Of a stretch of DNA of 37,359 nucleotides, positions 1 through 37,359 are shown piece after piece. The notes under the pieces are model-generated. The model was not told the origin of the DNA. It was given only the letters and a program-made list of their open reading frames with translations, and searched no databases. Both the position numbers and the translations under genes were made by a program. Numbering within the stretch: position 1 is the first letter of the stretch; each line of letters starts with the position of its first letter. The DNA comes from Parcubacteria group bacterium GW2011_GWA2_40_143 (GTDB taxonomy: Bacteria; Patescibacteriota; Minisyncoccia; UBA9983): NCBI GenBank assembly GCA_000996035.1, contig LBYH01000010.1, positions 1 to 37,359 of the forward strand, written 5' to 3'.

Positions 1-216
1 TATGAAAAAAGATAAGTCTTTTTTATATACTTTTGAAAATTCCTTGAGTTGCGTAATATCAAGTCGTCTTTGTCCTGCTTCAATTTTTGAGATATGAGGC
101 TGGGTTTTACCGAGTAGCTTCGCTACGTCAGCTTGATCCAAACCTGCCTCAAGGCGAGCTTTCTTAAGTTGTTCTACGGTATATTTATGGTCTTTTGAAA
201 AAATTGCCTTTGTCAT
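1..216 (-). CDS. XRE-family helix-turn-helix regulator, cut by window edge
   Basis: The minus-strand frame opens with ATG at 216-214 and runs off the left edge after 72 codons, so the C-terminus is not visible. Residues about 13-65 read as a Cro/C1-type (XRE) helix-turn-helix: LDQADVAKLLGKTQPHISKI followed by EAGQRRLDI, with the usual Gln in helix 2 and the S-K-I-E recognition segment. Such proteins bind operator DNA as dimers; many are antitoxins or phage-type repressors, but what follows the HTH here is unknown. The gene lies just downstream of tRNA-Lys on the same strand, separated by about 50 bases. A stand-alone regulator or the antitoxin of a pair cut off by the window are both possible. 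Confidence 0.8.
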   Translation of the reverse strand, partial: MTKAIFSKDHKYTVEQLKKARLEAGLDQADVAKLLGKTQPHISKIEAGQRRLDITQLKEFSKVYKKDLSFFI

Positions 217-264
217 TATCTATATAATAGTATTCCGTTGTGTTATATTCCAAGTTATGAATTG

Positions 265-337
265 TGCCTCCACCAGGATTTGAACCTGGGACCGTCTCCT
301 TAAAAGGGAGCTGCTCTACCAACTGAGCTATGAAGGC
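265..337 (-). tRNA. tRNA-Lys (anticodon TTT)
   Basis: The minus strand folds as a complete cloverleaf: acceptor GCCTTCA pairs with TGGAGGC, D-arm with AGCTCAGTTGGTAGAGC, anticodon stem CTCCC/GGGAG-like with loop CTTTTAA, and T-arm containing GGTTCAAATCC. The anticodon is TTT. The discriminator base is A and the 3' CCA is not encoded, so CCA must be added post-transcriptionally. Confidence 0.95.
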
Positions 338-347
338 ATAAAAAAAA

Positions 348-713
348 TTACAGAGGCAAGTCAAAAGAGAAAATACCCGGGCCGAGCAAGAAAATTGCGA
401 TGGCAATTGTTGCCATAAATGCAGTAAGCATTTTGGATTCCGGCGCGATATTTGCCATGCTTGTTTTTGATTTTAAAATTTTAATGAGCGCGAGTAATGC
501 CATTATTCCCAATGCCGCCGCCTGAGTAAAGAGTCCCAAGACGAGAAGCGCGCCTGAAGCTAACATTATGCCGCCAATAGTTTTTGAAAGCAGGGAGCTT
601 GTTTCGCCAAATCCTTTTGCGCCATACTTAATGAAAGCGACAGCCAAAACAATTCTTAATAAAAAAGGCGCTATAAGAGCGTAGCTGTAGAATTCAGGAA
701 AAAGACTTGGCAT
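348..713 (-). CDS. DoxX-like small integral membrane protein
   Basis: A 121-residue, almost entirely hydrophobic protein with about four predicted transmembrane segments (near residues 12-30, 45-65, 66-82 and 98-115). The N-terminal pattern FLLRIVLAVAFIKYGAKGF matches the DoxX family signature of an arginine in TM1 and a GxKGF turn after it. DoxX proteins are four-TM membrane proteins, some linked to redox or thiol stress, but the function here cannot be assigned. It is the last gene of a minus-strand run (ruvA, mutM, lamin-tail protein, this gene), starting 15 bases after the preceding stop codon, so co-transcription is likely. Family assignment is by pattern only. Confidence 0.65.
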   Translation of the reverse strand: MPSLFPEFYSYALIAPFLLRIVLAVAFIKYGAKGFGETSSLLSKTIGGIMLASGALLVLGLFTQAAALGIMALLALIKILKSKTSMANIAPESKMLTAFMATIAIAIFLLGPGIFSFDLPL

Positions 714-728
714 GAAAGTAATATAACC

Positions 729-1607
729 TTAATAAGCGATTGAGTCAATGAGGTTGCCGTTCTCGTCCGTGAGAGTTATCTGCTCTCTGGATTTTTTCCA
801 AAGTTCATTGCTTCTGCTCAGGAATATTCTCCATTCATTGCCGAAAAAGTCCGCGTCGTTCCTGTGGAGACTTACGCATGATTTATAATTTACTTTTTCA
901 CTTAAGAAGCTTTGGCAAGCGGAATTTAAATATGACGGTATGGTGTCCAGAATTTCACATTTGGAAATGTCTTCTATGAAATCTAAGCATTCATCATTTA
1001 ATCCTTCAGGCAAAACTTCGTCTTCCATAAGAGGGCACTGGCGAGGCAGGCGAGGGGAGAATTGTTTATCTTGATCCAGATAACCGGAACATTTATTGAT
1101 TAAAAAGTTGGCGCCCAGCGGACTGTAACCTGTGGTGATTATTGCTTTGCCACCCGGCTCAAGAAAAATATTTTCTTTCGGATTGCTTATGCCCGGAGTA
1201 TAGACATAAGTGCCGTAGCCTAATTTAAGATCAAGTCCGTTTTCCCCTTCAATTTTCCATTCGCTTATGTTGACGGCATTTTTATTTCCCTTGGCTGCCA
1301 CAATTTCTATATACTCATCGTTTATATCAGTATCTCGCGCATTTGCTCTTTTTAAGGTTACAATGTCTTTTGGAATTTCTTTTGCGTCGTCATCTTTTGG
1401 TTCAACAGTATCATCTTCGTCCGGCCTTGTTGTATCCGTAATTTTATCCACTCCTTTCTGCACGTCTCTTGCTCGTCTGCCTTGCGGATCTTTAAGAAAT
1501 AAACCACTTGTCGCTTCCGGACGAAACGGCCCACCTGTAAAGAGCCATACTATTGCGAGTATGAAAAGCACAAGGAAAAAATATTTAAGTTCTTTAACCG
1601 CGTCCAT
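729..1607 (-). CDS. Membrane-anchored protein with lamin-tail-like domain
   Basis: The 292-residue product has an N-terminal membrane anchor (about residues 8-25) followed by a charged, Asp/Glu-rich linker (about 55-80). From about residue 85 a segment reads like a lamin-tail domain (LTD): it begins with VTLKRANARDTDINDEYIEI, continues with ISEWKIEGENG, then a glycine/proline loop GGKAIITTGYSP. LTDs are immunoglobulin-fold modules that bacteria use on the cell surface, often with nucleases or repeats. The later part has several cysteines (KCSG, QCP, ECLD, KCEI, ACQSF, SCVS), suggesting disulfides outside the membrane. The C-terminal FGNEWRIFLSRSNELWKKSREQ and DENGNLIDSIAY resemble a second LTD-like strand set. 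It starts 9 bases after mutM and is probably in the same operon, though without an obvious functional link. Confidence 0.6.
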   Translation of the reverse strand: MDAVKELKYFFLVLFILAIVWLFTGGPFRPEATSGLFLKDPQGRRARDVQKGVDKITDTTRPDEDDTVEPKDDDAKEIPKDIVTLKRANARDTDINDEYIEIVAAKGNKNAVNISEWKIEGENGLDLKLGYGTYVYTPGISNPKENIFLEPGGKAIITTGYSPLGANFLINKCSGYLDQDKQFSPRLPRQCPLMEDEVLPEGLNDECLDFIEDISKCEILDTIPSYLNSACQSFLSEKVNYKSCVSLHRNDADFFGNEWRIFLSRSNELWKKSREQITLTDENGNLIDSIAY

Positions 1608-1616
1608 TGTTATATT

Positions 1617-2510
1617 TTACATCTTTTGATGAATTGGGCAAAAGTGAGACGAACGACCGGCGATTTTTATTCGGGTGATTATCCCGCCATCTTTCTTTTT
1701 GCATGGCTTGCCCGTTTGCCTGTAAACATTTTGCATGTTTTGAAATCGGCCTTTTTCGCCGGCGATATCGCGATAATCAGAGTTGGAACTGCCGCCGGCG
1801 CGGATAGCTTTTCTAAGTATCGGTTTTGTGGTTGTATAAATTTTTTTAATTTCTTGGTCGCTTAATTTGCTGATCTCTTTCGCCGGATGGATGCCTGCTT
1901 GCCACAAAATTTCATCGGCATAAATATTGCCAATACCGGCGACAAGCGACTGATCCAGAAGAAGCAGCTTGATTTTAAGAGAAGACGATCTTGCTGTTTT
2001 GTTTTTTATAATTTCCACAAACTTTTTATAAGTAAAGTTTTTATCAAAAGGATCCATGCCGATATTTTTTATATCTTCAAGTTCATCCAATTTTCCCGTT
2101 TCCCATACCAGCAATTTGGCAAATTTACGCGTATCGGAGAGGGCAAGCTGCTTGCCATCAGAAAGAGTGAACACCACATGAACAAATCTGTTGTAGGGAT
2201 CGTTGCTAATGGGACCGCTTTCTTCGGCGAACGCTTTGCCGTTTTTTATGATCCATGAACCATACATTAGATGCCCCGTCATTTTCAAATGCGCCAATAT
2301 TGTTTTGTTTTCAGATAAATTTATTAAAATATTTTTACCCTTTCTTTCCACGGATAAAATAGTTTTGTCTTTAACTTGTCTTCTGAAATCTTTAAAATCA
2401 CCCTTGCGAAACAGGCTTTCGGTGTCCGTCCATACATTGGAAATTTTAAGCTTAAGGAGAAGCTTATTCATTCCATCTATGGTGGTTTGTACCTCTGGGA
2501 GTTCCGGCAT
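1617..2510 (-). CDS. mutM: Formamidopyrimidine-DNA glycosylase (Fpg/MutM)
   Basis: Bifunctional base-excision repair glycosylase/AP lyase that removes 8-oxoguanine and ring-opened purines. The start at 2510 is chosen over an in-frame ATG three codons upstream because it gives the mandatory N-terminus MPELPEV, where the processed Pro is the catalytic nucleophile and Glu the proton donor. Also visible: the MTGHLMYG loop, DTRKFAKLLVW, and the helix-two-turn-helix signature AGIGNIYADEILWQAGIHP. The C-terminal zinc finger is degenerate: the first CxxC pair retains only one Cys (PCKKKDGG) and the second is CPIHQ rather than CPxCQ, leaving Cys, Cys and His. Length 297 residues, slightly longer than usual. 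It follows ruvA by 37 bases. Confidence 0.95.
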   Translation of the reverse strand: MPELPEVQTTIDGMNKLLLKLKISNVWTDTESLFRKGDFKDFRRQVKDKTILSVERKGKNILINLSENKTILAHLKMTGHLMYGSWIIKNGKAFAEESGPISNDPYNRFVHVVFTLSDGKQLALSDTRKFAKLLVWETGKLDELEDIKNIGMDPFDKNFTYKKFVEIIKNKTARSSSLKIKLLLLDQSLVAGIGNIYADEILWQAGIHPAKEISKLSDQEIKKIYTTTKPILRKAIRAGGSSNSDYRDIAGEKGRFQNMQNVYRQTGKPCKKKDGGIITRIKIAGRSSHFCPIHQKM

Positions 2511-2547
2511 ATGTTTCAATCTTAAAAATAAAATCTAAAAATAAAAA

Positions 2548-3117
2548 TTATTTCCCCAATATCCGTAGCGCTTCTTTGATGCGGGCGTTTACGCCGGAGG
2601 CATCATTAGAAATATTTTTAATGGCTTCGCGAATCTCACTATTGCCATAGCCTAGAGATTGCAGAGCTTGGAGCACATCTTCATCTTCCTTAAACATAAT
2701 ACTGGTGGCCGCGTCCATGGCGCCCATTTTATCTCTTAGTTCTACAACCACTCTTTCCGCTGTTTTTTTACCGATGCCTGACACTTTAGTAAGGTAGGAA
2801 ATCTCTCCTGAGGCGATAGCCTTTTTAATAGTATCAACGGGGGCGGTAGAGAGTACGCCCAAGGCTGTTTTGGGGCCAATGCCGGAAATTTGAATCAGAA
2901 CTTCAAAAAATTCCAACTCCGGATATTCTTTGAAGCCGTAAAGATCAAGAGCGTTCTCTCTCACACTTAGGTGTGTCCAAAGCTCTATCTTCTGAGTTTT
3001 TCCGGCCATGCTTAAGACTTCTGGTGGCGCGAAAACTTTGTAGCCAATTCCGCCGACATTAATTATCACAAATCTGTCTCCCCGCATTTTTACGTCTCCA
3101 TTTAGAAAAGAAATCAT
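2548..3117 (-). CDS. ruvA: Holliday junction DNA helicase subunit RuvA
   Basis: RuvA binds four-way junctions as a tetramer and loads the RuvB motor for branch migration. The 189-residue product starts with MISFLNGDV, the typical RuvA N-terminal OB-fold opening, so the start at 3117 is preferred to an in-frame ATG eight codons upstream. Two helix-hairpin-helix motifs are evident (QISGIGPKTALGVL and KVSGIGKKTAERVVVEL) in domain II, and domain III, which contacts RuvB, is recognisable as DVLQALQSLGYGNSEIREAI. ruvB and ruvC are not in the window. A consensus -10 (TATAAT, 3129-3124) lies seven bases before the ATG, so this transcript may be leaderless. It is the first gene of the minus-strand run through mutM. 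Confidence 0.96.
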   Translation of the reverse strand: MISFLNGDVKMRGDRFVIINVGGIGYKVFAPPEVLSMAGKTQKIELWTHLSVRENALDLYGFKEYPELEFFEVLIQISGIGPKTALGVLSTAPVDTIKKAIASGEISYLTKVSGIGKKTAERVVVELRDKMGAMDAATSIMFKEDEDVLQALQSLGYGNSEIREAIKNISNDASGVNARIKEALRILGK

Positions 3118-3123
3118 ATCTAT

Positions 3124-3152
3124 ATTATACAAATATTGCATTTTTATACTAA
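3124..3152 (-). promoter_or_regulatory. ruvA promoter, probable leaderless start
   Basis: Reading the minus strand, a perfect TATAAT (3129-3124) is preceded directly by TTTG and, 17 bases upstream, by a weak -35 TTAGTA. A start site seven bases downstream falls on the A of the ruvA ATG (3117). Inferred by eye. Confidence 0.5.
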
Positions 3153-3163
3153 TCTGCTAAGAT
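3136..3163 (+). promoter_or_regulatory. rpsT promoter, extended -10, probable leaderless start
   Basis: TTGCAT (3136-3141), a 16-base spacer ending in TGC, then TAAGAT (3158-3163). The predicted start at about 3170 is one base before the rpsT ATG at 3171, leaving no room for an SD. It overlaps the oppositely oriented ruvA promoter in a 53-base intergenic region. Confidence 0.55.
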
Positions 3164-3170
3164 ATATTTT

Positions 3171-3428
3171 ATGCCAATTATAAAATCAGCCAAAAAATCA
3201 ATGAGACAAAGCGCCAGGCGCAGAGTCTTTAATGTTAAACGGGCGATCTCTATGAAGAAGGAAGTAAAGGTGGTAAAGAAACTTAAAGATAGCGGGGGTA
3301 AGGAAGAAGCTCAAAAACATTTATCTGTGGCGTATAAAGCAATAGATAAAGCGGCCAAAAGGGGAATTATAAAGAAAAACACCGCAAGCCGCAAAAAGTC
3401 TCGTCTCGCCAAGCTCTTGGTAAAATAA
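3171..3428 (+). CDS. rpsT: 30S ribosomal protein bS20
   Basis: Small-subunit protein that binds the 16S rRNA 5' domain and helix 44 early in assembly. The 85-residue, Lys/Arg-rich product is of normal bS20 length and shows the family pattern: MPIIKSAKKSMRQSARRR at the N-terminus, central AYKAIDKAAKRGIIKKNTASRKKSRL and C-terminal AKLL. The gene is monocistronic: its own promoter lies immediately upstream and a strong intrinsic terminator immediately downstream. The start codon is essentially at the predicted transcription start. Confidence 0.96.
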   Translation: MPIIKSAKKSMRQSARRRVFNVKRAISMKKEVKVVKKLKDSGGKEEAQKHLSVAYKAIDKAAKRGIIKKNTASRKKSRLAKLLVK

Positions 3429-3430
3429 AA

Positions 3431-3463
3431 AACAAACCCGCCAGCGAGCGGGTTTGTTTTTTA
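3431..3463 (+). terminator. Intrinsic terminator after rpsT
   Basis: A GC-rich stem (CAAACCCGC ... GCGGGTTTG) with loop CAGCGA is followed by TTTTTT. It begins a few bases after the rpsT stop codon. A-tract upstream pairs with the T-tract, so it may also work on the other strand. Confidence 0.9.
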
Positions 3464-3490
3464 TGTTGTTTTACATTAGATTATATCTAT

Positions 3491-3562
3491 GCCCTCGTCG
3501 TTCAACGGATAGGACGCAGCTTTGCGGAAGCTGTAATTGAGGTTCGATTCCTCACGAGGGCA
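3491..3562 (+). tRNA. tRNA-Arg (anticodon GCG)
   Basis: Complete cloverleaf: acceptor GCCCTCG/CGAGGGC, D-stem GTTC/GGAC, anticodon stem CAGCT/AGCTG with loop TTGCGGA, T-stem TGAGG/CCTCA with loop TTCGATT, discriminator A, no encoded CCA. The anticodon GCG reads CGC, and CGU only by G-U wobble. Most bacteria instead use ACG edited to inosine, so this is a less common solution. Confidence 0.93.
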
Positions 3563-3606
3563 AAAGCGTCAAGAAAAAGTGAACTGCTGCACTTTTTTAG
3601 CTTTTG
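3561..3606 (+). terminator. Nested hairpin after tRNA-Arg
   Basis: Inner stem AAAAAGTG (3574-3581) with CACTTTTT (3590-3597), and an outer stem CAAAAGC (3561-3567) with GCTTTTG (3600-3606) that begins at the last base of the tRNA. The T-run within the inner 3' arm makes this a plausible transcription terminator and 3' processing signal. Confidence 0.6.
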
Positions 3607-3694
3607 ACCAAAAACGAGTGGAACGGTGGAAAAGAAAATTTTTATTCATTTTGTTTAGTTGAATAAAATATTTAATAATCATAATTTCATAAAT

Positions 3695-4795
3695 ATGAAT
3701 CAAAAAGGTTTTGCAAATATAATCTTGGTTGTAGTAATTGTCATACTCGTAGGTGCGGTTGGGTATTTTGTATTTATTAGAAAGTCGGTGTTAGTTGTGC
3801 AACAACTAACACCGACGCCGACGCAAGCGACAAATACGCCAAAATCTAATCCAACACCTCAACCCTCTAATCAATTAAATCTTTCGGCGCATACGAACTA
3901 TAAGAAAATGGTCTCGGAAAGTTTTGATTATGGCAATAGTGAACAACAATTCGGAATTATCAGAATAGCTGGCGGAGCAGGTCCTTCATCTTTTACTACT
4001 GATAATAGGAATTATCTTTACATAACTGATACCCAAAATAATAGAGTGAAAATTTTAAACTCCGAAGGGAAACAAACATCAATAATCAACACAGTACCAC
4101 TTGCAGATATTGCCGTAGATAATAATGGCGATATTTATGGTTATGTGTTTGGCTCCGGATCCCCGGGCGTGCATCTATACAAGTACGATGGTAGTGGTTC
4201 TTTGTTGGGTAAAATTGAAAACCCATCTGCTTTTTCTGAAATCTCTTCAAGTAATAATGTATATGGTAAGTTATATATATATGGCAACAAATTATACATT
4301 ACTGACAATCAACAGAATAGCTACCTTGTTTCTTCAACAAGTGGAAATTTAGAATCTAAATCCGAAAAAGTAAATGGGGTTATTGGTAATAGCGGAAAAA
4401 GATACTACGTGGCAGTCAATTTCATTAGTCCAGAGGGTACTGTTATACCAGTTGAAAGCAGAAAGGGGCTAGTAGAAATAATCAATCAATCCGGCAACAA
4501 AGAAAAAATTATCACAATCGAAATAGACGGGTTACAAACCATAGCTTTCTTAGGCGAAGATCAAAGTGGCAATATCCATATACAAACAGAAACAAGAGAT
4601 AAGACCGGCCTGAAATTGCAAGTTCATAAATATGATTCGACCGGCAACTTATTGACTACTCTTGATATTCGAAATGGTGATTACACTACTATTGGGATGG
4701 TAAAATTGCTTCATATTGATCAGACGGGTGATATCTGGCAAGTTGCGCCAGGAAAAAGTAATCTTTTGGTGAATAGATGGAGTACTACTTATTAA
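3695..4795 (+). CDS. Anchored NHL/beta-propeller-like extracellular protein
   Basis: A 366-residue secreted protein. The N-terminus MNQKGFANIILVVV is a pilin-like 'K-G-F plus hydrophobic helix' signal/anchor (residues about 5-28), followed by RKS and a Pro/Thr-rich stalk (about 40-70) typical of cell-surface spacers. The rest shows repeating blades: FTTDNRNYLYITDTQNNRVK and later IAVDNNGDIYGY, YKYDGSG, HIDQTGDIWQV, the alternating D-x-x-G-x-I/L-Y-I-x-D pattern of NHL or six-bladed propeller proteins. No catalytic motif is seen; such domains usually bind ligands or partners. The ATG at 3695 is preferred over a TTG 12 codons upstream because it places the K-G-F signal at the N-terminus. No close operon partner. 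Anchor call is firm; exact propeller family is uncertain. Confidence 0.65.
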   Translation: MNQKGFANIILVVVIVILVGAVGYFVFIRKSVLVVQQLTPTPTQATNTPKSNPTPQPSNQLNLSAHTNYKKMVSESFDYGNSEQQFGIIRIAGGAGPSSFTTDNRNYLYITDTQNNRVKILNSEGKQTSIINTVPLADIAVDNNGDIYGYVFGSGSPGVHLYKYDGSGSLLGKIENPSAFSEISSSNNVYGKLYIYGNKLYITDNQQNSYLVSSTSGNLESKSEKVNGVIGNSGKRYYVAVNFISPEGTVIPVESRKGLVEIINQSGNKEKIITIEIDGLQTIAFLGEDQSGNIHIQTETRDKTGLKLQVHKYDSTGNLLTTLDIRNGDYTTIGMVKLLHIDQTGDIWQVAPGKSNLLVNRWSTTY

Positions 4796-4809
4796 GCCAC
4801 CAAAAAAAC

Positions 4810-4837
4810 TTGAAATTGTCAAAGTTCATTATATAAT
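4810..4837 (+). promoter_or_regulatory. Promoter of the Fic gene
   Basis: TTGAAA (4810-4815), 16-base spacer, TATAAT (4832-4837). The predicted leader of about 80 bases is long for this window, and no SD is seen before the ATG at 4924. Confidence 0.6.
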
Positions 4838-4923
4838 TTGACTTTTTGTCCTTTTGGATGTAACTATTGAAATAGTTGAACTTGCATACTTCATTTCAAT
4901 ATTACTACTATACAAATACATTT

Positions 4924-6018
4924 ATGAGCTTTGAATCACTCACACAACCTACGCCTCCGCAAGAGAAACAAGAACCAGTAGAGGAAAAGCTAGAAACTGG
5001 TAAGAAAGTTTTTGAGTTTTTAGACCGCACAAAGTTTTTGGATGTTAGAAAATCTGGCGAGCAATTTAATGAGTGGCTTCAAAAACTCTCTTACGAAGAC
5101 TACACAAACTATCTCACTCGCTTGAATGGAATTTTGCGCGAAGTACCGATTAAAAAGCGCGCGGTGGACGGTAGTGGTGTTGAGATTTCTTTCGGCATTA
5201 TGGGAGATATTTCATATCTGCCACCCGCCGCCGAACAAAAAGACGGACTGATGAGAGAAAGTTTTGACGCACTCAAACAAATACCAGACAATGAAGACCG
5301 TGCACTTTTAACATACTACGCACTTCAAGCTATTCATCCATATTCTGACGGAAATGGCAGAACTGGAAGATTGCTTCACGAAATAATTTCCGAGGATGGA
5401 AAAGAACTCACGGAAGAAAAACTTTCTGAACTTTTAGATCATGACAAAGATGGTCATGCTGGAACTGGAAAGGGACGAGATGTTTTCGCGGAAAAAGTTT
5501 TAGACGCTAATAGCGCTTACTATTACATTAACCGCGAAGTTGCTAAAGAAATTCTTGGCGATGATTTTTTCAAAGAGTTTGGAAAAATATATTATTCTGG
5601 TTATGTAGGTATTGGAAATGTACCAAAAGATATTGAAATATCACCAGAAGAAAGAGCTCTTGCTGAAAAAATCATTGGGGAGGGAGATGTTGCCAATTTT
5701 CCATTTAGAGGAATGGCTATATTAAAATTATTGCAGGAAAATGGAAAATTATTCGAGTACCAATTTATTGGTACTCGTCCTACTGGAGCAAATGAAGTTG
5801 TCCCAGAAGATGTTGGAAAACAATTTTTAGGAATTGATAATGATAAGTTTGAAGCTGAGCTAACAGCTGAAGATACTAAGCGACTTATTGAAATACATAA
5901 AGATATTAAAAATAGATTCATTAGAACTATGATTGATATTTTTAATAATCCAGATAATCATCTTTTGAAAACCAAGGACGGAAAAGATGTTCAGATTAAA
6001 GATGTGTTTCGTCGGTAA
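4924..6018 (+). CDS. Fic-domain protein (probable AMPylase-type enzyme)
   Basis: The 364-residue protein carries the complete Fic active-site signature HPYSDGNGRTGR at residues 138-149, matching HxFx(D/E)GNGRxxR: catalytic His138, acidic Asp142 for metal, and the GNGR anion hole. Fic enzymes usually transfer AMP from ATP to Ser/Thr/Tyr hydroxyls of target proteins; some use other nucleotides or act as toxins. The upstream LLTYYALQAI helix fits the Fic core. An obvious autoinhibitory (S/T)xxxE(G/N) helix was not recognised, nor a separate antitoxin gene next to it. The C-terminal 150 residues (GDDFFKEFGKIYYSGYVGIG onward) are unassigned. ATG 4924 is preferred to a TTG 16 codons upstream. The stop codon abuts a repeated hairpin. 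No signal peptide, so it acts in the cytoplasm. Confidence 0.85.
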   Translation: MSFESLTQPTPPQEKQEPVEEKLETGKKVFEFLDRTKFLDVRKSGEQFNEWLQKLSYEDYTNYLTRLNGILREVPIKKRAVDGSGVEISFGIMGDISYLPPAAEQKDGLMRESFDALKQIPDNEDRALLTYYALQAIHPYSDGNGRTGRLLHEIISEDGKELTEEKLSELLDHDKDGHAGTGKGRDVFAEKVLDANSAYYYINREVAKEILGDDFFKEFGKIYYSGYVGIGNVPKDIEISPEERALAEKIIGEGDVANFPFRGMAILKLLQENGKLFEYQFIGTRPTGANEVVPEDVGKQFLGIDNDKFEAELTAEDTKRLIEIHKDIKNRFIRTMIDIFNNPDNHLLKTKDGKDVQIKDVFRR

Positions 6019-6075
6019 GGGAGCCATCCCCGCCGTTTTATAATTTCTCCTAAAAACGGCGGGGATTTGTGCGCG
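6019..6075 (+). repeat. Dispersed hairpin repeat, copy A
   Basis: Starting right after the Fic stop codon: GGGAGCC, then CCCCGCCGTTTT and AAAACGGCGGGG arms separated by an AT-rich loop with TCTCC, then ATTTGTGCGCG. Nearly the same about 58-base sequence occurs in the opposite orientation at 13329-13388, again just after a stop codon. It can fold as a strong stem but lacks a clear T-tract on its own. Confidence 0.85.
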
Positions 6076-6231
6076 CAAAGGGTTGGCGTTGGCACGCACT
6101 CCGCGCGTACGATTGGGTTTCAAGCCACCACGCGCTCGGCGCGCGGGAAAGTCAATCGCTTCGCGATTGGAAAAAGGTTCGCGCAAAGGTTAATATTTCT
6201 GCAAAATTCATATTATTACAAACATAGTTTG
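6076..6231. other. Gene-free GC-rich stretch before the THUMP gene
   Basis: Together with the flanks, 6019-6354 has no supported gene. This part is much more GC-rich than its neighbours and contains a hairpin (CAATCGC-TTC-GCGATTG, about 6152-6168), several GCGCG runs and a direct repeat of GCGCAAAGG near both ends (about 6073 and 6182). The function is unknown. An 18-codon ATG frame at 6272-6328 lies downstream of it. Confidence 0.4.
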
Positions 6232-6240
6232 TGATATAAT
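6232..6240 (+). promoter_or_regulatory. Extended -10 upstream of the THUMP gene
   Basis: TGA-TATAAT is a perfect extended -10. No good -35 was recognised, as is acceptable for extended -10 promoters. The predicted leader to the ATG at 6355 is about 107 bases and contains an 18-codon ATG reading frame (6272-6328). Confidence 0.55.
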
Positions 6241-6354
6241 TTAAGCATTCAACGGCTTAATCAACAAAATTATGAAATTTGAACAACCGCCAACGCGACA
6301 ACATAACAATTGTTGGTTGGGACAATAAAAGAAATCTGCCAACAAAACGAATAT

Positions 6355-7383
6355 ATGAGTGAACCAGAAATAAAAATAAAACTGTCCTACATAGTGGGTC
6401 TTAAACCAGTTGTTTTAAAAGAACTTAAACAGCACGATTTTAAAATACTTGATGAGACTGATGATTCTGTATACGTCGAGTTTTCAGATGATATGTTTTC
6501 AAAGATTAAACACCTGAGGAGCGTTGCTCGTGCATACGTCGTTATTCAGAGTGACAAGTATCACCCGACATACCTATCAAACCACAAATCTGTTCTAGGG
6601 AACTTGATTGATATTATTCTTGAGGTCAATAAAAAATCTTTTAAAAGTTTTAGAATTAATTGCGCGGGAGCTGATTCGTCGGAAGTAAGAAGTATTGCTA
6701 AATATATAGAGGAAACATACGAGTTGGAAGAAAAAGAAGAGGCAGATTTAAAAATATATATTATTAAGCCTGAAGATACTTGGGAAATAGGCATTCAGAT
6801 TACCCCTCGGCCATTATCAGTAAGGGACTACAAAGTGGTAAATATGAGCGGGGCAATGGATCCAACTATCGCTCATGCAGTCAATTCATTTTGCAATTTA
6901 GAGGAGGCAAGTTCCTATCTGAATGTGTTTTCTGGAAGTGCCACCCTCCTTATCGAAGCAGGGCAGTCATATCCCAACTTAGAGAACTTGATCGGATTTG
7001 ATAATGACAAAAAACATTTATCTTTATCAATTCAGAATATCAAAAAAGCCGACTTGATAAAGAGGGTTAAGGTAAAGGAGGCAGATATTTTTTATAAGCC
7101 TGATTTCGGAAAATTTGATGCAATAGCATCAGATTTACCATTTGGAATGTTGATATCGAAAAACGAAGACCTTGAAAACCTATACAAAACCTTTGTTGAA
7201 TACTGCGAGGTAAAACTGGAACCGAGGGGAAGATTGGTAGTCTATACCAGTGAGTATGAATTGATTGAATCGATACTCTCAAAATCACAATTTAAGATTA
7301 TACAATCTTTACAATTAAAACTTATAACAAATGCAAATGCCTATTTGAGGCCAAAAATTATTGTTTGTGAATTAAAAAATTAG
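6355..7383 (+). CDS. THUMP-domain RNA methyltransferase (Trm14/RlmL-like)
   Basis: A 342-residue SAM-dependent RNA methyltransferase. Residues about 5-165 fit the ferredoxin-like plus THUMP RNA-binding module (LKPVVLKELKQHDF near the start, SEVRSIAKYIEE, then ITPRPLSVRDYK, equivalent to the RPLxxR linker of UPF0020 proteins). The Rossmann part shows motif I NVFSGSATLLIEA (cognate of CGSGTxxIEA), motif II LIGFDND, and motif IV ASDLPFGMLI. DLPFG rather than NPPYG is characteristic of the Trm14/THUMPD group that makes N2-methylguanosine in tRNA, so tRNA m2G formation is a reasonable but unproven guess; 23S rRNA is the alternative substrate. ATG 6355 gives a natural N-terminus; an in-frame TTG lies 15 codons upstream. 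Confidence 0.8.
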   Translation: MSEPEIKIKLSYIVGLKPVVLKELKQHDFKILDETDDSVYVEFSDDMFSKIKHLRSVARAYVVIQSDKYHPTYLSNHKSVLGNLIDIILEVNKKSFKSFRINCAGADSSEVRSIAKYIEETYELEEKEEADLKIYIIKPEDTWEIGIQITPRPLSVRDYKVVNMSGAMDPTIAHAVNSFCNLEEASSYLNVFSGSATLLIEAGQSYPNLENLIGFDNDKKHLSLSIQNIKKADLIKRVKVKEADIFYKPDFGKFDAIASDLPFGMLISKNEDLENLYKTFVEYCEVKLEPRGRLVVYTSEYELIESILSKSQFKIIQSLQLKLITNANAYLRPKIIVCELKN

Positions 7384-7486
7384 AATTATAGAGGAACTTG
7401 ATTTAAAAGATTTATAATGATACGAGGATTAGAAAGTATCTTAACTAGAAATTGAAAATTGAGGTTTAACTTCTGTTGCAAGGCAA

Positions 7487-7957
7487 CTAGAACTTCATCA
7501 TGTGCGCGATTGAAGTAATGAGCGGTTCCTCAATCTTCTCTTCTTTTATATAGGAAATGAGATGGTCGCGCACTTGTTCCGGATCAGCATCGCCGAGCAT
7601 TATGGTGATGTGATGGGAAAATTTTTTCTTCAGCGCGACAAGAAGTTCCTTTCTGTGAGGAGGGGCGTACTCTATCCAAAAATGATCCATACTTTCATAA
7701 TCATATAATTTTTCTCCGATGAATATTCCGCGAGGATCAAGCGTAAAGGTTACGGTGCTCGGCTTTCTCGCGCCGTACATGGATATGGTGAAACCGGATA
7801 TGGCGATGAGTATGGCAAAAAGAAAACTTTCCAAAATAAGCGCGGCCAGCATCATTGCCAGCGTGATAATACCAAGAACCCAAAACCAGTTTGAGCTTTT
7901 CTCGTGGTAGTGGTATTCCGGCGCGCGCCACGAAATTTTTTTAGGTTGGCTTTGCAT
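7487..7957 (-). CDS. Two-TM conserved membrane protein, unknown function
   Basis: A 156-residue protein with a polar N-terminus (ISWRAPEYHYHEKS), two closely spaced transmembrane helices (about residues 25-60, NWFWVLGIITLAMMLAALI and AILIAISGFTISMYG), and a cytosolic-looking C-terminal domain beginning FTLDPRGIFIGEKLYDYES and ending in a helical IKEEKIEEPLI segment. This layout (two TMs plus a PH-like beta domain) recurs in small membrane proteins of Patescibacteria, but I do not recognise a named family. The ATG at 7957 is preferred to one eight codons upstream because a TGC-TATCAT extended -10 (7980-7972) predicts transcription starting at about 7965, downstream of that alternative. Divergent from metG, sharing its -10 element. 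Confidence 0.7.
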   Translation of the reverse strand: MQSQPKKISWRAPEYHYHEKSSNWFWVLGIITLAMMLAALILESFLFAILIAISGFTISMYGARKPSTVTFTLDPRGIFIGEKLYDYESMDHFWIEYAPPHRKELLVALKKKFSHHITIMLGDADPEQVRDHLISYIKEEKIEEPLITSIAHMMKF

Positions 7958-7971
7958 TGAACTATACTTTA

Positions 7972-7981
7972 ATGATAGCAT
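7972..7981. promoter_or_regulatory. Bidirectional -10 for metG and the 7487-7957 gene
   Basis: Plus strand: TGA-TAGCAT (7973-7981) with TTGCAT 18 bases upstream, serving metG with a leader near 19 bases. Minus strand: the same bases read TGC-TATCAT, serving the divergent gene with a leader near 8 bases. One sequence supplies an extended -10 in both directions. Confidence 0.5.
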
Positions 7982-8006
7982 AGTTTAGTAAACGGTAAAC
8001 AGAAAA

Positions 8007-9488
8007 ATGGACAAATTCTACATAACAACCCCCATATATTATGCCAGCGGCAAGCCTCACATCGGCCATGCCTTTTCCTTAATATACGCGGACGTGCTCG
8101 CGAGATGGCAAAAGAAGAAAGGTAAAAATGTTTTTTTTACCGCCGGCACGGATGAGCACGGCGCCAAGATCGCTCAGAAGGCGGAAGATGCCAAAATAAA
8201 TCCGCAAGAGTTTGTGGATGAGCTGGCGGATATTTATACGGACACATGGCATGCTCTCGGCATAGAATACAGCGATTTTATAAGAACCACTTCAGCCAGG
8301 CACAAGAAAAGTGCGCAAGAATTTTTTAAAAAAATAGACGAGGCGGGCGATATCTACGAGGGAGAATATGAAGGCTTGTATTGCGTGGGTTGCGAAAACT
8401 TCGTGTTGGAGAGAAATTTAAAAGACGGGCTTTGTCCCGACCACAAGACCGTGCCGCAAAAGATTAAAGAGAAAAACTTTTTCTTTAATCTTAAAAAATA
8501 TTTGCCGGAAGTTAAAGAGAAAATAATAAAAGGTGAAATAAAAATTTCGCCGGAGAGTCGGAAGAACGAAACCCTTTCTATAATAGAAAGCAATATCGGA
8601 GACTTTTCTGTTACCAGAGAAAGCGTGAAGTGGGGCATCCCGTTCTTAAGAAGTGATTTGTCGGCAGGAGAGCAAACAATTTATGTATGGGCTGAAGCGC
8701 TGGTTAATTATCTTACGGCGCTTGATTATCCTAACGGCGAAAAATTTAAAATCTTTTGGCCGCCGGATCTTCAGGTTATAGGAGCGGAAATAAATAAGTT
8801 TCACACCGTCTTCTGGCCGGCATTGCTCCTTGCCGCCAAATTGCCGCTCCCCAGAGAAATATTTATACACGGTCTTTTTACCATAGACGGACAGAAGATA
8901 AGTAAAACGATAGGCAACGTGATTGATCCGCTTGATCTCGTGGAGAAATTCGGCGCTGACGCCACGCGCTACTTGCTACTTTCACAGTTCCCGGCTGCCG
9001 AGCATGGTGACGTAAAAGCTGAAGAATTTGTCGCCAAGTACAATAGCGATTTGGCCAATGGCGCGGGCAATCTTCTTGAGAGGTCTTGCAAAATGATAAG
9101 TGATTATCGCGGCGGTAAAATAAAAAGTGAAATAAAAATTGATGGAGGGGTGGAAAAAATAATTACTGAGGCTGAAGAAAAATACGAAAAAAGTTTAAAT
9201 GAACGAAATTTGTTTGAAGCTCTTGACGCGGTTTTTCATATTATAAAAACTCTTGACGTGTATATAAATGAGAAGAAGCCTTGGGAACTTAATAAAAAAG
9301 AAGATAAAAAATCTCAAGATAATTTGGATGAAATTTTAGCCACTTTGCTTGATGGGATTAAAAAAGTTTCAGACTTGTTGGAACCGTTTATGCCCGCTAA
9401 GATTAAGCAGGCCAAAGATTACATCGCGAAGCTTGAGAACGGTGAAATAAAAGAGGGAGACAGGCTCGGACTGTTTCCGAGGATGTAG
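8007..9488 (+). CDS. metG: Methionyl-tRNA synthetase
   Basis: Class I aminoacyl-tRNA synthetase that charges tRNA-Met, including the initiator. The N-terminus MDKFYITTPIYYASGKPHIG leads into the HIGH motif (residues 18-21), then the FTAGTDEHGAKI signature. A zinc-knuckle insertion is visible with CVGC and only one further Cys before DHK (LCPDHK), i.e. C-x2-C...C-x2-H. The KMSKS loop is KISKT at residues 297-301. The anticodon-binding helical domain follows (FVAKYNSDLANGAGNLLERS). At 493 residues it is the short form without the C-terminal EMAP/Trbp111 tRNA-binding domain. The gene is solitary, divergent from a membrane-protein gene, and ends just before a DnaA-box-like sequence. Confidence 0.97.
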   Translation: MDKFYITTPIYYASGKPHIGHAFSLIYADVLARWQKKKGKNVFFTAGTDEHGAKIAQKAEDAKINPQEFVDELADIYTDTWHALGIEYSDFIRTTSARHKKSAQEFFKKIDEAGDIYEGEYEGLYCVGCENFVLERNLKDGLCPDHKTVPQKIKEKNFFFNLKKYLPEVKEKIIKGEIKISPESRKNETLSIIESNIGDFSVTRESVKWGIPFLRSDLSAGEQTIYVWAEALVNYLTALDYPNGEKFKIFWPPDLQVIGAEINKFHTVFWPALLLAAKLPLPREIFIHGLFTIDGQKISKTIGNVIDPLDLVEKFGADATRYLLLSQFPAAEHGDVKAEEFVAKYNSDLANGAGNLLERSCKMISDYRGGKIKSEIKIDGGVEKIITEAEEKYEKSLNERNLFEALDAVFHIIKTLDVYINEKKPWELNKKEDKKSQDNLDEILATLLDGIKKVSDLLEPFMPAKIKQAKDYIAKLENGEIKEGDRLGLFPRM

Positions 9489-9490
9489 AG

Positions 9491-9499
9491 TTATCCACA
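9491..9499 (+). promoter_or_regulatory. Isolated DnaA-box match
   Basis: TTATCCACA, a perfect match to the bacterial DnaA-box consensus, sits two bases after the metG stop codon and upstream of the arginine decarboxylase. A second perfect match lies at 37283-37291. Single boxes can titrate DnaA or modulate transcription; nothing else here looks like an origin. Confidence 0.45.
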
Positions 9500-9568
9500 G
9501 ATCTTTTGCTATTTAACTTTTGCGTGAAAGTGGTATTATTTTCTCAATTGATTATTATTGGTTAACTA

Positions 9569-9609
9569 ATTTTATAACTTCCGGTTTTGTAAAATAGAAG
9601 TTATAAAAT
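9569..9609. promoter_or_regulatory. 13-bp inverted repeat before the arginine decarboxylase
   Basis: Arms ATTTTATAACTTC (9569-9581) and GAAGTTATAAAAT (9597-9609) are perfectly complementary around a 15-base loop, ending 14 bases before the ATG at 9624. As RNA it forms a leader hairpin; as DNA it is a plausible dimer operator. No SD lies between it and the start. Confidence 0.7.
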
Positions 9610-9623
9610 AAAAATTAAATAAG

Positions 9624-10181
9624 ATGGTTCCTAAAAAAGTTTTCTTCACCAAGGGTGTGGGCAGACATAAAGATTATTTGCAGTCTTTTGAGCTGGCGCT
9701 TCGCGATGCCGGCATAGAGACTCAAAATTTAGTTACGGTGTCCAGCATCTTTCCTCCGGGATGCAAGCGTATTGCTAAAGCTGAAGGTGTTAAGTATATG
9801 AAGCCGGGCTCCATTCGCTTTTGCGTAATGAGTCGCAATGCCACTGATGAGCCAAACAGACTTATAGCCGCCTCGGTGGGCTTAGCCATACCGAGAGACA
9901 ATAATCAATACGGCTATCTTAGCGAGCATCATTCTTTCGGTGAAACGGAAGAGAAGGCGGGCGAGTATGCCGAAGATCTTGCCGCCACCATGCTTGCTAG
10001 CACACTTGGCGTGGACTTTGATCCGGACAAAGCTTGGGATGAGAGAGAAAAGTTATACAAATCAAGCGGTAAGTTTATTACCGCCAACAACATCACTCAA
10101 TCGGCTCAAGGACACAAAGGTGGCATCTGGACCACGGTGATAGCCGCCGCCGTTTTCGTGCTTGAAGGGGAGAATCTTTAA
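9624..10181 (+). CDS. Pyruvoyl-dependent arginine decarboxylase
   Basis: Converts arginine to agmatine and CO2, the first step of a polyamine route. The 185-residue proenzyme has the family motif [12 protein letters not shown]: self-cleavage between Ser40 and Ser41 should generate the beta chain and an alpha chain with N-terminal pyruvoyl, the catalytic group used instead of PLP. Other family features are the acidic [16 protein letters not shown] segment with the catalytic Glu region and the C-terminal [20 protein letters not shown]. Length is typical (about 160-195 residues). No agmatinase, agmatine deiminase or spermidine synthase is adjacent, so the use of agmatine is not shown here. The gene stands alone, with a leader hairpin upstream and a strong terminator downstream. 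Confidence 0.92.
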
Positions 10182-10206
10182 GAAGTAATGGACACAAATT
10201 CAAAAC

Positions 10207-10236
10207 AAAAAGGCCTGCGCTAAGCACAGGCCTTTT
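10207..10236 (+). terminator. Intrinsic terminator after arginine decarboxylase
   Basis: Stem AAAAGGCCTG / CAGGCCTTTT with loop CGCTAAGCA followed by a short T-run within the arm. It directly precedes a separate AT-rich palindrome and separates converging genes. Confidence 0.88.
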
Positions 10237-10260
10237 AAATTATTGTTTAAACAATAATTT
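10237..10260. terminator. Perfect 24-bp AT palindrome between converging genes
   Basis: AAATTATTGTTT followed by AAACAATAATTT, a perfect palindrome that overlaps the stop codon of the minus-strand small gene at 10247. It could act as a weak terminator for that gene, or simply close the convergent junction. Confidence 0.5.
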
Positions 10261-10651
10261 TTATTTTTTTCAGTGAGCAGTTTTCTCTGCAGTGGAAACA
10301 GCCTAATTCCATTTCAACCGTTTTGCCGAAAATAATTTGGCCAAACGCGGTCCTTTCTTTTCTCGCTGCCTTTTTAATTTCTTTGGCCAACAAGATCTGT
10401 GTTTTTAGACAACAAATTTCATTGTTCACAATATGGCAAAATGTGTCCCATATTGTTGGTTCAACCGATTCACGAAACGAAGTGAATCTCCACCAAGCTT
10501 CCATGTAATGCTCCTCTATTTTTGGAGCATAAGAAATGATGGGTATTAATTTCTCTCCTATGTCGTTAAAGAAAATAAAGGCGTTGTTGCAGAGTTTATC
10601 GTAATAATCCGTATCATCGCTCGGGTCATAGAAAAATGTCGGATAACACAT
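10247..10651 (-). CDS. Orphan protein of unknown function, strong SD
   Basis: I do not recognise this 134-residue protein. It is acidic and aromatic at the N-terminus (MCYPTFFYDPSDDTDYYDKL), with AWWRFTSF in the middle, a basic helix (LLAKEIKKAARKERTAFGQ), and several cysteines including NEICCLK and the terminal CFHCRENC, which could bind metal. No signal peptide. The start at 10651 is fixed by a canonical AAGGAG seven bases upstream; a GTG two codons earlier would sit too close to it. That SD is unlike the SD-less housekeeping genes of this window and is shared with the small genes at 12447 and 25295. It is solitary, converging on the arginine decarboxylase. Confidence 0.65.
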   Translation of the reverse strand: MCYPTFFYDPSDDTDYYDKLCNNAFIFFNDIGEKLIPIISYAPKIEEHYMEAWWRFTSFRESVEPTIWDTFCHIVNNEICCLKTQILLAKEIKKAARKERTAFGQIIFGKTVEMELGCFHCRENCSLKKIKIIV

Positions 10652-10866
10652 TGCCACTCTCCTTATCTAAAATTTTTGGAATTGTTAAGTAACAGATTAT
10701 ATTTGAGCATTAAACAAATAAAAAGTCAAATTTTTAAATTTGCGGGCGGTGAAGGAGGGGGTTGTGTTTTGCGTCAGCTTTGTTAAGATAAGAGACATAA
10801 TATCGTGTGTGAGTGAATCTGTAGTCAGCGGATTTTAATACTAAAAAATAATTAATAATAAAATAT

Positions 10867-11544
10867 ATGCAAAGAAAAAAATTACTTATGGTCATTATCG
10901 GAGTTTGCGCGGTTGCCGCCGGCGCGTGGTTCTTTTTCTTGAACGGAAAAATATCGCCGCAAAACGGCAAAGCCGAACTTTCCGCCGCGGTTGTCCGTGT
11001 TAATGGCGAAGAGATCGCGCGCGCTAAACTGGAAGATGCTGAGGCGAAAATCGCCATGGGGCAAGGAATTGATGTGGCATCGCTTGATGCCGCGAGTCTC
11101 AAGCAGTTGGAAACGCAAGCACTTGACGCGCTTATCGCCAATGCCTTAATTCAGCAGGCTGTCGCGAGTTCCGGTATTGCGGCAACGGGAGCAGAAATTG
11201 ACGCTCAAATGACGATAATTAAGAGTCAGTTTCAAGATGACTCGCAATTTAAAGGAGCGCTTTTAGAGCAGAAACTTTCCGAATCTGATTTGCGCTCGCA
11301 AGTGGCAGGGAGACTGGCGCAGCAAATGTATCTTGAGCAAGCGGTGGATATCGCGTCAATAACGGTTTCAGACGAGGAAGTGAACGCGCTCTATAATCAG
11401 GCCGCGGTATCGGAAAATGTCCCGCCGCTTGAAGATGTGCGAGGTCAGATTGAATCATTTATTGTCGGCCAGAAACAGCAAGAAATTATCACGGCGCATG
11501 TTCAGAAGCTGCGCGCGGCTGCCAGCATTGAGATTTTGATATAA
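10867..11544 (+). CDS. Anchored SurA-N-type chaperone domain protein
   Basis: A 225-residue exported protein: basic start (MQRKKLL), one hydrophobic signal/anchor (about residues 6-25), then an Ala-rich helical domain typical of the N-terminal peptide-binding half of SurA/PrsA foldases: VVRVNGEEIARAKLEDAEAK, LETQALDALIANALIQQ, the loop ISDEEV-like ITVSDEEVNALYNQAA, and a C-terminal helix DVRGQIESFIVGQKQQ. No parvulin PPIase domain (about 90 residues) is present between these parts, so it would be a holdase-type chaperone for secreted proteins rather than an isomerase. The context, near a peptidase and pilin genes, fits an extracytoplasmic role. No SD precedes the ATG. Confidence 0.8.
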   Translation: MQRKKLLMVIIGVCAVAAGAWFFFLNGKISPQNGKAELSAAVVRVNGEEIARAKLEDAEAKIAMGQGIDVASLDAASLKQLETQALDALIANALIQQAVASSGIAATGAEIDAQMTIIKSQFQDDSQFKGALLEQKLSESDLRSQVAGRLAQQMYLEQAVDIASITVSDEEVNALYNQAAVSENVPPLEDVRGQIESFIVGQKQQEIITAHVQKLRAAASIEILI

Positions 11545-11560
11545 TTTTCTAAACCAAAAA

Positions 11561-12106
11561 TTAAGAAGAAGTAAAACCGCTTTTTTCAAAATGTTGATAG
11601 TCTTTTACTGTTTGCCATTCTCCGCCCCAGTGCCAACCCGCTTCTTTAAAAATTTTTACCACAATACCGTCGGAGGTAATGGTGCCTGCCGTTGTGTGGT
11701 CATAAGAGGAAAGAGCCGGATGTATTGAGCCATCTTTCGCTATATACGGATTCTGTATTGGATTTATGTCTATGGCGGAACCGTAGGAATGACTGGATAG
11801 TCTTTCTGTGCCGTAAATTTTTCTGTAATTAAACGCGGAAGTGTTGTTGTCTTTCATTGATTTATCGTCAGACCAGTCGTATTCGCAAATTGGTATGATC
11901 TTTGCGATTGGGAATTTGGCGATAAAAAGCTTTTTAAAGATATCTTTTGTTTCATCGGTCAGATTCTTATGTGTTACCAATTGTCCGATGCAATTTTCGC
12001 CACCGAAAGAAAAATAAGGCACATCAATAATCTCCAGAGAGTCTTTTATCTTCTTCGGTATCTCTTTGCCTTTTAACGCTTCGGCTAGTGTCATAGTTTG
12101 ATTCAT
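11561..12106 (-). CDS. M15-family D,D-carboxypeptidase-like peptidase
   Basis: Zinc peptidase of the M15 (VanY/DacC-like) group that trims D-Ala or cross-bridge peptides of peptidoglycan. Numbered from the ATG at 12106, the metal ligands are His106 and Asp113 in SSHSYGSAIDINP (SxHxxGxAxD) and His172 in DYQHFE; GWHWGGEW just before is the usual W-GG-W loop. The product is 181 residues and no signal peptide or anchor is seen, so localisation is unclear. An in-frame ATG 11 codons upstream (12139) lies in the terminator hairpin of the preceding gene and would encode that hairpin, so 12106 is preferred. It converges on the SurA-N gene with 16 bases between stops. Confidence 0.85.
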   Translation of the reverse strand: MNQTMTLAEALKGKEIPKKIKDSLEIIDVPYFSFGGENCIGQLVTHKNLTDETKDIFKKLFIAKFPIAKIIPICEYDWSDDKSMKDNNTSAFNYRKIYGTERLSSHSYGSAIDINPIQNPYIAKDGSIHPALSSYDHTTAGTITSDGIVVKIFKEAGWHWGGEWQTVKDYQHFEKSGFTSS

Positions 12107-12122
12107 ATTTTTTTGAAAGAGG

Positions 12123-12145
12123 GCGGGAATGTTTTTCATTCCCGC
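12123..12145 (-). terminator. Terminator of the 12154-12447 gene
   Basis: Perfect nine-base arms GCGGGAATG and CATTCCCGC around a five-base loop, starting 8 bases after the stop codon of the small gene and followed on the minus strand by CCTCTTTC. It separates that gene from the M15 peptidase. Confidence 0.7.
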
Positions 12146-12153
12146 GAAGAGTG

Positions 12154-12447
12154 CTATTTATATGGATTAAATTTTCCTCTTAATTTTTCCAGCGGTAGCA
12201 ATTGCTCCTCCGCCGCATTGGTCAGGGATGTTGAAAAAAACGGAACTCGTGGCAGCCCTTCGCTTGCATACTCCCTGATTTCCAATAGCCACCCGGAATA
12301 CCAGAACTGATTTTTCTCAGTGTTCACGCACTTACCGTACCGCGTGGCGTGGATTTGGAACAGGCGATCATGCTTATTTCCAAAATTACCCGCCCCATTA
12401 AAAACAACCAATTCTCCGACTTGAAACAATGATTTTGGTCTTCCCAT
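12154..12447 (-). CDS. Orphan small protein, canonical SD
   Basis: Unrecognised 97-residue protein. It starts MGRPKSLFQVGELVVFNGAG, with a beta-rich, SH3/KOW-like feel in the first half (VGELVVFNGAGNFG, then QIHATRYGKCVNTEKNQFWY and SGWLLEIREYASEGLP), and ends in a helical Glu/Leu-rich tail (AAEEQLLPLEKLRGKFNPYK). No signal peptide or membrane segment. The start is set by a near-perfect AAAGGAGGT five bases upstream of the ATG at 12447; a longer in-frame version would add a hydrophobic leader without SD and is not favoured. A hairpin terminator follows, making this a self-contained cassette. Confidence 0.65.
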   Translation of the reverse strand: MGRPKSLFQVGELVVFNGAGNFGNKHDRLFQIHATRYGKCVNTEKNQFWYSGWLLEIREYASEGLPRVPFFSTSLTNAAEEQLLPLEKLRGKFNPYK

Positions 12448-12563
12448 ATTAACCTCCTTTGAAAAAGTTGATATTAAGCCCTCTTTTAAAAAAATATTTA
12501 AAAGTAAAAGAACAACATAAAACTGACTCAATTTTACTTATTTTTTAATAATCATGCAAACTG

Positions 12564-12592
12564 TTGCCATATATCCCTTTGCCCCTTAAAAT
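12564..12592 (+). promoter_or_regulatory. Promoter of the DUF805 gene
   Basis: TTGCCA (12564-12569), 17-base spacer, TAAAAT (12587-12592). The predicted leader is about 55 bases, AT-rich and without an SD. Confidence 0.5.
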
Positions 12593-12653
12593 AGTAGAAT
12601 AAAGTTAGTTTTTGCGACTTAAATTTTTTATATTAATATTTAACAAAATAACT

Positions 12654-12998
12654 ATGAATTACTATCTATCAGTTTTAAAAAAGTACGCTGTATTCAGCGG
12701 CCGCGCTCGCAGGGCGGAATATTGGTATTTTGTCTTATTCAATATTATCATAGCCCTTGGTCTTGGTTTATTTGAATGGTTTTCAGGAATAGCTTCTGGA
12801 ACAGATGGAAGTGTACTGGTAAGTATTTACCAGTTAGCCATATTAATTCCGTCTATAGCTGTAGGTGTTCGTAGGATGCACGATGTAAACAAAAGCAGCT
12901 GGTTTATCTTAATTCCAATTTATAATCTTATTTTAGCAGTTACCGACGGAACTAAAGGCGACAATAAATATGGCCATGATCCAAAGGCAGTGGAATAA
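12654..12998 (+). CDS. DUF805 family membrane protein
   Basis: The 114-residue product has the DUF805 layout: a short amphipathic start (MNYYLSVLKKYAVFSGRARR) with the conserved R-A-R-R-x-E-Y-W-Y/F motif, TM helices at about 23-42, 52-70 and 82-98, and the diagnostic VGVRRMHDVNKSSWF (RRLHDxgrSGW in most members) before the last helix, then GTKGDNKYGHDP at the end (G-x-x-G-x-N-x-Y-G-x-D/N-P). The molecular function of DUF805 is unknown; it is often in operons with stress or phage-related genes. Start ATG 12654 gives the expected family N-terminus; the frame could be extended upstream only to a TTG. Confidence 0.9.
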   Translation: MNYYLSVLKKYAVFSGRARRAEYWYFVLFNIIIALGLGLFEWFSGIASGTDGSVLVSIYQLAILIPSIAVGVRRMHDVNKSSWFILIPIYNLILAVTDGTKGDNKYGHDPKAVE

Positions 12999-13328
12999 TG
13001 CCTCTTAGATCTTGATTAATGGTAGTATCATTTTTTAAAAAACATATTTTCCCCAATCCTCCGCTGCGAATCGGAAAAAAAAATGGAAAGGAAATTTTGG
13101 TTTTGCTTCGTCGCTTCAGACTACGAAATGAGCTATTTCTATTTTATCACTTTAGGTGATACCTTGTCGCTCTTTTCTCCGTCCTCACGGCGAGACGAGG
13201 CGCTTCCTCTCGGCGTTTGGTGGTAGCTCTAAACTTTTGTGGCTTCGTTCACTGGTCGTGGTAATTCTTTAAATATGGATTGTGCTAGGCACAAATAAAC
13301 CTGTATGTGCTTGACCCACCCTCCCGTT
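12999..13328. other. Gene-free stretch
   Basis: No supported gene on either strand. It contains small hairpins (TATCAC-TTTAG-GTGATA at about 13144, TTGTGC-TAG-GCACAA at about 13279), a patch of CG-rich text around 13180-13230, and then runs into the repeat at 13329. There is no coding signal I can defend; it may be decayed sequence. Confidence 0.4.
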
Positions 13329-13388
13329 CGCGCACAAATCCCCGCCGTTTTTAGGAGATATTATAAAAACGGCGGGGGCTGGCTCCCG
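13329..13388 (-). repeat. Dispersed hairpin repeat, copy B
   Basis: Reverse-complement copy of 6019-6075, with arms CCCCGCCGTTTTTA and TAAAAACGGCGGGG and matching flanks (GGGAGCC before, ATTTGTGCGCG after on the minus strand). It starts 11 bases after the stop codon of the pilin gene, mirroring copy A after the Fic gene. Differences are a few bases in the loop and one indel in a T-run. Confidence 0.85.
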
Positions 13389-13399
13389 TGTTTCGTAAT

Positions 13400-13897
13400 T
13401 TAATTTCGAAGATAGAATTGATATGTATAGCTGCTCGCGGTTGGCCCACCCCAATTTCCAACCTGAGTACAACCAGAAGAGCCTTGCGACTCGTTCACGG
13501 CACCAAGAAGGTACTGCTGTCCGTCACTCCAATACGCATAAAATTGTGCGCCGCCACATCCACTCCCAACATAAGTGTTTCTTCCCGGGTCATAAGCCAC
13601 AGTTGGAATATCACCGTCAATTATGAGAGCGCCAAGCGGATTGCAAGAGAGATCAGTCGTTTGTTGATTCACCCAGCAATCACGATCACTTCCTGCTCCG
13701 CCAACCGGGTACGCGTTTTTGTTGGAATAATAAAGTTCAAGCGCAGTTCGGATAATGCTGAGGTCAGATTGGCGACGTGCGTCACGCGCTTTAACGCGCG
13801 CGGTGTTAAGACTTGCCAAAACTACGGAGGACAATATCCCAATAATTGCAATAACAACAAGTAATTCTATAAGTGTAAATCCTTTTGCATTTTTCAT
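13400..13897 (-). CDS. Type IV pilin-like major/minor pilin
   Basis: A 165-residue prepilin. The start at 13897 gives the short basic leader MKNAKG, then F-T-L-I-E and the 20-residue hydrophobic helix (LLVVIAIIGILSSVVLASLN): cleavage by prepilin peptidase after Gly6 and methylation of Phe are expected, with Glu5 of the mature protein present. After the helix, ARVKARDARRQSDLSIIRTA is the typical amphipathic alpha-1C, followed by a cysteine-containing globular domain (Cys in RDCW, LSCN, GSGCGG and SGCTQ, probably two disulfides). It assembles in the envelope as a pilus or pseudopilus. It is 4 bases downstream of a 101-residue TM protein and shares its promoter. A longer in-frame ORF upstream is not used. 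Confidence 0.93.
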   Translation of the reverse strand: MKNAKGFTLIELLVVIAIIGILSSVVLASLNTARVKARDARRQSDLSIIRTALELYYSNKNAYPVGGAGSDRDCWVNQQTTDLSCNPLGALIIDGDIPTVAYDPGRNTYVGSGCGGAQFYAYWSDGQQYLLGAVNESQGSSGCTQVGNWGGPTASSYTYQFYLRN

Positions 13898-13901
13898 AAA
13901 T

Positions 13902-14207
13902 TTATCCAGGAACGGTGAGCGATGTTCCGTGAGGAATTGGACCTCGAGCTTTTGAACCGCCCGACATGACAAAAAAGAAAACTATAACAATCGCCACCGC
14001 CACAAACCCAAGCAAAACATAACCCGCCTGTTTTTCGTCCTTGATATAGCCGCCAGAATACTTCATCACCAATTGGATGATTATAGGAGTGTCGGAGTAA
14101 TACGGACGGACATATTGCTGTTCACCTTTAAATTTTACGCGACTGCTTGAATCGTCAAGCGCGTGGCTTAAATCTATTCCTTTGTTGTCTTCGTTATTTT
14201 GATCCAT
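13902..14207 (-). CDS. Single-TM protein co-transcribed with the pilin
   Basis: Unrecognised 101-residue protein with a polar, Asp/Ser-rich N-terminus (MDQNNEDNKGIDLSHALDDS), a middle segment SGGYIKDEKQAGYVLLGFVA leading into one membrane helix (about residues 63-83, AVAIVIVFFFVMS), and a short Gly/Pro tail (GGSKARGPIPHG). No signal sequence, so the N-terminus is probably cytoplasmic. The pilin ATG follows its stop codon by 4 bases, so both are likely translated from one mRNA; a role in pilin export or assembly is only inferred. The promoter upstream has a G10 run in its spacer, so expression of both genes may vary with tract length. Confidence 0.7.
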   Translation of the reverse strand: MDQNNEDNKGIDLSHALDDSSSRVKFKGEQQYVRPYYSDTPIIIQLVMKYSGGYIKDEKQAGYVLLGFVAVAIVIVFFFVMSGGSKARGPIPHGTSLTVPG

Positions 14208-14255
14208 ACTGTTTATAAAAGTTTTGTTGTGGTTTGGTTTTCCACAATCATCTTT

Positions 14256-14285
14256 ATTTTATCACTATTACCCCCCCCCCTGCAA
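14256..14285 (-). promoter_or_regulatory. Pilin-operon promoter with poly-G spacer
   Basis: Minus strand: TTGCAG (14285-14280) as -35, then nine more G residues of a G10 tract (14280-14271) plus TAATAGTGA, giving an 18-base spacer, then TAAAAT (14261-14256) preceded by TGA (extended -10). Predicted start near 14249, 42 bases upstream of the ATG at 14207. One G fewer would give the optimal 17-base spacer. Confidence 0.6.
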
Positions 14286-14341
14286 GACATCGTAATGTTA
14301 CGTGTGTAAAAATAATGGCGAGCGAGTAAATTCGTTTAATA

Positions 14342-15775
14342 TTAATTCCCCTCCACAAACACCGGAATATCTTTTAGAGTTATCGTCACTTTTCCTCCGC
14401 TCACAGTCTTTGTTTCAGTGTTAAATGCGGTGCTGTAATCCGTCACCTTATTGTTTTTGGTAAATTTGTAAATATATATGCCGTCTTTTTCTTGGATTGT
14501 TTGAATATTATTCCAATCTGAGCCGTCCAAAACTTCCACCATTTTTTTGTAGGTGTAGTAGGCGAGTTTTTTCGAAGAATCGCCGTCGTTGTCAGGATTG
14601 TTTATTAATCCGTAATAATCAAAGACGCTGCTGCCTTCAGGAATGGAAGGAGCATCCGGACGAGTGGCGCCGGTTGATCCAAAATTATGCCTTTCATAAA
14701 CCAGATTCCAGAATATCTTATCTATCCCTTGACTTATACTGTAAATATAATATTTTAAAAGCCCTGTTGCTTGTTGTGCTTGAGTCTGAGATTTTAATCC
14801 GGGGCTATAATTATATTTTGGGTTGGGACTCCCATCGTGAGTTGCTGTTTCTATAAATATCAATTTATTATTAATATTCACGCCGTTGTCGGAAAATATT
14901 TTGGAATAGATATTCAATTTAGTTACAATTTCTTTATAGTCGCTGGCATTGGCGCTGTGTTGTTTAAATTCAAATACATCAAAATAACTTCCGGCTCCGG
15001 CAGAAAGAGCGTCTTTAAGAAAATCAGCTGCTCCACCAGGCATTTCTGTAGCACCCACCCCTACTCCGCCTAATCCTCCGAAAACCACATAACAATCGGG
15101 ACATTCTTCTTTCACAATAGTATAAGCCTCTTTTAAGTCAGTGGCGTATTCTTTCGCATATCCTTTCCAACCCGTTGGTGGCGTCAGCCCGTTTGGCTCG
15201 GTACCGAATTCCCAATATTTTATGGTGTCTTTATACTGGTTGATAGTTGAACGTATAGAATCTTTGCATTTTTGATCAGAAGTATAGGGCGGGGTTTTCC
15301 CCGTACACATTATACGTGAATAAATATTGGCTCCACTCTTTGAAATCTCATTGATATTGTCACCACGAGGCATCTCCTCTACCCACACCCCAATATCTTT
15401 AAGGATGCTATTGATATCGGTTTTCGAAACAGACTTCAAAGGATTTTGGGCACTTAATGTTTCGTAGGGACCAAAGATCCCAAACGGTGAATCCCAATTG
15501 ATTTGCTCAGTATTGGTCGGTTGTTGCCCCGTTGGTGATGGTGCTTGAGCTGACGGAGCAACTGTTTGTCCTTCGCAATCCTGCGGACATAAATTCAGAT
15601 CTGCTTTTTCCGCCGGTCCGCACACGCCATCTCCACAACTACCCTGCTGGACTTGCTGATTTGACTGTTTTGAATAATACAAAACCCCGCCGACAATTCC
15701 GCCAAGGACAACCACTCCGACGAGGATTGAGAGGATTATTTGAATAGGGGTGAAGCCTGATTGATTTTTATACAT
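14342..15775 (-). CDS. Anchored glycoside-hydrolase-like (TIM-barrel) protein
   Basis: A 477-residue surface protein. The N-terminus (MYKNQSGFTPIQIILSILVG) is a pilin-like G-F signal with hydrophobic helix to about residue 34. A small cysteine module follows at residues 47-67 (CGDGVCGPAE ... LCPQDC), a motif common in archaeal and CPR exported proteins, then a Pro/Gln/Thr-rich linker (70-92). From residue 95 on, the fold looks like a clan GH-A barrel: YWEFGTEPNG with Glu193 as candidate acid/base and LIFIETATHDG with Glu309 as candidate nucleophile. The last 70 residues are beta-rich. The substrate is unknown. It lies 15 bases after a truncated relative that abuts an insertion sequence, so it may have been second in a tandem pair. 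Confidence 0.7.
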   Translation of the reverse strand: MYKNQSGFTPIQIILSILVGVVVLGGIVGGVLYYSKQSNQQVQQGSCGDGVCGPAEKADLNLCPQDCEGQTVAPSAQAPSPTGQQPTNTEQINWDSPFGIFGPYETLSAQNPLKSVSKTDINSILKDIGVWVEEMPRGDNINEISKSGANIYSRIMCTGKTPPYTSDQKCKDSIRSTINQYKDTIKYWEFGTEPNGLTPPTGWKGYAKEYATDLKEAYTIVKEECPDCYVVFGGLGGVGVGATEMPGGAADFLKDALSAGAGSYFDVFEFKQHSANASDYKEIVTKLNIYSKIFSDNGVNINNKLIFIETATHDGSPNPKYNYSPGLKSQTQAQQATGLLKYYIYSISQGIDKIFWNLVYERHNFGSTGATRPDAPSIPEGSSVFDYYGLINNPDNDGDSSKKLAYYTYKKMVEVLDGSDWNNIQTIQEKDGIYIYKFTKNNKVTDYSTAFNTETKTVSGGKVTITLKDIPVFVEGN

Positions 15776-15790
15776 ATTTTTAATTAATTT

Positions 15791-16086
15791 TTAATATTCC
15801 ACCTCTAAATATTTAGGCGCATTAACCGCCTGCAAAGTTATCGTTTTGCTTGCAGTAATATTTGAGACATTGCCGTCTATGTCTGTAAGAGTAACCGACT
15901 TGGGGGTTTTGCTTAAATTCAATGTATAATTTACCGTTTCGTTATCTAATGAAATTGATTTTCCGGAAACATATTTGAATGGCTTAAAGAATATATACAA
16001 CTCTTTGTTGTCGCCCTGTTTGAATTTCTCAACCCAAACATCATCTTTCCCGAAATCTCCGCTGATTTTTGAACTGTAGTTATAAA
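15791..16086 (-). pseudogene. C-terminal remnant of a GH-like protein, cut by an IS
   Basis: About 97 residues of host-like sequence (starting SSKISGDFGKDDVWVEKFKQ and ending APKYLEVEY) read into the end of the insertion sequence on the right; the first residues of the frame (MVIHVYN) come from the IS end itself. The content is beta-rich and ends much like the adjacent 14342-15775 protein (KVTITLKDIP versus KTITLQAVNAP), so it looks like the last domain of a paralogue. The missing N-terminal part is not found on the far side of the IS, so a deletion accompanied or followed the insertion. It has no start codon of its own with a credible signal. Confidence 0.7.
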
Positions 16087-17183
16087 CATGTATAACCACA
16101 CCCTATTCTGGACTCCGAAGGCATTTTAACAGTTATTGGTATTTTATTCAACGACATCATAAATTGTATCGGAGAAAGTTTGTTTTGGAAAGCGCAGTGG
16201 ACCCTTTCGGTATTGTAAAAAATCAGATAATCAATAAGTCTGTTATTAAACTTATCGGGGGTAAGCAACAGAAAAGAATGGTAATCAATGAATTCGTCTT
16301 GAATAGTCCGGTTGAATCGTTCTAAATGGGCGTTCATTTTCGGGGTCTTGGGATAGGTATGAAAATGAACCATGCGCAAACGCCTTAATTCCGCGTCAAA
16401 ATGTTTTTTAAACTCCGAACCGTTATCGGTTAAAACGTAAAGGAATTGATAAGAAAAAGGAAATACTTTAACGCATAAGTCAAAAAATTCTTTGGCAGCC
16501 GATGAAGCATGCGATTTAGTTGCCCATGCAAAGCTAAAACGGGTATAAATATCTTCAAAGGTAATCACGTATCTCCGGCAGCCGTTAACGAATCGTTCTA
16601 CGGTGTCTAGGGCGACTAAATGGCCGGGATATAAAGGCTTAAAATCCTTAGGTTTTCTCAATACTTTTTGACGATTAACCTTCTTGATTTTTCCGAAATG
16701 GGATACTTTTTGAGGAAAAGTTCTCAAACCGCCGCAATCTTTAATAATTCTTCCGATGGTTATCGGCTTGGGACATTTAAAATTATTAGAACCGCAGAAT
16801 TTTAAAAGCAGTGGATATAGTTTCTTTTCGCCTAAATTAGGATGGACTTCCCGCGATCTTAATCTCTTGATCTCGTTTTTTACTTCATCCGGCCACAAAC
16901 GTTTTCGTTTAGTTTGCGGTTCTCGGGATTTTTCATTCAATGCTTCTATTTTCTTACCGCCTTTTATCCATTGATCTTTCCATGAGTAGTATGTTGACCT
17001 TTTTTTATCAGGGAAAGCGTCTAATGTAGCCTCAAGACCATACTTTTCCCAGAATATAAGTGTTCTGGTCTTTTCTTTGGCTTTTGCTGTAATCATATAC
17101 CGGTATCTTATCGCATCATTGTATACGGTCAAAAATCCTTTAACACCGGTATATTTACAATGAATATGATTAAAAAACTCCAT
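16080..17183 (-). CDS. DDE (rve) transposase, IS481/IS3-like
   Basis: Transposase of 367 residues. A helix-turn-helix region (EATLDAFPDKKRSTYYSWKD) is followed by a second DNA-binding segment with HPNLGEKKLYPLLLKF, then an rve integrase core: first Asp in HLVALDTVERF, second in VLTDNGSEFKKHF, and the Glu 35 residues further on in NAHLERFNRTIQDEF. The tail LSPIQFMMSLNK matches the end of such integrases. The single-frame arrangement suits IS481-like elements better than the frameshifted IS3 family. The last codons (TGT TTA TAA) run past the IS end into flanking DNA. The frame begins at 17183 inside a hairpin; an internal Met at residue 30 (MITAKAKEK) is a possible alternative start. Confidence 0.88.
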   Translation of the reverse strand: MEFFNHIHCKYTGVKGFLTVYNDAIRYRYMITAKAKEKTRTLIFWEKYGLEATLDAFPDKKRSTYYSWKDQWIKGGKKIEALNEKSREPQTKRKRLWPDEVKNEIKRLRSREVHPNLGEKKLYPLLLKFCGSNNFKCPKPITIGRIIKDCGGLRTFPQKVSHFGKIKKVNRQKVLRKPKDFKPLYPGHLVALDTVERFVNGCRRYVITFEDIYTRFSFAWATKSHASSAAKEFFDLCVKVFPFSYQFLYVLTDNGSEFKKHFDAELRRLRMVHFHTYPKTPKMNAHLERFNRTIQDEFIDYHSFLLLTPDKFNNRLIDYLIFYNTERVHCAFQNKLSPIQFMMSLNKIPITVKMPSESRIGCGYTCL

Positions 17184-17229
17184 AAGGTTTACGACCTTAT
17201 GGAGTCCAGGATGTATGTGAGGTTATGCA
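16089..17229 (-). mobile_element. Insertion sequence A (IS481/IS3-like)
   Basis: Imperfect terminal inverted repeats flank the transposase: the left end reads TGTATAACCACACC then TTCTGGACTCC, the right end (reverse complement) TGCATAACCTCACA then CCTGGACTCC. Ends are of the TG...CA type. No matching direct repeat of 3-8 bases was seen outside the ends, consistent with later deletion or recombination. It interrupts the remnant gene at 15791-16086. Confidence 0.75.
17177..17205 (-). promoter_or_regulatory. Hairpin over the IS-A transposase start
   Basis: Perfect 11-base arms (ACTCCATAAGG / CCTTATGGAGT) around a 7-base loop. In the transcript sense, the 3' arm contains the ATG at 17183-17181. 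Such a hairpin can hide the start codon in read-through mRNAs from outside. Confidence 0.6.
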
Positions 17230-17639
17230 TGGTATGATGTGTTGTTTGATAATATTTAACTGCAATTTTTATACAATTTTGGGGGAGAAAAATAATTTTC
17301 GTAAAAAAAATGACATTAAAAAGTGCGTTATTGGTCGGCTTTTATATTAACTCGTTCTACGATTAGTGGATATAGTAATATATAGTTTGACATTTATTAC
17401 TTCACAAAAGAATTATTATTGAGCGGAGTTTATAAAGTAAAAAAGGGATGAGAAGAAATAAAAAAATAAGTTAGGATCAGCGGATGTTTTCTTAAAGTTC
17501 ATTCATTCGGCAGAAAAGGATGAAAGATTCATTGAAGCATTTTTTGCACAAGTAGCAATAATTTATGGAATATTGAGAGTATGGATTATCGGTAAATTAG
17601 ACATTCGGGAGGATACGGAAAATAAATATAGGGTAGTTA
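17230..17639. other. Inter-IS spacer with coding remnant
   Basis: The 410 bases between the two insertion sequences hold no intact gene. The left half is very AT-rich. The right half has an open frame on the plus strand (17462 onward) without a start codon. This is the only non-IS DNA left between the two elements and probably the trace of a lost gene. Confidence 0.5.
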
Positions 17640-17677
17640 GAATAATTTCGGTTGGTAATTTGTTCATTTACAAGTAA
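17462..17677 (+). pseudogene. Start-less coding remnant running into IS-B
   Basis: An open plus-strand frame of about 71 codons without ATG, reading KNKLGSADVFLKFIHSAEKD, then RFIEAFFAQVAIIYGILRVW and IIGKLDIREDTENKYRVVRI, and ending inside the end of IS-B. Its amino-acid composition looks protein-like. I do not recognise the family. It is probably the fragment of a gene disrupted by IS-B, but chance openness in AT-rich DNA is possible. Confidence 0.35.
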
Positions 17678-18626
17678 ATTTAGGCTTTAATCTAGCGCAA
17701 GCAATTGACCATTTATGCCATGATTTCGAAGTTTTAGTTGTTTTAGTTTTTTCTCTTACAAAACTATTAACCGATTCCATCACATTAACCGTTGTTGGTA
17801 AATTCAATTCGGGATAGTTTAAATATGCTCTAAATTCAGGCAAGCGTCTTAGAAAGTCTTTGACTATCATTCTCATGGCTTCAGGACAACCTTCTTCCCA
17901 AGTTAATAATGCCAACCGTTTGCAAAGAATATTTAATCTGCGCGTTGATGTCTCAACCAAAGCCTGTTTAACCAAAAAGTATATTTCTTGCCGAACAATC
18001 CTGCCGTGCGTTGAAGCTCTCTTGCCGCGTCTTTTTTGCAACGCGCTAAGTAAATGAAAGTGGCAACGTTGGATGATCCAATTATTGCGGAATGCGATGG
18101 TTTCAATACCCCTAATTCCATCTGAAACAAGGGTAATTACGCGTTTTTTAATTCCTAACGGCAATTGATCAAATATTTTATCCCAAGTAGTGGCATTCTC
18201 CTTGCCTTGTTTAAGAATGGGGTCGAGGATAACGACTGATTTTGAATCAACGGATTTAATAGCCAGGAAATACAGCGTCCAAAGTTCCTTTTTGAAATAA
18301 TGCCATTCGGCATCAATTATTAAAATCAATTTTGAACCCTTGACTCTGATAATTCTTTTCTCGTCAACAATCCGATTCAAGTTTTTGGCGAATCGCTTAT
18401 AAATAGCGCCTTCTGATAGTTTAGAATGTAAAGCGATTTGTTTTACACTAAATCCGTGCTTAAACATTTTTTTCAGATAGCCGCATTGTTTACGAGAAGG
18501 TTTTGGTCCTCGCTTAGCGGGATAAACTCGCCATGTTTTTTTACAGACAACGCATTGCCTGCGTTTAACGCCAAAACGAATTATTTTAGCGCCACAGCAT
18601 CTACTTTTCTTATGTAATAACTTCAT
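17664..18626 (-). CDS. Zinc-ribbon DDE/MULE-like transposase
   Basis: A 320-residue transposase. The N-terminus is a zinc ribbon (RCCGAKIIRFGVKRRQCVVC, then KKTWRVY), followed by an HTH (FSVKQIALHSKLSEGAIYKR). The catalytic core shows Asp in LILIIDAEWHYF, Asp in ITLVSDGIRGIETIAF, then IIQRCHFHLLSAL (the C-x-x-H feature of IS256/MULE-type enzymes) and a late Glu in TVNVMESVNSFVREKTKTTK. I would place it in the IS256/MULE superfamily, but the precise IS family is not certain; ISL3 and IS1595-like elements share the zinc ribbon. The gene appears intact, so the element could still be active. Its ATG lies in a 15-bp hairpin. Confidence 0.82.
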   Translation of the reverse strand: MKLLHKKSRCCGAKIIRFGVKRRQCVVCKKTWRVYPAKRGPKPSRKQCGYLKKMFKHGFSVKQIALHSKLSEGAIYKRFAKNLNRIVDEKRIIRVKGSKLILIIDAEWHYFKKELWTLYFLAIKSVDSKSVVILDPILKQGKENATTWDKIFDQLPLGIKKRVITLVSDGIRGIETIAFRNNWIIQRCHFHLLSALQKRRGKRASTHGRIVRQEIYFLVKQALVETSTRRLNILCKRLALLTWEEGCPEAMRMIVKDFLRRLPEFRAYLNYPELNLPTTVNVMESVNSFVREKTKTTKTSKSWHKWSIACARLKPKFTCK

Positions 18627-18640
18627 ACATAAGAAAAGTA
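18602..18640 (-). promoter_or_regulatory. Hairpin over the IS-B transposase start
   Basis: Perfect 15-base arms (TACTTTTCTTATGTA at 18640-18626 on the minus strand, TACATAAGAAAAGTA at 18616-18602) around a 9-base loop. The ATG (18626-18624) spans the arm-loop boundary. In a read-through mRNA the start region would be sequestered, as known for transposase mRNAs of other insertion sequences. Confidence 0.75.
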
Positions 18641-18709
18641 TCAGAAAAAGTCTAAATTTACTTGTAAATGAGCTGAAATTCTAAATATCTACCAACCGAA
18701 ATTATTCCA

Positions 18710-19981
18710 TCATCCCCCAAATTCAAATATATAAATCTCTGCTTTTGGAGTTTCTGATGATTGGCTGGGATACTGAGGGCCTTGCCCACCTGAAAATCCA
18801 ACATAAATCCTGTCGTCTGTAATCTCAAGGGCTGATTTTCCCTCTTCTTCCTTGATTATTTTAGACAACAGAAGATTGAAATTTGAATCGTAAATATTTA
18901 AGGGAGCGACAAAAGGCTTCCCCTTTCTATAGGTTACCAAGAAGAGTCCTTTATAGATTTTAAATCCTGTGATAAATGTTTCTATATCATCGTGATTTTC
19001 TGAAAGGTTTTTATATTTTACTATTTTCCAATCTTTATCAAATTGCACCAAAAGCAAATCGGAGGGGGTAGTCATATCAATAGCATAAGAACCACTTTTG
19101 GATGTGGTTGGCGCTATCATGTAATAATATCCATTAGAGTAATACGCGCTTGCTTGTCTCGCATTACCTTCAGCGCCGGCCAAATCTGATAAATTAAGAT
19201 CAAATTGAGAAAGTTTTGTTTTCAGATCATTAGTAAATTCCCTGACTCTGTAAATCGTTGGGGTTCCGATAGATGATGATTCTTGATATATTCTGGTGAT
19301 TACAAAAATAGAATTTGGAGCTACTAAAGCTATTGGATCATTGAGTACTTCGTCGCCAACTTCTTCTTTTCTCCATGCTGGCGCCGTAACGATCGGTTCT
19401 GATGTATAAGCCACTCTTTCAAAATTATCATTTAAAGTGTATTTTGCCCCGAAAAGATTGGCGACGGAACCATCGGTCTGCTCATAAAAAGCATAGAGAT
19501 ATTTACCGTCCGAAGCAACTCTAATATCTGTAGGCATGCCATATTTGGTCGATGTTTCAACCAATTTTTTATAAACTATTTCTTTATCCATATCTTTATC
19601 ATAAATCCTGACTGAAAAAGATGGAGTATGTTTTGTCGATATATCGCGATAAACGACAAAAAGATGGTCTCGGGTTGCAACAACCTCGGGTCTTGCTCCA
19701 TTTACAATTTCCACCTTCTTTAAAAGACTCAAATTAGAAATTTTGGAAATGGTTTGATCTTCTTCTTGTTCAGGCGATTCTGTAAATTTTTTACCATCGG
19801 GCGTTGTGCATTGAGGAGGATAGGTTTGCAAAACAGGATAACCGGCATTGGCACAGTCTTTAAAGTTTGTTATTTGTTCCACTTGCGGCTCGGGCAAATC
19901 AGATTTCTGCAAAATAAAAAATGCGCCGATACCTGCGGCAATAATTAAGATTACAACAATTAGAATGATTAGTTTGTTCAT
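18710..19981 (-). CDS. Anchored beta-propeller-like exported protein
   Basis: A 423-residue protein with an N-terminal membrane anchor (about residues 4-24, LIILIVVILIIAAGIGAFFI). A small module follows at about 37-68, TNFKDCANAGYPVLQTYPPQ then CTTPDGKKF, matching the motif F-x-x-C-x-x-A-G-x-P-V-x-x-x-Y-P-x-x-C that recurs in exported bacterial and CPR proteins. The rest (from about 90) is beta-strand rich, with repeating blade-like stretches such as RPEVVATRDHLFVVYRD, DIRVASDGKYLYAFYEQ, ASAYYSNGYYYMIAPT and ALEITDDRIYVGFSGG. A ligand-binding propeller is the likely fold; no catalytic motif is seen. IS-B sits just beyond its stop codon. Confidence 0.6.
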   Translation of the reverse strand: MNKLIILIVVILIIAAGIGAFFILQKSDLPEPQVEQITNFKDCANAGYPVLQTYPPQCTTPDGKKFTESPEQEEDQTISKISNLSLLKKVEIVNGARPEVVATRDHLFVVYRDISTKHTPSFSVRIYDKDMDKEIVYKKLVETSTKYGMPTDIRVASDGKYLYAFYEQTDGSVANLFGAKYTLNDNFERVAYTSEPIVTAPAWRKEEVGDEVLNDPIALVAPNSIFVITRIYQESSSIGTPTIYRVREFTNDLKTKLSQFDLNLSDLAGAEGNARQASAYYSNGYYYMIAPTTSKSGSYAIDMTTPSDLLLVQFDKDWKIVKYKNLSENHDDIETFITGFKIYKGLFLVTYRKGKPFVAPLNIYDSNFNLLLSKIIKEEEGKSALEITDDRIYVGFSGGQGPQYPSQSSETPKAEIYIFEFGG

Positions 19982-20006
19982 GTTATTAAATCCTCAATCG
20001 GAACAT

Positions 20007-20138
20007 TTAACGCTTTTGCATATCATAAACTTTTTTCTGAAGTCTTTCAACCTCTTTACGCAAAACAAGAGGATTGAGCTTTTTGTGTTCCGTCTCTAAT
20101 TTCGCTTTTAGCTCTCTTGAAATAGTTTTCTTTTCCTT
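20007..20138 (-). pseudogene. C-terminal coding remnant next to tRNA-Ser
   Basis: A 43-residue open frame without a start codon, preceded by an in-frame stop: KEKKTISRELKAKLETEHKK then LNPLVLRKEVERLQKKVYDM and QKR-stop. It is highly charged and helical, like the C-terminal tail of a transposase/integrase or of another DNA-binding protein, but I cannot name it. It begins 14 bases from the 3' end of tRNA-Ser, a favoured integration site, and may be the last trace of an integrated element. Confidence 0.35.
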
Positions 20139-20151
20139 TTAGAAGAAAAAT

Positions 20152-20239
20152 TGGCGGAGGCGGTGAGATTCGAACTCACGGTGCCTTGCGACACTCCTGT
20201 TTTCAAGACAGGTGCACTAGACCACTATGCGACGCCTCC
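20152..20239 (-). tRNA. tRNA-Ser (anticodon TGA)
   Basis: Minus-strand class II tRNA: acceptor GGAGGCG/CGCCTCC, anticodon stem CCTGT/ACAGG with loop CTTGAAA (anticodon TGA), a long variable arm (AGTGTCGCAAGGCACC), and a T-arm with GTTCGAATC. Discriminator G is followed by an encoded CCA, in contrast to the Lys and Arg tRNAs in this window. Confidence 0.95.
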
Positions 20240-20244
20240 AGATT

Positions 20245-20472
20245 TTATTTTTTCAATAATTTAAAATATTCTTCTCTTAAGATTCTGGCCGTTTTTAAAT
20301 TATTTATAATGATAAAAACTTGAACTTCTTTTGCTTTTGGAATTACAACAGGGCGATTGTATCCTGATTTTATATAAATTAAATGATCGCCCTCGATTCT
20401 ATTTAGCACCCAGCCACTATGCTCAAAAACTTTAGCCAGTTTTTTCCAATGAGTCGGATTAATCTTTGGCAT
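20245..20472 (-). CDS. hicA: HicA-type mRNA interferase toxin
   Basis: A 75-residue double-stranded-RNA-binding-fold toxin of the HicA family, which cleaves mRNA when free. The family layout is clear: an N-terminal helix HWKKLAKVFEHSGWVLNRIE, the catalytic-His strand GDHLIYIKSG (most members have GSH), then RPVVIPKAKEVQVFIIINNL and a C-terminal helix. The residue before the catalytic His is Asp rather than Ser, a mild deviation. The ATG follows the hicB stop codon by one base (TGA-G-ATG), so translation is coupled and toxin output depends on antitoxin translation. It lies 5 bases from the 5' end of tRNA-Ser. Confidence 0.85.
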   Translation of the reverse strand: MPKINPTHWKKLAKVFEHSGWVLNRIEGDHLIYIKSGYNRPVVIPKAKEVQVFIIINNLKTARILREEYFKLLKK

Positions 20473-20473
20473 C

Positions 20474-20734
20474 TCAGACTTTCATTTCTAAAGAAGAAAA
20501 CGAAATAGCGGGTGTCAGCCATTCTTTTTCTTTTTTAATAAAACCAGCCTCTTTCATTACATGATTTAATGTGCCGATTTCTTTAGTGGTTTCAATGAAA
20601 AGACGAATAGCCTCCTTAAGCATATTTGCCGCATCTTCTTGCGTTTTACCTTGCGATGCGACATCAAGTTCCGGATTGTAGGCAATATAATACTTGCCAT
20701 CCTTCCAAATTTTTGATGTCAAAAAAAGCTTCAT
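20474..20734 (-). CDS. hicB: HicB-type antitoxin
   Basis: An 86-residue partner that binds and blocks HicA. The N-terminal partial RNase-H-like fold is visible: LTSKIWKDGKYYIAYNPELD then VASQGKTQEDAANMLKEAIR, the usual G-x-T-x-E-E-A-x-x-N/M-x-x-E-A motif. A C-terminal DNA-binding (RHH or HTH) domain is absent or reduced to the EKEWLTPAISF tail, so autorepression is uncertain. The order antitoxin-toxin is less common than toxin-antitoxin in hicAB loci but known. The promoter is TTGACT-17-TATTTT upstream. Confidence 0.8.
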   Translation of the reverse strand: MKLFLTSKIWKDGKYYIAYNPELDVASQGKTQEDAANMLKEAIRLFIETTKEIGTLNHVMKEAGFIKKEKEWLTPAISFSSLEMKV

Positions 20735-20748
20735 ATATGTTTTATGTA

Positions 20749-20777
20749 AAAATAATTGTTTTTAAGCCAAAAGTCAA
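20749..20777 (-). promoter_or_regulatory. hicBA promoter
   Basis: Minus strand: TTGACT (20777-20772), 17-base spacer, TATTTT (20754-20749). Leader of about 8-10 bases to the hicB ATG at 20734. Confidence 0.5.
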
Positions 20778-20794
20778 TGCAAGGAACTTTCTTT

Positions 20795-21202
20795 CTACTC
20801 GTGTCTGCCTGTCTGCTTAACATTTTTGCGGCCTTCTCTTGATATAAATTGTTCCAAATGAGTGCCGGTGTTTCTGGCCGCGGCTTTTTTATCTATTTGA
20901 ACAGGGCGGATTTTCTTGATGCCGCGGCTGCCATGAGCGACTTTTTTTGTTTTTGAAGCGTGGAGGTATTTGCTCTTTTTGTGTGTCGCGCGTTTGATGG
21001 TTGCGGCAGGTTTTTCTTTATGTAAATGAATGCCTTGTTTAACGCAAGTGGCGCATATTTTGTATCTCTTGCCACTTAAGAAAGTAGCCCACTGTAAGTT
21101 TGGGTATTTTCTTTTGGTTTTTGTGGGGTTGTATTTACCGCGAAGCAAGTTTCTCTTGCCGGCCATAATTGTGCCTTTTTCGCATGATGGACAGTATTTC
21201 AT
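20795..21202 (-). CDS. rpmB: 50S ribosomal protein bL28, long form
   Basis: Large-subunit protein near the E site. The first 55-60 residues are a normal zinc-binding bL28: CPSC at residues 4-7, AGKRNLLRGKYNPTKTKRKY, PNLQWATFL, and a second CATC motif at 50-53 (KRYKICATCVKQG), i.e. four Cys for zinc. A basic extension of about 75 residues follows (HLHKEKPAATIKRATHKKSK and further, ending KNVKQTGRHE), rich in Lys, Thr and His and unlike ordinary bL28. It may contact rRNA or be a CPR-specific tail. It is divergent from the M50 protease and shares a -10 element with it. Confidence 0.85.
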   Translation of the reverse strand: MKYCPSCEKGTIMAGKRNLLRGKYNPTKTKRKYPNLQWATFLSGKRYKICATCVKQGIHLHKEKPAATIKRATHKKSKYLHASKTKKVAHGSRGIKKIRPVQIDKKAAARNTGTHLEQFISREGRKNVKQTGRHE

Positions 21203-21263
21203 AAATTAAAATATCAAATTTAAAAATAAGAACCTAAGAAATTCTTTAAATAATCACCATGGT

Positions 21264-21273
21264 ATGCTAACAT
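21264..21273. promoter_or_regulatory. Bidirectional -10 for the M50 and bL28 genes
   Basis: Plus: TGC-TAACAT (21265-21273) with predicted start near 21280, 7 bases before the M50 ATG. Minus: the overlapping bases read TGT-TAGCAT (21272-21264), about 55 bases upstream of rpmB after allowing for the start. One near-palindrome (ATGCTAACAT) therefore serves both genes. Confidence 0.45.
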
Positions 21274-21286
21274 ATAGAGCATATAT

Positions 21287-21964
21287 ATGCAAGAGTTAAG
21301 CATAATTTTTGGTATTGCCATTCTTATCCTATCCGTGGTGGTGCATGAGGTTTCTCATGGCTACGCCGCGTATCTGATGGGAGATCATACTGCTAAAAGA
21401 GCGGGTCGTCTTACTATGAATCCGCTTGCTCACCTTGATTTTACCGGTTCTATTATAGTACCTCTGCTTTTAGTGCTTTTGCCGGGGAACTTCGTCTTCG
21501 GGTGGGCTAAACCGGTGCCATATAATCCGTATAATCTTAAAAATCAAAAATGGGGGCCGGCTATCGTGGCCGCTGCCGGCCCGCTTTCCAACTTCGCCTT
21601 GGCCGCCTTTTTCGGTTTATTATCTATCTTGTTGCCTTTGGCTGCTTCTTTAAAGACCGGCATTGCCGTGGGCACCATCTCCACCTTCAGTCTGACGGGA
21701 GGCGATTTCTATATTTCCCTTTATTCTTTTTTCACCATGATTGTATGGATAAACATTTTTCTGGGTATTTTTAATCTGGTGCCTATTCCGCCTTTGGATG
21801 GTTCCAAGGTGCTTTTTTCTGTTTTGCCATATAGATGGAGAAACATCCAGTTTACCTTGGAGAGATACGGACTTTTTGCCTTGATATTCTTTATTTTCTT
21901 TTTCGCCAGCTATTTGGTGCCGTTGGCTCTAATTATGTTCCGTTTATTTACCGGATTATTTTAA
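21287..21964 (+). CDS. Site-2-protease-type M50 metalloprotease
   Basis: Integral membrane zinc protease, 225 residues, of the Sp4 (YwhC-like) small M50 type without PDZ domain. TM1 carries the metal-binding HEVSH motif (His20, Glu21, His24); the downstream loop [20 protein letters not shown] and NPLAHLD (with Asp) follow, and the second zinc ligand motif is [12 protein letters not shown] near residue 165. About six TM helices are predicted. Such enzymes cleave substrates within the bilayer; no partner substrate is evident. It ends about 18 bases before the rpsL promoter and probably is not co-transcribed with it. No SD; the predicted mRNA leader is only a few bases. Confidence 0.93.
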
Positions 21965-21981
21965 AGCGCAAAGCAAAAAAT

Positions 21982-22009
21982 TTGACTTAATTTTTATTTC
22001 TGCTATTCT
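21982..22009 (+). promoter_or_regulatory. rpsL (str operon) promoter, leaderless
   Basis: TTGACT (21982-21987), 16-base spacer ending TGC, TATTCT (22004-22009). The predicted start near 22016 coincides with the GTG start of rpsL at 22017, so the first cistron of the str operon would be leaderless. Confidence 0.6.
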
Positions 22010-22016
22010 CTTATCT

Positions 22017-22427
22017 GTGGCAACAGTAAATCAACTAGTAAAAAAAGGGAGAAAGAAGATAACGGCCAAACAAAAAGCGGCCGGTCTTACTTTTGGCTTT
22101 AATTCTCTTAGAAACAGACCGGTAAAATATGCTTCGCCGTTTAAGCGAGGAATTTGTCTTAAGGTTACGACCCAAACTCCTAAAAAACCAAACTCAGCTC
22201 TTAGAAAAGTGGCCAGAGTGCGTCTCACAAACGGTATGGAAGTAACAGCCTATATCCCAGGAGAAGGTCATAATTTGCAAGAACACTCAGTGGTGCTTCT
22301 TCGTGGCGGCAGGGTAAAGGATTTGCCCGGCGTAAGATATCATATAGTGAGAGGTATGCTTGATACCACCGGAGTGCAAAACAGGAAACAACAAAGAAGC
22401 AAATATGGGGCTAAAAAACCCAAATAA
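22017..22427 (+). CDS. rpsL: 30S ribosomal protein uS12
   Basis: Decoding-centre protein. The 136-residue product starts at GTG ([14 protein letters not shown]) and has the conserved [14 protein letters not shown] loop (streptomycin-site region), [21 protein letters not shown] and [14 protein letters not shown]. The start codon sits at the expected transcription start, without an SD. It heads rpsL-rpsG-fusA; rpsG follows after 30 bases. Confidence 0.97.
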
Positions 22428-22457
22428 TAGTGAAATGTATTTTTGAGATAGAAATGT

Positions 22458-22928
22458 ATGCGAAAAAAGATAAAAAATAAAAAAATAATAAAGCCGGATT
22501 TCGTTTATGACTCAGTTTTAGTTGAGAAGCTTGTTAATTATGTGATGAAAGAAGGAAAAAAGAATGTAGCCAGAAAGATTGTTTATGGAACACTGGACGA
22601 AATAAAGAAAAAAATGAAAACAGAAAAGCCTTTGGAAGTGCTTGAATTGGCTATAAAAAACGCTTCTCCCGATGTGGAAGTGCGATCAAGAAGAATCGGT
22701 GGCGCCAACTATCAGGTGCCGAGAGAAGTAAGGCCGGAGAGAAAAATGGCCTTATCTGTAAGATGGATTTTGGAAGGTGCCAGAGGCAAGGACGGCGCCG
22801 ATATGATAAGCAGACTTAGCGAAGAATTAATCGCCGCTTCCAAGAATGAAGGAATGGCGGTGAAGAAGAAGGAGAATACGCACAAGATGGCCGAGGCCAA
22901 CAGAGCTTTCGCACACTTTGCGTGGTAG
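22458..22928 (+). CDS. rpsG: 30S ribosomal protein uS7
   Basis: Head-assembly protein binding the 3' domain of 16S rRNA. The 156-residue product has normal length and the family blocks [40 protein letters not shown] and [13 protein letters not shown]. The first residues (MRKKIKNKK) are more basic than usual. An out-of-frame ATG four bases upstream is ignored. fusA follows 13 bases after the stop. Confidence 0.97.
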
Positions 22929-22941
22929 GTTCGCTAAAGTT

Positions 22942-25041
22942 ATGAGAGAATATCCTATAGAAAAAACAAGAGACATTGGCATTATTGCTCATATAGATGC
23001 CGGTAAAACAACTTTCTCGGAAAGAGTGCTTTTTTATACCGGCGTTTCTCATAAGATAGGCGAAGTGCATGAAGGAGAGGCCGTTATGGATTGGATGGAG
23101 CAAGAAAGAGAAAGAGGTATCACCATCACCGCCGCCGCCACCGCCTGCACGTGGTTGCCCACTTATAGAAACGGAGACAAAAACTATCAATACAGAATAA
23201 ACCTTATAGATACCCCCGGCCACGTGGACTTTACCGTGGAAGTGGAGAGATCTTTGCGCGTTTTAGACGGCGCCGTGGTGGTGTTTGACGGCGTATCCGG
23301 CGTAGAGCCTCAATCGGAAACTGTTTGGAGACAGGCCGATAAATATGAAGTGCCGAGAATTTGCTTTGTAAACAAGTTAGACAGAACGGGTGCCAGCTTT
23401 GACTTTAGCTTCAAAACTATTTTGGAAAGACTTACCAAGAATGCCGTGAAGGCGCAGCTACCCATAGGGCAGGAGGATGAATTTTTCGGCATCGTGGATC
23501 TTCTTTTAAAGAAGGCTTTTAAGTTTGAAGGCGCGGCCGGCGAGCAGATAGTGGAGATTGAAATTCCGGCCAATATGATTACCGATGTGGATAAGTGCAG
23601 GGCGGAGCTTTTGGAAAAAATCGTGGAAAACGATGACGCTTTGATGGAAAAATATCTTGCCGGTGAAGAAATTCCGGTGGACGATCTTAAAGTTTCTCTT
23701 AGAAAATCGGTTATTGATTATAAAATTGTGCCGGTATTTTGCGGTAGCGCTCTTAAAAATAAAGGTGTGCAGTTCGTGCTTAACGCCGTGGTGGAATATT
23801 TGCCAGCGCCTTCCGACTTGCCGGCGGTAAGGGGGGAAGATACCAAAACCGGCCAAGAAATACTTGTAAATCACACTGACGATGAGCCGCTTGCCGCCAT
23901 CGCTTTCAAACTCCAGACGGATCCTTTCGTTGGTCAGCTCATATATACCAGAGTCTATTCAGGCAGGCTTGAATCAGGTTCTTATGTTCTCAACACTTCC
24001 ACTGGCAACAAAGAAAGAGTAGGCAGAATCTTGCGTATGCATGCAAATTCAAGAGAAGAAATAAAAGAAATAAACGCCGGAGATATTGCCGCTATCGTCG
24101 GTCTCAAGGATACGAGAACCGGACATACTCTTTGCTCTCCCGACAGACCGGTAATTCTTGAAAATATTACTTTCCCTGAACCGGTAGTTTCTCTTAAAGT
24201 TGAACCTAAAACAAAGCAAGATCAAGAGAGAATGGGTATTGCTCTCAGAGCGTTGTCTGATGAAGATCCTACCTTTAAGATTAAATCCGATTCCGAGACG
24301 ATGGAAACGATTATTTCCGGCATGGGCGAATTGCATCTTGAGGTTTTAGTGGACAGAATGAAGAGAGAATTTAAGGTGGAAGTAAATGTTGGCAGACCGC
24401 AGGTGGCTTATAAAGAAACAATTTCCGGCGAAGCTGAAGCTGAAGGTAAATATATCAAACAATCAGGCGGAAGAGGTCAATACGGTCATGCCAGAATCAG
24501 AGTTAAGCCGCTTGAGAGAGGCAAGGGTTTTGAGTTTATAAATTCAATCAGAGGCGGCGCTATTCCGCAAGAGTTCATCAATCCTATTGAAAAAGGCGTA
24601 AAAGAGGCTATGGAGAAAGGTGTGGTGGCCGGTTTCCCATTGGTGGATTTGGCGGTGGAACTTTATGATGGTTCTTACCACGATGTGGATTCATCTGAAG
24701 CCGCTTTCAAAGTGGCCGGCTCCATGGCGCTTCAAGAAGCCGTTAAAAGAGCCAAGCCTGTCATATTGGAGCCGGTTATGAAAGTGGAAGTAATGGCGCC
24801 GGAGAAATTCTTAGGTGATATTACCGGCAGTTTGAACTCCAAACGAGGTCAGATAGAAAACATGACAGACAGAAGCGGATTAAAAGTGGTAGAAGCCAAA
24901 GTGCCGCTTTCGGAAATGTTTAATTACACCACGTCTCTAAGATCTATGACGGAAGGCCGCGGCAACTCCACTATGGAATTTGATCACTATGCCATCGTGC
25001 CAAACAACGTGGCTCAAGCTATAGCGGAAGGGAAGAAGTAG
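22942..25041 (+). CDS. fusA: Elongation factor G
   Basis: Translocase GTPase, 699 residues. G-domain motifs: AHIDAGKTT (G1), RGITI (G2), DTPGHVDF (G3), NKLDRTG (G4). Domains II-V follow in order, with the fusA-typical GMGELHLEV and [13 protein letters not shown] segments, and the end is normal. The start at 22942 ([15 protein letters not shown]) is chosen over a frame extending 8 codons upstream into rpsG. The gene shares the str promoter; two tiny genes, a hairpin repeat and then tuf follow. Confidence 0.97.
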
Positions 25042-25074
25042 GCCGGCATTATCTAAAATTTTATAAAGGGACTT

Positions 25075-25212
25075 ATGGAAAAAGAAAACAACCGCCACTT
25101 GGAGACTCAATCTCCAAGTGAAGACAATGGTGAAAGACTTATGTCCGAAGAGGTTCTTGATGATGATTTAGAGCTAGAAAGCGGTGTAGATATAGATAAG
25201 TTGCCTATTTGA
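25075..25212 (+). CDS. Tiny acidic protein after fusA
   Basis: A 45-codon frame with an SD-like AAGGGA six bases before the ATG. The product MEKENNRHLETQSPSEDNGE then RLMSEEVLDDDLELESGVDI and DKLPI is strongly acidic. The TGA stop overlaps the -35 of the next promoter. The second arm of a 25-base hairpin repeat lies inside codons 8-16, which is odd for a coding gene; alternatively the repeat is the real feature and the ORF is accidental. Position 33 bases after fusA suggests co-transcription with the str operon. Confidence 0.45.
   Translation: MEKENNRHLETQSPSEDNGERLMSEEVLDDDLELESGVDIDKLPI
25096..25120 (+). repeat. Hairpin repeat, copy 1
   Basis: CACTTGGAGA-CTCAA-TCTCCAAGTG: perfect 10-base arms, 5-base loop. 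The identical 25 bases occur at 37182-37206 after secY. Here it is 55 bases after fusA and within a small reading frame. Confidence 0.85.
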
Positions 25213-25265
25213 CTTTAAATGAGAAATGGAGTATAAAATACGAGGTTTTGAACCTTGTATTTTAT
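25209..25265 (+). promoter_or_regulatory. Promoter with overlapping inverted repeat for the 25295 gene
   Basis: TTGACT (25209-25214), 17-base spacer, TATAAA (25232-25237). An inverted repeat (25233-25247 with 25251-25265; arms ATAAAATACGAGGTT and AACCTTGTATTTTAT, one G-T pair) covers the -10 and the start site (about 25244). It could be an operator, or a terminator of the preceding gene merged with the next promoter. Confidence 0.5.
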
Positions 25266-25294
25266 TGTAGGGATTTTTTTAGGAGGGTTGAAAG

Positions 25295-25504
25295 ATGATT
25301 CTTGATGATGATTTTGAAGGAGATTTGTATGAGGCAGAAGAGAAAATTTTGCCGGCAATACTAAAAGAAATTTGCCGGGAATGCGAGAGAAATATTGACC
25401 GGTCTGAAGTTGAACCTCAGATTAAAGATAAACTTGCCAAAGGAGATGTAGTCACGGGTGAAAGTCTTTGCCTAGACTGCCTCTTACTGGAGGCGCTCTC
25501 GTAA
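25295..25504 (+). CDS. Small acidic protein with paired CxxC-type cysteines
   Basis: A 69-residue protein with a canonical AGGAGG about 8 bases before the ATG, one of the few strong SDs in the window. It begins MILDDDFEGDLYEAEEKILP and is very acidic. Four cysteines lie in CRECERN and LCLDCLL (positions about 29, 32, 58 and 61), i.e. C-x2-C and C-x2-C, so a zinc ribbon-like site is plausible. The middle is a Glu/Lys-rich helix. I do not recognise a family. It is flanked by a promoter with inverted repeat upstream and a 32-bp palindrome downstream, and it is inserted between fusA and tuf. Confidence 0.65.
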   Translation: MILDDDFEGDLYEAEEKILPAILKEICRECERNIDRSEVEPQIKDKLAKGDVVTGESLCLDCLLLEALS

Positions 25505-25516
25505 AACTCGTAAAAC

Positions 25517-25548
25517 AATCCCATACTTTCTTAAGAAAGTATGGGATT
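25517..25548. terminator. Perfect 32-bp palindrome abutting the tuf promoter
   Basis: Half-sites AATCCCATACTTTCTT and AAGAAAGTATGGGATT are exact reverse complements. The last base is the first T of the tuf -35 (TTGACA). Probably the terminator of the 25295 gene; a regulatory site for tuf is possible. Confidence 0.7.
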
Positions 25549-25576
25549 TGACATTTTTAAGGGCTTGCTATAGTAT
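25548..25576 (+). promoter_or_regulatory. tuf promoter
   Basis: TTGACA (25548-25553) is the best -35 in the window, with TAGTAT (25571-25576) after 17 bases; an alternative -10 TATAGT preceded by TGC gives a 15-base spacer. The leader to the tuf ATG is about 125 bases, the longest here, and can form a hairpin near its end (TTGCC ... GGCAA, about 25658-25697). Confidence 0.65.
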
Positions 25577-25708
25577 GTACATAATGCGCTTAAAGCGTTT
25601 TTATTGTTTATTTAATCAAAAAATAAAGTCGAATCTAAAAATTATTAAATAATTGTTAATTGCCACCGCGATCATTAAAAACGGTCTTCGGCGGCAAATT
25701 TAAAAAAA

Positions 25709-26902
25709 ATGGCAGAAAAATTTGATAGGTCAAAGCCGCACGTAAACGTCGGCACAATCGGTCACGTTGACCACGGTAAAACCACTCTTACCGCCGGTAT
25801 TTTGAATGTTGTAAATCTTACCGGAGGCAAGGCTAAGGTGGAAAAAATAGATGAAATAGACAAAGCCCCTGAAGAAAAAGCCAGAGGTATTACTATTTCT
25901 CTTCATCATAGCGAATACGAAACAGCTAAGAGACACTATGCTCACATAGATGCCCCGGGTCACGCTGATTATATTAAAAACATGATCACCGGAGCCGCCC
26001 AAATGGACGGAGCCGTGCTTGTGGTAGCCGCCACGGACGGTGTGATGCCGCAAACCAGAGAGCACATTCTTCTTGCCAGACAGGTGGGTGTGCCTTCTAT
26101 CGTTGTTTTCTTGAATAAGGTGGACATGGTAGACGATAAAGAACTTATAGACTTAGTAGAGGAGGAAATAAGAGAGCTTCTTACCAAATACGGTTTTGAT
26201 GGCGCCAATACGCCGGTTATAAAGGGTTCTGGTCTTAAGGCCTACGAAGCTACTTCAGCCGATGACGAATGGGTGAAGCCGGTAAAAGAGCTTTTGGACA
26301 CTTTGGATAACTATATTCCGGACCCGGTGAGAGAGACGGATAAGCCGTTCCTTATGCCGATAGAAGACATCTTCTCCATTGAAGGAAGAGGTACTGTTTG
26401 CACCGGCAGAATTGAGAGAGGTGTTGTAAAAGTTGGCGAAGAAATTGAGATTATTGGTCTTGGTGAAACAAGAAAGACTACCGTAACCGGAGTGGAAATG
26501 TTTAACAAATCTCTTGATGAAGGTCAAGCCGGAGATAACGCCGGTATCCTCTTGAGAGGCACCAAAAAAGAAGAATTAACCAGAGGTCAGGTGCTTGCCA
26601 AGCCGGGTACGCTTACTCCGCATGCCGAGTTTGAATCTGAAGTGTATGTGCTTACCAAAGAAGAAGGAGGCAGACACACCCCGTTTTTCAAGGGATACAA
26701 ACCGCAGTTCTACATAAGAACCACCGACGTAACAGGAGAAGTAACTTTGCCGGAAGGAGCGGAAATGGTAATGCCGGGTGATACGATAACCTTTAAGGTA
26801 AAATTGGTATCAGCCATAGCTCTTGAAGAAAAGCAAAGATTTGCTATCAGAGAGGGAGGTAAAACCGTAGGCGCCGGAGTGGTAACTAAGATAATAAGCT
26901 AG
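25709..26902 (+). CDS. tuf: Elongation factor Tu
   Basis: GTPase delivering aminoacyl-tRNA; 397 residues, normal length. Motifs: GHVDHGKTT (G1), RGITI (G2), DAPGHADY (G3), NKVD (G4), SGLKAYEA (G5 region). The switch I region [20 protein letters not shown] is typical. No SD before the ATG; the upstream bases are A-rich. tuf has its own strong promoter after the two small genes, and leads into the S10 operon with rpsJ 60 bases downstream behind a hairpin. Confidence 0.98.
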
Positions 26903-26912
26903 GCGTTAGCCA

Positions 26913-26944
26913 CTAATCGTTAGAAATATAAATCTAACGGTTAG
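26913..26944 (+). terminator. Hairpin between tuf and rpsJ
   Basis: CTAATCGTTAGA (26913-26924) pairs with TCTAACGGTTAG (26933-26944), one G-T pair, 8-base loop; weaker outer complement CGTTAG/CTAGCG. No T-run follows, so it is more likely an RNA processing or partial attenuation signal between tuf and the S10 operon. Confidence 0.5.
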
Positions 26945-26962
26945 ACCCTAGCGACTAAATTT

Positions 26963-27289
26963 ATGACCAAAGAAAAAGAACAACAACCAAAACTTCGTAT
27001 CAGAATCAGGGCTTATGAGCACAAGGTTCTTGATGCCAGCGTAAAGCAGATTATGGATACGGCGAAAAGATATGACGCGAAAATCGCCGGTCCGGTGCCT
27101 TTACCGAAGGAGATCAAGAAATATACGGTAAACAGAGCTTCTTTTATTGATAAGAACTCTCGCGAGCAATTTGAGATGGGTGTGCATAAGAGACTGATAG
27201 ATATTTTGAGTCCTACTCCAAATGTGATTGACGCGCTTACAAATCTTAATTTGCCGGCCGGAGTTGATATTGAAGTAAAGATGAGCTAA
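26963..27289 (+). CDS. rpsJ: 30S ribosomal protein uS10
   Basis: Head protein, also NusE in antitermination. The 108-residue product has the family pattern KLRIRIRAYEHKVLDASVKQ, PVPLPKEIKKYTVNRASFID and SREQFEMGVHKRLIDI; it is about 5 residues longer than usual. First S10-operon gene, without an SD; rplC follows after 38 bases. Confidence 0.96.
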   Translation: MTKEKEQQPKLRIRIRAYEHKVLDASVKQIMDTAKRYDAKIAGPVPLPKEIKKYTVNRASFIDKNSREQFEMGVHKRLIDILSPTPNVIDALTNLNLPAGVDIEVKMS

Positions 27290-27327
27290 AAGACGTTAAC
27301 TAACCAACAGATGTTAATAAACAAAAC

Positions 27328-27918
27328 ATGAAGTTTATACTTGGCAGAAAACAGAATATGACGCAAGTGTTTGACGAAAGCGGCAAAGTTGTTCCGGCCA
27401 CCGTTATTTCTGCCGGTCCGATGACGGCTGTTAGCAAGAAAACGGTGGAGAAAGACGGCTATGAGGCGATTGTTTTTGGTTATGGCGCAAAAAAAGAGAA
27501 GAACGTAAAAAAACCGCAGAGAAAACTTGGCAATTTCGCTTTTTTAAAGGAATTTAAGAACGGTAGCGTGGAAATCGGTTCTGTTGTTGACGCTTCGGTT
27601 TTTGAAAATGGCGATAAAATAACGGTAAGCGGAATCTCAAAAGGAAAGGGTTTTCAAGGCGTGGTAAAAAGACACGGATTTAAAGGCGGTCCGAGAACGC
27701 ACGGTCAGAAACATTCCGAAAGAGAGCCCGGATCCATCGGCGGCGGCTTAAGAACGAGAGTGCCGAAGGGTATGAGAATGGCCGGCAGAATGGGTAGCGA
27801 CAGAATAACGGTAAAGAATCTTAGAATCGTTAAGGTTGATAAGGATAATAACCAGCTTTTCGTGCTTGGCGCCGTGCCGGGCAGAAAGGGAACCCTTCTT
27901 GAAATCAAAGGAAATTAA
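27328..27918 (+). CDS. rplC: 50S ribosomal protein uL3
   Basis: Peptidyl-transferase-near protein, 196 residues, slightly short. Contains the conserved loop GFQGVVKRHGFKGGPRTHGQ and later GRMGSDRITVKNLRIVKVD, so the extension to the catalytic centre is intact. The N-terminus MKFILGRKQNMTQVFDESGK is normal. rplD starts 5 bases after the stop. Confidence 0.97.
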   Translation: MKFILGRKQNMTQVFDESGKVVPATVISAGPMTAVSKKTVEKDGYEAIVFGYGAKKEKNVKKPQRKLGNFAFLKEFKNGSVEIGSVVDASVFENGDKITVSGISKGKGFQGVVKRHGFKGGPRTHGQKHSEREPGSIGGGLRTRVPKGMRMAGRMGSDRITVKNLRIVKVDKDNNQLFVLGAVPGRKGTLLEIKGN

Positions 27919-27923
27919 AAAAT

Positions 27924-28577
27924 ATGGAAACGATAATCTACAATCAGAAAGGTGAGAAAGTTTCAGAGATAAAACTGCCGGAAACTGTTTTCGGTCTGCC
28001 GTGGAATGCCAATCTTGTGCATCAAGCGGCCGTTTCTATGATGTCTAATAAAAGAGATCCTATCGCTCACACCAAGGGAAGAGGAGAAGTGGCCGGCGGA
28101 GGCAGAAAGCCTTGGAGACAAAAGGGATTGGGAAGAGCCAGACACGGCTCTATAAGATCGCCGATTTGGGTTGGCGGCGGCGTATCGCACGGACCGATAA
28201 ACGAGAAAGATTATTCCAGAAAGATAAACAAAAAGATGAAGAAAAAAGCTTTTTTGACGGCTTTGTCCAGAAAGTTTAAAGATAATGAAATTTTATTCTT
28301 GGATAACCTAAACCTGTCTTCCGCGAAAACGAAAGAAGCCGCCGGCTTGATAAGCAGTCTGGCGAAGATTGAGGGCTTTAATAAGCTTACTTTAAAGAAA
28401 GGCGTGAAAGCGGTGTTTGCCACGGCGGAAAAAGATGGAAATGCGTATAGGAGCTTTAAGAACATCCCCGGAACGAATATTGTGGAAGTCCGCAATTTAA
28501 GTTTATTGGATGTGCTTAATAATAAGTATTTGGTGATAGCGGGAGCGGAGAAGTCTATTTCCGGACTGGCTGAGTAA
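27924..28577 (+). CDS. rplD: 50S ribosomal protein uL4
   Basis: Exit-tunnel protein, 217 residues. The tunnel loop is recognisable as GRGEVAGGGRKPWRQKGLGR and ARHGSIRSPIWVGGG, and the globular parts are normal. In enterobacteria L4 also represses its own operon; the hairpin-and-promoter gap to rplW suggests different regulation here. The stop is followed by a 75-base gap with a promoter. Confidence 0.97.
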   Translation: METIIYNQKGEKVSEIKLPETVFGLPWNANLVHQAAVSMMSNKRDPIAHTKGRGEVAGGGRKPWRQKGLGRARHGSIRSPIWVGGGVSHGPINEKDYSRKINKKMKKKAFLTALSRKFKDNEILFLDNLNLSSAKTKEAAGLISSLAKIEGFNKLTLKKGVKAVFATAEKDGNAYRSFKNIPGTNIVEVRNLSLLDVLNNKYLVIAGAEKSISGLAE

Positions 28578-28587
28578 TCGGAAATTT

Positions 28588-28616
28588 TTGACTTTTTGAC
28601 GCATTTTTGCTAGTAT
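28588..28616 (+). promoter_or_regulatory. Internal promoter before rplW
   Basis: TTGACT (28588-28593), 17-base spacer ending TGC, TAGTAT (28611-28616). The -10 lies in an inverted repeat TGCTAG-TAT-CTAGCA. Leader of about 30 bases contains a small CCC/GGG hairpin. It would separate rplW-secY from rpsJ-rplC-rplD expression. Confidence 0.6.
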
Positions 28617-28652
28617 CTAGCATAGTCCCGATGAAGGGAATTTTTATTTAAC

Positions 28653-29048
28653 ATGGCATTGTTTAAAACAAACAAAAAAGAAGCAGAAGCAAAAAAAGAT
28701 GTTTCCGCTGATAAAGAAAAAAATAAAACTGTCGCGAAGAAAGCGAAGGTTGTAAAAGCTGTAAAGACCGCAAATGATACAAAGCCGAAAATTCGCCCTC
28801 ATGTAACGGAGAAAGCCACTTTTCTTTCGGGAAAAGGCGTTTATGTTTTCAGAATAAAGCCGGAAATAAATAAGATTATGATGAAGAATTTTATTAAGAA
28901 AACTTACGGAGTTGAACCTGTTAAAATAGGGATAGTCAATTCTCCGGTTAAAACGGTTTTCTTGAGAAAAAGAAGAGTTTTAAAATCGGGATACAGAAAG
29001 GCGATGGTTTATCTTAAGAAAGGAGATAAAATTTCAATAGCGCAATAA
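28653..29048 (+). CDS. rplW: 50S ribosomal protein uL23 with basic N-terminal extension
   Basis: Binds at the tunnel exit, the docking site for trigger factor and SRP. The core begins around residue 46 (IRPHVTEKATFL) and contains YVFRIKPEINKIMMKNFIKK and VNSPVKTVFLRKRR. The first 45 residues are a lysine/alanine-rich extension (MALFKTNKKEAEAKKDVSAD and on), making 131 residues versus about 95-100 in most bacteria. The extension would project near the exit port. rplB follows after 2 bases. Confidence 0.94.
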   Translation: MALFKTNKKEAEAKKDVSADKEKNKTVAKKAKVVKAVKTANDTKPKIRPHVTEKATFLSGKGVYVFRIKPEINKIMMKNFIKKTYGVEPVKIGIVNSPVKTVFLRKRRVLKSGYRKAMVYLKKGDKISIAQ

Positions 29049-29050
29049 TC

Positions 29051-29890
29051 ATGAAATATTTTAAGCCAACAACAGCATCAAAGAGAGGTTCCGTCGGTAT
29101 TTTGTATCGCGATATTTTAACTAAAACTGAACCGGAAAAGAATCTTACAAAAGGCTTTAAAAGAGCTGTTGGCAGAAATTCCGCCGGTAGAATTACCGTG
29201 AGGCACAAAGGAGGCGGCGCGAAGAGACTTTACCGAGAAATAGATTTTAAATACGACAAAAAGGATATACCGGCCACCATTAAATCAGTAGAATATGATC
29301 CGAATAGATCCGGCTTTATCGGTGTTTTGGCTTATGCCGACGGAGAGAAGAGATACACTTTGCTTCCGACCACGCTTAAAGTGAACGACAAAATTATCGT
29401 CTCGGAGAAGGCCGAGATTAAACCTGGCAACAGATTGCCGCTTGGCAAGATTCCGGTAGGCACGTTTATATATAATGTGGAAGCTCAACCTATGTCCGGA
29501 GCCAAATTGGTGAGATCGGCAGGTAGCTTTGCTGAAATTTTGGCTCACGACAATAATTATGCTTTGATTAAGATGCCTTCCACTGAAATTAGAAAAATTC
29601 CTGACAGCGCTTGGGCCAGTATTGGTCAAGTTTCAAATGAAGAATACAAGCTTAGGAATCTTGGCAAGGCCGGCCGATCAAGGCACATGGGCAGAAGACC
29701 TACGGTAAGAGGCAGCGCCATGAATCCGGTAGATCATCCGTTTGGAGGAGGAGAAGGCAGACAAGGCGCTGGTATGAGAAGGCCGAAAAACATGTGGGGC
29801 AAAGGCATAAGAGGGAAGAAAACCAGAACACCCAAGAAATATTCCAATCCGTTTATAGTTAGCAGGAGAAAGAATAAAAATAAAAAATAA
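29051..29890 (+). CDS. rplB: 50S ribosomal protein uL2
   Basis: Peptidyl-transferase assembly protein, 279 residues, normal length. Conserved blocks: [39 protein letters not shown], and near the C-terminus [20 protein letters not shown] with the conserved His. Ends in a Lys/Arg tail. No SD; the ATG is preceded by AATAATC. rpsS follows after 5 bases. Confidence 0.98.
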
Positions 29891-29895
29891 TCAAC

Positions 29896-30237
29896 ATGAG
29901 CAGAAGTCTTAAAAAAGGTCCGTATATTGATCCGAAATTGCTTAAGAAGATAAGCGTTATTAAGCCTGGAGATAGTGTCAAAGTTATAAAAACATGGTCA
30001 AGAGATTCACAAATTTCTCCTGAAATGATAGGTTTTACTTTTGGCGTGCACAATGGCAAAGATTTTATTCCGGTGAGTGTTAATGAAGACATGGTTGGCC
30101 ACAGGCTTGGCGAGTTCAGTCCGACAAAGAAATTCACAAGACACGGAGGCAAAATGCAGAAAGAAATAGAAGCCAAGAAAAAGGAATCGGAAATAGCGGC
30201 GTCAAAAGCGGCCAAGGCCACAACTGACAAAAAATAA
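29896..30237 (+). CDS. rpsS: 30S ribosomal protein uS19 with C-terminal tail
   Basis: Head protein near the tRNA A site. The normal part is [60 protein letters not shown]. The product has 113 residues against about 92 in most bacteria; the extra part is a Lys/Ala-rich helix ([20 protein letters not shown]). rplV follows after 2 bases. Confidence 0.96.
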
Positions 30238-30239
30238 TC

Positions 30240-30629
30240 ATGAAAGAAATAAAAGCCCAACTTAATAATTTTAGAATTTCGCCAAGAAAAGCGCGGATTG
30301 TCTGCGATATCGTAAGAGGAAAGAAGGTGAAAGATGCCATAGCGCAGCTTAATTTTACCAGCAAGCGTTTTGCCACGCCGCTTATGAAGTTGTTGAAATC
30401 GGCCTCGGATAATGCTAAGAATAACTTTAATGTCACGGACGAAAGTAATTTGATTGTAAAAAGCATAGAAGTAAACGGCGGTCCGGTATTGAAGAGATTC
30501 ATGCCGAGAGCTAGAGGTTCTTCAGCTATGATAAAAAAGAGAACAAGCCGAGTTTCATTGGTTATTATAGAGCAAACGAAAAAGACGATAAGCAAAGTTA
30601 AAAAGACAAAAATTAAGAAACATGAGTAA
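30240..30629 (+). CDS. rplV: 50S ribosomal protein uL22
   Basis: Tunnel-wall protein, 129 residues. Family features: NNFRISPRKARIVCDIVRGK near the start, KSASDNAKNNFNVTDESN, and the tunnel loop GGPVLKRFMPRARGSSAMIK. A 13-residue basic tail (KKTISKVKKTKIKKHE) is longer than usual. It overlaps rpsC by 8 bases, suggesting translational coupling. Confidence 0.96.
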   Translation: MKEIKAQLNNFRISPRKARIVCDIVRGKKVKDAIAQLNFTSKRFATPLMKLLKSASDNAKNNFNVTDESNLIVKSIEVNGGPVLKRFMPRARGSSAMIKKRTSRVSLVIIEQTKKTISKVKKTKIKKHE

Positions 30630-31275
30630 AACAGTACACCCATATTCATTCAGGATTGGCATACTGCGAGGATGGAAATCTCGCTGGTTTAACTCTCAAA
30701 AATACAGAGAGTTTCTAAAAGCCGATGTCTTAGTCAGAGAAGCGCTTACGCAGTCTTTAAGAGGGACGTTTGTTGAGAGTATAGAGATAGAGAGAACGCC
30801 GGCTGTTTTCCACATAATTATAAAAACTTCAAGGCCTGGATTGGTAATAGGCAGGAAAGGAGAAGGCGCGGAGAAGATTAAGAGCCAGATCATTTCCATT
30901 TTAAGTAAAATAAAAGCGGAAATTCCTAAGGATATTAAGATAAGTGTTGAGGAGGTGCGACAACCGGAGGCAAGCGCCAGAATAGTGGCTCAAATGGCAA
31001 TAGAGAGTCTTGAAAAAAGAACTCCGTTTAGGCGAGTAATGAAGCAGATTCTGGAAAAAGGAATGTCCAATAGAGACGTAAAGGGTATAAAAATTATGTT
31101 GTCTGGACGATTGGATGGAGCTGAAATGAGCAGAAAAGAATGGCTTAGAAAAGGCAGAATCCCTTTGCAGACATTAAGGGCGGATATAGATTTTGCCAGA
31201 GAGGAGGCGCGCTTGCCATACGGTCAGATTGGTATTAAAGTATGGATTTACCGAGGAGATAAGTTTGATAAATAA
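30622..31275 (+). CDS. rpsC: 30S ribosomal protein uS3
   Basis: mRNA entry-tunnel protein, 217 residues. A KH domain is present with GLVIGRKGEGAEKI; start MSKTVHPYSFRIGILRGWKS and C-terminal domain with GAEMSRKEWLRKGRIPLQTL and AFARLPYGQIGIKVWIYRGD-like text are typical. It starts inside the end of rplV; rplP follows after 5 bases. Confidence 0.97.
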   Translation: MSKTVHPYSFRIGILRGWKSRWFNSQKYREFLKADVLVREALTQSLRGTFVESIEIERTPAVFHIIIKTSRPGLVIGRKGEGAEKIKSQIISILSKIKAEIPKDIKISVEEVRQPEASARIVAQMAIESLEKRTPFRRVMKQILEKGMSNRDVKGIKIMLSGRLDGAEMSRKEWLRKGRIPLQTLRADIDFAREEARLPYGQIGIKVWIYRGDKFDK

Positions 31276-31280
31276 AAAAC

Positions 31281-31700
31281 ATGGCATTTTTTCCAAAAAA
31301 AGTAAAATTCAGAAAGTGGCAAAGAGATCGCGAGAATCCGAACAAAAAAAGAGTTGCCACTAGAGGTAACACGATAAGCTTCGGTTCTTTTGCCCTTGTC
31401 GCGCAGGAAGCCAAAGAAATAAAAACAAACCAGATAGAAGCGGCCAGAAAAACAATGTCCAGACTGGCGCAAGGCGCGGGGAAGATATGGATAAGGATTT
31501 TTACCGATAAGCCTGTTACAACCAAGCCGGCGGAGGTGGGCATGGGACACGGCAAAGGCGATCCGGCGTTTTTCGTGGCTAGAGTGAGAGCGGGAACGGT
31601 TCTTTTTGAAATAGACGGCTTGAGCGAAGAGAAAAGCAGAGAAGCCTTGAGAAAAGCTTCAGCCAAATTACCGGTAAAGGCTAAAATAGTTGCCAGATAA
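31281..31700 (+). CDS. rplP: 50S ribosomal protein uL16
   Basis: A-site region protein, 139 residues. MAFFPKKVKFRKWQRDRENP starts the normal fold, with RVATRGNTISFGSFALVAQE, AAARKTMSRLAQ-like RNA-binding helix, and the loop KPVTTKPAEVGMGHGKGDPA with the conserved GxGKG. In most bacteria rpmC (uL29) follows; here rpsQ begins 11 bases later, so uL29 is missing at this position. Confidence 0.96.
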   Translation: MAFFPKKVKFRKWQRDRENPNKKRVATRGNTISFGSFALVAQEAKEIKTNQIEAARKTMSRLAQGAGKIWIRIFTDKPVTTKPAEVGMGHGKGDPAFFVARVRAGTVLFEIDGLSEEKSREALRKASAKLPVKAKIVAR

Positions 31701-31711
31701 AATATAAAAAT

Positions 31712-31945
31712 ATGCCAAAAAGAAAAATAAAAGGAGAAATAGTATCTGATAAAATGCAGAAAACCGCGGTGGTTTTAGCAGAGCGTTACGTAAAACACCC
31801 AAAGTATAAGAAATACATAAGGATAAGCAAAAAATACAAGGCGCATGACGAAAATAAGGAGTATAAAGTTGGCGACAAAGTCATTATTCAGGAATGCAAG
31901 CCGATATCAAAGGATAAAAATTTTGAAATAATAGGAAGAGCGTAA
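31712..31945 (+). CDS. rpsQ: 30S ribosomal protein uS17
   Basis: Primary 16S-binding protein, 77 residues. OB-fold features: GEIVSDKMQKTAVVLAERYV, HPKYKKYIRISKKYKAHDEN and YKVGDKVIIQECKPISKDKN. Normal length, no extension. It directly follows rplP, where uL29 is expected, and precedes rplN by 4 bases. Confidence 0.95.
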   Translation: MPKRKIKGEIVSDKMQKTAVVLAERYVKHPKYKKYIRISKKYKAHDENKEYKVGDKVIIQECKPISKDKNFEIIGRA

Positions 31946-31949
31946 AAAT

Positions 31950-32321
31950 ATGATTCAACCAAGAACAATGGTAAATATCGCGGACAATACCGGCGCCAAA
32001 CTGGCGCAGGTGTTTAAGGTGCTCGGGGGAAGCAAGAAGAGATACGCCAGAATAGGCGATGTGGTGGTGATTGCCGTAAAAGTCGCGGAGCCTAGAAAGA
32101 CAGTTAAGAAAAAGGACGTGCATCATGCTTTGGTGGTAAGACAAAGAAATCCTTACAGGAGAAAAGACGGATCGTATGTGCGTTTTGATGAGAATGCCGT
32201 GGTGTTGATAGACAAAAGCAAACATGAGCCGATTGGCGGAAGAATCTTCGGACCGATACCGAGAGAAATTCAAGAGAAAGGTCATTCCAAGATAATTTCA
32301 TTGGCCCCGGAGGTGGTGTAG
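31950..32321 (+). CDS. rplN: 50S ribosomal protein uL14
   Basis: Subunit-interface protein, 123 residues. MIQPRTMVNIADNTGAKLAQ, GGSKKRYARIGDVVVIAVKV and RRKDGSYVRFDENAVVLIDK are the standard blocks; C-terminal IGGRIFGPIPREIQEKG is typical. First gene of the spc part. rplX starts after 32 bases. Confidence 0.97.
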   Translation: MIQPRTMVNIADNTGAKLAQVFKVLGGSKKRYARIGDVVVIAVKVAEPRKTVKKKDVHHALVVRQRNPYRRKDGSYVRFDENAVVLIDKSKHEPIGGRIFGPIPREIQEKGHSKIISLAPEVV

Positions 32322-32353
32322 ATAAGTTTGTAAAGTTAAAAGTTTATAAAGTT

Positions 32354-32659
32354 ATGAAAATTAAAAAAGGAGACACAGTTAAAATAATATCAGGCAAAGA
32401 TAAAGGTAAAACAGGCAAAGTTGCCTTGGTTATTTCTGATACTCAAAGAATAATTGTTGAAGGCGCGAATATGAGAAAGAAACATGTTAAACCGAGAAAA
32501 CAAGGTCAAAAAGGTCAAACATTGGAAGTGGCCGGATCCATGCATGTTTCCAATGCTATGTTTTCTTGTCCATCGTGCGGAAAGGCAACAAGACTTGGCG
32601 CCAAAAAAGACGGTCGCAAAAAGTATAGAGTGTGCGTAAAGTGCAAGGCTCAAATATAA
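32354..32659 (+). CDS. rplX: 50S ribosomal protein uL24, zinc-ribbon type
   Basis: Early 23S assembly protein, 101 residues. N-terminal KOW motif: KKGDTVKIISGKDKGKTGKV; then MRKKHVKPRKQGQKGQTLEV. The C-terminal part holds CPSC (about residues 74-77) and CVKC (95-98), a C-x2-C...C-x2-C zinc site that many bacterial L24 proteins lack. The stop is followed by a 108-base gap with a promoter and hairpin. Confidence 0.95.
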   Translation: MKIKKGDTVKIISGKDKGKTGKVALVISDTQRIIVEGANMRKKHVKPRKQGQKGQTLEVAGSMHVSNAMFSCPSCGKATRLGAKKDGRKKYRVCVKCKAQI

Positions 32660-32699
32660 CGAGAATTGTTTAATTTTATCAGATTATGATTTCTTACGG

Positions 32700-32727
32700 T
32701 TGCAATATTTATAAAAAGATGTAATAT
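32700..32727 (+). promoter_or_regulatory. Internal promoter before rplE
   Basis: TTGCAA (32700-32705), 16-base spacer, TAATAT (32722-32727). The leader (about 32734-32767) contains a small hairpin TGGCT-GTAT-AGCCA (32739-32752) followed by TTCTTTTT, an attenuator-like structure just before the rplE ATG. Confidence 0.5.
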
Positions 32728-32767
32728 ACCTTAAGAACTGGCTGTATAGCCATTCTTTTTGTTAATC

Positions 32768-33313
32768 ATGACCAATTTAAAGGAAAAATACTATAAAACA
32801 GTAGCGGGAGCCATGAAAGAAAAGTTTGGCTACAAGAGCGTTATGGCTACTCCCAGAATGGTGAAGGTGGTTTTAAGCGCCGGCACCGGCTCCTTTAAAG
32901 ACGAAGCAAAGAAACCTATTGTTGAGAAGTCGCTTGCCGCCATAACGGGGCAGAAGCCGCTTGTAAATAAAGCTAAAAAGTCCATCGCTTCTTTTAAATT
33001 AAGAGAAGGTATGCCGATTGGATATTCCGTAACCCTGAGGGGCGGAAGAATGTACGATTTTCTTGATAAATTGATAAACATTACGATGCCAAGAGTAAAA
33101 GATTTCAGAGGTATCAATCCAGAGGCGATAGATGATTCCGGCAATCTTACCATCGGTTTTAAGGATCACGTGGCTTTTCCGGAAACGGCGGGAGATGATG
33201 CCAGAAACGCTTTCGGTTTGGGTATCACTTTGGTAACAAGTGCCAAAAGCAAAGAAGAGGCGGTTGAGTTATTGAAATTAATCGGTGTCCCGTTTTACAA
33301 AAACGAGCAATAA
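32768..33313 (+). CDS. rplE: 50S ribosomal protein uL5
   Basis: 5S rRNA-binding protein, 181 residues. Conserved blocks: KEKFGYKSVMATPRMVKVVL, GQKPLVNKAKKSIASFKLRE, GMPIGYSVTLRGGRMYDFLD, RDFRGINPEAIDDSGNLTIG, VTSAKSKEEAVELLKLIGVP. The ATG at 32768 (MTNLKEKYY) is used; an in-frame TTG three codons earlier is unlikely. It has its own promoter. Confidence 0.96.
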   Translation: MTNLKEKYYKTVAGAMKEKFGYKSVMATPRMVKVVLSAGTGSFKDEAKKPIVEKSLAAITGQKPLVNKAKKSIASFKLREGMPIGYSVTLRGGRMYDFLDKLINITMPRVKDFRGINPEAIDDSGNLTIGFKDHVAFPETAGDDARNAFGLGITLVTSAKSKEEAVELLKLIGVPFYKNEQ

Positions 33314-33333
33314 AATTTTAAGATAAGATTAAA

Positions 33334-33519
33334 ATGGCAAAAAAATCAGTAATAGCAAGATCAAAAAAGACACCGAAATACAAATCACGCGTAGTGAGAA
33401 GATGTTTCAGGTGCGGCAGAAAGAGAGGATACATGAGAGACTTTGATCTGTGCAGAATATGTTTTAGAGAGTTGGCCAACGAAGGCATGATTCCGGGTGT
33501 TAAAAAATCATCATGGTAA
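33334..33519 (+). CDS. rpsN: 30S ribosomal protein uS14, zinc (type Z) form
   Basis: Head-assembly protein, 61 residues, the short zinc-dependent form: CFRC at 24-27 and CRIC at 40-43. [20 protein letters not shown], then [11 protein letters not shown], is typical. It starts 20 bases after rplE, without an SD. Confidence 0.97.
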
Positions 33520-33537
33520 AATAGTAAATTTGAAACA

Positions 33538-33927
33538 ATGGATACAATAGCAAATATGTTAACTTCAATAAGAAACGCGCAAGCCGTCAAGAAAGAAACG
33601 GTCTCTGTTCCTTATTCAAAAATAAAAATGGAAATAGCCAATTTGCTCTTAAAAGAGAATTTTATAAAGGGCGCGGAACATAAAGGTAAAAAGAGCAATA
33701 AGGTTATAAGCATCAATCTTAAATATTCAGATGACGGCCAACCGGCCATAAACGGGCTTAAAAGAATATCCAAGCCGTCTAAGCGGGTTTACGTGCCGGT
33801 AAGCGGAGTGAGAATGGTTAAAAGCGGTTATGGATCGCAGATATTGACCACTCCAAAGGGTATTTTGACAAGCAAAGAGGCGCGAAGAGAAAAAGTCGGC
33901 GGTGAAGTAATTTGTGAAGTTTGGTAA
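33538..33927 (+). CDS. rpsH: 30S ribosomal protein uS8
   Basis: 16S central-domain binder, 129 residues. MDTIANMLTSIRNAQAVKKE starts the normal fold; the C-terminal domain holds YVPVSGVRMVKSGYGSQILT and GGEVICEVW. In some bacteria S8 represses spc translation. rplF starts 4 bases after the stop. Confidence 0.97.
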   Translation: MDTIANMLTSIRNAQAVKKETVSVPYSKIKMEIANLLLKENFIKGAEHKGKKSNKVISINLKYSDDGQPAINGLKRISKPSKRVYVPVSGVRMVKSGYGSQILTTPKGILTSKEARREKVGGEVICEVW

Positions 33928-33931
33928 AATC

Positions 33932-34471
33932 ATGAGTAGAATAGGCAAAAAAGAAATAATAATACCAAGTGGCGTTGAAGTAAAAAAAGACGGCGATGTT
34001 TTGAGCGTGAAAGGGCCTTTGGGCGAATTAAGCAGATCTTTTAAAGGTGATCTGGATATTTTGATAGAAAATAATATTATAAAAGTTTCTCCGAAAAAAG
34101 AGCTTGAAAATTTGGCTTTATGGGGAACATTCGCGTCTCATATATCAAACATGATAGACGGGGTAACGAAAGGATTTAAAAAAACTTTATTGATTGAAGG
34201 TGTTGGATTTAAATTCCAATTGGAAGGCGCGAATCTTTTGTTAAACATAGGCTTGTCTCATCCCGTAAAGTTAGAAATTCCAAAGGGGATAAAAGTGGAA
34301 GTGGAGAAAAACTCGGCTTCCGTATCCGGTTCGGACAAAGAAGCTATCGGACAGTTTTGCGCCAACATAAGATCGCTCAAAAAGCCTGAACCGTACAAAG
34401 GCACTGGCATAAGATATAATGACGAGATAATAAGAAGAAAGGCCGGCAAGAGAGCGTCCGCGACTTCTTAA
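33932..34471 (+). CDS. rplF: 50S ribosomal protein uL6
   Basis: Binds near the sarcin-ricin loop; 179 residues with two repeats of the L6 fold. MSRIGKKEIIIPSGVEVKKD begins, with NMIDGVTKGFKKTLLIEGVG in the middle and KKPEPYKGTGIRYNDEIIRR-KAGKR at the end. The ATG at 33932 is chosen; the frame could extend 6 codons into rpsH from a GTG. Confidence 0.96.
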   Translation: MSRIGKKEIIIPSGVEVKKDGDVLSVKGPLGELSRSFKGDLDILIENNIIKVSPKKELENLALWGTFASHISNMIDGVTKGFKKTLLIEGVGFKFQLEGANLLLNIGLSHPVKLEIPKGIKVEVEKNSASVSGSDKEAIGQFCANIRSLKKPEPYKGTGIRYNDEIIRRKAGKRASATS

Positions 34472-34494
34472 AAGAATAATTTGAAAAAATCAAG

Positions 34495-34839
34495 ATGAAT
34501 AGCAAAAAAACAAACAGAACAACAAGACATAAAAGAATAAGGGCCAAAGTGCGCGGCACTGCCGGCGTGCCCAGAATTTCCGTATTCAGATCAAACAAAC
34601 ATACGTACGTTCAGGCGATAGATGATGAGGCTGGCAAAACTCTTTTTTCCGCCAATGACGCTAAGCCGGAAGTAAAAGCAAAAAAGATTGATTCAGCCAA
34701 GGAGATTGGATTAAGAGTCGCTAAGGCCGCTTCGGAAAAGAATATCAAGAAAGTTGTTTTTGACAGAGGCGGTTATAAATATCACGGTCGAATTAAAGCT
34801 ATTGCCGAAGGGGCAAGAGAAGGCGGTTTGGAATTTTAA
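34495..34839 (+). CDS. rplR: 50S ribosomal protein uL18
   Basis: 5S rRNA binder, 114 residues. Starts [20 protein letters not shown], with [20 protein letters not shown] and ends [28 protein letters not shown]. Normal length. rpsE begins 11 bases after the stop. Confidence 0.96.
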
Positions 34840-34850
34840 TTCTTAAAAAA

Positions 34851-35450
34851 ATGGAAGAAAATAAAGTAAATAATAATAATGCAAAAAATTCTCCAAGTCC
34901 AAGAGGGAGAGGCTTTGGCGCCCCCGCAGGTGGCGGTGGCGGGGCAAGAAGGCCGGGCGGCGGAGGACATGGCAAAGGAGGAAGACCGGGTGGCAGAGGC
35001 TTTGGCGCCGGGCAAAAAGTTAAAAGCGAATTTGACCAAAAAATAATAGACATAAGACGCGTAGCGAGAGTTACCGCCGGAGGTAAAAGATTTAACTTTA
35101 GAGTAACCATCGTGGCCGGAGACAGAAAGGGCCGAGTGGGCTTAGGTATGGGTAAATCGGCCGATACGGCCGGTGCCATAGAAAAAGCTTTCAGAACCGC
35201 TAAAAAGAATCTGATAAAACTCAAACTAACAAAGGATTTTTCCATACCTTATGAATTGGAAGCAAAGTTTACCAGCAGCTATGTAACGTTAAGACCAGCT
35301 AAAGGACGAGGTCTTGTGGCCGGCAGTTCTACCAAAGACGTTCTTGATTTAGCCGGCGTAAAAGATGTAAACGCTAAAATATTAACCAGAAGCAAAAATA
35401 AGGTTAATAACGCGATGGCGACTTTAAAAGCTTTGGAAAAATTGAAATAA
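34851..35450 (+). CDS. rpsE: 30S ribosomal protein uS5 with Gly/Arg-rich N-terminus
   Basis: Decoding-fidelity protein, 199 residues. The usual core starts about residue 55 (FDQKIIDIRRVARVTAGGKR), with VGLGMGKSADTAGAIEKAFR and LRPAKGRGLVAGSSTKDVLD. The first 54 residues are low-complexity: SPSPRGRGFGAPAGGGGGAR, then RPGGGGHGKGGRPGGRGFGA, i.e. RGG/RG-type repeats like those of RNA-binding tails. Such a tail would reach the mRNA entry side. rplO follows after 1 base, with no rpmD (uL30) between. Confidence 0.95.
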   Translation: MEENKVNNNNAKNSPSPRGRGFGAPAGGGGGARRPGGGGHGKGGRPGGRGFGAGQKVKSEFDQKIIDIRRVARVTAGGKRFNFRVTIVAGDRKGRVGLGMGKSADTAGAIEKAFRTAKKNLIKLKLTKDFSIPYELEAKFTSSYVTLRPAKGRGLVAGSSTKDVLDLAGVKDVNAKILTRSKNKVNNAMATLKALEKLK

Positions 35451-35451
35451 T

Positions 35452-35883
35452 ATGCAAATACATCAATTAAAACCAACAACCAAAAACAGAAAGCCTAGAA
35501 AAGTGGGCCGTGGAGGCAAGCGCGGAACATACTCCGGCAAGGGTATAAAAGGGCAGAAATCAAGATCCGGCAGAAGGATGAGGCCGGAGCTGAGAGATAT
35601 TATCAAGAAAATCCCAAAGCTTAGAGGTTATAGCTTTAAGGCGGTTAAAGAAAAGCCGCTCATCGTGAGCTTAACCGTCCTTGACAGCAACTTCAAAGAC
35701 GGTGATGAAGTAAATCCGAAAGTTTTGTTTGAGAAAAAGATATTGGGCGGCACCGGCGGTAAAATTAAGGCTGTAAAGATTTTGGCCAATGGCAATTTGG
35801 AGAAGAAACTCAAAATTGCCGGATGCATAATTTCCAAAGCCGCTAAAGAAAAAATTGAGAAAGCGGGCGGGACAATAGGTTAA
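35452..35883 (+). CDS. rplO: 50S ribosomal protein uL15
   Basis: Late 50S assembly protein, 143 residues. MQIHQLKPTTKNRKPRKVGR, RGTYSGKGIKGQKSRSGRRM and PKLRGYSFKAVKEKPL match the family; C-terminal AGCIISKAAKEKIEKAGGTI is the normal L15e-like end. It follows rpsE after 1 base, where rpmD is expected in most bacteria. secY starts 2 bases after the stop. Confidence 0.96.
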   Translation: MQIHQLKPTTKNRKPRKVGRGGKRGTYSGKGIKGQKSRSGRRMRPELRDIIKKIPKLRGYSFKAVKEKPLIVSLTVLDSNFKDGDEVNPKVLFEKKILGGTGGKIKAVKILANGNLEKKLKIAGCIISKAAKEKIEKAGGTIG

Positions 35884-35885
35884 AA

Positions 35886-37148
35886 ATGTTAAACAGAATA
35901 AAAATAATTTTGAAAGACAAAGATTTGCGCAAAAAAATACTTTTCGTGCTTTTTGCCTTGGTTCTTTTTAGATTAGGAGCGAACATTCCGATTCCGGGCG
36001 TGGATCAAGCAAGGTTGGAGGCTTTCATGTCTGGCAATCAACTCTTCGGTTTGCTGGATATTTTTTCCGGCGGCGGTTTATCTAATCTTTCCGTTATGAT
36101 GCTTGGCGTGGGACCTTACATCACCGCCTCAATCATTATGCAACTCTTCACTATGATTTTCCCGAAACTCAAGGAAATTTATCAAGAAGAAGGAGAAGCT
36201 GGAAGACAGAAATTTAATCAATATACAAGATTACTTACTTTGCCGCTGGCTTTTATGCAGGGCTTCGGGCTTATGGCTCTTTTGCAGAGTCAGGGCATAT
36301 TGGGTGATTTATCAATTTTTGATAAACTCACCAATATCGCCATTATGATTTCCGGCACCATGATACTGCTTTGGCTCGGGGAACTTATTACCGAGAAAAA
36401 AGTCGGCAACGGTATCTCTCTCATAATCTTTGCCGGCATCGTGGCCAGTTTGCCAAATACGATAAGACAATTAATTTTTACTTTTGATCCTTCCCAAATT
36501 CCGGTATACGCGATGTTTATCGCCTCCGCTTTGCTTATTATTGCCGGAGTGGTTTTTATCAGCGAGGCGGAAAGATCAGTGCCGGTTTCCTACGCTAAGC
36601 AAATCAGGGGTTCAAAGATGTATGGCGGTTCATCCACTCACATACCGCTCAGAGTAAACCAGGCTGGTGTTATACCTATAATTTTTGCCATATCAATACT
36701 GCTTTTTCCTCAGATGATAGCCGGTTTCCTTTCTAGCATAAATAATGGCGCGATAAATATAATTTCCGGATACATCAATATTTTCATGAACAATCTTTGG
36801 ATGTATGGCGCGGCTTATTTTATTCTTGTATTTTTCTTTACCTATTTTTATACAGCCGTTACTTTTGACCCGCATATGATTTCCACCAATTTGCAAAAAG
36901 GAGGCGCCTTTATCCCGGGCATTAGGCCTGGCCAACCCACTTCGGATTATCTTTCCAGAATAATCGGCCGGATCACACTGGTGGGCGCGCTCTTTCTCGG
37001 TCTTATAGCCGTGCTTCCACTAGGCATGCAAGCCGTTACCGGTTTATCCACTCTCGCCATAGGCGGCACGGCCTTGCTCATTGTGGTGTCAGTAGTGCTT
37101 GAAACTTCCAAACAAATAGAAGCTCAAGTTGTGATGAAGGAATATTAA
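35886..37148 (+). CDS. secY: Preprotein translocase subunit SecY
   Basis: Channel-forming subunit of the Sec translocon, 420 residues, ten TM helices. Typical blocks: FRLGANIPIPGVD after TM1, the plug region NQLFGLLDIFSGGGLSNLSV, MLGVGPYITASIIMQL, PKLKEIYQEEGEAGRQKFNQ in the first cytoplasmic loop, and FIPGIRPGQPTSDYLSRIIG. Serves the many anchored proteins seen elsewhere. It ends the cluster here: instead of adk or map, a hairpin repeat and a long stem follow. Confidence 0.97.
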   Translation: MLNRIKIILKDKDLRKKILFVLFALVLFRLGANIPIPGVDQARLEAFMSGNQLFGLLDIFSGGGLSNLSVMMLGVGPYITASIIMQLFTMIFPKLKEIYQEEGEAGRQKFNQYTRLLTLPLAFMQGFGLMALLQSQGILGDLSIFDKLTNIAIMISGTMILLWLGELITEKKVGNGISLIIFAGIVASLPNTIRQLIFTFDPSQIPVYAMFIASALLIIAGVVFISEAERSVPVSYAKQIRGSKMYGGSSTHIPLRVNQAGVIPIIFAISILLFPQMIAGFLSSINNGAINIISGYINIFMNNLWMYGAAYFILVFFFTYFYTAVTFDPHMISTNLQKGGAFIPGIRPGQPTSDYLSRIIGRITLVGALFLGLIAVLPLGMQAVTGLSTLAIGGTALLIVVSVVLETSKQIEAQVVMKEY

Positions 37149-37181
37149 GCTGATGTTTTGAGGAATGAAAAGCAGTATGAA

Positions 37182-37206
37182 CACTTGGAGACTCAATCTC
37201 CAAGTG
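37182..37206 (+). repeat. Hairpin repeat, copy 2
   Basis: Identical to 25096-25120 over 25 bases: CACTTGGAGA-CTCAA-TCTCCAAGTG. It lies 33 bases after the secY stop codon, outside any gene, and could be an RNA 3'-end or processing hairpin. Confidence 0.85.
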
Positions 37207-37239
37207 GGTTAGATCATAAAACCGGAAGCCATTTTATTT

Positions 37240-37280
37240 TTTACTCCAATGTCAAGGTTCAACCTTGACATTGGAGTAAA
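37240..37280 (+). terminator. Long 18-bp stem after secY
   Basis: Perfect 18-base arms (TTTACTCCAATGTCAAGG and CCTTGACATTGGAGTAAA) around loop TTCAA. No T-run beyond the arms, but stability and position after secY suggest termination of the spc operon. Its loop is like that of the 25-base repeat (CTCAA). The window from 37149 to the end has no supported gene. Confidence 0.7.
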
Positions 37281-37282
37281 AG

Positions 37283-37291
37283 TTATCCACA
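37283..37291 (+). promoter_or_regulatory. Isolated DnaA-box match, second copy
   Basis: TTATCCACA, perfect consensus, three bases after the long stem. Only this one box is near, so a replication origin is not supported. Confidence 0.4.
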
Positions 37292-37359
37292 CCTTTCATT
37301 TCTTTTATTTTTTCCTATGTTTAAATAATCTTAATGTGTCTGAAAGAAATATCGTCGCA

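Follow-up and report, generated by a model that had tools for sequence, protein, structure and literature searches.

A poly-G tract in the promoter spacer of a type IV pilin operon in a Parcubacteria group bacterium: a candidate for spacer-length phase variation

The window analyzed here is the whole 37,359-nucleotide stretch of contig LBYH01000010.1 from Parcubacteria group bacterium GW2011_GWA2_40_143. It contains, on the minus strand, a two-gene operon for a small membrane protein and a type IV pilin, and the putative promoter of this operon carries ten consecutive Gs. In the direction of transcription, the locus consists of:

14342..15775, minus strand: upstream gene, a 477-aa secreted protein with a pilin-like N-terminus (GFTPIQIILSILVGVVVLGG)
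14280..14285, minus strand: -35-like box TTGCAG, a 3/6 match to TTGACA (direct reading, ortholog comparison)
14271..14280, minus strand: G10 homopolymer in the promoter spacer, candidate slippage tract (direct reading; C10 on the plus strand)
14256..14261, minus strand: -10 box TAAAAT (direct reading; the orthologs compared have TA(A/T/C)AAT here)
14225..14250, minus strand: hairpin TTGTGG...CCACAA in the 5' leader, with weak folding
13902..14207, minus strand: operon gene 1, a 101-aa single-pass membrane protein (MDQNNE...SGGYIKDEKQA) of no named family
13400..13897, minus strand: operon gene 2, a type IV prepilin (MKNAKGFTLIELLVVIAIIG...; PF07963 N_methyl, E=8e-10; TIGR02532 above cut-off)

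The earlier note had placed a membrane protein and a type IV pilin downstream of the tract, and this is borne out. The second gene encodes the N-terminal methylation motif of prepilins and is recognized by both PF07963 and TIGR02532; its ATG lies four bases past the stop codon of the membrane-protein gene. The 101-aa membrane protein has no match in Pfam and none above cut-off in NCBIfam, and relatives of it are encoded in 33 of the 384 genomes of the class. The product under control of the tract is probably surface-exposed, judging from the two prepilin matches and from PilM and PilO genes near a second copy of the promoter (below). Upstream of the locus, between positions 15791 and 18626 of the window, the family of secreted proteins with pilin-like signals looks mosaic: a 102-aa open reading frame (15791-16099) is similar to the C-terminus of a 605-aa protein encoded on contig C3, and it adjoins two transposase genes, one of the rve type (16080-17183) and one of the Mutator type (17664-18626).

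A 134-bp gap separates the stop codon of the upstream gene, at 14342, from the membrane-protein ATG at 14207, and the tract lies within it. Read directly, the plus strand is ATTTTA (14256-14261), TCACTATTA (14262-14270), C10 (14271-14280) and CTGCAA (14280-14285), and the minus strand across the promoter is GTCTTGCAGGGGGGGGGGTAATAGTGATAAAATAAAGATG. The final G of TTGCAG is also the first G of the tract, and the TTGC portion at the left edge of the tract is kept in most orthologs. The spacer (14262-14279) is 18 bp with ten Gs and becomes 17 bp after loss of one G. Position, tract length and both spacer lengths thus agree with the earlier note. TAAAAT is preceded by TGA, giving an extended -10 (TGATAAAAT), and the leader sequence AGTTGTGGAAAACTAAATCTGCAACAAAACTTTTATAAA is conserved in relatives, between families.

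The claim that these elements form a promoter stands in part. The -10 and the 5' leader are conserved across families, but TTGCAG matches the consensus at only three of six positions and a consensus promoter scan of 14050-14500 called no promoter. If a spacer tract is defined as about 8 or more G or C residues between a -35 and a -10, this promoter has one, with a -35 that is a weak match. Given the poor -35 and the extended -10, the -35 and the spacing may both matter little to this promoter, whose sensitivity to spacing could be below that of the porA promoter of Neisseria. We found no terminator 3' of the upstream secreted-protein gene, and therefore read-through could also supply transcripts of the operon. 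Two other readings of the region were discarded: TTGC as part of a sigma-54 promoter, by eye, as there is no GG at the -24 place, and a second candidate -10, the TATAAA close to the ATG, because orthologs do not conserve it.

The length of the tract is exceptional. G/C runs of length 3 to 9 occur 312, 62, 14, 1, 0, 0 and 0 times in the window, followed by the single run of 10; counts drop about five-fold with each added base and end at 6, this run excepted. The earlier note's remark that no other long homopolymer lies in a promoter here holds for G/C, as no other G/C run in the window reaches 7, but A/T runs of 8-9 do exist elsewhere in it. The 729-kb genome, covered by pattern searches and by stretches of sequence, has twelve G/C runs of at least 8, eight of at least 9 and three of 10. 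Under an order-3 Markov model fitted to the window, 3.8, 0.5 and 0.17 such runs would be expected (at least 8, 9 and 10, respectively). Since these values come from six simulations only and an order-1 model gives 9.2 runs of at least 8, the excess is firm from 9 upward. An order-5 model was unusable because the tract itself trains it.

Contig C3 of the same genome has a near-identical block made up of the promoter, the membrane-protein gene and the 3' end of an upstream gene. The pilin gene after it is a different one, and genes for PilM and PilO are found at a distance of 4-7 kb on the contig. The tract in this block has nine Gs (C3:57821-57829), making the spacer 17 bp rather than 18. Over 593 aligned bases the two copies differ by 12 substitutions and two internal indels: ten bases within the upstream gene, and a single G within the tract. 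That G is the sole difference between the copies over about 115 bp around the promoter.

The earlier note also proposed comparing homologous promoters, and when this was done tract length differed both between the paralogs (10 and 9) and among orthologs (9, 8, 7, 6, 5 and 4). The comparison covered five further genomes of the class and an outside record, all different species rather than strains of one population; a search of the genus, with one genome per species, returned this genome alone. Orthologous promoters in the closest group keep TTGC, a G-run (9, 8, 7, 6 or 5) and TA(A/T/C)AAT, with recognizable flanks and variable length. The promoters, with the distance from TTGCNN to the -10, are:

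G025: TTTGCGAAGGA-G9-AAGTGATATAAT, distance 19
G043: TTGC-G8-TGATAGTGGTAAAAT, distance 15
G044: TTGC-G7-TGATTAGTAAAAT, distance 12
G050: TTGC-G5-AGAGCGTAAGTGATACAAT, distance 16
L041 (the outside record): TTGC-G6-TGGCAGGATATATAAT, distance 14
G063: only GGGGATATAAT

The weakest of these orthologs (L120) has four Gs and lacks TTGC. The leader between the -10 and the ATG is recognizable in five of six orthologs, L041 being the exception, and pilin genes lie 3' of the orthologous promoters wherever the following sequence was read. The genomes carry the family labels f5, f6, f16, f30 and f36, and different families are thus involved. The run in L041 is the only G/C run of at least 6 in 12 kb, and those in L110 and L114 are the only ones in their loci. 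For each of the longer runs (6-9), the Markov probability in a 40-bp stretch is 2e-5 to 3e-3, although multiplying over loci does not yield a p-value, since homology guided the choice of promoters and common descent may link them. By sequence comparison, then, the tract is a conserved feature of this promoter, and its conservation across families is unusually wide. More diverged orthologs (L112, L113, L115, L118, L119 and L122) have no tract and a different promoter setting, several of them beside tRNA genes. Order-level searches around G000, G043 and G063 yielded few or no new close orthologs, a second search of the class gave no new orthologous genomes, and an exact-flank pattern with a variable gap had no match in viral contigs.

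The distance from TTGCNN to the -10, 18 and 17 in this genome and 12 to 19 across orthologs, implies either that several of these promoters are "off" or that TTGC does not serve as the -35. With TTGC as the -35, some spacers would be near-optimal and others non-functional, a spread that switches in different states should show. If instead the extended -10 drives the promoter, spacing would matter less, and this is the main weakness of viewing the tract as a switch.

The pilin promoter is not the only place in this genome with such tracts. Nine paralogous leaders (C4:642, C8:23339, C8:27786, C8:30749, C11:4914, C11:7724, C11:12224, C11:15605 and C11:29943) have a TTGACT box and a -10-like element with six to nine Cs in between. 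They follow the pattern TTGACTTTT(T)(A/G)-C(n)-TGNTANNNT, then a TTCTTTAAAAA-like box, with n of 9, 8, 8, 8, 6, 6, 6, 9 and 9 and a TTGACT-to-TANNNT distance of 14-19; most copies have a near-perfect ribosome-binding site (Shine-Dalgarno), AGAAAGGAGG. The genes 3' of the leaders include those for a histidyl-tRNA-synthetase-like protein and a radical SAM protein. Because the -10 of the leaders (TAGCCT in most) is a poor match, a promoter role is plausible rather than established. The TTCTTTAAAAA box resembles the boxA of rRNA operons, and short possible leader peptides follow some of the leaders.

Other tracts lie within genes. In the same genome, a G10 tract at C6:14346-14355 (L070; L037 8347-8356) is inside a coding region, where frames of 112 and 147 aa meet. 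With ten Gs, the 111 codons before the tract and the 141 after it are in different registers; with nine they share one, making this a candidate frame-switch locus. In related genomes, long G/C tracts occupy the start of bAvd genes (diversity-generating retroelement accessory) in L068 (1501-1509) and L071 (1501-1510) and, by resemblance, in L044 (1501-1511); the tract of L048 (1501-1510) is within the gene for a reverse transcriptase. At the assembled lengths, L044, L048 and L068 are out of register, and these retroelements are possibly phase-variable. G/C runs of at least 9 occur in 10 of the 11 genomes of the G000 family.

Several further observations concern tracts in this genome and family. 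A G10 run lies upstream of a purA-like gene (C12:31644; L036 7645-7654), and a C9 run lies between divergent rpiB-like and VKOR-like genes, with TTTACA-17-TATCCT around it (C2:71285; L032 7286-7294). The string G7TAA occurs 20 times in the G000 family, against 5 for the reversed control. It may be a motif of its own, but the repeated leaders contribute at least 5 of the 20 cases and thus explain part of the excess. Two assembled contigs stop near a G10 tract, one within 2 bases of it (L045; G003:C6, contig end 3100) and one within 57 bases (L046; G004:C6, contig end 4510), as might happen if tract length varied among reads.

Promoters with homopolymeric spacers are established in other bacteria. 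Expression work by van der Ende in 1995 reportedly showed the role of a poly-G spacer in the porA promoter of Neisseria meningitidis. As in the pilin promoter, the homopolymer in porA lies between the -35 and the -10, a surface-structure gene is downstream, and one-base changes alter the spacer. In contrast, porA encodes a porin rather than a pilin and was studied by expression, whereas the present case is one of sequence comparison, and it is the pilin promoter that has the weak TTGCAG as its -35 and an extended -10. Slippage alters the -35/-10 spacing in both porA and opc of Neisseria; PMC5084427 cites van der Ende 1995 for the former and, for a poly-cytidine tract in the opc promoter of N. 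meningitidis, Sarkari 1994. There too a G/C homopolymer within the promoter changes promoter size, although opc is another gene in another lineage. Moreover, its C-run is on the coding strand, as in the leaders on C4, C8 and C11 and unlike the run in the pilin promoter.

Fimbriae of Bordetella pertussis are of the chaperone-usher type and not type IV pili. Their fim2 and fim3 promoters resemble the one described here in that a homopolymer lies in the promoter of a fimbrial subunit. In fim3, loss of one C (14C to 13C) abolishes Fim3, and mixed tract lengths of fim2 and fim3 occur within strains (PMC10172299). The fim promoters differ in requiring the activator BvgA and in their longer tracts of 11-16 C (PMC10172299). 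Within the Candidate Phyla Radiation (CPR), repeat hypervariation has been described in a Gracilibacterium and slippage-type variation proposed, but this involves a 9-mer repeat inside a repeat-protein gene and not a promoter homopolymer (PMC6851277).

We believe that spacer-length phase variation of the pilin promoter, like that of porA and opc in Neisseria and fim in Bordetella, is probably the best explanation for these findings. The G10 tract would be a slippage-prone spacer in the promoter of the membrane-protein and pilin operon. Slippage during replication, the likely source of the length differences, would add or remove Gs, and the G count would shift the distance between the -35 and the -10 (18 bp with ten Gs, 17 with nine). 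The changed distance would be expected to alter the rate of transcription, giving rise to lineages of cells with more or less pilin and thus to reversible, cell-to-cell switching. Support comes from a tract length beyond chance, the one-G difference between paralogs, the orthologs, the nine leaders, the out-of-frame tracts and the failure to find MutS. None of the 11 family genomes, of which nine are at least 90% complete, yielded a MutS domain (PF00488), whereas a control search found it in 11 of 14 reference genomes; without MutS, slippage would be favored and tract instability likely. By analogy, the established mechanism at fim3 of B. pertussis lends further weight.

Several findings run against such a switch: the poor -35 and extended -10, the ortholog distances of 12-19, the absence of TTGC from L120, the fact that the orthologs are from different species, and possible read-through from the upstream gene. 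One alternative is that TTGC and the G-run form a conserved regulatory element, either a binding site for a regulator or a structural spacer, in which changes in length reflect slow divergence with little effect. Both are kept across families, the extended -10 could act without a -35, and the run is loosely constrained in length among orthologs. We nevertheless consider this rather unlikely. A binding site should keep its length and its phase to the -10, but run length is the feature of these promoters that varies most, and near the promoter nothing else separates the two near-identical copies. A loss of mismatch repair would also feed another account, less likely again, in which G-runs slip wherever tolerated and drift without an adaptive role while the promoter is constitutive and pilin output constant. 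The failure to find MutS fits this, as do the long G/C runs in most family genomes, some without evident role (C12:31644 and C2:71285). Tracts arising at random, however, should not occupy a fixed position in orthologous promoters from different families, and should not be repeated across nine paralogous leaders either. Finally, the sequence is probably from a metagenome assembly, homopolymers are error-prone, and one family contig (G003:C6) ends two bases past its tract. An artefact of assembly or sequencing is still very improbable, because the run is present in the orthologous promoter in independent assemblies of several genomes and on two contigs of this one; only the exact count, nine or ten, could be artefactual.

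We speculate, more tentatively than for the pilin promoter itself, that members of this Patescibacteria lineage, lacking MutS, run poly-G/C contingency loci throughout their genomes. These would include an ancient pilin promoter switch shared across families, C-tract promoter leaders and frame-switching retroelement genes (avd and reverse transcriptase), such that the diversifying machinery would itself be switched by slippage.

Phase variation by spacer tracts is known mainly from animal pathogens. Patescibacteria are mostly uncultured and are thought to live attached to other microbes, and pili are their likely contact organelles. We found no description of promoter-tract phase variation in Patescibacteria or the CPR in the open-licence literature, which is weak evidence of novelty, and the nearest CPR case there is the 9-mer repeat of the Gracilibacterium, next to a review that does no more than cite phase variation as a term. 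If phase variation of the pilin promoter does occur, attachment in these reduced genomes would be set by bet-hedging, and the range of spacer-tract phase variation would widen to environmental, host-dependent bacteria, across families. The tract would then be a marker for how such cells choose or escape hosts and phages.
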